Position numbers and translations under genes: made by a program. From assembly GCA_913049845.1 (NCBI GenBank), contig CAJWZE010000002.1, forward strand, positions 1 to 64,000: 64,000 nucleotides of DNA, given 5' to 3'. Below, one piece after another: positions 1 to 64,000 of this stretch. Positions within the stretch are counted from its first letter, which is position 1. Each line of letters begins with the position of its first letter. The notes under the pieces were generated by a model. The model searched no databases, was not told the origin of the DNA, and saw nothing but the letters and a program-made list of their open reading frames with translations. This stretch comes from an uncultured Cryomorphaceae bacterium. GTDB taxonomy: Bacteria; Bacteroidota; Bacteroidia; Flavobacteriales; Schleiferiaceae.

Positions 1-322
1 CTCCTGTATAGGTCGAGTAGGCACTTGCTACGAGGTCGTGATCGACATTTACGTCTGCATTTGGGAGCACTCGTTGTAAACCGTCTTTAACGATGTCCTT
101 CAAGCTTTCAGAGGATGCGCCAGCACCGTAGAAGTAAACGTATTTTACTTGGTTATAGATGGTTTTAACCATCTCGTTCTCACTCAACTCCTCGTTAATA
201 AAAGAAGCTGAATGAAAATATGGGTTGAACCCCATTGTAGAGAAGCGCTTGTGTTCAGTGCCGTTTGATTTTAAGACCACCCAGTCACATTTCGTAGAAC
301 CGCTTTCTCCAATTAATATCAT
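1..322 (-). CDS. BadF/BadG-type ATPase, N-acetylglucosamine kinase-like (partial, C-terminus off window)
   Basis: Manual reverse translation from 322: MILIGESGSTKCDWVVLKSNGTEHKRFSTMGFNPYFHS...YFYGAGASSESLKDIVKD; GESGSTKCDW phosphate-1 motif of the ASKHA BadF family. Confidence 0.75.
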   Translation of the reverse strand, partial: MILIGESGSTKCDWVVLKSNGTEHKRFSTMGFNPYFHSASFINEELSENEMVKTIYNQVKYVYFYGAGASSESLKDIVKDGLQRVLPNADVNVDHDLVASAYSTYTG

Positions 323-337
323 AGCGAATTATAGTAA

Positions 338-362
338 GTCCTCGCGGCCGAGCCGCGAGGAC
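338..362. repeat. Perfect 10-bp inverted repeat (GTCCTCGCGG-CCGAG-CCGCGAGGAC) downstream of gap
   Basis: Direct reading; located between gap stop and next gene start; no clear U-tract on the minus strand. Confidence 0.7.
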
Positions 363-373
363 ATTAAGTAGTA

Positions 374-1360
374 TTAAGCTAGACGCTCAACTAGGTTTGC
401 CAAACGTGCAGAGTAGCCAGCTTCGTTATCGTACCAACCTAGAACTTTAACCAAGTTTCCTTTTGCTGAAGTTACGCCTGCATCGAAGATACAGCTGTGC
501 TTGTCGCCAATGATATCAGAGCTTACGATTGGATCTTCAGTATACATTAGGATGCCCTTCAAAGGACCTTCAGCAGCTTCTTTCATTGCGTCATTGATTT
601 CCTCGGCAGTAGCTTCAGTTTTTAATTGGACCGTAAGATCTGTTGCAGAACCTGTGATGGTAGGAACACGCATTGCGTATCCATCTAGTTTACCTTTCAA
701 CTGTGGCAATACCAAAGCAACAGCCTTAGCAGCACCTGTTGAAGTAGGTATCATATTTACTGCTGCTGCACGTGCACGACGCTTGTCGGAGTGCGGAGCA
801 TCTTGGATGCGCTGATCAGAAGTGTATGCGTGGATGGTGCACATAAAACCGCTCTCGATACCGAACTTTTCGTCCAATACTTTTGCCATTGGAGACAAAC
901 AGTTCGTAGTACACGAAGCGTTGCTTACCATTGTATCTTTTGCAGTCAATTCATCGTCGTTAACGCCTAAAACGATTGTTTTAATGTCGCCTGATGCCGG
1001 AGCACTGAGCACTACTTTCTTAGCACCTGCTTTGATATGCTTGCCCATACCCCCAGCATCGCGGAAGAAACCTGTAGATTCAATCACTAGATCAACACCT
1101 AGCTCAGCCCAAGGCAAAGTTGCAGGATCGCGCTGAGCGTACACAGTAATTTCTTTACCGTTTATTATTAAGCTGTTTTCAGTGTGCTCAACTGTACCAT
1201 TGAAACGACCGTGCGCACTATCGTATTTCAAGAGGTGTGCAAGCATATCGGTAGCTGTTAAATCATTTATTGCTATAATTTCCACGTTGTTTTTTTCGAT
1301 CAAGTTTCTGAACGTCAAACGACCGATGCGGCCGAATCCATTGATTGCAATTTTACTCAT
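374..1360 (-). CDS. gap: Type I glyceraldehyde-3-phosphate dehydrogenase
   Basis: [14 protein letters not shown]; catalytic [25 protein letters not shown]-like C-terminus. Confidence 0.98.
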
Positions 1361-1374
1361 AATCTAGTGTGTTG

Positions 1375-2358
1375 TTAGGTTGCTAGAATTCTAGCGATTG
1401 TTAGCATTTCTTCGTCTAAATCTGTGGTCTTAGAAATTGCTTCTGATAGTGGTGTATAAACTATTTTTTGGTTGATAATTCCCGTCATAACCTTGGCTTG
1501 ACCTTTGATTAATCCCTTTACGGCGTAGAAGCCTAATACAGAGGCTAGAACACGGTCGTTAGTTGATGGTGATCCTCCACGCTGCGTATGACCGAGGTTC
1601 GTCACCTTCACGTCAATGCTTGGGAATTCTTTTTTCACTGCTTTTGCAATGTCAAATATATCGCCGAGGTGGTTCCCTTCTGCGACCATAACAATATTCG
1701 AGGTCTTACGCTTTGCCTGTGCTTGGCGAAGGTCTTTAAATAAATCATCGTACGTACTCTTCTTTTCTGGGAGAATGATACTTAAAGCACCGGTAGCCAT
1801 GCCTGTCGAGGCAGCTATATACCCTGTATCTCTACCCATTACTTCAACAAAAAAAAGACGGTTGTGTGAAGAGGCGGTATCGCGGATTTTGTCAACACTC
1901 TCAATAACTGTATTAGTAGCTGTATCGTATCCAATGGTGAAATCTGTCCCGTATAAATCATTATCAATGGTTCCTGGGACACCGATAACACGAATATTGT
2001 GTTCTTCGGCAATCTTTAACGCTCCGGCGAAAGAACCGTCACCGCCAATTACTACTAGTGCATCGATATCTCTTTTTTTTAGATTTGCCGCAGCCTTTGA
2101 ACGTCCTTCAGATGTTCTGAACTCTTGACTGCGCGCACTTTTCAAGAAAGTACCTCCAAGTGCAAGGATGTGCTTAACACTATCTGTGGTCAATTCTACG
2201 ATATCATCTTCTATCATTCCTTCGTATCCATGGTAAGCTCCAAATACTTTTTTTCCATAGTATAAAGCAGTTCTTGTCACTGCACGAATAGCAGCGTTCA
2301 TCCCAGGAGCGTCGCCCCCGGAGGTAAGGACCATAATATTGTTAATCTCTTCAGACAT
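1375..2358 (-). CDS. pfkA: ATP-dependent 6-phosphofructokinase
   Basis: MVLTSGGDAPGMNAAIRA, GTIDNDLYGTDFTIGYDTA, EVMGRDTGYIA; start placed at MSEEINN rather than the longer ORF start. Confidence 0.96.
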   Translation of the reverse strand: MSEEINNIMVLTSGGDAPGMNAAIRAVTRTALYYGKKVFGAYHGYEGMIEDDIVELTTDSVKHILALGGTFLKSARSQEFRTSEGRSKAAANLKKRDIDALVVIGGDGSFAGALKIAEEHNIRVIGVPGTIDNDLYGTDFTIGYDTATNTVIESVDKIRDTASSHNRLFFVEVMGRDTGYIAASTGMATGALSIILPEKKSTYDDLFKDLRQAQAKRKTSNIVMVAEGNHLGDIFDIAKAVKKEFPSIDVKVTNLGHTQRGGSPSTNDRVLASVLGFYAVKGLIKGQAKVMTGIINQKIVYTPLSEAISKTTDLDEEMLTIARILAT

Positions 2359-2363
2359 AGTCG

Positions 2364-2371
2364 CAAAGATA
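2364..2371 (-). promoter_or_regulatory. TATCTTTG, Bacteroidetes -7 box (TAnnTTTG) 5 nt from the pfkA ATG
   Basis: Direct motif match to the Bacteroidetes sigma-A -7 consensus. Confidence 0.55.
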
Positions 2372-2378
2372 GCAACTA

Positions 2379-2399
2379 AGTGTAAATAATACACTTATT
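2379..2399. promoter_or_regulatory. Palindromic operator TAAGTGTA-N5-TACACTTA in pfkA/NUDIX-regulator divergent intergenic region
   Basis: Perfect 8-bp arms around AATAA; related site at 3237-3257 before susC. Confidence 0.65.
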
Positions 2400-2457
2400 A
2401 AATAATTACTCCTTATATTCATTGACCCCAAAATTAAAAAACATACTTAAACTGACC

Positions 2458-3162
2458 ATGAGTGAATTGAAGGATATCAATCCGAATATTAGCGTTGACT
2501 GCGTAATATTTGGTTTCGATGGACAACGTCTTAATGTTCTTCTTATTCAAGAAAAAGACATCGGCCAGGGTATTCTCAGAATGCGTCTCCCAGGAGATTT
2601 GATTCATCGTGGCGAAGGGCTTGACGAAAGTGCAGACCGCGTATTGTGGGAGCTTTCGAGCTTAAAAAATGTTCACCTGCAACAATTTCACACCTTCGGA
2701 GATCCAGTTCGTGTAAACGGTGAAAAGGATAGAAAATGGCTAGAGCTGTACCGTGCAAACCCTAATGAGCGGGTAGTTACAGTTGCTTATTATGCCCTGG
2801 TTAAGATGGTAGACTTTGCTCCAAATCCGTCGAGTTTTGCGGGCGAGGCTTTGTGGGTTAATATTCGTGAAATTCCAGAATTGGCCTTTGACCATAATTG
2901 TATTGTCGATGTTGCCTTGACCAAGCTTCAGAGACATTTTGAACTGAATAAAACGGCTTACGAGTTGCTACCGCCTAAGTTTACATTAAACCAATTGCAG
3001 CAGTTGCATGAGGCCATTACTCAAGAAGAACTAGACAAGCGAAATTTTCGGAAAAAGATCGTCCGTGAAAAGATGATTGAGGCCACCGAAGAAAAACAGA
3101 AAGGAGTGCTTCATAAACCAGCCCGTTTGTATCGGGTTAAATCAGAAGATAGCCTCGTTTAA
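2458..3162 (+). CDS. NUDIX-domain plus winged-helix transcriptional regulator (NrtR/AraR-like family)
   Basis: N-terminal NUDIX-like fold (VDCVIFGFDGQRLNVLLIQEK...LPGDLIHRGEGLDESADRVLWELSSL) with C-terminal wHTH (FTLNQLQQLHEAITQEELDKRNFRKKIV); ATG at 2458 preferred over TTG at 2422. Confidence 0.85.
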   Translation: MSELKDINPNISVDCVIFGFDGQRLNVLLIQEKDIGQGILRMRLPGDLIHRGEGLDESADRVLWELSSLKNVHLQQFHTFGDPVRVNGEKDRKWLELYRANPNERVVTVAYYALVKMVDFAPNPSSFAGEALWVNIREIPELAFDHNCIVDVALTKLQRHFELNKTAYELLPPKFTLNQLQQLHEAITQEELDKRNFRKKIVREKMIEATEEKQKGVLHKPARLYRVKSEDSLV

Positions 3163-3236
3163 AGCGAAAAGCACCTCGTTTGGTTAAAAAACGGGCCGAT
3201 TCAGTTAATACCGCCTTTTTACACGCTTCGAAGCAA

Positions 3237-3273
3237 TAAGTGTATTCTTTACATTTGAAGAATACAACACTTA
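3237..3273. promoter_or_regulatory. Operator-like inverted repeats overlapping susC promoter -7 box (TACATTTG at 3250-3257)
   Basis: TAAGTGTA-TTCTT-TACATTTG resembles the 2379-2399 palindrome; additional GTATTCTT/AAGAATAC inverted repeat 3242-3265; susC ATG at 3284. Confidence 0.6.
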
Positions 3274-3283
3274 ACACCAAAAC

Positions 3284-6200
3284 ATGAAGCGATTCTCACG
3301 TTTTCTCGTGGCTCTTTCACTACTAATAGGCAGCACAGTTTATGCTCAGTCTGTTACGGGTACGGTGGTAGATGAGTTCAATGAACCATTACCGTCGGTA
3401 GCCATTTCAGTTGATAGAGGTGGAGCGACCTCTACCAAGTCCAATGGTCAATATTCCCTTTCATTGAAGCCGGGGAAGTACGCCATAACCTATTCTTTTG
3501 TCGGTTACGAACCGGTCGTTAAAGAAGTAGATTTAAAAGGCAAGCAAATCATCAATGTAACGATGAAGCCTTCGAGCAACCAACTCGACGAGGTTGTAAT
3601 TGTAGGATATGGTGTGGCGCGTAAGCGAGACCTCACCGGCTCGGTAGTTTCTTTGAAGACCAAAGAGCTCACGGATATCCCAACACCTTCTTTTGAAAAT
3701 GCCATTCAAGGAAAGGCAGCCGGGGTACAGGTAATTACCGGTTCAGGTATTGCCGGTTCAGGCTCTATGGTGCGTATACGTGGAGTCGCGTCTATTTCTG
3801 CAGGTGGTGATCCGCTTTATGTAGTAGACGGTATACCAATTACACAAGATTATTTCTTGAATGGTAACCGCGGTGGTTTTAACACTAACCCACTTGCAAC
3901 GATTAATTCGAACGATATCGAATCTGTGGAGATCTTGAAAGATGCAGCAGCAACAGGTATTTACGGTTCGCGTGGTTCAAACGGGGTTGTATTGATAACC
4001 ACAAAAAGAGGTAAGAGCAAGAAGTTGGCGTACAACTTCTCCTCGCGCGTTGGTTTCTCGAACCCAACGGCATTGCCGAATATGATGAACAAAGACGAGT
4101 ACCTTCAGATGTACGAAGAGTCATGGGTAAACGACGGCAACGTAGGTGTGCCTGAGCTTCCAGGTAACCGTATGAGTTGGTCAGAAGCGCAAGCTGCTGA
4201 AGGAACGGATTGGGTACAAGAAACCATTCGCCAAGGGATTAAGCACGGGTACGACTTTTCTGCTTCGCGCGCTTTCAAGGGCGGAAACTTCTACGCCGGC
4301 CTATCGTACAATGACAACCAAAGCTATTTGGCGGGTAACTCGTACGAGCGTTTAGCGGGACGTATCAATACAGATTTCGACATTACAAAACGATTCAAAT
4401 TAGGATTGAGCACGTCGCTTTCCCGCGGAGTGAACAACCGTATCGATGCCGCCTGGTCGGGAGGTTTTGGTGAGGCGATGTCTCGTGCACTTCCAATCTA
4501 TCCTATTTACTACGCAGAAGACGAGTACGACGACGACGGCAACCTCGTTGCTTCCGCGGGTGATTACTGGTTGAAAGGCGGTATAAGTCTAAACCCAGTG
4601 GCCCAGCGCGACATGAAAGATTGGACAGCTATTGAGGACCGCTCGATCAATAACATTACAATGAACTACAAATTGAACAACAACTGGACCTTCCGCGGTC
4701 AAGGGGCGTTCGATTACATGCATTTCGAAGATCACATTTGGGAGAAGCCGGGTTACGATCCTACTTATAAGGACGCGGACGGCAATTTCTTGGGTCGTGC
4801 AAATATGTACCCGTACAGCGTTTACAATACTTCTGGTAACGTTACAGCAAGCTACATCAAAGATTTGGGCGAAGAACATCACATCAACTGGTTGATTGGT
4901 TCAGAGTACCAATACAATAGAATTAGGCGTTGGGACGGCTACTATGACAGCGAGGCTGTTGGTCAGATCCGCGAGACGGGTCAGTGGGTGAACGATCCTT
5001 TGAGCTACATTGAAGAATATGCTTTTGCTTCAGCCTTTACTCGTTTGAATTACAACTTCAAAGGCAAATACTATGCAGAGGCGTTGATTCGTCGCGACGG
5101 CTCTTCGAAGTTTGGTCCGAACAACAAGTACGGAAACTTCCCTGCGGCTTCGGTGGCATGGGTTCTTTCTGACGAAGACTTTATGGCTAATCTACCTGCA
5201 GTGAACTTCTTGAAGTTTAAAACATCCGTAGGTAAGAACGGTAACTCTGCTATCCCTTCGTACCAGTGGTTTGGTTACTACAACGTAGCTAACAACGGTT
5301 ATGGCGGTCAGACCTACCGTTACCCTGTGATTCGCGAAAACGCAGATTTGCGTTGGGAGACCTCTACGACTTATGATGTAGGTCTTGAGTACGGATTGTT
5401 CAACGATCGCATTTCGGGTGAATTGGCTTGGTACCGCAAGCAAACGAACGACATGTTATTGAACGTTACCCTTCAAGGTTCTACAGGATTCGGTTCTTGG
5501 TGGGACAACGTAGGTAGCGTTTACAACACAGGTGTTGAATTTACGATCAAATCCAGAAACATCGTGACAGATAACTTCACGTGGACCACAGACTTCAACA
5601 TTGCACGTAACTACAACCAGATTAGTTCTATCGGAGAGTACTCGCCAGATGCAGTAAGTGGTGGCACGAACGATACTCGTGTCGTTGTGGGAATGCCAAT
5701 TGGTACGAACTACCTCGTTCAATTCTCACATGTAGATCCGGCGAACGGTCTTCCAGTTTACCTCGACAAAGATGGCAACGAGACCTACACTTGGGACCTT
5801 CAGAACCGTGTGGCAGTAGGTAACGTAATGCCAGACGCCATTGGTGGTTTGACCAATACGTTTAATTACAAGAACTGGGAGTTTGGCTTTATGTGGGTAT
5901 TCACAATAGGTGGAGATATCTACGACAGCTCTTCGAAGCGTCAGATGGGTGTTGTGACCGATTGGAATATGCGTACAGATTTGTTCGACCGCTGGCAACA
6001 GCCGGGTGATATTGCAACATACCCGCGTCTCAGCCGCGACTACCGTACCTACGGTTCAAATACGGAGTGGATCAACACCAACCTATGGTTACACGACGGG
6101 ACCTACGCTCGTCTGCGCAACGTGAAGTTGAGCTACCGCATACCGCAAGAAAAATTAACCAAGAACGTAAAAGGTATGACCGTAAATTTTACCTGTACGA

Positions 6201-6352
6201 ACCTCATTACGCTTACAAATTTCATCGGTTTGGATCCAGAGATTGCTCGTGACTTCGAGAATGCTACCGATCGTAACATGTCACCGAACATTACGTATCT
6301 CACCCCACCGCAGGAGAAGACATACAACATCGGTGTAAATATTAACTTTTAA
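3284..6352 (+). CDS. SusC/RagA-family TonB-linked outer membrane protein
   Basis: Signal peptide, CarboxypepD_reg-like domain (VTGTVVDEFNEPLPSVAISV), plug motif VDGIPI and NDIESVEILKDAAATGIYGSRGSNGVVLITTKRG. Confidence 0.97.
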   Translation: MKRFSRFLVALSLLIGSTVYAQSVTGTVVDEFNEPLPSVAISVDRGGATSTKSNGQYSLSLKPGKYAITYSFVGYEPVVKEVDLKGKQIINVTMKPSSNQLDEVVIVGYGVARKRDLTGSVVSLKTKELTDIPTPSFENAIQGKAAGVQVITGSGIAGSGSMVRIRGVASISAGGDPLYVVDGIPITQDYFLNGNRGGFNTNPLATINSNDIESVEILKDAAATGIYGSRGSNGVVLITTKRGKSKKLAYNFSSRVGFSNPTALPNMMNKDEYLQMYEESWVNDGNVGVPELPGNRMSWSEAQAAEGTDWVQETIRQGIKHGYDFSASRAFKGGNFYAGLSYNDNQSYLAGNSYERLAGRINTDFDITKRFKLGLSTSLSRGVNNRIDAAWSGGFGEAMSRALPIYPIYYAEDEYDDDGNLVASAGDYWLKGGISLNPVAQRDMKDWTAIEDRSINNITMNYKLNNNWTFRGQGAFDYMHFEDHIWEKPGYDPTYKDADGNFLGRANMYPYSVYNTSGNVTASYIKDLGEEHHINWLIGSEYQYNRIRRWDGYYDSEAVGQIRETGQWVNDPLSYIEEYAFASAFTRLNYNFKGKYYAEALIRRDGSSKFGPNNKYGNFPAASVAWVLSDEDFMANLPAVNFLKFKTSVGKNGNSAIPSYQWFGYYNVANNGYGGQTYRYPVIRENADLRWETSTTYDVGLEYGLFNDRISGELAWYRKQTNDMLLNVTLQGSTGFGSWWDNVGSVYNTGVEFTIKSRNIVTDNFTWTTDFNIARNYNQISSIGEYSPDAVSGGTNDTRVVVGMPIGTNYLVQFSHVDPANGLPVYLDKDGNETYTWDLQNRVAVGNVMPDAIGGLTNTFNYKNWEFGFMWVFTIGGDIYDSSSKRQMGVVTDWNMRTDLFDRWQQPGDIATYPRLSRDYRTYGSNTEWINTNLWLHDGTYARLRNVKLSYRIPQEKLTKNVKGMTVNFTCTNLITLTNFIGLDPEIARDFENATDRNMSPNITYLTPPQEKTYNIGVNINF

Positions 6353-6364
6353 TCCTTAGCAATT

Positions 6365-7774
6365 ATGAAAAAGATAGTAGCACATTTAGCACTTGTAGCG
6401 ATTGTAGTAGGAAATTCATCTTGTGAGCGTATCCTAGATTTCAAAGCGGATACTACGTCTCAGATTCCAGCAGATTCAGCCATCGTAACCATCGAGGATG
6501 CGGAGCAGTTGTTGGTGAGTGTATATGATGTTGCGGCAAACGCCTTCAACGGCCGTTTTCAAAACATCCCTGAAGTAATGTCGGACAACCTTGCAGACCC
6601 ACTAGGTTTGAATGGGGAGTATGCGCAAATTTACCGTTGGACGTCTTCGTTCTTTAACGGTTCTTTTGGCGGCGAATACCGAGATGCATACATCGCCATA
6701 TACCGCGCTAACACCTTGTTGGAAGAGGTAGCTGACCTAGAAGGTGCAACCGCAGAAAGCATCGAAAGAATTTCTGCTGAAGCAAAATTCATTCGCGCAT
6801 TTTGTCATTACCATGTGGTTCGTATCTGGGCCTTGCCTTACGGCTACACCTCAGACAACAGCCACCTCGGTATTCCATTAAAGTTGAGCGCCGATCAGAC
6901 GCCGCAAATGCGTGCGACAGTTGCTGACGTATATGCCGCAATTGTTTCAGATCTATTGGACGCCGAGGTAGATCTTCCTGCAGACAATGGCATCTTTGCC
7001 GACCAGATGGCGGCGAAAGGTCTTTTAGCTAAGGTGTATTTGGAGATGGGCGATTTCGCCAATGCAAAAGCCAAAGCAGCTGAGGTAATTGGTTCGGGCT
7101 ACTACAGCTTAGAGCAAGATTTAACGAAGCGTTACAACGACCATCCAAATACGAGCTTACCGGCTGAATTCATCTTCACTTTGGTGAGCACAAACGAAGT
7201 AATTGGTGCCGACACCTTGGTTGACGAGCGCGGTTCAGGTTATGTGTGGAACTATCGTTCTGACGATCCAAATGCTAATCCTGCGCTTAAAGCCTCTGCG
7301 GATCTATATGTTGCGGCGACAAGCGATACCAACGACTTGCGTGGTCAAACGTGGTACAACATCCGCAATGCAGGTTCAGCTGACGAGCTGTACATGATCA
7401 GCAAGTTTGATGCAAGCTTTATCGATGTGCCGCTTATTCACCTGACAGAAATGTATTTGATCTATGCGGAATGTAACGTTCGTTTGAATGGCGATGCTGA
7501 TGGGACAGGATTGGGCTACATTAACGATTTAAGAACACGAGCAAACGTGGCTTCCTTGAGTTCGCTTTCGGTAAGCGATGTGATGAACGATCGAAGATTG
7601 GAGATGGCCTGTGAGGGCGATCGTCTGTTCCAGCTTAAGCGTCAAGGAGTGCTCGGCGAAATTCAGAAGATTAGAGGAGTAGATTGGGATTGTCCAGGAA
7701 TGGTACTCCAATTTCCTAACTTTGAAGGAACCGCCCAAGGATTTATTTATAACGAAGAAGGAGGCTGCGAATAA
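6365..7774 (+). CDS. SusD/RagB-family nutrient-binding outer membrane lipoprotein
   Basis: Lipobox-like GNSSCE; RAFCHYHVVRIWALPYG, LIHLTEMYLIYAECNVRLNG, RRLEMACEGDRLFQLKR. Confidence 0.95.
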   Translation: MKKIVAHLALVAIVVGNSSCERILDFKADTTSQIPADSAIVTIEDAEQLLVSVYDVAANAFNGRFQNIPEVMSDNLADPLGLNGEYAQIYRWTSSFFNGSFGGEYRDAYIAIYRANTLLEEVADLEGATAESIERISAEAKFIRAFCHYHVVRIWALPYGYTSDNSHLGIPLKLSADQTPQMRATVADVYAAIVSDLLDAEVDLPADNGIFADQMAAKGLLAKVYLEMGDFANAKAKAAEVIGSGYYSLEQDLTKRYNDHPNTSLPAEFIFTLVSTNEVIGADTLVDERGSGYVWNYRSDDPNANPALKASADLYVAATSDTNDLRGQTWYNIRNAGSADELYMISKFDASFIDVPLIHLTEMYLIYAECNVRLNGDADGTGLGYINDLRTRANVASLSSLSVSDVMNDRRLEMACEGDRLFQLKRQGVLGEIQKIRGVDWDCPGMVLQFPNFEGTAQGFIYNEEGGCE

Positions 7775-7788
7775 AGCAGTTTAGCGAT

Positions 7789-8262
7789 ATGAAAAAAGTA
7801 ACATTATTTATTGCGAGCGCCTTATTGATTATGGGCGCATGTAAGCGAGAAGTTGGGCCTATCGGACCAGCATACGAATCCGGTGCAGGTATCGTCGGTA
7901 CTTGGGAGTTGACCAATGCGGATCAAACCGATGTAACGCTACCCGTACCAGAAACCAGAGATATCAGTTCGTTCTACCAAAATAATCAAGATAAATGGGT
8001 GGTGGTGTTTAGCGAGGACAGCACCTATACGGTGAATTCACAGGGCCCAGGTTTCGATTTATTTGGTGTCGGAGGCACTTGGAAGTATAATACCCCAGAA
8101 TTCCCTTCTGAGTTGCACCTAACTCAGTTTGACACCGTAACGACGGTATTTCCTTTGGGCAATATGCCCCGTACAATAGATCAGAACGTGAGTATTGTCT
8201 GCGACCGTATTCGTTGCGACAAGCCAAGTGTTTCTTACAAATTAACCTTCACTAGAAAATAG
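7789..8262 (+). CDS. Lipoprotein, lipocalin-like/DUF5004-like, SusCD-associated
   Basis: Lipobox LLIMGAC; IVGTWELT...W(V)VVFSEDSTY pattern; co-directional after SusD; family assignment tentative. Confidence 0.55.
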   Translation: MKKVTLFIASALLIMGACKREVGPIGPAYESGAGIVGTWELTNADQTDVTLPVPETRDISSFYQNNQDKWVVVFSEDSTYTVNSQGPGFDLFGVGGTWKYNTPEFPSELHLTQFDTVTTVFPLGNMPRTIDQNVSIVCDRIRCDKPSVSYKLTFTRK

Positions 8263-8268
8263 GCTCAA

Positions 8269-9123
8269 ATGAAAAATATTAGCACACTAATTGCATTGAT
8301 TTTGGGCCTAAGTGCTTCGGCTCAAATTTCAACAATTCCAGACGAAAATATTGATCCGGCAGATTCTTTAGAGATCATTTTTGATCCTGCTGCTTTAGAT
8401 CTTGCAGTTGGTCACCAGGACCTTCTGAAGCAAGCCGTGGATGCAGGAGAAGACATGTACATCTGGACTTGGAAGCCAGCAGCTCATCCAGACGGCCATC
8501 CTTATGTCAACGGCACAGGTTCTGCGCCTTGGAAAAATTCTAACGAGGCGATGAAGATGACCAAGAATTCTGACGGTACGTTCTCTTGGAAGATTGTACC
8601 TACCTTATTCTACGAGGTAGACGCAGCCAAGGTATATGCTGATGATATTCACTTCTTAGTGAAAGCAAAAGACGGTGGTGGTTATGGAGATCCGGATGTA
8701 AAGACTGACGACCAAAGCATTGCCATCGATCCTCCTGCTACGGAGCGCAATCCGTTCTACCACTTCCCTACTAAGGTAAAGATTGACGACGTAGTTACGC
8801 TGCGTTATGACAACTGGAGAGAGGAAAAAGTATCTATGCAAAATTTAGCATCCGACGAATGTTATGCCTACGCTAAGGTGGTGTATACAAATGGCTCAGT
8901 TGCTCAGATAGAAAGCCCTTTCAATGCAGGTACTAACCCGAATCTAAAAATGACCTTTATAGGTGATGGAAACTTTGAAATGCATCTCGTTCCTAATGAG
9001 CATTTTACTCTTGATGCGAATAATGAAGTCGATTATTTAGAGTTCATTGTAATTAAGAAAAACTTTGCAACGGGCGCCGATAGAGTTACAGAAGCGGTCC
9101 TTATTCCGATTTTCTGTCAATAA
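8269..9123 (+). CDS. Secreted SusCD-associated protein of unknown function (possible SusE/F-like or E-set domain)
   Basis: Signal peptide MKNISTLIALILGLSASAQ; MYIWTWKPAAHPDGHPYVNGTGSAPWKNSNEAMKMTKN resembles surface glycan-binding E-set sequence; family tentative. Confidence 0.5.
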   Translation: MKNISTLIALILGLSASAQISTIPDENIDPADSLEIIFDPAALDLAVGHQDLLKQAVDAGEDMYIWTWKPAAHPDGHPYVNGTGSAPWKNSNEAMKMTKNSDGTFSWKIVPTLFYEVDAAKVYADDIHFLVKAKDGGGYGDPDVKTDDQSIAIDPPATERNPFYHFPTKVKIDDVVTLRYDNWREEKVSMQNLASDECYAYAKVVYTNGSVAQIESPFNAGTNPNLKMTFIGDGNFEMHLVPNEHFTLDANNEVDYLEFIVIKKNFATGADRVTEAVLIPIFCQ

Positions 9124-9145
9124 TACTTAGCCATAGACCAGCTAA

Positions 9146-9173
9146 GAACCCGGTACTGGGGCCGGGGTTTTTC
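9146..9173 (+). terminator. Intrinsic terminator after SusCD operon
   Basis: GAACCCGGTACTGGGGCCGGGGTTTTTC hairpin plus U-tract. Confidence 0.65.
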
Positions 9174-9194
9174 TCAACTAATACTCAGAGAAAC

Positions 9195-10580
9195 ATGCAG
9201 AACAAACCTAAACTCAGTTTTTGGCAAATTTGGAATATGAGCTTCGGCTTTTTGGGTATCCAGTTTGGATACGCGCTACAAGGCGGATTCATGAGCCGAA
9301 TTTTTGAAACGCTCGGTGCCGACGAGTACAGCCTTCCATTGTTGTGGATAGCAGCGCCGCTCACGGGTCTTATTGTCCAGCCCATTATTGGGCAGATGAG
9401 CGACAACACTTGGCATCCAAGGTTTGGTCGTCGCCGTCCTTATTTTTTAGTAGGGGCAGTGCTCGCATCACTAACTCTTTTGGTTGTCCCGCACAGTTCG
9501 GCCCTTTGGATGGCAGCAGGTGGACTATGGATTCTTGATGCCACGATGAACATCAGTATGGAGCCGTTCCGCGCTTTGGTCGCGGATAAGTTGCCAGACA
9601 GCCAGCGCAGCTTCGGCTTTGTTGTTCAGACACTGATTATTGGTGTCAGTACTTGGGTAGCTTCAAACCTGCCGCTGATGGTGAGCTCTTTAGGCGTGAG
9701 CAATGAAGCATTGCCTGGCGCTGTGCCGATTTCGGTAAAGGTCGCCTTTGGAATAGGAGCCGCGGTATTCATTCTGTCTATTCTATATACCGTTTTTACG
9801 ACCGACGAATATCCACCGGAGGACATGGAAGCTTTCCGTGCTGAGCAAAAGGAGAAATCGGGTTTCGCAAATACTATTTCTGAAGTATTCAAGAACATCG
9901 CGGATATGCCGAAGACTATGAAGCGTTTAGGTGTGGTTCAATTCTTCTCATGGTTTGCCTTCTTCTGTATGTGGTCTATGGCCAACCCAGCATTGACCGA
10001 TCACGTGTTTAATGCTGCGAAGCCGGCGACCATTGATTTTGCCGCAACTACTGCGGAGCAAATAGAGATTTATCAAATAGCGGACAAAGCATTTAACGAC
10101 GCGTCAAACAGGGTAGGCTCGTACATGGGAAATTACGGTTTGAGCTCTATGATATTTGCATTGTTATTAACCCTTTGGACGGCCAAAAAACGCATCAATA
10201 GAAAATTTGTTCACATGTCTAGCTTGTTTGCTGGGGCTTACGGGTTCATTAGCATGTACTTCATTACGGAGCCATCAATGCTTATTATTAGCTTCGTTTG
10301 CATCGGATTTAGCTGGGGATCTACCCTGTCTATGCCGTATGCTATGTTGAGCTCCACCCTTGACCCAAAAAGAATGGGTGTGTATATGGGCATCTTCAAT
10401 ATGTTTATTGTAATCCCACAGATTGTTGCAGCAACCTCGTTAACGACTATCTACAAAGGAGTATTTGGTGTAGATCCAATAAACGCGATGCTGCTTGCAG
10501 GCACATCGCTGGTCATCGCAGGTCTGTCGAATTTTTTAATTACTAACAAGAAGGCAGTGACATACACACCTGAGACCTAA
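9195..10580 (+). CDS. MFS sugar transporter, SLC45/GPH-like
   Basis: FWQIWNMSFGFLGIQFGYALQ, PIIGQMSDNTWHPRFGRRRPYFLVGA, multiple TM segments. Confidence 0.88.
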   Translation: MQNKPKLSFWQIWNMSFGFLGIQFGYALQGGFMSRIFETLGADEYSLPLLWIAAPLTGLIVQPIIGQMSDNTWHPRFGRRRPYFLVGAVLASLTLLVVPHSSALWMAAGGLWILDATMNISMEPFRALVADKLPDSQRSFGFVVQTLIIGVSTWVASNLPLMVSSLGVSNEALPGAVPISVKVAFGIGAAVFILSILYTVFTTDEYPPEDMEAFRAEQKEKSGFANTISEVFKNIADMPKTMKRLGVVQFFSWFAFFCMWSMANPALTDHVFNAAKPATIDFAATTAEQIEIYQIADKAFNDASNRVGSYMGNYGLSSMIFALLLTLWTAKKRINRKFVHMSSLFAGAYGFISMYFITEPSMLIISFVCIGFSWGSTLSMPYAMLSSTLDPKRMGVYMGIFNMFIVIPQIVAATSLTTIYKGVFGVDPINAMLLAGTSLVIAGLSNFLITNKKAVTYTPET

Positions 10581-11453
10581 TTAAAGCGGTCTTTTTTGCT
10601 TTCGGAATTCGCGGGGGGAAATATTTTTTATCTTTAAGAAGGAACGGTTGAATGAAGAACTAGAGTTGAACCCGCTCTCTTCAGCGACCTCTGACATTGG
10701 CTTGTTAGTATTGACAAGCAGGTGTGAGGCGACTGTAGTGCGGAGCTGCATCAAGTAGTCGGTAAAGGTCAGTCCTGATGTCTGACGGAACCAACGGCTA
10801 AAGCTCTGCTCAGTCATGCTTGCGATATCTGAGATTTCGGCAAGTGTTATGGTTTGTTGGTAATTGTCCTGAATGTATTTAGAAACGCGTTCCATACGTT
10901 TGCTAATCTTCTGACTCATGACGTTGCTGTACGCACTTGTCGTAGAAATAGTCTTAAGTTCTTTTCGCTCCGCAATAGAAGCCATCAGGCTGAAGAAGGC
11001 CCCTATGCTTTTTAAGGAATTGGTTCCAACTATATTTGCGAAATCTTCGTGCTCTTCTGGTGTGAATTGTCCCAGGTCAACACCAAAACTCATAGCTTTA
11101 AAAAGTGGCCCCAATGCTGCACTTTCTTTAAATGAATTTAGCCATTCTTGGGTAAATTGGAGTCCCCAACATTCCCGATCCATTATCATTTCTTCTTCGT
11201 CTGAAGCCACAAAGTTGTGGGGTAGATAAGGGCCGAGTAAGAATGCCTGTCCGACTTTGAATTCAACAATCTTGTTTCCAATAAAAGCGAGGCCTTCGCC
11301 TTTGACCACATAGGTGATTTCAATTTCTGGATGGTAGTGCCAGTAGTCGGTAAAAATGGATGGCCCACGTTGACCGACGCTTTGTGAAAGTATATAGCTG
11401 TGGTAGCTTCTGTCTTTTTCGTCAATACGTATGTTTTCGATCGTCGCTTTCAT
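10581..11453 (-). CDS. AraC-family regulator with N-terminal cupin
   Basis: YHPEIEITYVVKGEGLAFIGNKI cupin; C-terminal HTH_18 (ITLAEISDIASMTEQSFSRWFRQTSGLTFTDYLMQLR...VAEESGFNSSSSFNRSF). Confidence 0.93.
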   Translation of the reverse strand: MKATIENIRIDEKDRSYHSYILSQSVGQRGPSIFTDYWHYHPEIEITYVVKGEGLAFIGNKIVEFKVGQAFLLGPYLPHNFVASDEEEMIMDRECWGLQFTQEWLNSFKESAALGPLFKAMSFGVDLGQFTPEEHEDFANIVGTNSLKSIGAFFSLMASIAERKELKTISTTSAYSNVMSQKISKRMERVSKYIQDNYQQTITLAEISDIASMTEQSFSRWFRQTSGLTFTDYLMQLRTTVASHLLVNTNKPMSEVAEESGFNSSSSFNRSFLKIKNISPREFRKQKRPL

Positions 11454-11857
11454 TGCTCAAATTCGCATATTACGGCTTCCCAACGATAAAATACCGAGCC
11501 GCTGTTCTTGTCGTAGCTGAGTAAAGGTTCTTTTTCTCACCAGTATTCGAAGCTTCTCGCCTTATATGAAGCAATTACGACTAATACCCATCTCGAATAT
11601 TCGCTCGTTGCTTCGAGGATGTGATAACTGCCTTTTGGCACGCTATGGGTGAACAGGGATGTTCTCCGTACCCTTACAAAAGAGCCCAATTCTTGACACA
11701 AATTTGCGAAAAGGAAGTTTAAGGCGCTATTCTTCATTTTTTGTAGTATAATGCGATAATATGGTTAAAAACCGGCAGAAAAGGCTTGTTTTGAGCGATT
11801 TCTATGTGTTAATTTTAAGAAGTAATCGATACATTAATTACTAACCAAATTTTTAAT

Positions 11858-13486
11858 ATGAAAAAGTTTTACGCTTTAGCAGCTGCCTCGTTCCTAGGAG
11901 TAAGCGCATTGGCACAAACAACTTACAGCGTGACCTTCCAGGTTGATATGGGTTCTGCCACCATCAACTCTAACGGTGTTCACGTTGCGGGGTCGTTCCA
12001 GTCTTGGTCTCCAAGCACGACTTCATTGACGCAGGTAGGCACATCATCTATCTATTCAACGACTGTAACTGTCAACGCAGGACAGTTGGAGTATAAATTT
12101 TTGAACGGAAACGCATGGGGCGACGATGAGAGCGTTCCGGCGCCAATCCAAGTAGGCACTAACGGTAATAGTAACCGTTGGGCTGTGATTTCTCAGGATA
12201 CTACACTGCCAGCAGTAATGTTCGGCGGTGCTGCTCCTGCAGGTCAAAAAGCGATACAATTCAAGGTGGATATGGCGCTTCAGACTGTTTCTTCAGATTC
12301 AGTTCACGTAGCGGGTAACTTCCAAGGTTGGGATCCAGCGAAGTCGCAGATGGTTAATTTTGATGGCGTACACCGTTACATTGCTTATGTAGGCAAGACA
12401 GATTCTACGTACTTCAAGTTTATAAACGGTAACGGATGGAGTGTTGTTGAATCGGTGCCTTCTGCTTGTCAGGCTTCTTCTGCGGGTATTCTCCAAGGTG
12501 ATAACCGATTTTACATAGATACGCTTAGTAGTATCTACGAAGTCTGCTACTCGCAATGTGGTCCATGTACAGTAGTTCCGACGTACGACATTACTATCAA
12601 TGTTGATGTAAGCTCTTTGACTGCATGTTCGATGATTGACTCTGTAACACTTGCTGGTCCAATCAACGGATGGGGCGGTGAGTTGATGACTGATCCTGAC
12701 GGTGATGGTGTTTACTCCATATCTTACCTTAATGTTGATTCAGGTGATTTCCAGTTCAAGGCACGTTACCACCTAGCGGGTGCGACCAACTGGGAAGGCG
12801 GAGGCAACAAAATTGTTGTTGTAAGCTCTGACTCCGTAGTTGCGCCTCGTTGTTTCGGTAACGATACGTACGGTCCATGTCCTACAACTCCACCTACGGC
12901 TGATGTAACATTTATTGTTGACTTCACGCAGGCATCTTTCACTCCAGCAGATACAGTTTACCTGATGGGTAACTTCACGCAGTGGAGTGCGAATGCTATT
13001 CCAATGGTGGCTCACTCTCAAGCAGGTCAGTACATCGCTACTGTTGCTCAGTACTGTCCAGGTACTATGGAGTACAGGTTCTCTAATGGCGATCCGTCAA
13101 ACAACTCTAACCACGAACCAGTTCCTGTTGATTGTGGTGTAGACAACGGTGTAGGCTCGTACAACCGTTTCTTCGCGCGGACAGGCTCTGTAGATACTGT
13201 AAAGCACATTTACGGTGCTTGTTCATTTATCTCTATTGAAGAAACCGGATTGGATGCTTTAGTCATCTACCCAAACCCGATGACTGATGTTGCGACTATC
13301 GCTCTAGGTAACTCTGATTTTTATACTGTTCGTGTAACGGACATTACTGGCCGTTTGGTTGCTGCTATGGGAAATACTCAGGGCAATGTTGAGTTGAACG
13401 CCTCAGAAATGGTTCGCGGTATGTATTTCGTGAATATCGCGAACTCTAAAGGTGAGTTGAGAACAATGAAGATTATCGTAGAATAA
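11858..13486 (+). CDS. T9SS-secreted protein with four E-set/glycogen-binding (CBM48/CBM20-like) repeats and type-A sorting domain
   Basis: Repeats FQVDMG..NGVHVAGSFQSWSPS, FKVDMA..DSVHVAGNFQGWDPA, INVDVS..DSVTLAGPINGWGG, FIVDFT..DTVYLMGNFTQWSAN; C-terminus VIYPNPMTDVATIALGN...VRVTDITGRLV. Confidence 0.8.
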   Translation: MKKFYALAAASFLGVSALAQTTYSVTFQVDMGSATINSNGVHVAGSFQSWSPSTTSLTQVGTSSIYSTTVTVNAGQLEYKFLNGNAWGDDESVPAPIQVGTNGNSNRWAVISQDTTLPAVMFGGAAPAGQKAIQFKVDMALQTVSSDSVHVAGNFQGWDPAKSQMVNFDGVHRYIAYVGKTDSTYFKFINGNGWSVVESVPSACQASSAGILQGDNRFYIDTLSSIYEVCYSQCGPCTVVPTYDITINVDVSSLTACSMIDSVTLAGPINGWGGELMTDPDGDGVYSISYLNVDSGDFQFKARYHLAGATNWEGGGNKIVVVSSDSVVAPRCFGNDTYGPCPTTPPTADVTFIVDFTQASFTPADTVYLMGNFTQWSANAIPMVAHSQAGQYIATVAQYCPGTMEYRFSNGDPSNNSNHEPVPVDCGVDNGVGSYNRFFARTGSVDTVKHIYGACSFISIEETGLDALVIYPNPMTDVATIALGNSDFYTVRVTDITGRLVAAMGNTQGNVELNASEMVRGMYFVNIANSKGELRTMKIIVE

Positions 13487-13563
13487 TCTTCTCCCTCAAC
13501 ATGTTCCTCTTGAAACAAAGCCCTGGCGCAGCGCGCGGGCTATTTACCAAATATTTATGAAAC

Positions 13564-13591
13564 AAAAAGGCGGCTCGATGGCCGCCTTTTT
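13564..13591. terminator. Bidirectional intrinsic terminator
   Basis: AAAAAGGCGGC-TCGATG-GCCGCCTTTTT between convergent genes. Confidence 0.85.
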
Positions 13592-13612
13592 CAGTAATTA
13601 TATTTGTCTTTT

Positions 13613-14287
13613 TTATAAGACTAATCCGTTCTCAACAGCAAATCTTACGAGACCAGCAGTATTGTTCATACCCAGCTTATTTAAGATGTTCTGACGGTGA
13701 TTATCAATGGTTCTTTTTGACAAGAAGAGTTGTTTTGAAATTTGCTCATTGGTGAGTTGGTCACAAATTAGTTGAATGATTTCTACTTCTCGTTTACTCA
13801 ATCGAGCTACTGCTGGATTATCGCTTTTAAGTTCGGCCACACCTTTCCCAAGAATCTTCTTTTCTATCAATCCATTGGCAAGTGATTGTGTGTAGCAAAG
13901 TTTTCCATCCAGGACAGTTGTTATGGATGCAACAAGTTCTGAGGTTCCTACACTTTTAAGAACATAGCCTTTGGCGCCTGCTTCAAGCATATTAGAAGCT
14001 TTGTCTACATCCCCGTAGTTTGATAGGGCAAGAACTCGAAGGTCCGGGTGTGTTTCAAGGGCCTTCTTGGTTAAGGACGGCCCGTCGGTCGCTTCCAACT
14101 TATAGTCCATAATTACGATATCGAATTCCGCTTTACTCAGTTTTGCAGACATTTCACCGCCATTTCCAGCCTCTGAAACCTCAAAGCGGTGGCCTTCAAA
14201 ATCTCCCATTTCGAGCATTGTTTTAATACCATCTCTTAGGATAGGATGATCGTCCACTATGAGTATTTTGACATTTTTCTTTGCCAT
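13613..14287 (-). CDS. NarL/FixJ-family (LuxR-HTH) response regulator
   Basis: ILIVDDHPILRDGIKTML, FDIVIMDYKLEATDGPSL, LSKREVEIIQLICDQLTNEQISKQLFLSKRTIDNHRQNILNKLG. Confidence 0.93.
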   Translation of the reverse strand: MAKKNVKILIVDDHPILRDGIKTMLEMGDFEGHRFEVSEAGNGGEMSAKLSKAEFDIVIMDYKLEATDGPSLTKKALETHPDLRVLALSNYGDVDKASNMLEAGAKGYVLKSVGTSELVASITTVLDGKLCYTQSLANGLIEKKILGKGVAELKSDNPAVARLSKREVEIIQLICDQLTNEQISKQLFLSKRTIDNHRQNILNKLGMNNTAGLVRFAVENGLVL

Positions 14288-14431
14288 AATTCTGTGTAAA
14301 TACGCGATTTTGACTGCGTTAAATATACTAAGATTTGTTTTTGATTAGGTTTTTAGCCTGAAAACGGACATATAATTTTGTGATTTTGAATCAATTAGAA
14401 GTCAACTCTTTATGAAGTCCCGGAATTGCAC

Positions 14432-14439
14432 TATATTTG
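14432..14439 (+). promoter_or_regulatory. TATATTTG, candidate -7 box for rimP-nusA-infB
   Basis: TAnnTTTG match upstream of rimP; -33 element not clear. Confidence 0.5.
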
Positions 14440-14458
14440 TCAAAACTTTTTGGCACTC

Positions 14459-14485
14459 AAAAGGGGGACTTCGGTCCCCTCTTTT
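14459..14485 (+). terminator. UUCG-tetraloop terminator-like hairpin in rimP leader (candidate attenuator)
   Basis: AAAAGGGGGAC-TTCG-GTCCCCTCTTTT, 14 nt before the rimP ATG at 14500. Confidence 0.6.
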
Positions 14486-14499
14486 ATTGCCGGTAATTG

Positions 14500-14940
14500 A
14501 TGAAATACGCAGAAATTGAAAAGGCCGCTGAGCAGGCCGTGCTTGCGAACGACGCATTTTTGGTAGAGCTTGAGGTAAAACCAAATAACGTAATTATTGT
14601 CTATGTTGATGCAGACGAAGGTCTTTCGATGGATCAGATAAAAATGATTAATAGGAACATAGAATCAGAATTAGACCGTGATGTTGAAGACTTTAATCTT
14701 ACCGTAAGTAGTCCAGACTTGAACAGGCCCTTAAAAATTTGGCGCCAATATCGGAAAAATGTCGGTCGCTTTCTGAAGGTGACATTCAATGACCGCAAGG
14801 TGGAAGGAAAGTTGGAAAAGGTGGAGCAGGATTTTTTGGTCCTAGGCGTTCCTCAAAAGAAGAAGAGTGCCCCACATGTTGAATTGGAAATACAGTTTGC
14901 TGACATCGCGGAAGCGAAGGTCGCGATTAGATTTAATTAG
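14500..14940 (+). CDS. rimP: Ribosome maturation factor RimP
   Basis: Position upstream of nusA-infB; VEVKPNNVIIVYVDADEGLSMDQIKMINRNIESELD, DFNLTVSSPDLNRPL. Confidence 0.92.
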   Translation: MKYAEIEKAAEQAVLANDAFLVELEVKPNNVIIVYVDADEGLSMDQIKMINRNIESELDRDVEDFNLTVSSPDLNRPLKIWRQYRKNVGRFLKVTFNDRKVEGKLEKVEQDFLVLGVPQKKKSAPHVELEIQFADIAEAKVAIRFN

Positions 14941-14960
14941 AAGTTTTAGTTTTATAGATA

Positions 14961-16205
14961 ATGGAAAATCAGGCGATTATCGAAAGCTTCCTCGCCTTTA
15001 AAGAGGAAAAGAACATCGACAGAACCACTTTGATGGCCTTCATTGAGGAGGCCTTCCGCAATCAGTTGCGGAAGAAATACGAGACCGATGAAAACTTTGA
15101 TGTTATTGTTAACCCAGATAAGGGTGATTTGGAGATCTGGCACAATAGAACCGTAGTTGAAGACGGAGCGGTTGAAGACCAGAATCAAGAAATAGAATTG
15201 AGTGCAGCACTTCGTATCGAGCCAGACTACGAGGTTGGTGAGGAGGTTTCTGAAGAGATAAAATTAATTGACCTTGGTCGACGTTTCATCTTGGCATTCC
15301 GTCAAAACTTGGTAAGCAGAATTCAAGAACACGATAGTTCAGAATTGTTCAAGAGATATAAAGACCTTGAAGGTGAAATCATCACCGGTGAAGTGCACCA
15401 CGTTCGTCACCGCGAGGTAATCGTCTATGACGATGAAGGAAATGAACTAATCCTTCCAAAGGATCAGATGATTGGAGAGCGTGAGTTCTTCCGTAAAGGG
15501 GACACTATTCGTGCAGTTGTAAAGGAAGTTGTCTTCCGTGGTACCAAGCCAGTTGTAATTATGTCGCGCACGGACGAGCGTTTCCTAGAGAAGCTGTTCG
15601 AGCAAGAGATTCCAGAAGTGTACGACGGCCTCATTACTATCAAAGGTGTGGTTCGTATTCCTGGCGAAAAGGCGAAAGTTGCAGTTGAATCATACGACGA
15701 CCGTATAGACCCAGTGGGTGCTTGTGTGGGTATGAAAGGTTCGCGCATCCACAGTATCGTTCGCGAATTGCGAAACGAAAATATTGATGTGATTAACTAC
15801 ACAAATAATTTACAGCTCTACATTCAACGTGCATTGAGCCCTGCGAAAGTTACATCATTGAACATCGACGAGGACAACCGCCGCGTTGAGGCTTTCCTGG
15901 CACCGGATCAAGTAAGTTTGGCTATTGGTCGAGGAGGTACAAACATCCGTTTAGCAAGTAAATTGGTGGATATGGAAATAGATGTATACCGAGACGATAT
16001 CGAGATTGAAGACGATATAGAATTAGATCAGTTCAGCGATGAAATAGAAGCTTGGGTAATCGAAGAATTGAAGAAAATTGGATGTGATACAGCAAAGAGC
16101 GTATTGAAGTTGACTAAAGAAGAATTGGTTTCAAGAGCGGATCTGGAAGAGGAAACTGTAGACAATATCGTTTCAATTCTCAAGCAAGAATTCGAGGAAG
16201 AATAA
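14961..16205 (+). CDS. nusA: Transcription termination/antitermination factor NusA
   Basis: S1/KH architecture; KVAVESYDDRIDPVGACVGMKGSRIHSIVRELRNENIDVI; LAIGRGGTNIRLASKL. Confidence 0.97.
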   Translation: MENQAIIESFLAFKEEKNIDRTTLMAFIEEAFRNQLRKKYETDENFDVIVNPDKGDLEIWHNRTVVEDGAVEDQNQEIELSAALRIEPDYEVGEEVSEEIKLIDLGRRFILAFRQNLVSRIQEHDSSELFKRYKDLEGEIITGEVHHVRHREVIVYDDEGNELILPKDQMIGEREFFRKGDTIRAVVKEVVFRGTKPVVIMSRTDERFLEKLFEQEIPEVYDGLITIKGVVRIPGEKAKVAVESYDDRIDPVGACVGMKGSRIHSIVRELRNENIDVINYTNNLQLYIQRALSPAKVTSLNIDEDNRRVEAFLAPDQVSLAIGRGGTNIRLASKLVDMEIDVYRDDIEIEDDIELDQFSDEIEAWVIEELKKIGCDTAKSVLKLTKEELVSRADLEEETVDNIVSILKQEFEEE

Positions 16206-16225
16206 GAAAACACTAAAGACACTCT

Positions 16226-18946
16226 ATGAGTAGCGTCAGATTAAGTAAGGCCACAAAAGAACTCAACATATCTCTAGAGAGAGCGATTGAAGAGTTGACA
16301 AAAAATGGCCATGACATTCCAAACAACCGTAACACAAAGATCACGGAGGAGCAGTACGAAGTGCTGAAGACTTCTTTTGCAGACGATCTTGAGCGGAAAA
16401 AGGCTGCCGAAGAGGTAAGCCAGCAGTCGAAAGAAGAGAAAGAAGTTCTTCGCGGTGGCGCTGAGGATATTGAGGCTCCAGCTCCTGTCCCTGAGGCACC
16501 GAAGGAAGAACCTGCCCTTGCTCCTCAAGCAGCGAAAAATAAGTCAAAGGCTGAGGAGAACGCGGAAGTGCCTCCAGAGGAGTCTGCGGGGGACTTAAAA
16601 GTCAAGGGTAAGATTGATATTGATGCCCAGAAGCCAAAGATAAAGACAAAATCAGCTGCTGCTGAAGCACCGGTAGACAACAAGAATCATAAGCCTACTG
16701 AAAAAGGGCCAAAGAAGGCCGCTGGCGGCGCGAAACCTCAAAAGCAAGCGCCAAATATAAAGGCTGAGGAAAAGGCAGAAGAAGCACAACCCTTTGAGGC
16801 TGAAATCAAAACGAAGTATGTTAAGATTGACGGTCCTAAGTTCACCGGTGAGAAGATTGAACTTCCGGTCGAAAAGCCAAAGACCCCTAAAAAGAAGCGT
16901 ACACGCATTAAAACGCAAGGTCCAGGGGGTGCTACACCAGCCCAAGCGGATCCGAAAAGCAGAAACCAACGTGGAGGAAATAACCAAAACCGCGGCAAAG
17001 GAAAAGTCCGTCGAAACCAACCTGTAGTACAAAAACAGGAATTGACAGATGAGCAAATACAAAAACAGATTAAAGAAACTCTAGAAAAACTTACTTCAGG
17101 TAAGAAGAATAAGGGGGCTAAGATTCGCCGTGATAAGCGTGCCGAACGTCGTGAAAAAGAGGAGCTTAAGGATATACAAGCCGCGGAAGAAAGTAAAGTA
17201 CTGAAGGTAACCGAATTCGTAACGGTTACTGAGCTTGCGAACATGATGGAGGTAAGCGTCAACGACGTTATCGCTTCTTTGATGGGTGTTGGTGTCATGG
17301 TGACTATGAACCAACGTCTTGACGCAGAAATGCTTGAGATGGTGGCCGAAGAATTCGGCTTCGGGGTCAACTTCGTAGACGAGGAGGTTACAGAAACCTT
17401 CCAAGAGGAAGAAGACAAAGAAGAAGATTTGAAACCACGTTCCCCAATCGTAACGGTGATGGGTCATGTCGACCACGGTAAGACGTCTCTTTTGGATTAC
17501 ATTCGCAAGGCGAACGTAATTGCTGGTGAGGCTGGTGGTATCACCCAACATATCGGCGCCTACAATGTTAAGGTTCATACTGGTCAGGCAATTACCTTCT
17601 TAGACACTCCGGGTCACGAAGCCTTCACGGCAATGCGTGCGCGCGGCGCACAGGTAACGGATATTGCTATTATTGTAGTTGCAGCGGACGATGCCGTCAT
17701 GCCACAGACAAAAGAAGCCATCTCTCACGCTCAGGCAGCCGGAGTTCCTATTGTTATTGCCATTAACAAGGTGGACCGTGATGTAGCCAATCCAAACAAG
17801 ATTATGGAGCAACTTTCTCAGGAGAACATCTTGGTTGAAGATTGGGGTGGTACTATCCAGTGTCAGCAGATTTCTGCCAAAACAGGGCTTAACATAGAAG
17901 AGCTTCTTGATAAAGTTCTTCTTGAAGCGGAAATGCTTGACCTCAAAGCAAACCCAGATAAAAATGCTAGCGGTACTATCGTAGAAGCCTCCTTGGATAA
18001 AGGTCGCGGTTACATGTGTACAGCATTGATTCAAGCAGGTACTATGCAGGTTGGGGATTACGTTCTCGCTGGCCAGTACTCGGGTAAGGTAAAAGCGATG
18101 CTAGATGAGCGTGGCAACCGCATTCAAGTGGCAGGGCCATCGACGCCTGTAAATCTTTTAGGTTTGGACGGGGCACCTACTTCAGGCGATAAGTTTATCA
18201 TTATGCAAGACGAGCGCGAAGCTAAGCAGATTGCTGCCAAGCGTCTACAGTTGATGCGTGAGCAGAGCGTACGTTCTCAGAAGAAGATGACCCTCGAAGA
18301 GATTGGTCGTCGTCTAAAGGTGGGTGACTTTAAGGAGTTGAATATTATCCTGAAAGGTGATGTAGACGGTTCAGTTGAAGCATTGTCAGATTCTCTTCAG
18401 AAACTCACTACTGAGGAAATTCAGGTGAACATTATTCACAAGGCAGTTGGTCAGATTTCTGAGAGCGATATCCTTCTTGCGACAGCATCTGAGGCCATCG
18501 TTGTTGGTTTCCAAGTTCGTCCTTCGGCACAAGCGCGTAAGCTTGCTGAGAAAGAGGATGTGGAGATCAGAATGTACTCAATCATTTACGACGCAATCAA
18601 CGAAGTCCGCGATGCAATGGAAGGTATGTTGAGTGCTGATATGAAAGAAGAAATCAAGGGTACTGCAGAAATCCGTGAGACCTTCAAAATCTCGAAAGTT
18701 GGTACCATCGCAGGATGTATGGTTACCGAAGGCACTATCGAACGTAACCACGATGTTCGTATAATCCGTGACGGTGTGGTTGTTTACACAGGAAAATTAG
18801 GTTCTTTGAAACGATTCAAAGATGACGCGAAAGAAGTTCGTCAAGGGTTTGAATGTGGTTTGAACGTTACTAATTTTAATGATATCAAAGTCGGCGATGT
18901 TGTCGAATCCTACGCAATGGTTGAGGTGAAGCGAACGCTTGATTAA
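16226..18946 (+). CDS. infB: Translation initiation factor IF-2
   Basis: [58 protein letters not shown]. Confidence 0.98.
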
Positions 18947-18963
18947 CCGAGAAGATAAGGACG

Positions 18964-18993
18964 AAAAAGCCCGGCCATTGGCCGGGCTTTTTT
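18964..18993 (+). terminator. Intrinsic terminator after infB
   Basis: AAAAAGCCCGGCC-ATT-GGCCGGGCTTTTTT. Confidence 0.9.
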
Positions 18994-19014
18994 ATACCAT
19001 AAAATTTTATCCTC

Positions 19015-20835
19015 CTAGTACAAAATCAAAGCACCCACGGCAAACAAGCTACCGTAAACGATCCCAATCCCAAAGGTCCAATAGACGAATAGCTTTAGTA
19101 TTGAAGGCGTCTCAACCTTATCTGTGGGATCCATCCGCATTTCCACCGGCTTCCACGCTCCTCCAGGTTGTACGGTCTTGTAAAACTCTACAAGTGTATA
19201 GGTTGGTGTCGGATTAGTCAGGTACATGGTTGTTACCCATGCCACAGTGGTAAATCCAACCGTAAAGAAGAAGCTATTTGGGAATGCCCAATCGAGTGCA
19301 TAATGCGCGAGTGCATATCCTATGAATGGTGCAATCGTTGCTGCGATCTCCGTCCATGCGTTGATCCGCCACCAGTACCAACGCAGGATTAAAACAAGCC
19401 CTAAACCCGCACCACATTCCATGATAAATTGCCATACACCTGCGATGCTATCCATCAAGCTAGTCACGAGCAATCCTAAGATTGCCAGTACTAATGTGGT
19501 CAATTTTGAAACAGTCAAACTCGTCTTCTTGGGCGCATGAGGATTGATAAACCGCAAGTATCCGTCGTTAATAAGGTAGGATGCCCCCCAATTCAGTTGG
19601 GTAGACATAGTAGACATATAGGCCGCAAAGAAGGATGCTAAGATCATTCCCAGGAGCCCTTGCGGCAAGAAATCACGCATGATAAAGATATAGCCGAAGC
19701 GGTAATCCTGGTTGTATTTAACGGCTTGTGGCAACTGCTCCCCGTAGACTTCTCCCCAGCTTTGAGACCAGTCAAGATACGAACCTTCCTGATCTTCATT
19801 CATCGGTTCGAAACGAGCCTCGCCGGTAAGCATTTCATAGGTGATAAAGTCAGGCATTTCTTCTGCCGGATTACCCTTTGATCCATACAGAGCTACTGCG
19901 CTCAAGGCCACCAAAATCCAAGGCCATGGGCGTACCGCATAGTGGCCAATCTGGAACAAAGCACTGGCCAAAAAAGAGGAGCGTTCGTCTTTGGTCGCCA
20001 GCATGCGCTGGGCACTATAGCCTCCTCCACCAGGCTCTGCACCTGGGTACCAAGAGGTCCACCATACCATTCCAAAGAAGGCCAAGAAAGAAGCCAGTGT
20101 AATTTGATAACTACCCTCGCTCGAAGCTTCACCGCTGATGGAAGGAAGGAATTTGAAAGTCTCTTCAGGCAGGGCGGCTTTCAGACCTGCTACCCCGCCA
20201 ACTTCAGGAGCGCCTAATACATAAATGGCCAAGGCGATTGAGCCGGCCATGGCCAGGAGGAATTGGAAAACATCAGTATATACCACCCCTTTTAAGCCAC
20301 TAAAACTGACGTAAAAGACCACGCCGAGCAGAGCAGCCCCTGTCCACAAAAGGGCCTCGTTGTAGCTTAATCCAAAGAACCCTTGAAGTAAGGTAATCAT
20401 AGCGACATTTACCCAGCCCATAATGAGAACATTCATAAAAGCACCTAGGTATAAAGCTTTAAAACCACGAAGCAGGGCAGCAGGCCTTCCCGAGTAGCGA
20501 AATTCGATGAACTCTACCTCAGTAGCCATACCTGAGCGGCGCCACAATTTTGCGAAAAAGACTGTGGTAAGCATGCCACCAGCGAGAAGGTTCCACCAAA
20601 GCCAGTTTCCACTAATCCCGTATTTCCCTACAAGTTCGGTTACAGCTAGCGGGGTGTCGGCTGCAAAGGTGGTCGCCACCATAGAGATACCTGCGATGTA
20701 CCAAGGTAAGGAGCGGCCGCCGAGAAAGTATTCACTGATGGATGATTTTTTGCTGCGGCCGAAATACATTCCGATAAGAACGGTGGCTGCGAGAAGAGAG
20801 ATGAGGACCGCGAGGTCTAAGGTGCTAAGGTTCAT
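19015..20835 (-). CDS. Sodium:solute symporter (SSS family)
   Basis: EYFLGGRSLPWYIAGISMVATTFAADTPLAVTELVGKYG; multi-TM; GYSAQRMLATK. Confidence 0.92.
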   Translation of the reverse strand: MNLSTLDLAVLISLLAATVLIGMYFGRSKKSSISEYFLGGRSLPWYIAGISMVATTFAADTPLAVTELVGKYGISGNWLWWNLLAGGMLTTVFFAKLWRRSGMATEVEFIEFRYSGRPAALLRGFKALYLGAFMNVLIMGWVNVAMITLLQGFFGLSYNEALLWTGAALLGVVFYVSFSGLKGVVYTDVFQFLLAMAGSIALAIYVLGAPEVGGVAGLKAALPEETFKFLPSISGEASSEGSYQITLASFLAFFGMVWWTSWYPGAEPGGGGYSAQRMLATKDERSSFLASALFQIGHYAVRPWPWILVALSAVALYGSKGNPAEEMPDFITYEMLTGEARFEPMNEDQEGSYLDWSQSWGEVYGEQLPQAVKYNQDYRFGYIFIMRDFLPQGLLGMILASFFAAYMSTMSTQLNWGASYLINDGYLRFINPHAPKKTSLTVSKLTTLVLAILGLLVTSLMDSIAGVWQFIMECGAGLGLVLILRWYWWRINAWTEIAATIAPFIGYALAHYALDWAFPNSFFFTVGFTTVAWVTTMYLTNPTPTYTLVEFYKTVQPGGAWKPVEMRMDPTDKVETPSILKLFVYWTFGIGIVYGSLFAVGALILY

Positions 20836-20839
20836 GCGC

Positions 20840-21283
20840 CTAATTACGTTTGCGTTGGAAGAATTGGGTCATCATATCACCGCACTCTTCCTCCATAATT
20901 CCTGAGATAATTTCTGTTTTTGGATGCAATTCACCGCCGTGTTCCCTAAAGCCACGTTTTGCATCGCTAGCGCCATAGACGACCCTGCCTATTTGTGACC
21001 AATAAAGGGCGCCGGCACACATTGGGCAGGGTTCTAGAGTTACATACAGGGTGCATTTTTTAAGGTATTTGGCACCTAAATAGTTCGATGCCGCGGTTAT
21101 GGCTTGGATTTCTGCATGTGCAGTGACATCCCTGAGTCTTTCGGTAAGGTTATGGGCTCGTCCGATGATGCGGCCGCCAGCGGTAATTACAGCGCCTACG
21201 GGGACTTCACCCTCGCTAGCGGCTTGCTCAGCTTCTACAAGCGCAGCCTTCATAAATATGTTGTAATCATTAAGGTCGATCAT
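20840..21283 (-). CDS. tadA: tRNA-specific adenosine deaminase
   Basis: [10 protein letters not shown] and [14 protein letters not shown] zinc-deaminase motifs; start at MIDLNDYN. Confidence 0.93.
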
Positions 21284-21349
21284 CTTCCACGCAAAATAGG
21301 CAATTGGCCCACAAGTTTGGCTATTTTTGCGGTTCAAACAATTAGTACC

Positions 21350-23107
21350 ATGTACAGATCACATACTTGTGGCGAATTGCGCGCCGCACATATTGGACAA
21401 ACAGTAACTCTTGCAGGTTGGGTGCAACGTTCACGTGAACTAGGGGGGATGACTTTCCTGGATTTACGCGACCGTTACGGGATTACTCAGGTGGCATTTA
21501 ATGAGGAGTGGGACGCTGATTTGTTGAAGGAAGCAAGAAAACTTGGCCGCGAGTGGGTGGTACAAATTGAAGGTGAGGTAATCGTGCGCCACAGTAAGAA
21601 TCCCAACATATCTACCGGAGATGTAGAGATTAAGAGCGCCAAGCTTGTTGTATTAAACGCAGCGAACACACCTCCGTTTACTATTGAAGAAGAAAGTGAT
21701 GGCGGCGAAGAGCTTCGAATGAAGTACCGTTATCTAGATTTGCGTCGCGGACCATTGCAAAGAAATTTGGCACTTCGTAATCGCGTAAATATCTCGGTGC
21801 GTAAGTATTTGGATCAGCAAGGTTTTATGGATATCGAGACGCCGTTCTTGATCAAGTCTACGCCAGAGGGTGCGCGCGATTTCGTGGTGCCTTCACGTAT
21901 GCAAGAAGGCAAGTTCTACGCATTGCCGCAGAGTCCGCAGACCTTTAAGCAGCTCTTGATGGTCAGTGGGTACGACAAGTACTACCAGATTACGCGCTGT
22001 TTCCGTGATGAAGATTTACGCGCTGACCGTCAGCCAGAATTTACACAGATTGATTGTGAGATGGCTTTCGTCGAGCAGGAAGATATCTTGAGTACATTCG
22101 AGGGATTGTTGCTTCACCTTTTGAAGGAGGTGAGTGGCGCGAAGATCGACAGAGTACCGCGTATGACCTATGCAGAGGCGATGGAGCGATATGGAAATGA
22201 TAAGCCAGACATTCGCTTTGGGATGGAATTGGTCAACTTAAACGAGTTTACGCAAAATCTTGGTTTTATGGTATTCGATCAGGCAGAGACCGTTTTGGGT
22301 ATTGCGGTTCCAGGTGCTGCTTCTTGGACTCGCAAGCAGATTGATAAATTGACCGATTGGGTTAAGCGCCCAGACATCGGAATGAAGGGCATGGTGTACT
22401 GTAAAGTCAATGAGGACGGCACCTACAAGAGTTCCGTCGATAAATTCTATACACAAAAACAACAAGCGACGTGGGTGGAAGCTGCTGATGCTAAGCCTGG
22501 CGACTTGATTCTCATTTTGGCCGGTGAGGAGCGTTTGACGCGCAAGGCAACTTCTGAATTACGTCTTCACATTGCTGAGGAGATGGACTTGAGAAAACCT
22601 GAGGTATTTGCACCGCTATGGGTAGTTGATTTCCCGCTGTTGGAATGGGACAGTGAAACGGAGCGTTACCACGCAATGCACCACCCGTTTACTTCTCCAA
22701 AGCTGGAAGATATTCCTTTGATTGACATTGATCCGGGCAAGGTTCGTGCAAATGCCTATGACCTTGTTTTGAACGGCAATGAGATTGGTGGTGGTTCTAT
22801 ACGTATCCATGATAGAGCGCTACAGAGCCGTATGTTTGATTTGCTCGGATTTAGTAAGGAAGAAGCAGAGAAGCAGTTTGGCTTCTTGATGAGTGCCTTT
22901 GAATACGGCGCGCCTCCACACGGTGGTTTGGCCTTTGGTTTTGACCGATTGGTAGCTATCCTAGGTGGCGCTGAGGTCATTCGTGATTTTATTGCCTTTC
23001 CGAAAAACAATGCGGGTCGTGATGTAATGATCGATGCTCCAGCTACTATTGACGAGGTACAGTTGAATGAGTTAAAGCTCGCAACTGCTGCGGTAACGAA
23101 GGAATAG
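21350..23107 (+). CDS. aspS: Aspartate--tRNA ligase
   Basis: [44 protein letters not shown]; class II motifs ([38 protein letters not shown]); ORF-track start at 21104 is an upstream extension. Confidence 0.98.
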
Positions 23108-23150
23108 AAGGGCTTGATTTTTGTAACTTTATAGTCCTTAACTTGTTCTT

Positions 23151-26100
23151 ATGCTACGGAAGATTACATTATCGTTAGCCTTTATCGCCACCACCTTTAT
23201 TGTAAACGCACAAGATTGTGAATCTAATACTTTGACAGACAAGGAGATTCGCGAAATGACTTGGGTTGAAGCTATGCAGGATTATCGCGTGAACTTCAAT
23301 ACTGTTGTCGATAAATTCAACAAAGCACATCGCGGAGTGTCTTATGAAAAAGGGCACGGCATTAAGCAATTCCGTCGCTGGGAGTATATGATGGGCCAAC
23401 GTGTGGATGAAAATGGTGTACGCCCTCATCCAGGAATATTGTACCGGTCTATCCAAGGTCAAAACAATCAATCAACGAATGAATACGGCGAATGGAGCGC
23501 TATGGGGCCATATAATGCGCCTTCGAATGGAGGAATTGGTCGAATCAATAATGTTGCCTTCCACCCTAAGCACAATGATACCATCTATGCTGGTGCCCCT
23601 GCTGGAGGTTTGTGGGTGAGCTACGACGACGGTCAGAGCTGGCAGACCTTTACAGACGAATTAACCAATATCGGGGTGAGTGATCTCGCCATTGATCCTG
23701 TTCAACCGGATACTATGTATTTAGCAACAGGTGATCGCGATGGCGCTGACACCTACAGCTTTGGTCTTTTGAAATCGACGGACGGCGGTGTGAACTGGTC
23801 GTCAACAGGATTGACGTATAACGTTAATCAAAACTATAGAATAGGCCGAGTGGTAGTGCACCCTGGCAGTACGAATATTGTAATCGTAGCCACTAACGGT
23901 GGTGTGTATCGCAGCACGAACTACGGTTCTACATTCTCACTCGAGCGTGCAGGTGCCTTTTACGGTATAGAGATGGGTCGTGGCGACACAGTTTATGCGA
24001 CGACTTCTGGCTCTTCTCCGAAGATTTACCGTTCTGCAGATGCAGGAGATAACTGGACACAACTAACAAGCGGACTTCCAACTTCGGGTAAGTACCGTTG
24101 TGAGGTAGCTGTTTCTAATACTCCAGGGAAGTTGTACTTAGTGTACGGTGATAGTAATTATGGCTTTGGTGGTGTCTATCGTTCAACAAACGGCGGTAAC
24201 AGCTGGTCTTTGATGAGTTCAACGCCAAACATTATGGGTTGGGCGAACAACGGTACGGGAACCGGTGGTCAGGCATGGTATGATTTGACGATTGCTTGTG
24301 ACCCTAATGCTGAAAACACCATTTATGTGGGTGGTGTAAACATTTGGAAGTCGACCAACGGCGGCTCAACATGGTCCATTGTGGGCCACTGGTACGGGGC
24401 AGGATCTACGCCTTACGTTCACGCAGATCACCACCATGCTATCTTCCGTCCAAGCACCTCACAGCTTTATATAGGTACAGACGGCGGGGTATACAAAACG
24501 TCAAACGGAGGTTCTTCGTGGTCCGACTTGAACGACGGTATGAACATTACCCAGTACTATAAGATTAGCCAGAGTACTACGGATTCTTCATTGGTCTTAG
24601 CGGGTGCTCAAGACAACGGCTCGCATATGCGTTCAACCACTATGAACTGGAGCGAGGTAACGGGTGGAGACGGCATGGATAATGGTATTGATGCAGTGAA
24701 CGATAACCGAATGTATACTTCGGTATACTATGGTTCCTTCTATACGAGCAATAACGGTGGTTCCTTCTTTAGTTCTATTAATAGTTTAACGCCGGCAGGC
24801 TCTGGAAATTGGGTAACGCCGTTCCAGGTAGACCCTATAATTAGTAATACGGCCTATGCTGGATTTAAGAAAATTTGGAAAACGACCAATGCAGGTAGCA
24901 GCTGGTCGGCAACCTCGACAAATAATGTCAATGGAAACTCCAATATTGATGAGTTTGAGATTGCGTCGAGCAATACGAACTACATATACGCATTGATTAA
25001 CCAAGGGGTTTATAAATCAACCAATGGCGGTTCAACTTGGTCTACCATTACACCAAGCGGCTCTTTGTCGCCGGGTAATAATGTTTTAGGTATAGCTATC
25101 GATCCGGACGACGAAGATCATATTGCTATTGCTATTTCCGGTTATAACGCGAACAAGAAAGCTATGGAAAGCTTTAATGGTGGACAAAGCTGGACAAACA
25201 TTTCGTCTGGTCTTCCGAATGTTCCAGCTACTGCTGTGATTTTTGAAGGAAACAATAGCGACGGCATTTATATCGGTACGGATATCGGAGTTTACTATAA
25301 AAGTTCAATCTACCCTTCTTGGGTAAGCTTCAACAAGAATTTACCGAATGTCATTATCAACGACTTTGAGATGTATGAAGACGAATTGATGCTTCGTATT
25401 GGCACTTACGGTCGCGGTGTTTGGCAGAGTCCTTTGATGGTTGGTCTTAGTGCTATTCCAGAGGCTTCGTTTACAGCAGATCCTGCAAGTACGTGTAGTC
25501 TTGGCGATACGGTTCAATTAACCGACAACTCTTCAGGTCAGCCTACTTCCTGGTACTGGCAAATCACTCCATCTACCTACAATTTTGTGGGCGGAACTAA
25601 CGACAGTTCTCAGTTCCCGATTATCACATTTACGGCAACGGGTAATTACACGGTTTCATTAACAGCTACTAATACCTACGGTAGTGATGATACTACGCAA
25701 TATCAAGCGATTTCAGTAGGTGGTGCAACCCTTCCATTTGTTGAAGATTTTGAAAGCGGACTTAGCGGGTGGGAAATCATTAACCCTGATAACGGCATGA
25801 CTTGGTCTTCAGCAACGGTAGGTGGCACAACACCTGGGTCTTCGGTGATGACGGTGGGTCACTACTCCTACAGTACTTCGGGCGCAGTAGATGAGCTTGT
25901 TTCTCCACTGCTTGATTTCTCAAACGATACTTTGGTTAGTATGACTTTCGAATATGCCTCGGCGTTCTACTCTTCAGGTTACAGCGATAGTCTCAAGGTG
26001 TATGTAAGTGACGATTGTGGAATTATGTGGGCTGAGGTTGCTGCTTGGAGTTCTGCGGATGCAAACTTTAGCACTGCAGGCCAATTGACTAGTTCGTTTG

Positions 26101-27482
26101 TACCCAACGACAGTACCAAATGGTGTCACGGAAATAGTTTTGTGGCATGTCCATCCATAAATCTCGATGCCTACAGCGGCAAGTCTGGTATCCAAGTGAA
26201 GTTTGTCGCAATCAATGGATATGGTAACAACCTATTTATTGATAACATCAACATTACAGGACAGTCGCAAGTAGCACCAATAGCTTCTTTCACTGGAGAT
26301 TCAGTAGGTTGTACTGGGCAAACTTTGAACTTTTTTGACTTTACAACACCAACACCTGCGGCACGTACTTGGTACTTCCAAGGAGGCACACCGTCAACGT
26401 CTAATGCACCGAACCCGTCAGTAACATATGGTGCTGCTGGATCGTACGACGTGAAGCTAGTAGTTAGCAATGCTGCAGGTACTGATTCAGTGACTTTGAG
26501 CAACTACGTGACTATCACACCAGCAATTGTTTCTTCGGTTGCTTTATCTGTAAGCGGAACAATGGTTTGTAAGCACGACAGCGTCTTTGCCTCGGCAACT
26601 GGAACAAATGGTGGCTTAATTCCTGCCTATGACTGGTATATAAATGGTACACTAGTGCTTTCAGGTTCTTCAACTTTCAGTGGAACTTTTAATGACGGTG
26701 ACGTTCTAAAAGTGGCAATGACCAGTTCGGACGATTGTGTATCTTCTAAAGTGGTGTCCGATTCAGTAATCATCAATGTAAACCCGTTACCAGTCGTTAC
26801 ACTTTCCTCTCAAGGTTATGTGTGTGAGCTTGGCGGTCCTCAGCAATTGAGTGGTGGTACCCCAGTAGGGGGGATCTACTCAGGAACAGGAGTTACTAAT
26901 GATTCAATTTACCCGCTGTTAGCGGGTGTAGGTTCGCACTGGATCTATTACACATACGCTGATGCAACTACAGGTTGTTCGAATATGAAGCAACGCACTT
27001 TGAGTGTACAACCGGCGCCAGGCAAACCTTCAGTAAGCCAGGATGCCACGACAGGAGAATTGGTTGCTACAACTCCAGCAGGGTTCTATTCTTACGAGTG
27101 GTTGGATGCCAATATGAATCTAATTGCAGGGGCAACTTCTGCAACCTACCTCCCAACGGCTAATGGCGATTACTACGTGAAGATTATTTCAAACATTCAG
27201 TGTTCTAACGTATCCGATGTATATAGTGTGAACAACATTGGCCTTGAAGAAGAGCTGCTTGCAGGCTTTGAGATCTTCCCGAACCCGGCAACGAACTTGT
27301 TGACTATCCGTACAACAGGAGAGGCGGAGCTTCGTATTATTGATGCAGCAGGACGAGCGGTACTAGAAACGAACATCACAAGCTCGCTTGATCTCGATGT
27401 TCAAGGTTGGGCACGCGGCGCGTACATAGTACAGTTTATAAAGGGCGATGCGATTGAAATACTTCCAGTAATGCTCAAATAA
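23151..27482 (+). CDS. Large T9SS-secreted protein with BNR/sortilin-like beta-propeller repeats and PKD domains
   Basis: Repeated RSTNGGNSWS/KSTNGGSTWS motifs; PKD (DNSSGQPTSWYWQITPS..., FTTPTPAARTWYFQGG); C-terminal FEIFPNPATNLLTIRTTG sorting signal. Confidence 0.85.
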   Translation: MLRKITLSLAFIATTFIVNAQDCESNTLTDKEIREMTWVEAMQDYRVNFNTVVDKFNKAHRGVSYEKGHGIKQFRRWEYMMGQRVDENGVRPHPGILYRSIQGQNNQSTNEYGEWSAMGPYNAPSNGGIGRINNVAFHPKHNDTIYAGAPAGGLWVSYDDGQSWQTFTDELTNIGVSDLAIDPVQPDTMYLATGDRDGADTYSFGLLKSTDGGVNWSSTGLTYNVNQNYRIGRVVVHPGSTNIVIVATNGGVYRSTNYGSTFSLERAGAFYGIEMGRGDTVYATTSGSSPKIYRSADAGDNWTQLTSGLPTSGKYRCEVAVSNTPGKLYLVYGDSNYGFGGVYRSTNGGNSWSLMSSTPNIMGWANNGTGTGGQAWYDLTIACDPNAENTIYVGGVNIWKSTNGGSTWSIVGHWYGAGSTPYVHADHHHAIFRPSTSQLYIGTDGGVYKTSNGGSSWSDLNDGMNITQYYKISQSTTDSSLVLAGAQDNGSHMRSTTMNWSEVTGGDGMDNGIDAVNDNRMYTSVYYGSFYTSNNGGSFFSSINSLTPAGSGNWVTPFQVDPIISNTAYAGFKKIWKTTNAGSSWSATSTNNVNGNSNIDEFEIASSNTNYIYALINQGVYKSTNGGSTWSTITPSGSLSPGNNVLGIAIDPDDEDHIAIAISGYNANKKAMESFNGGQSWTNISSGLPNVPATAVIFEGNNSDGIYIGTDIGVYYKSSIYPSWVSFNKNLPNVIINDFEMYEDELMLRIGTYGRGVWQSPLMVGLSAIPEASFTADPASTCSLGDTVQLTDNSSGQPTSWYWQITPSTYNFVGGTNDSSQFPIITFTATGNYTVSLTATNTYGSDDTTQYQAISVGGATLPFVEDFESGLSGWEIINPDNGMTWSSATVGGTTPGSSVMTVGHYSYSTSGAVDELVSPLLDFSNDTLVSMTFEYASAFYSSGYSDSLKVYVSDDCGIMWAEVAAWSSADANFSTAGQLTSSFVPNDSTKWCHGNSFVACPSINLDAYSGKSGIQVKFVAINGYGNNLFIDNINITGQSQVAPIASFTGDSVGCTGQTLNFFDFTTPTPAARTWYFQGGTPSTSNAPNPSVTYGAAGSYDVKLVVSNAAGTDSVTLSNYVTITPAIVSSVALSVSGTMVCKHDSVFASATGTNGGLIPAYDWYINGTLVLSGSSTFSGTFNDGDVLKVAMTSSDDCVSSKVVSDSVIINVNPLPVVTLSSQGYVCELGGPQQLSGGTPVGGIYSGTGVTNDSIYPLLAGVGSHWIYYTYADATTGCSNMKQRTLSVQPAPGKPSVSQDATTGELVATTPAGFYSYEWLDANMNLIAGATSATYLPTANGDYYVKIISNIQCSNVSDVYSVNNIGLEEELLAGFEIFPNPATNLLTIRTTGEAELRIIDAAGRAVLETNITSSLDLDVQGWARGAYIVQFIKGDAIEILPVMLK

Positions 27483-27504
27483 AGCCGCTGAAATTTTAAT
27501 AGAC

Positions 27505-27535
27505 AAAAACCCCTAGTCTCGGGCTAGGGGTTTTT
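27505..27535. terminator. Bidirectional intrinsic terminator
   Basis: AAAAACCCCTAG-TCTCGGG-CTAGGGGTTTTT. Confidence 0.88.
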
Positions 27536-27579
27536 ATGATTGAAATCTCGAGCTGTGGCTCGTAATTTATAGCGCATTC

Positions 27580-28275
27580 TTAGGCAACTACCATGTGGTT
27601 AATCATACTCTTGAATAGCTCTAGACCATCTTGGTTACTCAGCTCAGCATCTGCAGCACGCTCAGGGTGCGGCATCATTCCGAATACGTTCTTCTCTGCA
27701 TTACATATACCAGCTATCTTCTCAATAGCACCGTTTGGGTTCTCCGCTTCAGTTATATCTCCACTCTCAGTAGCATATCGGAAAAGTATTTGGTCGTTTG
27801 CCTTGAGCTCGGTCAAAGTTTCCGCAGAACAGTAGTAGTTCCCTTCACCGTGAGCGATAGGAATTTTGTAACCGCGCGAGTGGTCGAGGTCAGCGGTAAT
27901 ACCTGCCGTCTTGCTAACGGGCTTGATGAATACGTTCTTACAGATGAATTTGTGGCTGTCGTTGTAGCGTAATGCGCCAGGCAACAACCGGCTTTCAGTA
28001 AGGATTTGGAACCCGTTACAAACACCGAGTACATAACCGCCCTTATTGGCAAATTCGATAACGCTACCCATGATTGGACTCATCTTTGCTATAGCACCAG
28101 AGCGCAAGTAATCGCCGTATGAGAATCCGCCTGGAAGCACTACACAGTCTACGCCTTGCAGGTCAGTATCCTTGTGCCATAAGCTCACTACTTCGTAGCC
28201 CATAATGGTTCCCAATACGTAAATCATGTCTTGGTCACAATTAGACCCAGGGAAAGTGATTACACCAAACTTCAT
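27580..28275 (-). CDS. purQ: Phosphoribosylformylglycinamidine synthase subunit PurQ
   Basis: MKFGVITFPGSNCDQDM, GGFSYGDYLRSGAIA, VLGVCNGFQIL, MMPHPERA. Confidence 0.97.
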   Translation of the reverse strand: MKFGVITFPGSNCDQDMIYVLGTIMGYEVVSLWHKDTDLQGVDCVVLPGGFSYGDYLRSGAIAKMSPIMGSVIEFANKGGYVLGVCNGFQILTESRLLPGALRYNDSHKFICKNVFIKPVSKTAGITADLDHSRGYKIPIAHGEGNYYCSAETLTELKANDQILFRYATESGDITEAENPNGAIEKIAGICNAEKNVFGMMPHPERAADAELSNQDGLELFKSMINHMVVA

Positions 28276-28297
28276 AGCATTCGCTTTTTGTTTGTGG

Positions 28298-28305
28298 CAA
28301 AGGTA
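28298..28305 (-). promoter_or_regulatory. TACCTTTG -7 box upstream of purQ
   Basis: TAnnTTTG match on minus strand. Confidence 0.5.
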
Positions 28306-28478
28306 AAACCTTTAGGCCAATTTTGAGGTAATGACTAATAAAGGATTGTACAAATTTCAGGGCAAGATTTTACGCTGCCACCCGTTCTTGTCCTGAAGTT
28401 TGTACAATGAGAAGATGAAACAAATCAAAAAGATTAGTGCAATACAAAACGAGGGCTTTTCATAAGGCGGATTAGGTT

Positions 28479-28486
28479 TAGCTTTG
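28479..28486 (+). promoter_or_regulatory. TAGCTTTG -7 box upstream of asd
   Basis: TAnnTTTG match 27 nt before the asd ATG. Confidence 0.45.
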
Positions 28487-28513
28487 TAGGATTCTAAATA
28501 AGTTAATGTATCT

Positions 28514-29509
28514 ATGAGAATTGCAGTAGTCGGCGCAACTGGAATGGTGGGCCAGATCATTTTGAAAGTTTTGGCGGAGCGCAGTTTCCCAGTAACGGAG
28601 TTGATTCCTGTGGCTTCCGCGAGAAGCGTAGGAAAGACTGTGATCTTTGGCGGTCGCGATTGGACCATATGGAGTTTAGAAGATGCTGTCGCTACGGCAC
28701 CAGATCTAGCGCTGTTCTCTGCGGGTGAAAACGCTTCTTTGGAATGGGCGCCGAAGTTTGCTGCAGTTGGCACACGCGTGGTAGACAACTCGAGTGCCTG
28801 GCGTATGGATCCTGCTAAGAAATTGGTGGTACCAGAGATTAACGCTGATATATTAACAGTAGAGGATATGATTATTGCAAACCCAAACTGTTCAACCATT
28901 CAGCTTGTGGTTGCACTTCACCCATTGCACAAAGCTTACGGCGCGAAGCGAGTTATCGTAAGCACATATCAGAGCGTAACAGGAACCGGCAAAGCGGCTT
29001 TGAACCAACTAGAGCGCGAGCGTGTGGGCGATGATGTGGATATGGTATACCCGTATAAGATTGACCAAAATTGTATTCCACACTGTGATGTTTTCCTCGA
29101 GAACGATTACACTAGAGAGGAGATGAAGATGACTCAAGAGACAGTAAAGATTATCGCTGACGATGGCATAAAATTGGCAGCTACTGCAGTTCGTGTGCCT
29201 GTTCAGGGCGGACATAGCGAGAGCATTAATGTGGAGTTTGAGCGTCCCTTCGAAATAGCGGATGTTAAGAAGCTTTTAAGCGAAACAGAAGGGATTACCC
29301 TGCAGGATCAGCCAGAATTTAATACCTATCCAATGCCGCTTATGGCAGAAGGCAAGGACGATATTTTCGTTGGCCGATTGCGTCGTGACTTTACAGCAAA
29401 TAATGCTCTAAATATGTGGGTCGTTAGTGACAATCTGCGCAAAGGTGCCGCAACAAACACTGTCCAGGTTGCCGAGGTGCTCTTGAAGAAGGGCTTTGTA
29501 AAGAACTAA
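28514..29509 (+). CDS. asd: Aspartate-semialdehyde dehydrogenase
   Basis: MRIAVVGATGMVGQIILKVL; catalytic NPNCSTIQLV; VSTYQSVTGTGKAAL; VPVQGGHSE. Confidence 0.97.
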   Translation: MRIAVVGATGMVGQIILKVLAERSFPVTELIPVASARSVGKTVIFGGRDWTIWSLEDAVATAPDLALFSAGENASLEWAPKFAAVGTRVVDNSSAWRMDPAKKLVVPEINADILTVEDMIIANPNCSTIQLVVALHPLHKAYGAKRVIVSTYQSVTGTGKAALNQLERERVGDDVDMVYPYKIDQNCIPHCDVFLENDYTREEMKMTQETVKIIADDGIKLAATAVRVPVQGGHSESINVEFERPFEIADVKKLLSETEGITLQDQPEFNTYPMPLMAEGKDDIFVGRLRRDFTANNALNMWVVSDNLRKGAATNTVQVAEVLLKKGFVKN

Positions 29510-29574
29510 TTCTATTTCATAATTCGTTGTCAGAATAGCGGAACACGTGGCTTCCTTTTTGTGTTATCTACATT

Positions 29575-30174
29575 ATGAAGATTAAAGTATTTGCAATAGC
29601 TGTGCTCGGATTAACTCTAAGCTGTACAGCACAAACCAACAAAAAGATGAGTGACACGTATGCAATGGCAGTCATTCCCGAGCCTGCCGAGGGACAAGAA
29701 GTAGCTATTTTGGCTTCTGGATGTTTCTGGGGAACGGAGTTCTACCTACAAAAAGTACCTGGAGTTATAGCAACTACATGTGGTTATACCGGGGGTATCG
29801 TTAAGAATCCAACGTACCGTGAAGTTTGCACAAAGCGAACAGGACACTATGAAGCTGTTCACGTCGTTTTTGATCCAGCTCAAGTAAACTTTGAAGAGTT
29901 GTCCCGTACATTTTTTGAAACACATGACCCTACTCAACGTGACGGACAAGGTCCAGATATTGGACCGCAATACCGTAGTGCCGTATTCTTCAAGGATGAA
30001 GCACAACGCGAAACTGCGCAGAAGCTTAAAGACCTCTTGATTGAAAAAGGATACGATATTGCTACAGAGATTCTCCCTGCAGCTGAGTTTTACTCGGCAG
30101 AAAACTATCATCAAGACTATTACGACAATAAAGGTGGAACCCCTTATTGCCATGCGCCGAGAAAACTATTTTAG
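29575..30174 (+). CDS. msrA: Peptide-methionine (S)-S-oxide reductase MsrA, exported/lipoprotein form
   Basis: Lipobox-like LTLSCTA; ASGCFWGTEFYLQKVPGVIATTCGYTGG; FFETHDPTQRDGQGPDIGPQYRS. Confidence 0.96.
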   Translation: MKIKVFAIAVLGLTLSCTAQTNKKMSDTYAMAVIPEPAEGQEVAILASGCFWGTEFYLQKVPGVIATTCGYTGGIVKNPTYREVCTKRTGHYEAVHVVFDPAQVNFEELSRTFFETHDPTQRDGQGPDIGPQYRSAVFFKDEAQRETAQKLKDLLIEKGYDIATEILPAAEFYSAENYHQDYYDNKGGTPYCHAPRKLF

Positions 30175-30188
30175 TCTCGCTCTGACCT

Positions 30189-30220
30189 AAAAAAGCCCGA
30201 GCAACTGCTCGGGCTTTTTA
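30189..30220. terminator. Bidirectional intrinsic terminator
   Basis: AAAAAAGCCCGAGCAACTGCTCGGGCTTTTT. Confidence 0.88.
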
Positions 30221-30237
30221 AATTAAAACCGCTTGCT

Positions 30238-31587
30238 TTATTCCGTTGGATTTTCCAGCACGAAGTCTTCCATAAATTTGGTGGTGTATACACCTTCGCG
30301 AAACATCTTGTCCTTTACCAGTTGCTGGTGGAACGGAATGGTCGTTTTAATGCCTTCCACGATGAATTCATTCAATGCACGCTCCAATTTGTCGAGAGAC
30401 TCTTCACGAGTTCGTGCAGTTATGATGAGCTTTGCTATCATCGAATCATAGTACGGTGGAATAGCATAGCCACTGTAACAATGTGTATCTAAACGTACCC
30501 CGTGTCCGCCCGGAGCATGGAATGAAGTTATCATACCAGGCGAAGGACGGAATTCGTTAAACGCATCCTCTGCATTGATACGAACCTCAATGCTGTGCAT
30601 TTGGGGTAAGTAGTTTTTACCGGAAATTGGCTCACCAGCGGCTACTTTAATCTGCTCACGAATCAAATCAAAGCCAACTACTTGTTCGGTAATTGGGTGT
30701 TCTACTTGGATACGCGTGTTCATTTCCATGAAGTAGAAGTTTCTATCCTTATCGACAAGGAACTCTACGGTACCAGCACCTTCGTAAGCGATGTATTCTG
30801 CTGCCTTAACAGCTGCTTCACCCATCTTCTTACGGAGTTTATCCGTCATAAATGGCGAAGGTGTTTCTTCTACCAATTTCTGGTGACGACGCTGTACAGA
30901 ACAATCGCGCTCGCTCAAGTGACAAGCTTTACCGAAGCTGTCTCCGATGATTTGGATTTCAATATGGCGTGGCTCTAGAATGAGCTTCTCCATATACATA
31001 CCGTCATTACCAAAGGCAGCGGCGGCTTCTCGGCGAGCACTGTCCCAGGCGCTTTTGAGTTCACTTTGCTCTAAGATGGCACGCATACCCTTACCACCAC
31101 CACCGGCAGTCGCTTTAATCATTACTGGATAGCCAATCTCGCGGGCTTTAGTAACTGCGTCTTCATAGGTTTCAAGAATACCTTCAGAACCTGGCACACA
31201 AGGTACGCCGGCTTCTTTCATCGTCTCTTTCGCAGTTGCTTTATCACCCATTTTATCGATTTGATCGCCAGAAGCGCCGATAAACTTGATGCCGTGCTCA
31301 GCACATATGCGAGAGAATTTTGCGTTCTCACTCAAGAAACCGTATCCCGGGTGAATAGCGTCAGCGTTGGTAATCTCTGCAGCAGCAATGATGTTTGGAA
31401 TGCTTAGGTAGCTTTCTGAAGATGCCGCAGGACCGATACATACGGCCTCGTCTGCGAAACGAACGTGTAATGAATCTGCATCTGCGCTTGAATAAACGGC
31501 CACCGTTTTGATGCCCATTTCTTTACAGGTACGAATCACGCGAAGTGCGATCTCACCCCTATTAGCAATGAGTACTTTCTTAAACAT
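30238..31587 (-). CDS. accC: Acetyl-CoA carboxylase biotin carboxylase subunit
   Basis: [53 protein letters not shown]. Confidence 0.98.
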
Positions 31588-31608
31588 AACGAGAGTGTTT
31601 TCCCAGTT

Positions 31609-32091
31609 TTACGAAGGATCTACCAAAAACAATGGCTGATCGTATTCTATAGGGCTTTGATCGTCAACTAAAACTTTAACAATCTTTCCGCTAACTTCAC
31701 TTTCAATCTCGTTGAAAAGCTTCATTGCCTCGACGATACAAAGCACATCGCCTGGCTTAATCTCAGAACCAACTTTAACGAAAGCATCTTGGTCTGGAGA
31801 AGGACTACGGTAGAATGTTCCAATCATTGGCGACTTCACCTCGATATAGTTGCTGTTGTCCTCTGCCGGAGCTTCTGTAGCTGGTGCTGTAGCTGGTGCT
31901 GTAGCTGGTGCTGGCGCTGTGGCAACAGGCATTGCAGCTTGAGGCGCAACGGTTTGAATAATAGTGGGCTGGTCAGAACCCTCTGATGCCGTTTTAATAT
32001 TAATCTTGAAATTTTCAGTTTCTAGACTCACTTCTTGAGCACCGCTTTTAGCAACGAATTTGATGAGTGCTTGGATTTCTTTCAAGTCCAT
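31609..32091 (-). CDS. accB: Biotin carboxyl carrier protein of acetyl-CoA carboxylase
   Basis: [10 protein letters not shown] biotinylation site; Pro/Ala linker; adjacent accC. Confidence 0.97.
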
Positions 32092-32124
32092 GATCTTGTA
32101 TATTTTGGTATACGAATTTACAAG

Positions 32125-33117
32125 TTATTTTTTATCGATGGCCCATTTTACCCAAATGGCTCCCCATGTAAAGCCGCCACCGAATGCTGCAAAGAAGATG
32201 TTATCACCTTTCTTGAACTTATCTCTAAAGTCCCAAAGTCCCAAGGGAATGGTTGCAGAGGTGGTATTTCCGTAGTTCTGAATGTTGATGACCACTTTTT
32301 CACTAGTGAGTCCCATACGACGAGCAGTGGCGTCGATAATTCTTAGGTTGGCTTGGTGGGGAACCAAATAGGCCACATCATCTCCAGTGAGTCCGTTTTT
32401 TTCTAAAAGTTCCGCAGAAGTATCCGCCATACGACTCACTGCAAAGCGGAAGACGCTTTGTCCTTCTTGACGGATGGCGTGTTGTTTATTATCGATGGTC
32501 TCATGAGACGGTGGAAGGAAAGATCCACCTGCTTCAATGCGCAAGAAATCTCGACCTGTTGCATCGGTGCGTAGTAACTCGTCTTGAACACCTAAACCTT
32601 CATCGTTTGGTTCCATGAGCACTACTCCACATCCGTCGCCAAAGAGAATACAAGTTTTGCGGTCAGTATAGTCCACTATAGAACTCATGACATCAGAGCC
32701 TACGACCAAAACTTTCCTGTATTTACCGGATTCGATGTATGCAGCGGCATTACTTACGGCATACAGGAAGGAAGAACATGCGGCCTGTAAATCAAAAGCG
32801 TAGGCATTCTTTGCACCAATTTCTTGGGCGATATATGCTGAGGTTATAGCAACAGGCATATCTGCTGTAACCGAAGCTAAGATTACGAGATCAACGTCTT
32901 CAACGCTCACTCCGTACTCTTCCTTCATGGCTTCAACGGCTTTGATTGCGAGATAAGATGCTCCTCGGCCTTCTTCTGGCTTGAGGATACGGCGTTCCTT
33001 AATTCCCGTCCGTGTGGTAATCCATTCGTCGTTTGTTTCGACGATGGTTTCCAACTCGGCATTCGTAAGAACATACTCCGGAACATACCCTCCGATAGCT
33101 GTAATTGCTGCTTTCAT
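32125..33117 (-). CDS. fabH: Beta-ketoacyl-ACP synthase III
   Basis: TNDEWITTRTGIKERR; AFDLQAACSSFLYAV; VPHQANLRIIDAT; NIQNYGNTTSATIPL. Confidence 0.98.
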   Translation of the reverse strand: MKAAITAIGGYVPEYVLTNAELETIVETNDEWITTRTGIKERRILKPEEGRGASYLAIKAVEAMKEEYGVSVEDVDLVILASVTADMPVAITSAYIAQEIGAKNAYAFDLQAACSSFLYAVSNAAAYIESGKYRKVLVVGSDVMSSIVDYTDRKTCILFGDGCGVVLMEPNDEGLGVQDELLRTDATGRDFLRIEAGGSFLPPSHETIDNKQHAIRQEGQSVFRFAVSRMADTSAELLEKNGLTGDDVAYLVPHQANLRIIDATARRMGLTSEKVVINIQNYGNTTSATIPLGLWDFRDKFKKGDNIFFAAFGGGFTWGAIWVKWAIDKK

Positions 33118-33171
33118 CGTGCTTTCTTAAGTGGGCTAAAATAAACGGTCTATTTTTAAAACTTTATTTAA

Positions 33172-33207
33172 AACAGAAAAAGTAGCCTTTTAAGGGGCTA
33201 CTTGTCT
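33172..33207 (-). terminator. Intrinsic terminator downstream of rpmF
   Basis: Minus strand AAGTAGCCCCTTAAAAGGCTACTTTTTCTGTTTT. Confidence 0.65.
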
Positions 33208-33234
33208 GTAAATCATTCATTTGTTAGGAAAAGC

Positions 33235-33417
33235 TTATGCTTTTTCCATTACAACTTTACCCTTGTAGTAAAGTTTTCCTTCGTACCAGTGCGCACGATG
33301 ATAAAGGTGTGTTTCGCCAGTAGTCGGGCAAATCGCTAATTGCTGATCGGCCGCTTTGTAGTGAGTTCTGCGCTTGTCTCTTCTAGTGCTTGACTGTCTG
33401 CGCTTAGGATGTGCCAT
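33235..33417 (-). CDS. rpmF: 50S ribosomal protein L32
   Basis: [43 protein letters not shown]. Confidence 0.97.
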
Positions 33418-33426
33418 ATCTAAATA

Positions 33427-33948
33427 CTATTTATTATTTAACAAATTTTTTAATTGATCCCATCTAGGATCAGTCTTGTTTTCTTTTTCATCTGCTATCA
33501 AATTCTCAAGGCCGTTTCCAGCATTCGGTCCATTAAGTTTAGCTGGAATACTTAAAATTACTAATTCATACAAGTATTGAGCAATATTAAACGAATTTTC
33601 GCCGTGAGGCAATATGAGTAATTCATCATTTTCCCCGCTGTATTCCTCACCAAACTTAACCTGCATGGAGAAACTATTTTGCAGTTCTTGGGTGAAGGCC
33701 TCGTTTGTTACGTCGCAAGGTGCTGTGATGCTTCCGTTGAAGGAAAGGTCCAAATCAAGAACAGTTTCACTTTTCAACATTTTCATCTGCGCTACGCCTT
33801 TTAAGTCGCTGTATTCTGAGAATTCAAAAAGTCTAAAGAACGTATCATTCAAATTGTAATTAAACTCGTGATAACCAATCTTTAAGCCACTAAACGTTAC
33901 AGCAAAGTCTTTGGTCTTCATAAGTTCTCTGTCTGAATGAGCGTGCAA
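33427..33948 (-). CDS. DUF177 / YceD family protein
   Basis: Adjacent to rpmF; LDLSFNGSITAPCDVTNEAFTQELQNSFSMQVKFGEEY; ENKTDPRWDQLKNLLNNK. Confidence 0.88.
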   Translation of the reverse strand: MHAHSDRELMKTKDFAVTFSGLKIGYHEFNYNLNDTFFRLFEFSEYSDLKGVAQMKMLKSETVLDLDLSFNGSITAPCDVTNEAFTQELQNSFSMQVKFGEEYSGENDELLILPHGENSFNIAQYLYELVILSIPAKLNGPNAGNGLENLIADEKENKTDPRWDQLKNLLNNK

Positions 33949-33972
33949 AGATATTCAAATTGTTGAAAACTT

Positions 33973-35352
33973 CTAACGCCTCTCCTTTTGTTTTTTGATT
34001 GGATTTGCCGTGATTTCATCGTAGACTTTGCGTCTGTTGACGATATCTATCGCCGCGAAAACCGATGTTCTAAACGACGCTTCGTTTGCTTTGTTTTGAC
34101 CGGAAATGTGCATAGCTGTGCCGTGGTCAGGAGAAGTTCGCACTACAGTGAGCCCTGATGTATAATTAGTGCCACTACCCATAGCTAATGCTTTGAATGG
34201 CGTAAGAACCTGGTCGTGGTACATACCTAGTACGGCATCAAACTTTTGATCAAACCCTTTGCCAAAGAATCCGTCTGCGGGGAATGGACCGCGCACAATA
34301 GCTCCTTTTACATCAGCCTTATCAATGGCAGGCTTTATGATATCTACTTCTTCAGAACCAATTGTGCCAAATTCACCTGCATGTGGATTTAAACCTAAAA
34401 CCGCTATGCTAGGTTTAATGCAACCAAAGTCGCGCTTCAAGCTTTTTACAAGCAATTCAATTGCCGCTGTAACCTTTTCTTCAATCAAGGATTCAGCAAT
34501 CTTGCTAACAGGCACGTGACCGGTTACAGTAGCAACCCTCAGAGCATCAGAAGCGAGAATCATAAGTACTTCATCGTCAAATGCCTCGGCAAGGTATCCG
34601 GTATGCCCAGTAAAACCATCTACAGAAGCAGCAATGTTGTGCTTGTTGATAGGAGCTGTAACAATGGCGTCAATATTACCGGCCTTAGCAGCTTCTATTG
34701 CGGCATCTATACTTTTTAGTGCATAAGATCCGCTTACATCTGTGGGTGTTCCGAGGTTCATTTCAACATTGTCGTCCCAAGTAGTAACAAGGTTGGCTTT
34801 CTTGTCTTTAATATCCTCGATAGAATCACAAATGTAGAAATTAAAGTCTTTTATTTTCAACGCATTCTTATGGTAAGATGCTACTTTGCTTGAAGCAAAA
34901 ACTACAGGGGTACATAGGTCGAGAAACTCTTTGTTTTCGAGTGTCTTCATAATAAGCTCGAAGCCAATACCATTTAGGTCTCCACAGGTAATACCAATAG
35001 TTGGTTTTTCGAAGACTGGTAGTTGTACTTCGTGTAATGGGCTTCGTTCAACTGAGCCATTGAACAGATCCGCTTGATCCTTGAGTAATTGCGTTTCTTC
35101 CTCAGAAACTGGGGCCGCCTTTACATTCTTTGCGGGGGTTTTTTGCTTATTTCGATTTCGATTCCTATTTCGGTTGCGTCCTTTGCTTTCAGGGTTACCC
35201 TCTGCATTGTTCTTTGCAGCACCCTCTTTGGAGCGATTAGATTCACTACTTTCTTCCTTAAGTTTGCGATTTCGGTTGCGATTTCTATTATTTCCTTCGC
35301 GACCTTCTTCTTTTTTTCCCAATTTTGGTGCGTTCTCCTTGTTTTCGCTCAT
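33973..35352 (-). CDS. pdxA: 4-hydroxythreonine-4-phosphate dehydrogenase with ~115-aa low-complexity Arg/Asn-rich N-terminal extension
   Basis: Catalytic domain GITCGDLNGIGFELIMKTL, TAPINKHNIAASVDGFTGHTGYLAE, GMYHDQVLTPFKAL, RTSPDHGTAMHISG; N-terminus contains NNRNRNRNRK and GRNRNRNRNRNK. Confidence 0.92.
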   Translation of the reverse strand: MSENKENAPKLGKKEEGREGNNRNRNRNRKLKEESSESNRSKEGAAKNNAEGNPESKGRNRNRNRNRNKQKTPAKNVKAAPVSEEETQLLKDQADLFNGSVERSPLHEVQLPVFEKPTIGITCGDLNGIGFELIMKTLENKEFLDLCTPVVFASSKVASYHKNALKIKDFNFYICDSIEDIKDKKANLVTTWDDNVEMNLGTPTDVSGSYALKSIDAAIEAAKAGNIDAIVTAPINKHNIAASVDGFTGHTGYLAEAFDDEVLMILASDALRVATVTGHVPVSKIAESLIEEKVTAAIELLVKSLKRDFGCIKPSIAVLGLNPHAGEFGTIGSEEVDIIKPAIDKADVKGAIVRGPFPADGFFGKGFDQKFDAVLGMYHDQVLTPFKALAMGSGTNYTSGLTVVRTSPDHGTAMHISGQNKANEASFRTSVFAAIDIVNRRKVYDEITANPIKKQKERR

Positions 35353-36746
35353 TAGAAGTTACTTAAGAAATCATATAATAGACGAACGCCAATACCTGTT
35401 CCGCCCTCCACTTGGTAGCCAACACGCTTACTCAAATGAGCAGGTCCTGCGATGTCGAGGTGGATGTATGGATAATCTGTGAAATGCTCTAAAAACTTGC
35501 CTGCACTTATTGCCCCGGCTTCTGGCCCGCCAATATTTTTAAGATCTGCAATAGAGCTTTTTAGTAAGTCTTTGTATTCCTCCCAGAAAGGAAATTCGAC
35601 CACACGCTCTCGTGTTCTAAAGCCACTGGTTTGCAATGCCTCCATTTTCTCTTTCGAAGCATTACCCATTCCTACGATAGCATAGCGTCCAATAGCTCTA
35701 GCCGCTGCGCCCGTAAGTGTGGCTAGATCAATAACTAACTCTGGGTTATAGCGCTTGGCGTAGATTAAAGCGTCGGATAGAATCAATCGGCCTTCAGCAT
35801 CTGTATTGATTACTTCAACTGTAGTTCCGTCAGAGATGGTGATTACGTCTCCTGGCGTCACAGCATTTTTGCCAGGACGGTTGTCTGTGGCAGGCACCAA
35901 GCCAATAACATTAACGGGGAGCTGTGCTTCTGCGATGGCACTCATTGTTCCGATCACTGCCGCTGCACCTCCCATATCACTTTTCATAGTATCCATAAAG
36001 TTGCTCGGCTTCAGGCTAAGTCCTCCGGTATCGTAAACGACACCTTTACCAACAAGAACTACTGGTTTCTCGTTCGTCGCACTTTCGCCTTTATATTCCA
36101 TAATAGTGAATGTCGGAGGTTCTACAGATCCATAGTTTACTCCGAGAAGTCCGCCCATTTTTAGGCTTTCGATTTGTTTTTTCTCCAACACCTCTACCGA
36201 AAATCCGTGACGTTTTCCTGCTGCTTTCGCTTCTTCAGCAAGTTTTGTCGCAGTTAGATCAATTACGGGACGATTCACTAAGTCACGGGCCAATAAAGTA
36301 CCTAAGGTGGAGTATTTAATGCGTTGGATATTCTCCGCATTCTCGTCTTCTACGAATATTTTAGTAAGACTGTTGCGGCGTTTCTGGGCATCACTAAAGA
36401 ACTTTAGAAATTGATAATTACCCAAGATAGCGCCTTCGCACACCTCTGCTTGAAAAGGCCCTTCGAGTTTTATACTGTCTAGACCGAGGCCATTTACATG
36501 GCTGGCAAGTGCATTGCCAGCGAGACGCATTTTTTCGGCGCGTTCGTTTGATTCGAGTTCTTTGGTTAATTGAAAGGCCCAAATAGTAGATGAGCCGTCT
36601 TGTAATTCCATCCAGCTTTCTTCGAATTTTGCACCGATGAATTCAAGGCGGTTCTGAAGCGTTTCTGATATGCCTAGTTTATCTCCTTTCTTATAAACAA
36701 TTGCCACTGGGCCATTGTAATCAGGAGTATAGGTAGTGATGTTCAT
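35352..36746 (-). CDS. Leucyl aminopeptidase (M17)
   Basis: VGKGVVYDTGGLSLKPSNFMDTMKSDMGGAAAV and NTDAEGRLILSDALIYA; start at MNITTYTPD. Confidence 0.95.
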   Translation of the reverse strand: MNITTYTPDYNGPVAIVYKKGDKLGISETLQNRLEFIGAKFEESWMELQDGSSTIWAFQLTKELESNERAEKMRLAGNALASHVNGLGLDSIKLEGPFQAEVCEGAILGNYQFLKFFSDAQKRRNSLTKIFVEDENAENIQRIKYSTLGTLLARDLVNRPVIDLTATKLAEEAKAAGKRHGFSVEVLEKKQIESLKMGGLLGVNYGSVEPPTFTIMEYKGESATNEKPVVLVGKGVVYDTGGLSLKPSNFMDTMKSDMGGAAAVIGTMSAIAEAQLPVNVIGLVPATDNRPGKNAVTPGDVITISDGTTVEVINTDAEGRLILSDALIYAKRYNPELVIDLATLTGAAARAIGRYAIVGMGNASKEKMEALQTSGFRTRERVVEFPFWEEYKDLLKSSIADLKNIGGPEAGAISAGKFLEHFTDYPYIHLDIAGPAHLSKRVGYQVEGGTGIGVRLLYDFLSNF

Positions 36747-36802
36747 AGAAAATTGATTATCTGTCAAATGTACTATTTTAACCAACCATAAAGAAGTACT
36801 CC

Positions 36803-37399
36803 ATGTTTACTGGAATTATTGAAAATTTAGGCTCTGTAGCCAAGATAGAAAAGCACAAAACGAATCTCGAATTTTACATTGAATCGAGCCTTGCTGCTGA
36901 GTTGAAAATTGATCAAAGTGTGGCACATAATGGCATTTGTCTGACTGTGGTAGAGACATTTGGCGACCGTACCTACAGGGTTACAGCCATTGATGAGACT
37001 ATAGCTAAAACTAATATTGGAGATTTGAAAGAAGGCGATAAGGTCAATATTGAGCGGTGCATGACCATTGGTGCTCGCTTGGATGGACATATTGTTCAAG
37101 GCCATATAGATCAAATTGGCGTTTGTGAAGGAGTCAGAGAGCAAGACGGCTCATGGATTTACGAGTTCTCGTACAATCCTTCATTAGGTAATGTTACGGT
37201 AGAAAAGGGTTCAATCACTGTGAATGGCACTTCTTTAACTGTGGTAAATTCTATGGAAGGCGGATTTAGCGTAGCCATTATTCCATACACTTACGAAAAC
37301 ACGGTATTTCATTCCCTCAGTAAAGGAGATAGGGTTAACTTAGAGTTTGATGTCATCGGGAAATATGTTGCCCGAATGATGGAAGGTTACAAGAAATGA
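36803..37399 (+). CDS. ribE: Riboflavin synthase (alpha chain)
   Basis: MFTGIIENLGSVAKIEK; VAHNGICLTVVE; GHIVQGHIDQIG; SITVNGTSLTV. Confidence 0.97.
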   Translation: MFTGIIENLGSVAKIEKHKTNLEFYIESSLAAELKIDQSVAHNGICLTVVETFGDRTYRVTAIDETIAKTNIGDLKEGDKVNIERCMTIGARLDGHIVQGHIDQIGVCEGVREQDGSWIYEFSYNPSLGNVTVEKGSITVNGTSLTVVNSMEGGFSVAIIPYTYENTVFHSLSKGDRVNLEFDVIGKYVARMMEGYKK

Positions 37400-37415
37400 G
37401 AGGACTGGAAAAATT

Positions 37416-37707
37416 GGTGAATTTGACGTCGTGTGTATTGCAGTTGATGGACTAGTTTCTTAATCTGAAAAGTTAGTTCCAGATGTCAAGGTAACGGGTT
37501 TTTGTGCACGCCAAACAGTTGTTGAGTGGTGCAAAGAGTCAAACCCGGACGGGTTTTTATGGATATGGAAATGCCAGGTGCTCTCGGCTTGGATGTTACC
37601 CATCAGATCAAAGTTTTTTTTGGCATATTTTGTTTGTTACTGCACATAGCCGTTGCAGTCTAGATATCTTTGATACCGTTGTGAATCTCGCGGTAAATGG
37701 AGCATAG
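37416..37707 (+). pseudogene. Decayed response-regulator receiver domain remnant (LytTR/CheY-like), one stop and two frameshifts
   Basis: Stitched reading: GEFDVVCIAVDGLVS*SEKLVPDVKVTGFCARQTVVEWCKESNPD / VFMDMEMPGALGLDVTHQIK / HILFVTAHSRCSLDIFDTVVNLAVNGA; MDMEMPG and FVTAH receiver motifs. Confidence 0.75.
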
Positions 37708-37739
37708 TGGAACCTTAAATTATCTTATCGGAAATCGAT

Positions 37740-38696
37740 TTAGAGTAGCGTAAACCTGCGCACATCCATATTCCCACCACAGAGTATAATTCCCGTTTTT
37801 CCATTTGTTTCCTCGCGCATTGCGGCAGCCACTCCTGTCCCTGCCGATGGCTCAATCAACTGCTTAATTGTTTCTAAACAGGTGTGCCAACCCTCTTGAA
37901 TTTCATCTTCGGTTAGCAATGTGATGCGCTCCACGTGTTTGTGTATGATTGGAAAGTTTTTGTGGCCTAATGATGTTTTCAGGCCGTCAGCTATAGTATT
38001 GGTAGATTTTGCCGGTATCCATTTTCCTGAGGTGAAGCTTTTAAAAGCATCGTCGGCAATGGAGGGCTCACATCCAATAACCTTCGCCTTTCCGAAATAG
38101 CTATTGGCCAATGCAGCTCCAGCGAGTAATCCACCTCCACCCACTGGTACGAAAATCTGACTGAGGTCCGGGTGTTCCTGCAATAATTCATAGGTTGCCG
38201 TCGCTTGGCCAGCGATGATATCGTAGTTGTCATAAGGGTGGATTAATAATGCCCCGGTGTCCTGTCGAACTTGTTCAGCAGTAGTTTCTCTAGCTTCAAG
38301 GGTAGATTCGCAAAAAGTTACAATACCGCCATAATACTTTACTGATGCTATTTTCGCTTTTGGCGCATTTGAGGGCATAATCACATAGGCTTTTGCGCCA
38401 ATCTGTGCAGCCGCCCAGCTCAAGGCCGCTCCATGGTTTCCTGAGCTGTGAGTAAGTAGGCCATTTTTAAGGGCTTCTTCTCTGTGCACGAGTACCGTAT
38501 TCATCGCACCCCTTGCTTTAAAAGCACCAGTCATCTGAAGATGCTCGCATTTTAAATAGAAATCTCCACCAGCGAGATTATTGAACATTGGAGATTTAAG
38601 AACGGGAGTTCTTGAAATATATGGCGCAATACGTATTGCAGCACTTTTAATATCTGCTGCTGACGGAATAGCGGTATGTGAAGTGACAGTGCTCAT
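37740..38696 (-). CDS. PLP-dependent threonine/serine dehydratase (fold type II; serine racemase-like)
   Basis: YLKCEHLQMTGAFKARGAMN; SSGNHGAALSWAA; VPVGGGGLLAG. Confidence 0.93.
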   Translation of the reverse strand: MSTVTSHTAIPSAADIKSAAIRIAPYISRTPVLKSPMFNNLAGGDFYLKCEHLQMTGAFKARGAMNTVLVHREEALKNGLLTHSSGNHGAALSWAAAQIGAKAYVIMPSNAPKAKIASVKYYGGIVTFCESTLEARETTAEQVRQDTGALLIHPYDNYDIIAGQATATYELLQEHPDLSQIFVPVGGGGLLAGAALANSYFGKAKVIGCEPSIADDAFKSFTSGKWIPAKSTNTIADGLKTSLGHKNFPIIHKHVERITLLTEDEIQEGWHTCLETIKQLIEPSAGTGVAAAMREETNGKTGIILCGGNMDVRRFTLL

Positions 38697-41497
38697 GAGA
38701 AATAATCTTTTGGAGGAGGTTCTACAAACGGTTCGTCCGAAGAGAGCTGAGCGACTAGGAATTCCATCAATTGGTGTTCAAATTCAATAAGGTCTCGTTC
38801 TCCCAAAAATTCTCCTTCAAAGGCTCCACCGCGGAGCAAACACTCTGGCTGTGGACTTTGCATTTTATACATTCCTATGCGCCAAGGTAGCGGGGAAGTA
38901 TCAATTCCACTCTTCCAAATTAGCCATGCGTATAATAGGCATTGAAGCGCCTTTGGTTTTTTTCCGTCCCAGAGATCCTCCCAATTTGTCAAACTGAGTT
39001 CAGAAGGTTTCATCCGCCCTGTTTTGTAATCCCAAACGGTCAGTCTACCGCTGTTAATTTCTATGCGGTCTATCTTACCCACAAATTTTAACGGGAGATC
39101 TAAATAAGGATGTTTTATTTCTAACTCCAATTTCGTTTCTACACCTCTCAATACGGTTTTCCCTGCTTTTGCACGAAGGAGTTCGTAGCTCAGGAATTGA
39201 TGGAGCATTTTTTTACATACTTCTATGGTAACCAAATTTCGTCCTTGGTATAGTGCAGATTCAGAATAGCCTTCTTTGACCAAGCACTCAATTCCCAACT
39301 CTAAGGCTTTATTGGTCCATTTCTCGACATCGAATTCGGGCAATGGTTTTCCTACTAGTGGCGTATAAAGTTCTTCGAGACCATAGTGGATGAGATTACC
39401 CATGACCAGGGCAGACATACTTTCTTCCACTTCGTCCTGTTCTCGTACTCGAACCAGTCGCTTTTGGTAAAAATAATGAGGACGTCCAGCGATTTCGTTA
39501 AGACTTGTAGCACTCATCCCTCGCTTCATCCAAGCTTTGATGGCTTCTTTAACTGCAGTTGTGCGCTCTGCGTAAAAGCGATCTTCGATAGAAGACGGGT
39601 GTATAGGCCCGTTATTGAAAGCGCGTGGATGTATGGTACAGGCACCTTTTTGAAGTTCCTGCTCTAGCTGCATAATGTAACGCGAAGGTGCACCGCCGCC
39701 CATAGAATCACTATTTGTGTTGTAGACTAATACAGCTTTGGAGCAACGTTGCAATATTCGATAAAAGTGATAGGCAAAGATGGCGTCTTTTTGTTCGTAG
39801 GTTGGAAGGTTATAGGTCTGCTTTATGTCATAAGGCAGTAGAGATTTGAACGAGGGCCCTGCTGGTAAAATCCCCTCATTGACCCCAGCCATAATTATGT
39901 GGCTAAAGTCAAGGGTACGAGATTCCAAGATTCCCATAATTTGTAATCCTTCTAGCGGCTCACCAACAAAGTCAATAGTCCCGCTTCGAAGTTGTTGTTT
40001 TACCAGCTTTAACAGAGAAAGGGTATCGACCTCGGTGCTCCCGAGCGTTCGTTCAAGCTGTTCAAGCAAGGTGTGGATTTTGTAACTCGTATTAATGACT
40101 ATGGTATCTTCTTGCTCTTTGGCAGCAACATACACGAGCCATTTCTTAATTGGAATTAGGATATCTGTGCCTTCTGTAGGCTTAAGAAGATCGTGGTATC
40201 CTTTTGGCCCTTTGGCCAATTCTCTGGTCCACTCTTTTGAACCGGTAAAAACCCTGTTTCCCTTAATGATGCTTTGGTTCCATTCCCTCGGCCCTCGTTC
40301 TGCACCGCCTAGGTAGAAGTATTGATTAAAGAGGGGGTCGCTAAACAATGCGCTAAGGCTCCTATGATAATAGGTCCAATTCTTCCTTGACTTTTTATTC
40401 TTTAAAGCATATTCAACCGCTCCAACCCATAACCTTACGGTCGCGGCGACCTTAGTTTGATCTAAGGGATAGCCCATGGTTATGTTAACTTTCTCATACG
40501 ATTTTGGCAATATGCTCAATACGGGATTTAAAAGTGTTTCGTCGGCAAGAATTACCGCAATATTTTGTGCGGCAACGCCTTCGCGGGCCCAGCGTTCCAA
40601 AGTGGCAGCTACACTTTTTGCCTGACCTGAATATTTGGAAGCCCCTACGGGGGTAATTTCTTTAGGTACGGTTAGAAAATCACTTGAACGGTTTTTTGTA
40701 GTGGGTATGTCGTTGCCAAATATTTTTTGACGCTGCTTATGCGCACGTAAAAAGAGCCCCGCTTCGTGCTCGTTCATATTCACATAATGTGGGTCAAGGT
40801 CCCACATAATTGTGGTATCCCAGTGGTTTTTTAGCCGGCCAATAATGTCCAATTCCGCCGTGTTCAAAGCATTAAGACCAGCAACCAAGATTCTTTTCAC
40901 CCCATTTCGATTGAGATAACTATCAATAAGTTCAAGATTTTCGCTGAGGTACCTCGATGCCAAGCCAATATGTGCTTCGCCACGCGCTAACAAGGAATTT
41001 TTGAAACGTTCGTACGTGTTTGGAAGCAATGCAACAAAGTCAGAATACTTTTCCATTAGAGCCGTTTCGTTTTCAGGACTGAGGTCCCATTCTGCCAACT
41101 TTTGGACATTGTACAAATCGCCAAGTATATGTCTAGGATCAAGCTTGTAGCGATCTATCTCTTCAAAATCTGATAATAGCGTTTGTCCCCATGAAAGGAA
41201 GCTCCCCAATGATTCGGGTTCACGGTCCGGATAGGCCTCATACCGTGCCTTATTGTAGCACTGATGCAGTTCGATGAGTAAAACGAGTGGCTCGACAACA
41301 AGCAAATTCCCGGCATTCGAGATAAATCCATCGATTTTTGTAAACAATGGTAGTAAAGCGGGTCCTTCTAGGTGAGACTTAAGTGCTTCACGTAAAAAGA
41401 TTTCTGCACGTTGGTTGGGGAGCACGACCATCTGCTGGTGCAGCGGTAGAGATGATGAAATCAACTTTTGCGCGATTTGCGCGATGAATGTGGACAT
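38693..41497 (-). CDS. PD-(D/E)XK nuclease-family protein, AddB-like (inactivated-helicase plus RecB-type nuclease)
   Basis: C-terminal FVGKIDRIEINSGRLTVWDYKTGRMKP; LQIMGILESRTLDFSHIIMAGVNEGILP. Confidence 0.88.
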   Translation of the reverse strand: MSTFIAQIAQKLISSSLPLHQQMVVLPNQRAEIFLREALKSHLEGPALLPLFTKIDGFISNAGNLLVVEPLVLLIELHQCYNKARYEAYPDREPESLGSFLSWGQTLLSDFEEIDRYKLDPRHILGDLYNVQKLAEWDLSPENETALMEKYSDFVALLPNTYERFKNSLLARGEAHIGLASRYLSENLELIDSYLNRNGVKRILVAGLNALNTAELDIIGRLKNHWDTTIMWDLDPHYVNMNEHEAGLFLRAHKQRQKIFGNDIPTTKNRSSDFLTVPKEITPVGASKYSGQAKSVAATLERWAREGVAAQNIAVILADETLLNPVLSILPKSYEKVNITMGYPLDQTKVAATVRLWVGAVEYALKNKKSRKNWTYYHRSLSALFSDPLFNQYFYLGGAERGPREWNQSIIKGNRVFTGSKEWTRELAKGPKGYHDLLKPTEGTDILIPIKKWLVYVAAKEQEDTIVINTSYKIHTLLEQLERTLGSTEVDTLSLLKLVKQQLRSGTIDFVGEPLEGLQIMGILESRTLDFSHIIMAGVNEGILPAGPSFKSLLPYDIKQTYNLPTYEQKDAIFAYHFYRILQRCSKAVLVYNTNSDSMGGGAPSRYIMQLEQELQKGACTIHPRAFNNGPIHPSSIEDRFYAERTTAVKEAIKAWMKRGMSATSLNEIAGRPHYFYQKRLVRVREQDEVEESMSALVMGNLIHYGLEELYTPLVGKPLPEFDVEKWTNKALELGIECLVKEGYSESALYQGRNLVTIEVCKKMLHQFLSYELLRAKAGKTVLRGVETKLELEIKHPYLDLPLKFVGKIDRIEINSGRLTVWDYKTGRMKPSELSLTNWEDLWDGKKPKALQCLLYAWLIWKSGIDTSPLPWRIGMYKMQSPQPECLLRGGAFEGEFLGERDLIEFEHQLMEFLVAQLSSDEPFVEPPPKDYFS

Positions 41498-41500
41498 GGA

Positions 41501-42094
41501 TTACTGGAACAGGTTGCTCCCCTCAATGTAATCAAAAACTGCCTTTGGAAGAAGGTTTCTTAAGCCTTTTCCTTCCGCAAAACTGCGGCGAATAAGCGAT
41601 GCACTTATTTCCATTTTTGGTGCATTTACCAATCTGAGATTTGGGAAGCGTTCTTGCCAATGCTTTTCGGCTGCTAATTCGTCAGGGAGCGGGTGTCGCG
41701 GGTAGACGAGTATTTCATGGTTTTCCATTATACTCTCATAGTTGCGCCATTTGTGGAAGGACTTGAGATTGTCCTCACCCATGATAATACTAAAGTGATA
41801 ATCCTCGTATTTCTCTCGGAGGTGAGTAAGTGTTTGTGAGGTATAATTTGGTTGGGGCAAACCGAATTCGATATCACTGGCCCTTAATCCTTTTAGGTCT
41901 TCTATTGCCAAATGAACTAAATGCAATCGCTCACGATCGGGCAGTAGATTGTTCTTCTTTTTAAAAGGATTGTGCGGAGTAACTACCAGCCACACTTCGT
42001 CCAGGTTACCGTATTTCTGAAAATATTCAGCCAATGCAAGGTGCCCAATATGTATGGGATTGAAGGTACCGAAAAACAGACCTACCTTCTTCAT
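41501..42094 (-). CDS. nadD: Nicotinate-nucleotide adenylyltransferase
   Basis: VGLFFGTFNPIHIGHLALAEYF; ISASLIRRSFAEGKGLRNLLPKAVFDYI. Confidence 0.96.
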   Translation of the reverse strand: MKKVGLFFGTFNPIHIGHLALAEYFQKYGNLDEVWLVVTPHNPFKKKNNLLPDRERLHLVHLAIEDLKGLRASDIEFGLPQPNYTSQTLTHLREKYEDYHFSIIMGEDNLKSFHKWRNYESIMENHEILVYPRHPLPDELAAEKHWQERFPNLRLVNAPKMEISASLIRRSFAEGKGLRNLLPKAVFDYIEGSNLFQ

Positions 42095-42669
42095 TACTTT
42101 GCTAAAAAGGCCTTTAAAATAGCTAATGCCTCCGCTTTAGCAGTATCTAGATCGTCATTAACCACCACCTTATCAAACTCTGGTGCACGAGCCATCTCAA
42201 TGGTCACCTTTGCCAAACGTTGCTGAATTTTTTCTTCGCTATCAGTAGCTCTGCTTCTAAGGCGCTGCTCCAAAACTGCGATGGATGGGGCCTGCACGAA
42301 CAGAGCCAAAGCAAGTTCGCCAAATTGCTTTTTAAGGTTCAACGCGCCCATTACGTCAATATCAAAAACAACGACTTTTCCCTTTGACCAGATCCGATTG
42401 ACCTCAGAACAAAGGCTGCCGTAGTAGGTGCCGTTATACACCTCTTCCCATTCCAAAAGTTCGTTTTGAGCCACTCGATCTTGAAACTCTTCGCTGCTAA
42501 GGAAGTAATAATCTTTTCCGTGCTCCTCTTGTCCGCGAGGTGCGCGTGATGTTGCTGAAATGCTAAAACAGAGCTGAGGAAATTGCGGCAGCAGATATTT
42601 CACCAAGGTCGATTTTCCTGCGCCAGAGGGTGCAGTGAAGATGACCAATTTTCCGTTTTTTTTATTCAT
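42094..42669 (-). CDS. gmk: Guanylate kinase
   Basis: GKLVIFTAPSGAGKSTLVKYL; SISATSRAPRGQEEHGKDYYFLS; start at MNKKNGK. Confidence 0.96.
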   Translation of the reverse strand: MNKKNGKLVIFTAPSGAGKSTLVKYLLPQFPQLCFSISATSRAPRGQEEHGKDYYFLSSEEFQDRVAQNELLEWEEVYNGTYYGSLCSEVNRIWSKGKVVVFDIDVMGALNLKKQFGELALALFVQAPSIAVLEQRLRSRATDSEEKIQQRLAKVTIEMARAPEFDKVVVNDDLDTAKAEALAILKAFLAK

Positions 42670-42691
42670 TAATCTTTCAACATTTATATGG

Positions 42692-42699
42692 CAAAGGTA
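42692..42699 (-). promoter_or_regulatory. TACCTTTG -7 box upstream of gmk
   Basis: TAnnTTTG match on minus strand. Confidence 0.45.
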
Positions 42700-42749
42700 G
42701 TGGAGATGAAGGAATTGGCTTTGGTAAAAAGTAGACTTATATTGCCATC

Positions 42750-44363
42750 GTGATAAAGAAAGTACTACTCGCACTGTTTTGCCTTTGTTTAGCTGGCCCT
42801 TTGAGCGCACAATGCTCCTTAGCCTTGGCGTCAGATTCCTTGGAAGCGTGCACGGGAGACACTATCTTCCTTTCTGCGTCAGGGTCTAATTCTTACCAAT
42901 GGTCCCACGATGCATCACTTAACTGCGACACCTGTGCTTCACCCTACATTATTTTAACAGACACCTCTGAATATGTCGTTGTCCAAGGAAGCAGTCAGGT
43001 GACTCAAATGGCAACGAACGGGAACTTCTCCTCTGGAAATTCGGGTTTTTTGACCAACTATATTTACAACGCGACATCAATTTGGAATGCCGGAACTTAT
43101 TCAGTTGGTCCTAATCCGAATTCAGTACACCCAAATTTTGGTTCTTGGGGCGACCATACGACGGGTACGGGAAACTACATGCTAGTCAATGGCGCTACCG
43201 GAACAAATAAAATCCTTTGGCGTCAGACAAGGACGTTTCCCCCTGGTGTGCAGGTGACCATGCAATGGTGGGCACTCTCTTTTGCCTCACCTGCGGGGCA
43301 ATTGCAATTAAAACTATCTGGTACAAACGCGGGTGCGGTAGCATATACACCATCAACTACTGGAGCATGGCAACAAACTACGAGAACCTTTACTGCACCA
43401 GCATCTGGAACAGCTATTTTGAATTTGATTACGTTGGCAGGTCCAAATTCAGGGAACGATTTTGGTATTGATGACATCTCCTTCACTTACGAATGTCAAG
43501 CCTACGATACGGTTTGGATTTTTTCGAAAAGAGAAGCGCAGATTCTCTTAGATTCCACCAGTATTTTTGGATGTGATAGTGTGTGTTTTGAGATAGAGAA
43601 TGGGCTCGATACAAACGGGCTTTTAAACTATCAATGGGTTCTCAGTGATGGAACCGTGGATACGTCAAAAACATTTTCACATTGCCTGTCCGATTCCGGT
43701 CATTACTCTGGCTTTCTTGTAACCACTTCAGATGAAGGGTGTTCCGATAGTGTTGCCTTACCACCCATCCGTGTTGGACATACACGTCAGTTAGATTCTT
43801 TAGTCATAGCGAACGATGGTAGCATTTTTTCTGGAGCGATACAGGTGCTAAACTCAAAGGAGATAATTGGATTAGGCGCGCATTTCGAAGCCGTTCCTTC
43901 GCTCGGGTTAGACTCTGTGTTCATTTCTGCTGGCAGCCAAAGCTGGAGCGATGGAATCATTACTGGTAACCAACTCGCAACGGGATGGAGTCCTGTCGTT
44001 CTGGACCCTGGTCCTCAGACTGTCTGTGCCTTCCTCTTCACGGCAGAAGGATGTGTCGATTCTGTCTGCAGGCAAATTGCCTTTTTCCCAACCGTCGAAG
44101 TGCCCAACGTCTTCACGCCAAACAGAGATGGGGTGAACGATGAGCTCGTACTACAAACCACTAGCACTGATCAAATAAAGACCACTATTTATAGCCGCTG
44201 GGGGACCAAGGTCTTCGAAAGTTCTGTCCTTGGCAAGCACTGGGACGGCACCTTCGAAGGACGTGACGCAGCTCCTGGGGTATATTTCCTTACCGTCGAA
44301 GTTGCAAACCCGTATGCGCCATTGCCGATCTTGTCCAATGCCACGGTACACTTGCTTCGTTAA
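42750..44363 (+). CDS. T9SS type-B (gliding-motility-associated C-terminal domain) secreted protein
   Basis: Signal peptide MIKKVLLALFCLCLAGPLSAQC; C-terminus VPNVFTPNRDGVNDELVL...IYSRWGTKVFESS...WDGTFEGRDAAPGVYFLTVEV; GTG start. Confidence 0.88.
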   Translation: MIKKVLLALFCLCLAGPLSAQCSLALASDSLEACTGDTIFLSASGSNSYQWSHDASLNCDTCASPYIILTDTSEYVVVQGSSQVTQMATNGNFSSGNSGFLTNYIYNATSIWNAGTYSVGPNPNSVHPNFGSWGDHTTGTGNYMLVNGATGTNKILWRQTRTFPPGVQVTMQWWALSFASPAGQLQLKLSGTNAGAVAYTPSTTGAWQQTTRTFTAPASGTAILNLITLAGPNSGNDFGIDDISFTYECQAYDTVWIFSKREAQILLDSTSIFGCDSVCFEIENGLDTNGLLNYQWVLSDGTVDTSKTFSHCLSDSGHYSGFLVTTSDEGCSDSVALPPIRVGHTRQLDSLVIANDGSIFSGAIQVLNSKEIIGLGAHFEAVPSLGLDSVFISAGSQSWSDGIITGNQLATGWSPVVLDPGPQTVCAFLFTAEGCVDSVCRQIAFFPTVEVPNVFTPNRDGVNDELVLQTTSTDQIKTTIYSRWGTKVFESSVLGKHWDGTFEGRDAAPGVYFLTVEVANPYAPLPILSNATVHLLR

Positions 44364-44675
44364 GGGCTAAAAAGAAATTCTTATTGCAAACGTAACAAGG
44401 GGCTTCCAAATATTCAGGTCAGGTTTGCGCTTTTGGTTAATGCGCTATGCTGTAGCAGCACAAAATGAGTAGAGAATCCATTATCGACTTTAGTCATTTC
44501 CAGTGCTTCGGATGCGGAAGAATGGCTGGCTTATTTAGCCCGTATCACTATATGTCATTTACGCTAAATTAACGGGAATTGGTCACAAATTTTATGTTAT
44601 TTCGCGCGTTTTCAGCGGTAAGAGTTTTACCCCTTGGGTAAGTTAAGGAGGGTACGTGAATAAGGATATTGTCGC

Positions 44676-45530
44676 TTAAAGCGTGTTACCTACCTGCTCC
44701 TTAATTTTCTCCAACTCATCCTTCATCTGAACAACGTGCTGTTGCATTGGCGCATAGTTGCTCTTTGAGCCGAGGGTATTTATTTCGCGTCCCATTTCTT
44801 GGGCAATAAAGCCTAATTTTTTACCGCTGTTTGATTCTTGCATGGTCTCACGGAAGTACTTCATGTGGTTGGCCAAGCGCACCTTTTCTTCATTGATATC
44901 TAGCTTTTCGATGTAGAAAATAACCTCTTGTTCATAGCGATTAGAATCGACTTCGACTCCTTCCAATACTTTCATTAATCGCTCGCGAACTAATCCTAAT
45001 CGGGCCTCCTCGTGCGGAGCAATCCCGGTTAAGCTCTTTTCAATAGAGACAAGGCGCTCCTCGTAATCTTTGGCGATGCTATCACCTTCCTGCTTGCGGA
45101 AACTTTTAAGCTTTTCCAAAGCCTCAATTATGAGACCCTGTAGATATGACCACTCCTTATTGGTGAGCTCAGACTTTGAACCGCCCATTACATCTGGCAT
45201 GCGCATTACCGTAGCAATGAGATCTCCGGATGAATCTGTTTCGCGACCAAGTACCTCTAGTTGTTCTAGGTAGGCTTTGGCGAGTTTCATGTTGATGCTC
45301 GTAGCACTTTCAATACCCGTTACTTCAACATATATATTGATATCCACCTTACCGCGTTTCACAGCAGCACCGATCATTTTACGGATGTCCAATTCTTTTT
45401 CGCGGAAGATAGGTGCGATGCGTGCATTAAGGTCTAGCCCTTTGCTGTTGAGACTGCGTATCTCAACAGTGATTTTCTTCCCTGAAGTTTGTCCGATGGC
45501 TTTACCGAAGCCGGTCATGCTTTGAATCAT
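44676..45530 (-). CDS. YicC/YloC-family endoribonuclease
   Basis: MIQSMTGFGKA; EIRSLNSKGLDLNAR; GKKLGFIAQEMGREINTLGSKSN. Confidence 0.96.
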   Translation of the reverse strand: MIQSMTGFGKAIGQTSGKKITVEIRSLNSKGLDLNARIAPIFREKELDIRKMIGAAVKRGKVDINIYVEVTGIESATSINMKLAKAYLEQLEVLGRETDSSGDLIATVMRMPDVMGGSKSELTNKEWSYLQGLIIEALEKLKSFRKQEGDSIAKDYEERLVSIEKSLTGIAPHEEARLGLVRERLMKVLEGVEVDSNRYEQEVIFYIEKLDINEEKVRLANHMKYFRETMQESNSGKKLGFIAQEMGREINTLGSKSNYAPMQQHVVQMKDELEKIKEQVGNTL

Positions 45531-45569
45531 GAATCACTGAATTTTGCTTAAAGGTAGCAAAACATAAGC

Positions 45570-46841
45570 CTACCCCTCGAAAGACTTCAGGCCCACGGCC
45601 AAGAGGCCTAAATCTTCATCATTAATAGCCCGAGAAATGAACCAGCTTTCGAAGGCGCTGGGTGGCAGGTAAATTCCGGCTTTAAGAAGATGGTGAAACA
45701 GTGCATTGAATCGGTCATTTTGTGCGTTAGTTGCATCAGTGTAATTGGCCACGCCATACGTGCCGAAATGTATGCTAATCATACTACCCAAACGATTGAT
45801 AGCCACCTCTTCGCTTCTAAATCTATCCTGGAGTAAGCCTTCGATTTTCGCGGTTGTGGCATTAATCTCCTCATAAACCTCAGGATGGGTTTTAAGATAA
45901 CTTAATGTCGCTATACCGCTAGCTGTGGAAATGGGGTTTCCGCTTAAAGTTCCCGCTTGATACACCGGTCCGTTTGGTGCGAGGACGTTCATGATTTCTG
46001 CTTTGCCTCCAAAAGCAGCTACCGGCATACCTCCACCGATGACTTTGCCGAAAGTAACCATATCAGGCTGAATACCTAGACGCTCTGCTGCGCCCCCCGG
46101 TGCAAGGCGGAAACCGGTCATCACTTCGTCCAGGATGAGCACGGCTCCATGCTGATCGCAAAGTGCGCGGAGACCTTCAAGGAATCCTTCTTTTGGAGGA
46201 ATGCATCCCATATTTCCTGCCACAGGTTCAACGATTATGGCAGCCATTTTATCGCCTTCTCTTTCGAAATGGCTCGCCACACTTTCAAGATTATTGTATT
46301 CGGCGATAAGGGTGTCTTGCGTTGCGCCTTCTGGAACGCCAGCACTGCCAGGAACGGCAAAAGTTAGAAGGCCCGAACCAGCCTTAACAAGAAACGGATC
46401 GGCATGACCGTGGTAGTTTCCTGCGAATTTGATGAATTTGTTTTTTCCTGTGTATCCTCGTGCCACGCGTAGGGCGCTCATACAGGCCTCCGTACCTGAG
46501 GAAGTCAGACGAACTTTGTCTACCCAAGGTGCCATTTCTGTGATAAGGGAAGCCATTGTGTTTTCGGCTTCGGTTGGGCAACCGTAGCTTACACCGGTGG
46601 ATAGTTGGTCTTGTACCGCTTCTATGACAGGGTCGAATTGGTGCCCTAAAATCATAGGCCCCCAAGAGTTGATAAAGTCTACATATTCGCGGCCGTCGAC
46701 ATCTACTAAACGACTGCCCTTGGCACTTTTAATGAAAATAGGCGTGCCGCCCACGCTTCCGAAGGCACGAACTGGTGAATTGACTCCTCCAGGAATGATG
46801 CGTTTTGATCGTTCAAAAAGCAGCTTGCTCTGCGGATACAT
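45570..46841 (-). CDS. hemL: Glutamate-1-semialdehyde 2,1-aminomutase
   Basis: RIIPGGVNSPVRAFGSVGGTPIF; LTSSGTEACMSALRVARGYTG; VTFGKVIGGGMPVAAFGG. Confidence 0.98.
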   Translation of the reverse strand: MYPQSKLLFERSKRIIPGGVNSPVRAFGSVGGTPIFIKSAKGSRLVDVDGREYVDFINSWGPMILGHQFDPVIEAVQDQLSTGVSYGCPTEAENTMASLITEMAPWVDKVRLTSSGTEACMSALRVARGYTGKNKFIKFAGNYHGHADPFLVKAGSGLLTFAVPGSAGVPEGATQDTLIAEYNNLESVASHFEREGDKMAAIIVEPVAGNMGCIPPKEGFLEGLRALCDQHGAVLILDEVMTGFRLAPGGAAERLGIQPDMVTFGKVIGGGMPVAAFGGKAEIMNVLAPNGPVYQAGTLSGNPISTASGIATLSYLKTHPEVYEEINATTAKIEGLLQDRFRSEEVAINRLGSMISIHFGTYGVANYTDATNAQNDRFNALFHHLLKAGIYLPPSAFESWFISRAINDEDLGLLAVGLKSFEG

Positions 46842-46843
46842 AT

Positions 46844-47845
46844 TTAGCTATTTGGATAATTCTTAATGAGATGTTTGCTGGCCTCTTTTGCGAAGTAGGT
46901 TAAGATTACTGTGGCACCAGCTCGCTTAACGGCGATGAGGCTCTCCATCATAATGTCATGCTCGTTTAGCCAGCCTTGAGCGGCGGCGGATTTGATCATT
47001 GCGTATTCGCCAGAGACTTGATAAACTGCAACGGGAAGGTTAGAGGAATGGCTCAAATCGCGGACTATATCTAGGTAAAAGCTACCTGGCTTCACCATAA
47101 GCATATCTGCCCCTTCCGCTTCATCGAGGTAGGCCTCGTCAACACTTTCTTTGCGGTTGCGCGGGTCTATTTGGTAGGTCTTCTTGTCGCCAAACCCTGG
47201 TGCGCTGTCTAAAGCATCTCGGAAAGGCCCGTAGAGCGCTGAAGCATATTTGGCGCTGTAGGCGAGAATACCTTTATGACTGTAACCGTTTAAATTGAAG
47301 GCGTCTCTTATGGCTCCAATTCTGCCATCCATCATATCTGATGGCGCGACCCAGTCGGCCCCTGCTTCGACATGGCTCAGAGCCATCTTTACCAAGGCCA
47401 GTAAGGTTGCATCATTTACAATTTCCCCTTTTTCGATATCGACAATACCGTCGTGACCGTAGCTCGAATACGGGTCAAGAGCCACATCGGTCATAACCAA
47501 AAGCTCTGGGAATGCTGCTTTGATAGCGCGTATGGATTGTTGCATCAATCCACCGGGATGAGCTGCGTAAGCGCCTGTATTGTCCTTTTTGTCGTCCCCC
47601 TCCTTGACGAAGATCAGCACACTTTGGACGCCAACATCAACGAGCTCTTGAATCTCGTAGATTATAAGATCAAGTGAATAACGGAAATATCCGGGCATCG
47701 ATGGAATCTCACTTTTGATATTTTCGCCATCTTCGATAAATAGCGGAGCAACGAAATCATGCGGATGAAGTGTCGTTTCAGCCACTAGATTTCGGATCTG
47801 ATTACTTGCTCTATTAATTCGTTTTCTTTGATTTGGGAATGCCAT
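46844..47845 (-). CDS. hemB: Delta-aminolevulinic acid dehydratase (porphobilinogen synthase)
   Basis: DVALDPYSSYGHDG; GADWVAPSDMMDGRI; ADMLMVKPG; PVAVYQVSGEYAM. Confidence 0.97.
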   Translation of the reverse strand: MAFPNQRKRINRASNQIRNLVAETTLHPHDFVAPLFIEDGENIKSEIPSMPGYFRYSLDLIIYEIQELVDVGVQSVLIFVKEGDDKKDNTGAYAAHPGGLMQQSIRAIKAAFPELLVMTDVALDPYSSYGHDGIVDIEKGEIVNDATLLALVKMALSHVEAGADWVAPSDMMDGRIGAIRDAFNLNGYSHKGILAYSAKYASALYGPFRDALDSAPGFGDKKTYQIDPRNRKESVDEAYLDEAEGADMLMVKPGSFYLDIVRDLSHSSNLPVAVYQVSGEYAMIKSAAAQGWLNEHDIMMESLIAVKRAGATVILTYFAKEASKHLIKNYPNS

Positions 47846-47847
47846 AA

Positions 47848-48759
47848 TTAAGCCCAATTTTTTGGTGTTGTCAATGCTTCGATTAACTGTGCCTCCGGGG
47901 TGCCTTTTTCAGGATGGTGATTATATTCCCAGCGCACGGTTGGTGGTAAAGACATGAATATACTTTCGATACGTCCGCCTGTTTTTAGGCCGAAAAGGGT
48001 GCCTCGGTCGTGGATGAGGTTAAACTCTACATAGCGTCCACGTCGAATCTCCTGCCATTCTTTTTGTGCAGTTGTGTAGTCTAGCTTCAAGCGCTTCTCC
48101 ACGATGGGTATGTATGCCTCAATAAAGCTGGTGGCCAATTCTTTTTGAAAGGCTTCCAATGCGTCACCAGGGAGTTTTTCTTCCGGACGTAAGTAGTCGT
48201 AAAAGACCCCACCTATACCTCGGTACTCATTGCGGTGGCTGTTGAAGAAATAGCGGTCGCACCACGGCTTGAATTCCGAGTAGAAATCATTGTGGTGGTT
48301 ATTGCACGTTTGCTTTAATATTTTGTGGAAGAGAGCGGCATCTTCTTCGAAGAGGTAATAAGGGGTCAAGTCGGCCCCGCCACCGAACCATTGGTCGATA
48401 ATTCTTCCATCTTTATCAGTTACCTCGAAATAGCGAAAATTTGCATGAGTCGTCGGTACCATCGGATTAACAGGGTGGATGACTAAGCTGATACCAGTGG
48501 CATAGAAGTCTTGAGCACTCTCAGGAATGATGTCTTTTAGTACTTCAGGTACCGAACCATGAACTTCACTAACGTTGACTCCTGCCTTCTCAAAGGTCTT
48601 GCCTGTCAAGATCCGAGACCAACCGCCCCCTCCAGCTTCACGTTTCCAGCGATCTTCAATAAATGTTGCTTCTGGTTCAAAAGCCTCTAGTACTTGGCAC
48701 ATCTCATTTTGCAAGTTGCGAATGAAGGAGAAGAAGCGCTTTTTCGGTCTAAATTCCAT
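47848..48759 (-). CDS. hemF: Oxygen-dependent coproporphyrinogen-III oxidase
   Basis: WFGGGADLTPYY; RGIGGVFYDYL; RGTLFGLKTGGRIESIFMSLPP. Confidence 0.97.
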   Translation of the reverse strand: MEFRPKKRFFSFIRNLQNEMCQVLEAFEPEATFIEDRWKREAGGGGWSRILTGKTFEKAGVNVSEVHGSVPEVLKDIIPESAQDFYATGISLVIHPVNPMVPTTHANFRYFEVTDKDGRIIDQWFGGGADLTPYYLFEEDAALFHKILKQTCNNHHNDFYSEFKPWCDRYFFNSHRNEYRGIGGVFYDYLRPEEKLPGDALEAFQKELATSFIEAYIPIVEKRLKLDYTTAQKEWQEIRRGRYVEFNLIHDRGTLFGLKTGGRIESIFMSLPPTVRWEYNHHPEKGTPEAQLIEALTTPKNWA

Positions 48760-49781
48760 TAGTAAGGGTAAGCTTTAGCAGTTTCGACAAAGGCTTTAGC
48801 ACTCTCTACTCTAGTAGTGGGCAGCACACCGTGACCAAGGTTTACGACGTGGTTTTGTCCCCCGAAGGAATCAATCATTTTCTTGGTAGCTTTTGCAACA
48901 ACGTCGGGTGAAGCGAGGAGTGTTGCCGGATCAAGGTTTCCTTGGAATATAGTTTTAGGTCCACATATCTTTCTTGCATATTCAGGAGAAGTGGTCCAAC
49001 TCAATCCAAGGGCAGAAGCACCTGTAGCATTTAGTTTGTCTAGCGCGTACCAAGCTCCTTTTGCAAATAAGATAACAGGTACACGGTCTTTAACAGCCTT
49101 TGTGATACGCTCCATATACGGCAGCGAGAATTCGTAGTACATTGTAGGACTAAGTATACCGCCCCAGCTATCGAAAATTTGAACAACATCGCAACCAGCA
49201 TCAATCTGAATTTCTAGGTATCGTATAGTTGCCTCGGTAATTTTTTCAAGCATCACTTTAGCGCGTTCAGGTACGTTAAGGATGAATTTTTTTGCTTCTC
49301 CGAAGTCTTTTGAACCTTGTCCTTGCACTATGTAGCAGAGTAAGGTCCATGGTGAACCCGCGAAACCGATCAGTGGAACTCTGTTTTCCAATCCTTCCTT
49401 CACAGCTTCGATGGCCGGCGTAGCGTAGCGGAAAAACTCATAAGTATTTTCTAGATTCAGTGCCGCAACTTCTGCCTCAGTGGTTGCCGTTTGGAGAACG
49501 GGCCCTTTTTCAGGAATCATGTCTACTTGCAGTCCAAGGCTCTGCGCAATAACTAGAATATCTGAAAATAGGATGGCAGCATCCACGCCTACTTGGTCTA
49601 TAGGCATGACGGTAATTTTACGGGCTAGATCTGGGTTTTGTACGCGTTCAAAGAAGCTGTATTTCTCTTTAAGAACCATATAATCTGGCAGGTAGCGTCC
49701 GGCCTGGCGCATAAACCAAACTGGAGGACGCTCGGTAGATTCGCCGTGAAGGGTTCGTAAGAATAGATCGTTTTTGATCAT
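48759..49781 (-). CDS. hemE: Uroporphyrinogen decarboxylase
   Basis: PPVWFMRQAGRYLPDY; LIGFAGSPWTLLCY; FDSWGGILSP; NLGHGVLPTT. Confidence 0.98.
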   Translation of the reverse strand: MIKNDLFLRTLHGESTERPPVWFMRQAGRYLPDYMVLKEKYSFFERVQNPDLARKITVMPIDQVGVDAAILFSDILVIAQSLGLQVDMIPEKGPVLQTATTEAEVAALNLENTYEFFRYATPAIEAVKEGLENRVPLIGFAGSPWTLLCYIVQGQGSKDFGEAKKFILNVPERAKVMLEKITEATIRYLEIQIDAGCDVVQIFDSWGGILSPTMYYEFSLPYMERITKAVKDRVPVILFAKGAWYALDKLNATGASALGLSWTTSPEYARKICGPKTIFQGNLDPATLLASPDVVAKATKKMIDSFGGQNHVVNLGHGVLPTTRVESAKAFVETAKAYPY

Positions 49782-51325
49782 GATAATTCGTTTTTCAAGG
49801 TTTGAAGTAGGGTGGTGAAATCGGGTTGCGGTGCCGCATAGACTTTTATGAAGTTTTGCGCCAGAGCGGCATCTGCTGTGCGCTCACCGATACAAATAAC
49901 AGGAGAGTCCTTAGCAAAATTATTTTCGCTAAGGGTACTTTCTACTCCCAGTGGAGAAAAGGCTAAGATGGCATCCCATTGTTGTCTTGCAAGGCGCGGT
50001 GGTTTTGCGCTATTACGGTAAGTAATAATGTGTTTAATACCGTGCTCGGACCAATTTTGGCTGGTGCGTTGAGCCCCATAGTATGTAGCTGTACCTGGCT
50101 GCTCAGCTTGGTAAGCCGCCACTAATTCTCCACTATTTCTAAAGGTTCTGATATTTCCAGAATAGCCGGCATTTAATAGAATATTTACCCCTTTATGACC
50201 TACTGCCCATAGATTCCCGGGCAATTCGTCGAGCTGATTTTTCAGCTGTTCAGCACCAAATGAACTGGCGATTATAACAACTTCTCCTTCTCCCAATTCG
50301 AACGATTGCGGAACGAGATTAAGCACTTCGATATCGTGAAGTTTTAGGCCCATTTCTAGAGCTGCTGTACGTTGTACTTTGTCTATCTCTTTCAAGCAAA
50401 GGATGTCCTTTGGTTGAAGTTCGCGGATGGCATCTATGATCTCTCTTCCTCCTCGAACGAGAAGCCGTTGTGCAGCTATTTTTCCAACATCATTACCATT
50501 GCCCTTACCAAAATCCTGTTTAATTGAAACCTTTTTCTTGCCATCAAGGCTTAGGAGCGCACCTTCAAAAGAGAAACCACGATTAGTTGGTAGGCAAAGT
50601 GCCCCTAATGGTGAGGCACAACCCGACTCTACACTGGCCATAAAGTCTCGTTCTACCTCGGCACAGACATAGGTTTGAAGGTGGTTAATTTTACCTACCA
50701 ATTTTTCTAACCTAGTATCGCCGTCTCGGCCAATGACGGCAATTACACCTTGCGCCGGAGCCGGTAGCATCCAATCCAATAGTTCTGCATTATTTGGCAG
50801 CAGACCTATTCTTTGCAGGGCTGGAGCACTGACAATACCACCATCTGCAGAGAGTATTTTTTTAACTCGGGTATGCATGTTCCCGCGAAGGTCTTTAAAT
50901 TTATGATTTGGGTATTTGTTCAGCCAGAAAGCTCTTCTACGCGGTGAGCCGCTAAGTAGTATGAGCCGCTCTTCTTTGGACTTGTCGTTGCTTCCTGGGA
51001 TGAAGGCATCTAAGTAGCCGTCTCTTGGAAGAACGGCAAGTAGTTTAAGGCCTTTCGGAATATTCGTGGGGTAGTCCTTGAGGCTGTGTACGCCTACATC
51101 AGCCTTGCCTCCGAGGATGGCATCATCGAGAGCTTTTGTGAAGATACCCGTTTGTCCAAGGTTTTGAAGGGAAGTACTTTGGTCTTTATCACCTTTTGTA
51201 GATACTGGGACAACGGAAAATTCCCAATTGGTATGGATTTCTATCAATCGGTCGATAACTTCATTGGTTTGGAAGAGCGCTAGCGGGCTCGTTCTCGAAG
51301 CGATGCGCAGTTTAGGACCTTCCAT
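49778..51325 (-). CDS. hemCD: Bifunctional hydroxymethylbilane synthase / uroporphyrinogen-III synthase (HemC-HemD fusion)
   Basis: N-terminal LRIASRTSPLALFQTNEV, VGVHSLKDYPT, VESGCASPLGA cofactor Cys; C-terminal ~200 aa HemD-like (VVIIASSFGAEQL..., WDAILAFSPLGVESTL, VICIGERTADAA). Confidence 0.92.
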   Translation of the reverse strand: MEGPKLRIASRTSPLALFQTNEVIDRLIEIHTNWEFSVVPVSTKGDKDQSTSLQNLGQTGIFTKALDDAILGGKADVGVHSLKDYPTNIPKGLKLLAVLPRDGYLDAFIPGSNDKSKEERLILLSGSPRRRAFWLNKYPNHKFKDLRGNMHTRVKKILSADGGIVSAPALQRIGLLPNNAELLDWMLPAPAQGVIAVIGRDGDTRLEKLVGKINHLQTYVCAEVERDFMASVESGCASPLGALCLPTNRGFSFEGALLSLDGKKKVSIKQDFGKGNGNDVGKIAAQRLLVRGGREIIDAIRELQPKDILCLKEIDKVQRTAALEMGLKLHDIEVLNLVPQSFELGEGEVVIIASSFGAEQLKNQLDELPGNLWAVGHKGVNILLNAGYSGNIRTFRNSGELVAAYQAEQPGTATYYGAQRTSQNWSEHGIKHIITYRNSAKPPRLARQQWDAILAFSPLGVESTLSENNFAKDSPVICIGERTADAALAQNFIKVYAAPQPDFTTLLQTLKNELS

Positions 51326-52493
51326 TGAGCTGTTTTTGTAGTTCTTTTAATTCTTTCGGATTCTTTCGGATTCTTTCGAAAAGGCGTGCTTCAATCTTAG
51401 CACTAATACGTTCGATTTTTTCGATATCGGTATGTTTTGAGGACCATTCTTCATGCAGTTGACGCTGCAATTCTTTGATTATTGGGACCGCATCCACTGC
51501 GAGCTCCCATTCTTTGAATTTATCTAATTCCTCTCTAATAATTTCGTACGCCCTTGGTACCCATTTTTTGCGTTGCTCCATTTGCTCAGAGATGGCAATA
51601 CTAAGTTGGTCGACATTGGCCAACTCAATGTCTAATTCCTTCTGAACGTTTTCTCCCACACTAAAGGGGATGCTGAGATCGACAATGCATTTCGTATTCG
51701 CATTAGCAAGAATTTCAGCAGTAAATACAGGCTGTGGAGCACTTACGGCACTGACAATGGCATCAAACTGACCAATCTGATTCAAGGCCTCGTCCCAACG
51801 CAGAGCTTGCACACAGTGAAGGGCAGCTTGTTTTTGAGACTTTGAAAAACTGCGATTGGCCACAAAGATGTTTTTGTTACCTTTTTCAGCAACAAGATTG
51901 TCGAGAGTACGCTTACCTATTTGACCCATACCGAATACTAAAATCTTAGCACAGGAAAAGTTAGGAAGCGTGGATTTTAAAAATTGCACTGCGGCATAAC
52001 TAGTTGAGGAAGTTCCGCCTGAAAGTCCTGTTTCATTTTTAATTCTGCGTGAACTGTATATGGCTTGATTAACGACCTTTTCGATTATGCCCAAAGCTGT
52101 GCCGTAGGTCTTGCTTTTATCAAACGCTGTTTTCATCTGTCCAACGATCTCAAAATCACCGAGGATTTGACTATCCAAGCCGGCCATCACTTCAAATAAG
52201 TATGTGATGGCTTGTTTACCGATATATCTATCGCCTATTTCGGATATATCAATATGTCCAGATTCTTGCACAAATTTTTTTTCAATATTCTCAGGATGCT
52301 TTCCAAACAAGAAAAATGAAGTTCTATTGCAAGTGTTTATGATGAACCCGGCACATTCGTTTTGCGGGAATATCTCACGGAAGTAGGCTTCTAATTGAGT
52401 CTCCGATAGTGCGAAATTTTGGCGCTCTTGTGCTGCGGCATGCTTGTGAGTAATGCCAAATGCGTACCAATTATACCCTGTGAATTGCACCAT
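51312..52493 (-). CDS. hemA: Glutamyl-tRNA reductase
   Basis: FIINTCNRTSFF; VMAGLDSQILGDFEIVGQMK; ILVFGMGQIGKRTLDNL. Confidence 0.96.
   Translation of the reverse strand: MVQFTGYNWYAFGITHKHAAAQERQNFALSETQLEAYFREIFPQNECAGFIINTCNRTSFFLFGKHPENIEKKFVQESGHIDISEIGDRYIGKQAITYLFEVMAGLDSQILGDFEIVGQMKTAFDKSKTYGTALGIIEKVVNQAIYSSRRIKNETGLSGGTSSTSYAAVQFLKSTLPNFSCAKILVFGMGQIGKRTLDNLVAEKGNKNIFVANRSFSKSQKQAALHCVQALRWDEALNQIGQFDAIVSAVSAPQPVFTAEILANANTKCIVDLSIPFSVGENVQKELDIELANVDQLSIAISEQMEQRKKWVPRAYEIIREELDKFKEWELAVDAVPIIKELQRQLHEEWSSKHTDIEKIERISAKIEARLFERIRKNPKELKELQKQLNGRS
51351..51380. repeat. 10-bp tandem repeat (TTCTTTCGGA x2 plus TTCTTTCGAA) in 3' end of hemA
   Basis: Direct reading. Confidence 0.9.
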
Positions 52494-52603
52494 TAAATAG
52501 TTCGAAACAGCGAAATTAGAACGGGGCTGAACAAATAAATACCGCTAAACGTTAAAATACTCTCGGAGGTAGTACAGTCTACTTTTGGGCGAAAAATCAC
52601 TCT

Positions 52604-52611
52604 TATATTTG
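52604..52611 (+). promoter_or_regulatory. TATATTTG -7 box upstream of AraC-family gene (second box TACTTTTG at 52580-52587)
   Basis: TAnnTTTG matches in the divergent hemA/AraC intergenic region. Confidence 0.5.
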
Positions 52612-52620
52612 AATTATATT

Positions 52621-53526
52621 ATGTTTGAAATGACGGTAAACGACATTAATCTCATTCAAAATGCCGCTAAACGAGGTTTTGTGCACGAATTCGCGGAGAA
52701 TGGTCTTTCTCTTTTCACGGGTCACGATCAAGAAAGCAGTGAAATTTCCAAGGTAAAATCTGAGGTGCCGTCTAGAATTATTCAGTTTTATTTTTGTTTG
52801 GAAGGCCAATTAGTGTTCAATTTCAGCCCGCATTATCAAAAGCAATTACAGTCAGGTCACTACTTTTTCATGTATAATCCGCAGAAGGAATTGGTCTTTG
52901 ATTTGATACCAGATTTAGGTACTAAGTGGGCTGCTGCCTACACTACTGTGGAAAAGCTTCATTCTTTGTTCGTTAATGAGGCAGAGGTCTTAACTTTCTT
53001 AAATGGAGAGAATGCCGCTAAGCCTTTGTACGATGAGCGTGAATGCAGTGCTTCAGTGAAGTGGGCTCTTGAGAGTTTATTTACTAGTGAGCTTAGTGCT
53101 GCATCCCGTAAGATATTTGCAAAAGGTAAGTTGTTGGAAGTTTTAGCGCTTCATTTTGATCGCAGGTCAGAGGATATAGAGGCATGTCCTTTCCTTAGAG
53201 ATGAGAAGACGAGAACGCAGATTAAATCTGCCAAGAATGTATTAATTGAACGGATGACTCAACCACCAAGTATTGCAGAATTAGCGCTCGAGATAGGGAT
53301 TAGCGAATACAAATTAAAGTCCGGATTTAAGGAAATTTACGGGAACACCGTAGGTGGATTTGTTCTGGATTACAAGATGAATTCCGCCAAAGCCATGCTC
53401 GATTCCCGTAACTACCAAGTCAGCGAAGTCGCCTATGAATTGGGTTACGGAAACCCGTCACACTTTATAACCGCCTTTAAGAAGAAGTATCAAATCACTC
53501 CAAAGAAGTATTTACAGCAGCTATGA
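52621..53526 (+). CDS. AraC-family transcriptional regulator divergent from hemA
   Basis: C-terminal HTH_18 (SIAELALEIGISEYKLKSGFKEIYGNTVGGFVLDYKMNSAKAML...VSEVAYELGYGNPSHFITAFKKKYQITPKKY). Confidence 0.93.
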   Translation: MFEMTVNDINLIQNAAKRGFVHEFAENGLSLFTGHDQESSEISKVKSEVPSRIIQFYFCLEGQLVFNFSPHYQKQLQSGHYFFMYNPQKELVFDLIPDLGTKWAAAYTTVEKLHSLFVNEAEVLTFLNGENAAKPLYDERECSASVKWALESLFTSELSAASRKIFAKGKLLEVLALHFDRRSEDIEACPFLRDEKTRTQIKSAKNVLIERMTQPPSIAELALEIGISEYKLKSGFKEIYGNTVGGFVLDYKMNSAKAMLDSRNYQVSEVAYELGYGNPSHFITAFKKKYQITPKKYLQQL

Positions 53527-54539
53527 AAAAAGCAGCCGTTTTGATTAACCTGGGCTCGCCGAGGAGTACAGGCGTCAAGGATGTCAAAGAGTATTTAGGT
53601 GAATTTTTAATGGATGATCATGTGATTGATTTTCCCAGATGGTTACGCACCATATTGGTGAAAGGGATTATTTTGAATACTCGTCCAAAGAAGAGCGCTG
53701 AAGCATACAAGACCATTTGGTGGGACGATGGCTCTCCGCTCATCGTTCTTTCAGAACACTTGATTGCTAAGGTCCGTCAGCAGACACAAATCCCAACGTA
53801 TCTGGCGATGCGCTATGCACAGCCAAGTATCTTAGACACGCTGAAGAGGATGAACGAGGAGCACTCAGATTTGGAGGAGCTTTATGTGGTGCCGTTGTAC
53901 CCCCACTTTGCCATGAGCTCTTACGAGACTGTGGTTGATAGAGTAAAAGAAGTAGCTGTAAATAATTTTTCGCATCTCAAGCTTACGTTCAAAGAACCAT
54001 GGTATGACGATGCCGATTACATTAAGGTGCTCAGCGCCAGTATCAAGGACACCCTGCCAGAAGACCACCATCTTTTGTTTAGCTACCACGGTATTCCAGT
54101 ACGTCACGTGAAAAAGAGCGATTGTACCGGCCAGCATTGCTATAAAGTTAACGACTGTTGTAACGTGGCCTCTGAGGCTCATACTTTGTGTTACAAGCAC
54201 CAGACTGCGGTGACGACGAAATTAGTTGCGGCGGAATTGGGCTTGAAGAAAGGCACATATGAAACTTCCTACCAGAGCCGATTAGGCCGAGATCCGTGGA
54301 TTCAGCCCTACACTGCGCAACGTTTTGAGCAATTGGCCGGCGAAGGGAAAAAGAAATTAGCGGTAGTGTGTCCGGCGTTTGTCAGCGATTGTTTAGAGAC
54401 GCTCGAAGAAATTAACGAGGAGGGCAAGGAAGATTTTTTGCTCAACGGCGGGGAGCATTTTCATCCTGTTTCTTGCTTGAATGACCGTGACGACTGGTCG
54501 GCCCTGCTTGGTAAGTGGATTCAGGAGTGGAAGGTATAA
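53523..54539 (+). CDS. hemH: Ferrochelatase
   Basis: AAVLINLGSPRSTGVKDVKEYLGEFLMD; LFSYHGIPVRHVKKSDCTGQHC; YQSRLGRDPWIQPYT; VVCPAFVSDCLETLEEI. Confidence 0.97.
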   Translation: MKKAAVLINLGSPRSTGVKDVKEYLGEFLMDDHVIDFPRWLRTILVKGIILNTRPKKSAEAYKTIWWDDGSPLIVLSEHLIAKVRQQTQIPTYLAMRYAQPSILDTLKRMNEEHSDLEELYVVPLYPHFAMSSYETVVDRVKEVAVNNFSHLKLTFKEPWYDDADYIKVLSASIKDTLPEDHHLLFSYHGIPVRHVKKSDCTGQHCYKVNDCCNVASEAHTLCYKHQTAVTTKLVAAELGLKKGTYETSYQSRLGRDPWIQPYTAQRFEQLAGEGKKKLAVVCPAFVSDCLETLEEINEEGKEDFLLNGGEHFHPVSCLNDRDDWSALLGKWIQEWKV

Positions 54540-55786
54540 CTCATGTTCCACTGCTTATTTTGGGCGGCGGCATCTCCGGATTGGGTGTTGCCTGCAAAGC
54601 AAATGAGCAAGGTCAAAAATTCTATATATTGGAGGCCGAGTCTAAGTTAGGCGGCTGTTTACGATCTATGCAAATGGACGGACACACGCTTGATATTGGT
54701 GCGAATAGCTGTGCTATATCAGAAAAGTTCGAACATTTTTTAGTCCAATTAGGCCTTGAACATGCCATTATTAAGGCCACTGCTCTGAGTAAAAAACGCT
54801 TTCTATTTCAGGATGGAAAGGTGGTATCGGTCACTGGGCTTAAGGACGTCTTTAGGGCTTCATGGTTAAGTTCAAAGGGAAAGTGGCGCTTTGCCACAGA
54901 ACCTTTTAGAGGCAAGGGAGCGAATGAGGATGAATCGGTAGCTTCTTTTTTGACAAGACGAATTGGACAAGAGGCAACAGAGAAATTAGTCGATCCGGTT
55001 TTGGGCGGCATATATGCTGGAAATATCCACTACTTAAGCGCAATGACTGTCTTGGAGAAATTCTGGATAGGCGAGAAAGAAAATGGTTCGATGCTCCGCA
55101 CTTTTTTTAAAGACCCACCTAAGCCTCGGAAGATAATTAGCTTGGAAGGAGGTTTTGTCACTATTGGGTCGGCATTTACAAAGAAATTTCGAGACCAAAT
55201 AAAGCTAGAAACCCGTGTAGAGCGCATAGAAAAGACAAATTCCCGCTTTTTGATTACCACGAATAAGGAGAAATTTAGCTGTGACCAATTGGTTAGCACT
55301 TTGCCTGTGCATATTCTTGGGGAAGTGCTCGAAGGGGATCTTAAAGACCATCTCAAACAGTTGAAATATGAGTCGTTGACGGTTAGTCATTTCACTGAAA
55401 AGCGCAGGGAAGAAGCTCCTGATGGTTTTGGAGTTTTGGTTCCTTCGTCTTCTAGACTGAAGGTCAAAGGGATACTATTTACGAGCTCTATTTTTAAGGG
55501 TCGCGCTCCTGAAGGGTCGCGTAATATGACTGTTTTTCACAGCGCTTGTGACGAGCAGTCTATTAGAGAAGAATTGACCACCATCTTAGGTGATCAACCT
55601 CGTGAGCTTTTAAATACATATACCTGGGAAAAGGCTATTCCACAGCCGCACATTGGTTTTTTAGACTGGAAAAATGAGCTCATTGAAAGCTTACCTGAAG
55701 GAATGCAATTGGCGGGAAATTATCTTGGTAAAGTAGGTGTGGCAGATGTCTTTGCCTCCGGTTACGATTTGAACCTTCGCTCGTAA
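54515..55786 (+). CDS. FAD-dependent protoporphyrinogen oxidase (HemY/HemG-type); exact start uncertain
   Basis: LLILGGGISGLGVACKANEQGQKFYILEAESKLGGCLRS; DPVLGGIYAGNIHYLSA; C-terminal GNYLGKVGVADVFASGYDL. Confidence 0.92.
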   Translation: MDSGVEGITHVPLLILGGGISGLGVACKANEQGQKFYILEAESKLGGCLRSMQMDGHTLDIGANSCAISEKFEHFLVQLGLEHAIIKATALSKKRFLFQDGKVVSVTGLKDVFRASWLSSKGKWRFATEPFRGKGANEDESVASFLTRRIGQEATEKLVDPVLGGIYAGNIHYLSAMTVLEKFWIGEKENGSMLRTFFKDPPKPRKIISLEGGFVTIGSAFTKKFRDQIKLETRVERIEKTNSRFLITTNKEKFSCDQLVSTLPVHILGEVLEGDLKDHLKQLKYESLTVSHFTEKRREEAPDGFGVLVPSSSRLKVKGILFTSSIFKGRAPEGSRNMTVFHSACDEQSIREELTTILGDQPRELLNTYTWEKAIPQPHIGFLDWKNELIESLPEGMQLAGNYLGKVGVADVFASGYDLNLRS

Positions 55787-56691
55787 AAACTGACAAAATA
55801 GACGCCTGTAAAGATGGCTAATCCGCCGAATAGCATATGAACGCTCCACTGCTCGCCACCGTAGATGAGGCTTAATAAGCTTGCCAATAGCGGTTGCAGA
55901 TAAATGTAGGTACCCACAGTTGCTGGATGTAATGTTTTTAAGGCAATGATATTTCCTAGGTAGGTCAAGAAGGTTGTTCCTACCACAACGAATATTACCG
56001 CCCCGATGATATTAGCATCCCACAGCGACCATTGAATATCTTGGAATTGGGGGCCGCCAAAAGGCAGGACAAAGAACACGCCAAAGGTAAAGATCCAACG
56101 AATGATGAATAGTGCGTTGTATTTATTCATAAGCGGCTTGACTAAAACGAGGTAAATAGCATAGCTGCTCGCATTTACCAGTACGAAGAGGTTTCCCTTC
56201 GCAACTTTTGAGGAGAATAGTCCGTTTAGTTGAAAATTGGCGCCGGAATAAATGAGCCAAAAAGCCCCTAATGCGCCTAAGAATATGCCTGCAATTTTAG
56301 GTGGAGTAATGCGCTCCTTGACTAAAACGGCACCCGCGACGAGCACCATAATAGGTCCGCTAACCATCATGATGGAGGCATTCACTGGGGTGGTGATTTT
56401 CAGTCCTTCAAAGAAGAAAAGCATGTTGCCCGTAACCCCGAATATAGCGCAGATCGCGAGTGTTAATCGGTCGTTCAATGGAATTTTTCTAAAGCTATGA
56501 CCGCCCGAAAGTGGTGTGAGCAGCCAAAAGAGAAGGGCTGCTCCTGTTACGCGGAATTGGATGAAAGCGCGGGGCGGAACGGCACCCTGCATAGCTACCT
56601 TGGCAATGAGGAATGAGGAGCCGTAGATCACGGCAACACCTAACAACGCTGCGTGGGCTAGCAATACTGATTTGCGAGTGGAGTTTTTCAT
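55762..56691 (-). CDS. EamA/DMT-family transporter
   Basis: Ten-TM hydrophobic pattern; ALLGVAVIYGSSFLIAKVAM; LVLVKPLMNKYNALFIIRWIF. Confidence 0.9.
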   Translation of the reverse strand: MKNSTRKSVLLAHAALLGVAVIYGSSFLIAKVAMQGAVPPRAFIQFRVTGAALLFWLLTPLSGGHSFRKIPLNDRLTLAICAIFGVTGNMLFFFEGLKITTPVNASIMMVSGPIMVLVAGAVLVKERITPPKIAGIFLGALGAFWLIYSGANFQLNGLFSSKVAKGNLFVLVNASSYAIYLVLVKPLMNKYNALFIIRWIFTFGVFFVLPFGGPQFQDIQWSLWDANIIGAVIFVVVGTTFLTYLGNIIALKTLHPATVGTYIYLQPLLASLLSLIYGGEQWSVHMLFGGLAIFTGVYFVSFYERRFKS

Positions 56692-57038
56692 TAGGAAAGG
56701 GCTTCTGCCACAGCTTTTACAACTTTCTCGCTGTTGCCCACAAAGATGTTATCCTCTAGTATGAGTACAGGACGCTTCAAGAAGGTGTACTCGTTGATAA
56801 TTAATTGGCGAATATCTGCCTCACTAAGGGTCTTGTCTTTCAAACCCAATTCCTTGTATTTGCGCGCACGTCGAGAAAACAGTGCCTCTGCCGAGCCAGA
56901 GAGCGAAATCATATGATCTACCTGCTCGGCGTTCATAGGCTCGGTTTTTATATCTTGAAGTTCTATTCCTTCAGTATTCCAACTGTTTAAAATGCGTTTG
57001 CAGGTATCGCAAGTGCCGAGGTAAAAAATACGTTTCAT
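56691..57038 (-). CDS. ArsC/Spx-family thioredoxin-fold protein (arsenate reductase-like)
   Basis: FYLGTCDTCKRILNSWN; FLKRPVLILEDNIFVGNSEK. Confidence 0.88.
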   Translation of the reverse strand: MKRIFYLGTCDTCKRILNSWNTEGIELQDIKTEPMNAEQVDHMISLSGSAEALFSRRARKYKELGLKDKTLSEADIRQLIINEYTFLKRPVLILEDNIFVGNSEKVVKAVAEALS

Positions 57039-57050
57039 ATAGGTCTAATT

Positions 57051-58376
57051 TTATTTTGCCAACCACGGCTGAGGATCTTGAATGTCGGCATTTTTCCAAA
57101 TACCGAATTGAACCATAGTTTTTCCTTCTTCGTTTGTGAAGGCAGTTCCTATAGGTTGTTTGAGGCCAATGGAATCTCCCGCTTTCACCTTTACCCCAAT
57201 GAGGTTACTGTATACGGTGAAGTAGTTCCCGTGACGAATGAGTACCATCACGTTAGCTCCAGGTATGGGCACCACGGAGCTAACCTCGCCCTCAAAGCTA
57301 GCACGCACGATTGCGCCTTGCTCGGTGCTAATCTCGATGTGAGGGTTATCAACCACAATCCCTTTTACCACGGGGTGCGCGTGCTTTCCAAACTTACCAG
57401 TAATGAGTCCGCGTTCAACAGGCCATGGTAAGGCGCCCTTATTCGACGCAAAGTTGTTTGCCAATGCTCGGGCTTCAGGCGTCATAGCATATGAGGGTTC
57501 GTCGTCACGGGCTTCAAGACCTTTCTCTGCACGTGCTTTGTCAATCAGTCGCTTTAACACCTTGTTCGGAGTACGAGGATTGAAATCTTTTCCTTTAACT
57601 AAGCCTAGATTTTCGGCTTCATTTTCAAGGGCTATGCGCTCAGCGCGGAGCTTGGCTTTTCGCATTTCCTCAGTAATGATGCGTTTAATCTGTTTCTCTA
57701 ATTGCTGGGCTTCGCGTTGCTTTTTCTGGATGTCTTTCTTCAGTTCACTTTCCTTGCTCTGAAGCGCTGCCACCGTTTTTTCTTGTGCTTGAGCATCCAC
57801 TAAGAGTTCGTTCTTCTCGTATTCTTGCGCTTTTTGAACGTTCAATTTCTCCGCTTTCTTCGCAATCAATACTTCCCTTTCCTGGGCCAATTCCAACTGT
57901 GCGTCTTCAATCTGTTTGATCTGTTGCTCGCGGTAGCGAGTCATGTCCTTGAAGTATTGGATACGCTTCAACGCCTGAGTAAAAGAAGAAGAACTGAGGA
58001 TGAACATGAGCTGATCTACGGGTTGTAGGTTTCGTTGGGCAAGCTCAATGAGTTTTGCATAATCTGCTTTCAAGGAATCTACGCGTACTTCAAGGTGAGT
58101 TATTTCTTGCTCCATGGCCTTTAACTCACGGGTGATATTGCGAATCTGGCGAGTCATAGTGGTGATCAGTCTTTCCCGGGCTTTAATCTTTTGATTGAGG
58201 GTTTGAAGGTGATTCAAGCTGGTGGCTCGGCTGCTCTGTGTTTGCTTTAATAGCGTGCCGGCAAGGGAAATCTGGTCTTGTAGTAATATCCTTTGCTTTT
58301 GGAGCTCTTCTTTAGTTTGGCCAGATGCAACCGAAGCAAAGAGTAGTAGTGCGATGAGTACTCTAATCATTTTCAT
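57051..58376 (-). CDS. EnvC-like murein hydrolase activator, M23 peptidase domain
   Basis: Long coiled-coil N-terminus; C-terminal LPWPVERGLITGKFGKHAHPVVKGIVVDNPHIEI...VMVLIRHGNYFTVYSNL (degenerate active site suggests activator). Confidence 0.9.
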   Translation of the reverse strand: MKMIRVLIALLLFASVASGQTKEELQKQRILLQDQISLAGTLLKQTQSSRATSLNHLQTLNQKIKARERLITTMTRQIRNITRELKAMEQEITHLEVRVDSLKADYAKLIELAQRNLQPVDQLMFILSSSSFTQALKRIQYFKDMTRYREQQIKQIEDAQLELAQEREVLIAKKAEKLNVQKAQEYEKNELLVDAQAQEKTVAALQSKESELKKDIQKKQREAQQLEKQIKRIITEEMRKAKLRAERIALENEAENLGLVKGKDFNPRTPNKVLKRLIDKARAEKGLEARDDEPSYAMTPEARALANNFASNKGALPWPVERGLITGKFGKHAHPVVKGIVVDNPHIEISTEQGAIVRASFEGEVSSVVPIPGANVMVLIRHGNYFTVYSNLIGVKVKAGDSIGLKQPIGTAFTNEEGKTMVQFGIWKNADIQDPQPWLAK

Positions 58377-59122
58377 TAGAAACTAAATGGCGTGTTATAT
58401 GGGCCTTCTGTTCGAATTTCGCTGACTTCAATTTTCACCGTGTAGGATGGATGAGATTTTAGGGTCAATTCAAGGACCTTTGGGTAGCCGGTGCGTTCGT
58501 CGGTATTTGAGTACTCAATGTGGACAATCTCCATTGGATCCGCTATGGTCATATGTTTGATACGTAAATCACGGTCGAGGTCTACTTCTACCTTTCTGTT
58601 TCCAGAGATTACGTATCTGGTCACCCACAGGTCACGCTTCGCATCGAACTTATACCTCATAGCCATCTCCGCGCTGATGAGCTGCCCGCGTAATAGGCGG
58701 TTGAGGTATTGGAAGGGCACTTCTACCCCAGTCATACCTGCTAAATCATGTGCAGAACCTGACCAATCCAGACCTAGCAGGGTGGAGGTAAAAGCCGCAC
58801 TATCTTCAATGACAATGGCCTTTCCTACGCGCAGGCCAATCATATCATCACTTATGGCGGCCCACAATATACTATCTTGTTTTGAACGAATCTGGACGCG
58901 GAAACTTTGCTCGCCGTCCGGTGTGTTGGCCTCAATACGCGTGAATATCTGCGCCCACTCAAATTTATCTTCAACGATAATTTTGCGCGATACTCCGTCG
59001 TTGATTTTTTCTCTTTTGAGCGGATGTTCTGGGGAAATAGGCCGACCACAATTAGCCACCAAAAAGGCGCCTGCTAAAAACAGCAAGAATTTGCTCGACT
59101 TATGTGTGTACAGACGGTTCAA
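58376..59122 (-). CDS. DUF4292-like lipoprotein
   Basis: Lipobox-like LVANCGR; conserved position between TPR and M23 genes; family assignment by gene context and sequence look. Confidence 0.7.
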   Translation of the reverse strand: MNRLYTHKSSKFLLFLAGAFLVANCGRPISPEHPLKREKINDGVSRKIIVEDKFEWAQIFTRIEANTPDGEQSFRVQIRSKQDSILWAAISDDMIGLRVGKAIVIEDSAAFTSTLLGLDWSGSAHDLAGMTGVEVPFQYLNRLLRGQLISAEMAMRYKFDAKRDLWVTRYVISGNRKVEVDLDRDLRIKHMTIADPMEIVHIEYSNTDERTGYPKVLELTLKSHPSYTVKIEVSEIRTEGPYNTPFSF

Positions 59123-59133
59123 AATTTAATGGG

Positions 59134-60780
59134 CTATTTACCTTTCAATTCCTTCGCTTTATCCCGGTATTTCTGAGCTTTCTCCTGGTTACCTAATGCT
59201 TTTTCAATATCGGACGCGTGCTTGTACAGCGTAGCATCTGGAGCAGTTCTCTGAAGTTGCAAAGCTAAGACCATTTTGGCCTGTGCTTCTGGGTATTTCC
59301 CCATTTTATACAATACCCATGCCCAAGTGTCTAGATATGTAGCTTCTAGTGTACTTTTTTCATTGCTTTCTTTCGTCAATGCAAGGGCTCGTTCAAGTTC
59401 TAATCCGCGCTTGCCCAACTCCCAGGCGAGGTTATTCAAAGCGGCCGCATCTCTCTCGATCTCAAGGCTTAATTCATAGGCGTTAACGCCGGACTCGATG
59501 GAATCTTGCGAGAAATAAGCGGTTCCGGCGAGGTTGTAAAACCACTTTTGCGTTTCACCGTCCAATGCCTTTGGAGCGCTTTCAATGGCGACCTTGGCAC
59601 ATTCTGACCACCAACCTCTATCATAATGACTAAAAGTGACATAACTTAGTATCTCAATGTTGTCGGAGAATTCACGAGACATCGTTCGCAGTACTTTCAA
59701 GGCTATATCGTCTTGGTTGGTCTGTCGACACAGCTCTGCAACTTGTGTATACACCTCGGGTGTATTGAAGCCGCGCTCAATGGCCTTGAGATAGGTTATG
59801 ACACTTTGCTCAAACTTACCCTCTAAAATGAGTCGTTCCCCTTCAAGTAAATAATAGGCGCCTTCTCCCTCATGGATTTCTTTTGCAGCTGTCCAAGCCC
59901 TATCAGTCATAGGCTGCATGCTCGAATCTTTTTTTGCGGTCTTCCAAAGACTAATTAACACAGGGCCTTTGTCTTTTAAACTCATACCTGGCAGTACTAG
60001 CGCGCGTTCTAAATAATATATGCTCTCATCGATCTTATCTTTTGCTTGTAGTACACGGGCCAATTCCATTGCAATCGGTGCATTTTGCGGGAAGTCTTCA
60101 ACAGCTGTACGCAAGATTTTCTCCGCCTTTTTCGCCTTGTCGTTAGCATCGTAAAACTGTGCAGCGAGCCCCCGGTATTCAACGCGATGGGGGTAGTCTT
60201 TGATGGCTTGTTTCACCGCCTTCTCAGCAGCCTTTGCGTCATTATTACGAAGGTGAATCTCCATTTTTTGTTGCACAATTTCAGGGCCATCACCGTACAA
60301 CTCCTCAAGCGTGTTTAGCAATATCAAAGCCTTTTCACTTTTTCCTGCAGCAAGAGCGCTTAGGAGGGCATCTTGCACATATTCAGGTTGGTCCGGGTGA
60401 AGTACCATTAGAACTTCGTAGGAAGAAAGTGCAGTCGCCATATCCCCAAGTTGACGTGCATTGACGGCTTGCAACCGCCACATCCATTGATTTTCAGGGT
60501 ATAAAGAGGTACCGGTAGCGAGCAGTTGTTCAGCTTTAAAAAAGTTGTTTTCTGTGAAGAAGATTCGTGCAAGCTGGTACAAGGCGGTCTCGTGCGTAGG
60601 GTCTTGTGCTAAAAGAATGGCATAAGCCTCTTTGGCCAATTCCGATCTTCCGGTAATGCGATAGGTCTCGGCTTTGTAGAAAAGCGCCGATAAAGGAGAA
60701 GACCCCTCTTTCGAAGGGTCTTGCGCAAAGGTTGTTATAGAAATGAGTACACCGAGGAGCGCCCCTATCAATTTCTGCAT
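59134..60780 (-). CDS. Tetratricopeptide-repeat protein, secreted
   Basis: Signal peptide; many 34-aa A-helix/B-helix TPR units. Confidence 0.88.
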   Translation of the reverse strand: MQKLIGALLGVLISITTFAQDPSKEGSSPLSALFYKAETYRITGRSELAKEAYAILLAQDPTHETALYQLARIFFTENNFFKAEQLLATGTSLYPENQWMWRLQAVNARQLGDMATALSSYEVLMVLHPDQPEYVQDALLSALAAGKSEKALILLNTLEELYGDGPEIVQQKMEIHLRNNDAKAAEKAVKQAIKDYPHRVEYRGLAAQFYDANDKAKKAEKILRTAVEDFPQNAPIAMELARVLQAKDKIDESIYYLERALVLPGMSLKDKGPVLISLWKTAKKDSSMQPMTDRAWTAAKEIHEGEGAYYLLEGERLILEGKFEQSVITYLKAIERGFNTPEVYTQVAELCRQTNQDDIALKVLRTMSREFSDNIEILSYVTFSHYDRGWWSECAKVAIESAPKALDGETQKWFYNLAGTAYFSQDSIESGVNAYELSLEIERDAAALNNLAWELGKRGLELERALALTKESNEKSTLEATYLDTWAWVLYKMGKYPEAQAKMVLALQLQRTAPDATLYKHASDIEKALGNQEKAQKYRDKAKELKGK

Positions 60781-61787
60781 TAGTCCATTCTTGAATAGTC
60801 GCCTAAAGATACAGAAGTCCAGCGACCATCTATATGTGCGTGGTTTCCTATCATACTGTCCTTAAGGTCGATATTGGTGATGATAGAATTTGTTTGGATT
60901 AAGGAACCCTTAATGGTAGCATCTTCAATGACACAGTTATTTCCCAAGCTTACGTTCGGGCCAATTTTAGCGTTCTTCAATACCACATTTGAACCAATGT
61001 AACAAGGCTCTATAATCTCCGAATTTTTTAAAGTGATGTTTCCCCCTCTAAGCTCTGGCTTGCCTTTCAAATAGCCCAACATTTTGCTGTTGGTCTCCAC
61101 GGTAATGGCTTTGTTTCCACAATCCATCCAATCACTCACAGTGCCAGGAAGGAACACCTTGCCTTGGTTCATTAGGGCACTCAAGGCATCGGTAAGCTGG
61201 TATTCACCGTTTGAGCGAAGGCCGTTGTCCAGGATGTGTTTTAATTCTGTTCGTAATCCAGATCCGTCTTTGAAATAGTAAATTCCAATGATGGCAGAAT
61301 CTGATACGAACTCCTTCGGTTTTTCTACGAAGTTGTTGATGCTGCCGTCCTCGGCGAACTGCACCACACCGTACGCTGAAGGGTCTTCTACTTGCTTTAC
61401 CCAAATCACTGAATCTGCATCAGTATCAAGGGTAAAGTTTGCACGGAACAAGGTATCGGCAAATGCAACGACAATCTCATCGTCCATACTGTCGGCAGCA
61501 CAGTGAATGGCGTGCGCAGTACCTAGCGGTTTATCTTGGTAATAGATGCTTCCTTTGGCACCCAAGTTTTCTGCAACTTTCTTGAGATCCATTTCGACTT
61601 GCTCGCCAAAATCGCCAATAATAAAAGCGATTTCATCCACCTTCTTATCGCCACATACACTCACGATATCTTCAACCAGGCGCTGAACGATAGGCTTCCC
61701 TGCTATAGGAATTAAGGGTTTAGGTACGGTGAGGGTGTGGGGTCGAAGACGCGATCCGCGACCTGCCATCGGTACGATAATTTTCAT
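60780..61787 (-). CDS. Sugar-phosphate nucleotidyltransferase with left-handed beta-helix-type tail
   Basis: MKIIVPMAGRGSRLRPHTLTVPKPLIPIAGKPIVQRLVEDI; C-terminal hexapeptide-like CYIGSNVVLKNAKIGPNVSLGNNCVIEDATIKGS. Confidence 0.92.
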   Translation of the reverse strand: MKIIVPMAGRGSRLRPHTLTVPKPLIPIAGKPIVQRLVEDIVSVCGDKKVDEIAFIIGDFGEQVEMDLKKVAENLGAKGSIYYQDKPLGTAHAIHCAADSMDDEIVVAFADTLFRANFTLDTDADSVIWVKQVEDPSAYGVVQFAEDGSINNFVEKPKEFVSDSAIIGIYYFKDGSGLRTELKHILDNGLRSNGEYQLTDALSALMNQGKVFLPGTVSDWMDCGNKAITVETNSKMLGYLKGKPELRGGNITLKNSEIIEPCYIGSNVVLKNAKIGPNVSLGNNCVIEDATIKGSLIQTNSIITNIDLKDSMIGNHAHIDGRWTSVSLGDYSRMD

Positions 61788-61815
61788 ATTTATAACGGTT
61801 TATTGGTCGTTGTAA

Positions 61816-62250
61816 TTAGTTTTTTCCTGTGCTTCCAAATCCACCAGCGCCACGGTCTGTATCACTCAAGTCGCTGACGGCTTCCCATTGGAATTGGCTG
61901 TATTGGGCCACGACTATCTGTGCAACTCTCATGCCATCTTCTATTGTGAAGGGCTCGCTGCCGTGGTTGATGAGTAGTACGCTTACATCGCCGCGGTAAT
62001 CCGCATCTATAGTCCCAGGGCTGTTTAGAACGGTTACGCCGTGCTTATAGGCCAGACCAGAACGTGGGCGAATCTGTGCTTCGAACCCGTTGGGTAAAGC
62101 CATAGCAATACCCGTAGGAATAAGCGATCTTTCACCGGGCTTAAGTACTACCGGAGCATCTATATTGGCACGCAAATCCATCCCGGCACTTTGCGGGGTT
62201 TCAAATTGAGGAAGGGCATGTTTGCCGCTATAGATTACTTGTATTTTCAT
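61816..62250 (-). CDS. dut: Deoxyuridine 5'-triphosphate nucleotidohydrolase
   Basis: [47 protein letters not shown]. Confidence 0.98.
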
Positions 62251-63701
62251 TTTTTGAATAAGAATTTGAAGAGTCCGTTGCGTTCCACCATTAACATAAC
62301 GAAAAGATAGGTTAGTCCTAGTCCAATTTTAAGATTGTCATCGCTCAGAGGTAAATAGTGAAGGGCAAAAGCCAAACCACTCGAAACTATAATAAGCCCG
62401 CCAATCTTACTCCAGTTGTAAGGCACTCTGTAGTTGCGGTTTCCCCAAATCAAACTAGCAAAGAACATAGCGGTATAAGCGACGAGTGTTGTGATTGCTG
62501 CTCCCAATATCCCCATCCGTGGGATGAGTACAACATTACCGACCACAGTTAAGGTAAGTCCCACAAAAGTGATGTAGATCCCGTAAGTAGTCTTATCGCT
62601 CACCTTGTACCACATGTTCAAATTTGTATTGATACCGAGAATGACATTGGCGAGCAATAAAATGGGTACTAGATGAAGGCCTACCCAAAACTTTTCATCA
62701 ATGAAAAATTTCAGGTAATCTAAGCCAGCGATGATGAGCACAAACCCTACGCACATCACCCAGGTAAAACCTTCCATGACCTTCGCCATTTTTTCTTTGC
62801 CGTCGCCTAGATTGGCATTTTTGAAAAAGAAGGGTTCTGCTGCATATCTGAATGCCTGATTGAACAATACTAAAAAAATTGAAATTTTATAGACTGCCCC
62901 ATAGATACCCAAACTTTGCGCCCAGCTCTCATGTGGCAGCAAATATTTGAGCAATTGACGGTCTAGCATCTCGTTGGCAATCCCCGCCAATCCACCTATT
63001 AAGAGGGGTATTCCAAAGGCCAATAACCCCTTGGTATATTTCTGGTCCAGACTGAATCTAAACCCTCGAAAGGTTGGTAGAAGGAGTACAAACATCAAGA
63101 TGGAGGCCCAAAGGTTTGCCATAAAAATATATTGCACGCCGCGCAGCTCGTGTGTGAACCATGGCGCCACTCCATTCAATTCCCACAACGCCGGCAAGAA
63201 GAAGTACAGGTTTACCAAGACGTTTGAGAAAATCAAAGCCAATTTTATTCCAGCGAACCGTACCGCTTTGTTTTGCCTTCTAAGTCGAGCAAAGGGAATA
63301 GCCGCGAGTGCATCCAAGGCTAAAATGGCAAATAGATAGCGCAAATATTCTGGGGTCTGTTCGTAGCGCAGGGCACTCAGCAATGTGTTTTGACCAAAGT
63401 AGGTGAGTACCCCAAAGGCACCTAACACGAGCAAAATCAAAGTGATAGAAGTTCCGAATACCTTGCGTTCGTCCCAGCCTTCCTTTTCACTAAATCTGAA
63501 ATAGGCCGTTTCCATACCGAAAGTACATATGACGATAAGAAAGGCAATGAGACTGTAAAAATCTACGTTGACCCCGTATTGGGATTGGCTTAAAACCGCG
63601 GTCTGCAGCGGCACCAACAGAAAGTTGATCATGCGCCCTAGAATGCTGCTTAATCCGTAAATCGCCGTTTGACCGGCGAGCTGTTTCATACCGTTACTCA
63701 C
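62247..63701 (-). CDS. Polysaccharide biosynthesis flippase (MOP/Wzx-like)
   Basis: Multi-[35 protein letters not shown]. Confidence 0.92.
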
Positions 63702-63754
63702 TCCTCAAATATAGCCTTTGGGTCGTACCTTTGGGCGACCTTAATAATGAACTC

Positions 63755-64000
63755 ATGAACAAGCGATTTATTGTATCTATTCTCGCCTTAGTATTTACCT
63801 TATCTCTTCAAGCACAAGAAGTGGCTATCGATAAGGGTGCTCCCAAGCGCATGCAGTGGGATTTAGGTTTCCTTGCATCGGATTCCCTTAAAGGCCGTTT
63901 GCCTGGAACTCCCGGCAATGATCTTGCGCGTGACTTCATAGAGCGACGCATGTCAGAGTATGGTCTCGAACCTTACGGTGAAAACGGCTATAGACAAGCT
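63755..64000 (+). CDS. M28-family peptidase-like exported protein (partial, C-terminus off window)
   Basis: Manual translation MNKRFIVSILALVFTLSLQAQEVAIDKGAPKRMQWDLGFLASDSLKGRLPGTPGNDLARDFIERRMSEYGLEPYGENGYRQA; TACCTTTG box at 63726-63733. Confidence 0.7.
   Translation, partial: MNKRFIVSILALVFTLSLQAQEVAIDKGAPKRMQWDLGFLASDSLKGRLPGTPGNDLARDFIERRMSEYGLEPYGENGYRQA

Follow-up and report, generated by a model that had tools for sequence, protein, structure and literature searches.

A putative AraR-type Nudix-winged-helix regulator of alpha-glucan and central carbon genes in Flavobacteriales and its conserved palindromic operator

Described regulators and the present locus

In the literature searched, the NrtR-family sugar regulators described were AraR and XylR of Bacteroides (PMC4666351, PMC3878776). 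AraR of Bacteroides thetaiotaomicron (BT0354; PMC4666351; PDB 5bs6, 5dd4 and 5deq) shares fold, domain order, the helix DKRNFRK and the operator geometry GTGT-N7-ACAC with the protein studied here, which we call REG. Both regulons mix SusCD uptake with sugar catabolism, but the genes that go with AraR are araMPRDAB, and those that go with REG are alpha-glucan genes, pfkA-gap, gap2 and pckA. XylR (BT0791) and the ADP-ribose-responsive NrtR are, like REG, Nudix-winged-helix proteins whose sensor domain has a degenerate Nudix motif, but their targets (xylose and NAD synthesis) differ from those of REG. SusR, the starch regulator of Bacteroides, controls SusCD and alpha-glucan enzymes as REG would; however, SusR is membrane-bound, activates its targets and has long direct repeats (PMC3878776), whereas REG is soluble, belongs to the Nudix-winged-helix type and has a palindrome of 21 bp.

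The alpha-glucan PULs of marine Flavobacteriia share SusCD, GH13 and GH65 with the REG locus. They differ from it in that the REG locus has an operon beginning with pfkA-gap and its own Nudix-type regulator adjoining. A term search of a paper on these PULs (PMC11093988) gave no mention of a regulator or of phosphofructokinase. The wider literature search, which covered few subscription papers, turned up neither an account of a regulon like this one nor any regulator of Nudix type for pfkA, for maltodextrin use or for gluconeogenesis, and REG is set apart from the known members of its family by its regulon.

REG may control glycolytic genes (pfkA, gap) together with gluconeogenic ones (pckA, gap2), a feature that it would have in common with Cra/FruR of enterobacteria, HexR and CceR; those proteins are of the LacI or RpiR families, with fold and operator unrelated to those of REG. 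Marine Bacteroidota are consumers of much algal and bacterial storage glucan, and, to our knowledge, little is known of the regulators that govern glycolysis and gluconeogenesis in them. If the reading given below is true, a regulator with a conserved operator over SusCD uptake, phosphorolysis, pfkA-gap, gap2 and pckA would be a testable carbon switch; the NrtR/AraR family would reach from single-sugar control into central metabolism, and starch uptake would be tied to a switch between burning and making sugar in marine bacteria.

The gene locus and the regulator protein

The window, meaning the whole 64-kb stretch of DNA that was analysed, starts at a contig end. The genes of the locus are as follows.

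2..322, minus strand: BadF/BadG-type sugar kinase, N-terminal part, cut by the contig end (51% identity to the kinase of locus L107)
374..1360, minus strand: gap, type I glyceraldehyde-3-phosphate dehydrogenase, 14 bp past pfkA (TIGR01534)
1375..2358, minus strand: pfkA, ATP-dependent 6-phosphofructokinase, 327 aa (TIGR02482, 405 bits, cut-off 371)
2458..3162, plus strand: REG, AraR/NrtR-type Nudix-winged-helix protein, 234 aa (Pfam, PDB and fold matches)
3284..6352, plus strand: susC, SusC/RagA-type outer-membrane receptor (TIGR04056, 747 bits)
6365..7774, plus strand: susD (PF14322, PF07980)
7789..9123, plus strand: two genes in SusE/F-like position, DUF5004 (7789-8262) and DUF4961 (8269-9123) (Pfam, synteny)
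9195..10580, plus strand: MFS sugar transporter, sucrose/proton-symporter-like; the MFS gene of L109 that carries an operator is of this family

Because the window starts at a contig end, only pfkA and gap of their operon were visible in the preliminary description, which held that direct control of pfkA by a PUL regulator would be unusual. Where the contigs of relatives are longer, the operon reads pfkA, gap, BadF-type kinase, beta-phosphoglucomutase, GH65 phosphorylase and GH13, and gene order places pgmB, GH65 and GH13 after the kinase in L016, L017, L023, L024, L031, L033 and L034. In other genera it continues with a second GH13, methylglyoxal synthase and an MFS transporter, and the divergent side reads REG, secreted GH13, susC, susD, DUF5004 and DUF4961. 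SusCD together with GH13 and GH65, by which an alpha-glucan PUL is recognised, was found in relatives with intact contigs; the window's own GH genes of this operon fall beyond the contig end. Wherever gene order was read, alpha-glucan operons adjoin REG and araMPRDAB linkage is absent. The genes pfkA and gap are the first genes of a maltodextrin-phosphorolysis operon at the same locus, so their co-regulation follows from operon structure, and the surprise gives way to a coherent logic of the locus.

Methylglyoxal synthase lies within the pfkA-gap-GH65 operon in several genera (e.g. L113:6557-6958) and could be an overflow valve. In one MAG the GH65 gene appears to be split over two frames (L019:1993-4318), by assembly error or as a pseudogene.

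The identity of REG as an AraR/NrtR-type NUDIX-winged-helix protein, read earlier from the translation, agrees with its domain matches and with both sequence and fold matches to 5bs6. Pfam matches above gathering scores were NrtR_WHD (1.4e-24), AraR_C (5.5e-9) and NUDIX (3.9e-5), with the N-terminal Nudix-like domain followed by the NrtR/AraR winged helix as is required for the family. The nearest solved relative is AraR of B. thetaiotaomicron (BtAraR; 5bs6, E 2.9e-35, 36% identity), which is also the best structural match of the predicted REG model (E 6e-20, TM about 0.7). Around residues 46-71 the Nudix catalytic motif GX5EX7REUXEEXGU is absent, and the degenerate sequence there suggests a sensor-type domain. 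Against the NtrR equivalog NF050029 (ADP-ribose responsive) REG scored 87.9 bits, below the curated cut-off of 400. We place REG in the NrtR/AraR family, and not as an AraR ortholog.

3034..3054, plus strand: recognition helix DKRNFRK, REG residues 193-199, identical to D178-K184 of BtAraR

The helix D193-K199 is invariant across 26 aligned orthologs. In BtAraR, K179, R180, N181 and K184 contact the GTGT-N7-ACAC operator (PMC4666351), and the REG-linked operator equals it in core and spacing. Among the BtAraR DNA contacts the helix residues are identical in REG, and the wing pair K204-R205 is replaced by H-K. The L-arabinose pocket (BtAraR numbering) retains R86, F129 and H131, while R34, F36, G48 and F49 are replaced; next to it REG has an insertion of about 15 residues, in which there are conserved charged positions. 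Since the pocket is only partly retained, L-arabinose is unlikely to be the ligand of REG, which would rather be a larger or phosphorylated sugar.

The palindromic operator, its conservation and its other target genes

The following sequence elements lie around the REG gene.

2364..2371, minus strand: pfkA -7 box TATCTTTG, 5 nt past operator 1 and 5 nt before the ATG (consensus match only)
2377..2397, no strand: operator 1, perfect palindrome TAAGTGTA-N5-TACACTTA in the pfkA/REG gap (sequence; arms kept in relatives)
2414..2421, plus strand: candidate -7 box of the REG gene, TATATTCA, with TATCTTTA or TATCTTCA in relatives (proposed from sequence)
3199..3208, plus strand: conserved element ATTCAGTTAA (ATTCnGTTAA; ATTnnGTTAA in relatives), upstream of the susC -7 box
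3237..3257, plus strand: operator 2, imperfect, in the susC promoter (sequence, matrix rank and near-invariance in the 8 nearest species)

The palindrome TAAGTGTA-AATAA-TACACTTA is perfect, as the preliminary description stated, and lies two bases to the left of the position given there (2379-2399). The susC copy TAAGTGTA-TTCTT-TACATTTG is exactly where it had been placed, and its right arm TACATTTG (3250-3257) does fit a TAnnTTTG -7 box. A nested repeat GTATTCTT/AAGAATAC (3242-3249/3258-3265), pointed out at the same time, is present in the window and is not conserved in relatives; it was rejected as a functional element because its second arm varies among them, reading AAGAGTAC, AAGGATAC, AAGGGTAC, AAGAGAAC or AAAAGAAC.

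At up to three mismatches the window holds 3 sites, a number reached in 0 of 100 dinucleotide shuffles (mean 0.30). A weight matrix trained on the pfkA/REG sites of the window itself and of its relatives ranked operator 1 first (30.5 bits) and operator 2 second (15.7 bits), with 6.4 at third place; for comparison, 320 bases of a Markov background with like AT content reach 4.4 bits at the 99% point and 16.5 bits at the 99.9% point. On the genome scale, sites were found by pattern searches. The genome-wide scan suggested earlier stayed near the control in the own genome, where three mismatches gave 11 sites (control pattern 7) and a looser core pattern gave 14 (control 16), and rose far above it in the genus, where 25 genomes gave 88 sites with one mismatch allowed against 5 for the reversed control pattern. 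Because the own-genome scans are weak against their controls, the case rests on the comparison between genomes. Matches with two or three mismatches within coding sequence (C58, a MurF-like gene, C47, C50, C73, C100) were regarded as chance.

One further candidate site of the own genome, TTAGTGTTATTTGGACACTTA (18.3 bits; L009:1501-1521, equal to G000:C18:14690-14710), lies between RidA-like and SecA-like genes and is followed by TATCTTTG. At 11454-11857 of the window, where an AraC-type gene is the divergent neighbour, no operator was found (best -6.1 bits); a CBM/GH13 pair homologous to the window gene 11858-13486 is operator-bearing in other genera.

Nearly every species of the genus has kept the gap-pfkA/REG arrangement with its palindrome, as have many other genera within the order, and the gene order gap-pfkA/REG-susC is intact in all genus loci read. 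Footprinting thus found the palindrome kept beside orthologous regulators across genera, and not missing there, which had been named beforehand as evidence against a shared operator. Within the genus the arms are near-invariant, while the spacer (AATAA, ATGTT, AAGTT, ACAAT, ATGGT) and the flanks vary; other genera and families have TWAGTGTA-N5-TACACTWA at the same position. Where pfkA-gap is distant from REG (G025, G033), a degenerate site is still present at pfkA.

Sites also occur together with the regulator. In the family and order, genomes with a REG ortholog had 141 sites in 33 genomes (mean 4.3), against 4 sites in 21 genomes (mean 0.2) without any NrtR-type protein; genomes with weaker homologs only had 15 sites in 14 genomes. 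This contrast holds within the family alone (p = 1e-4), for genomes that are not phylogenetically independent. The pfkA and gap2 genes of REG-less genomes are without operator. Few or no sites despite REG were seen in G035, G048 and G054, and family f8 has weaker sites only. We infer that REG binds the operator.

At pfkA, the geometry of operator, -7 box and ATG is the same in 11 of the 13 genus loci tested, and the other two read TATCTTCG; in other genera the last three operator bases are the first three of the -7 box TAAGTTTG. Both versions, judged by position, would suit steric repression. For pfkA a leaderless transcript is predicted (window 2356-2371), as the box ends about 5 nt before the ATG genus-wide.

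At susC, the site is near-invariant between diverged flanks in 8 species, the window's own and the seven closest to it, and sister clades have the half-site AAGTGTA only, at altered spacing to the -7 box. In other genera and families the operator upstream of susC is perfect or near-perfect (L104 to L109, L113, L119, L120), as is also that before the MFS gene of L109. REG control of susC is likely ancestral and probably persists in the window's species, though weakened. The element ATTCAGTTAA lies exactly 41 nt from the susC -7 box in each genus member where it was found, and is perhaps an activator site, e.g. for the AraC-type protein at 10581-11453. As to the proposal that one regulator serves itself, uptake and glycolysis, the conserved shared operator and the co-occurrence of regulator and sites speak for it, pfkA-gap as an isolated glycolytic target has to be given up, and the susC site is weak in the genus.

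The predicted regulon is broader than first proposed, with gap2, pckA, glycogen/starch enzymes and sugar porters added. Recurrent alpha-glucan targets outside the locus are a GH13/CBM pair, GH31, GH57, glgB, glgE and small CBM-type proteins; further recurrent site-bearing genes are sugar porters, TonB receptors, gap2 and pckA. The gap2 gene, a second GAPDH of 480 residues (NF006139), bears the operator in those members of the genus in which it was found; the own genome (G000:C12) is among them, with a weak site (3.5 bits) recognised by orthologous position only. An aspartate after the second strand is typical of NAD-linked GAPDH, and the segment there reads AIND in gap and AVRS in gap2; since gap2 is without this aspartate, it is possibly NADP-linked and biosynthetic. 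The pckA operator is present in several other genera and families; it was looked for upstream of pckA in the window's genus and is absent, so pckA is not a target there.

In the genus, a secreted IgGFc-binding/CHU_C-tailed protein has perfect or one-mismatch operators just upstream (L123, L135, L146, L152, L156). A second MFS transporter carries an operator in seven genus loci including the own genome (L122, L139, L143, L148, L150, L159, L161), and in five of these seven it is divergent from a Gfo/Idh/MocA oxidoreductase.

Proposed mechanism and alternative readings

We consider it probable that REG is an AraR-type repressor acting on TWAGTGTA-N5-TACACTWA over the maltodextrin operon, itself, SusCD and wider carbon genes, and that a sugar-type ligand releases it. 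The sites, their conservation and co-occurrence with REG, the fold and the DNA-reading residues are computed; binding, repression, the ligand, its releasing effect and the direction of control are what we infer. REG would act as a dimeric factor with Nudix sensor and winged helix. Without ligand it would sit on the pfkA/REG operator and the susC-promoter operator, and would block the pfkA-gap-kinase-pgmB-GH65-GH13 operon, expression of REG itself and the operon for uptake by SusCD. An alpha-glucan-derived sugar or sugar phosphate would enter the Nudix pocket and take REG off the DNA. In the genus and family the reach of REG would extend to additional enzymes of starch and glycogen, to sugar porters, and to gap2 and pckA, and REG would be a carbon-metabolism regulator, not a one-locus switch.

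That the palindromes are RNA hairpins or terminators, a role that inverted repeats could equally have, is very improbable, because they have no GC-rich stem with T-run, the same arms stand in promoters of many unrelated genes, and the operator of BtAraR has this same GTGT-N7-ACAC geometry. The sites might instead serve a second NrtR-type paralog (G000:C37:7733-8335 type), alone or jointly with REG. This paralog retains DKRN and most recognition residues, and in three genomes a near-perfect operator stands at the start of a REG paralog (G032, G038, G051; L164:1982, L303:1992, L305:2012), so paralogs may share sites or cross-regulate. However, most genomes with weaker homologs only are site-free (none in G068, G072, G074, G081, G083, G085, G092 and G094), the operator travels with the REG gene, and the promoter of the G000 paralog is without site (best -6.1 bits), which makes this reading improbable. 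A narrower role in the window's species, where REG would control only pfkA-gap and itself and the susC copy would be a promoter element with a chance arm, is unlikely, though it deserves more weight than the others. The right susC arm is under -7 box constraint regardless, and in sister clades AAGTGTA stands alone at shifted spacing whereas the unrelated ATTCnGTTAA holds its exact distance. Against it, the copy is the second-best site in 64 kb, it is near-invariant between diverged flanks in the 8 nearest species, and susC carries perfect or near-perfect operators in at least five other genera.

Operator positions may give a hint of the direction of control. At gap2 the operator end lies 74-77 nt from the -7 box in nine genera (L169, L177, L212-L232, L272-L276, L283), with exceptions of 52 in G063, 63 in G061, 85 in G048 and 100 in G039; the neighbouring distances vary (degP stop to operator 0-83, box to ATG 21-35). 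At pckA the distance to the -7 box is mostly 51-54 nt. Such near-fixed upstream positions suggest activation, by which REG would be a functional analogue of Cra. They would also fit REG being mainly an activator, as would the susC operators of other genera, which end 12-17 nt before the -7 box, near the usual activator position. This reading is nevertheless quite unlikely, as the pfkA operator overlaps or nearly abuts its -7 box, the right arm of the susC operator is the -7 box in the window's genus, and the characterised relative AraR is DNA-bound when ligand-free and released by its sugar (PMC4666351). Repression by REG from core promoters could be combined with activation of gluconeogenic genes from the near-fixed upstream sites. 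We put forward only tentatively, as somewhat less probable than its opposite, such a Cra-like dual switch in Flavobacteriales, in which ligand-free REG would repress alpha-glucan uptake and pfkA-gap and activate gap2 and pckA until a glycolytic sugar phosphate releases it.

Helical phasing of the gap2 and pckA sites was tried: for 8 different spacings p was 0.05 at a period of 10.5 bp and 0.005 at 11 bp, and with the 100-nt spacing of G039 added it rose to 0.18 and 0.02, respectively; phasing was dropped as not robust to G039 and post hoc, with spacings that share ancestry. A terminator-like hairpin separates the gap2 operator from the -7 box in several genomes.
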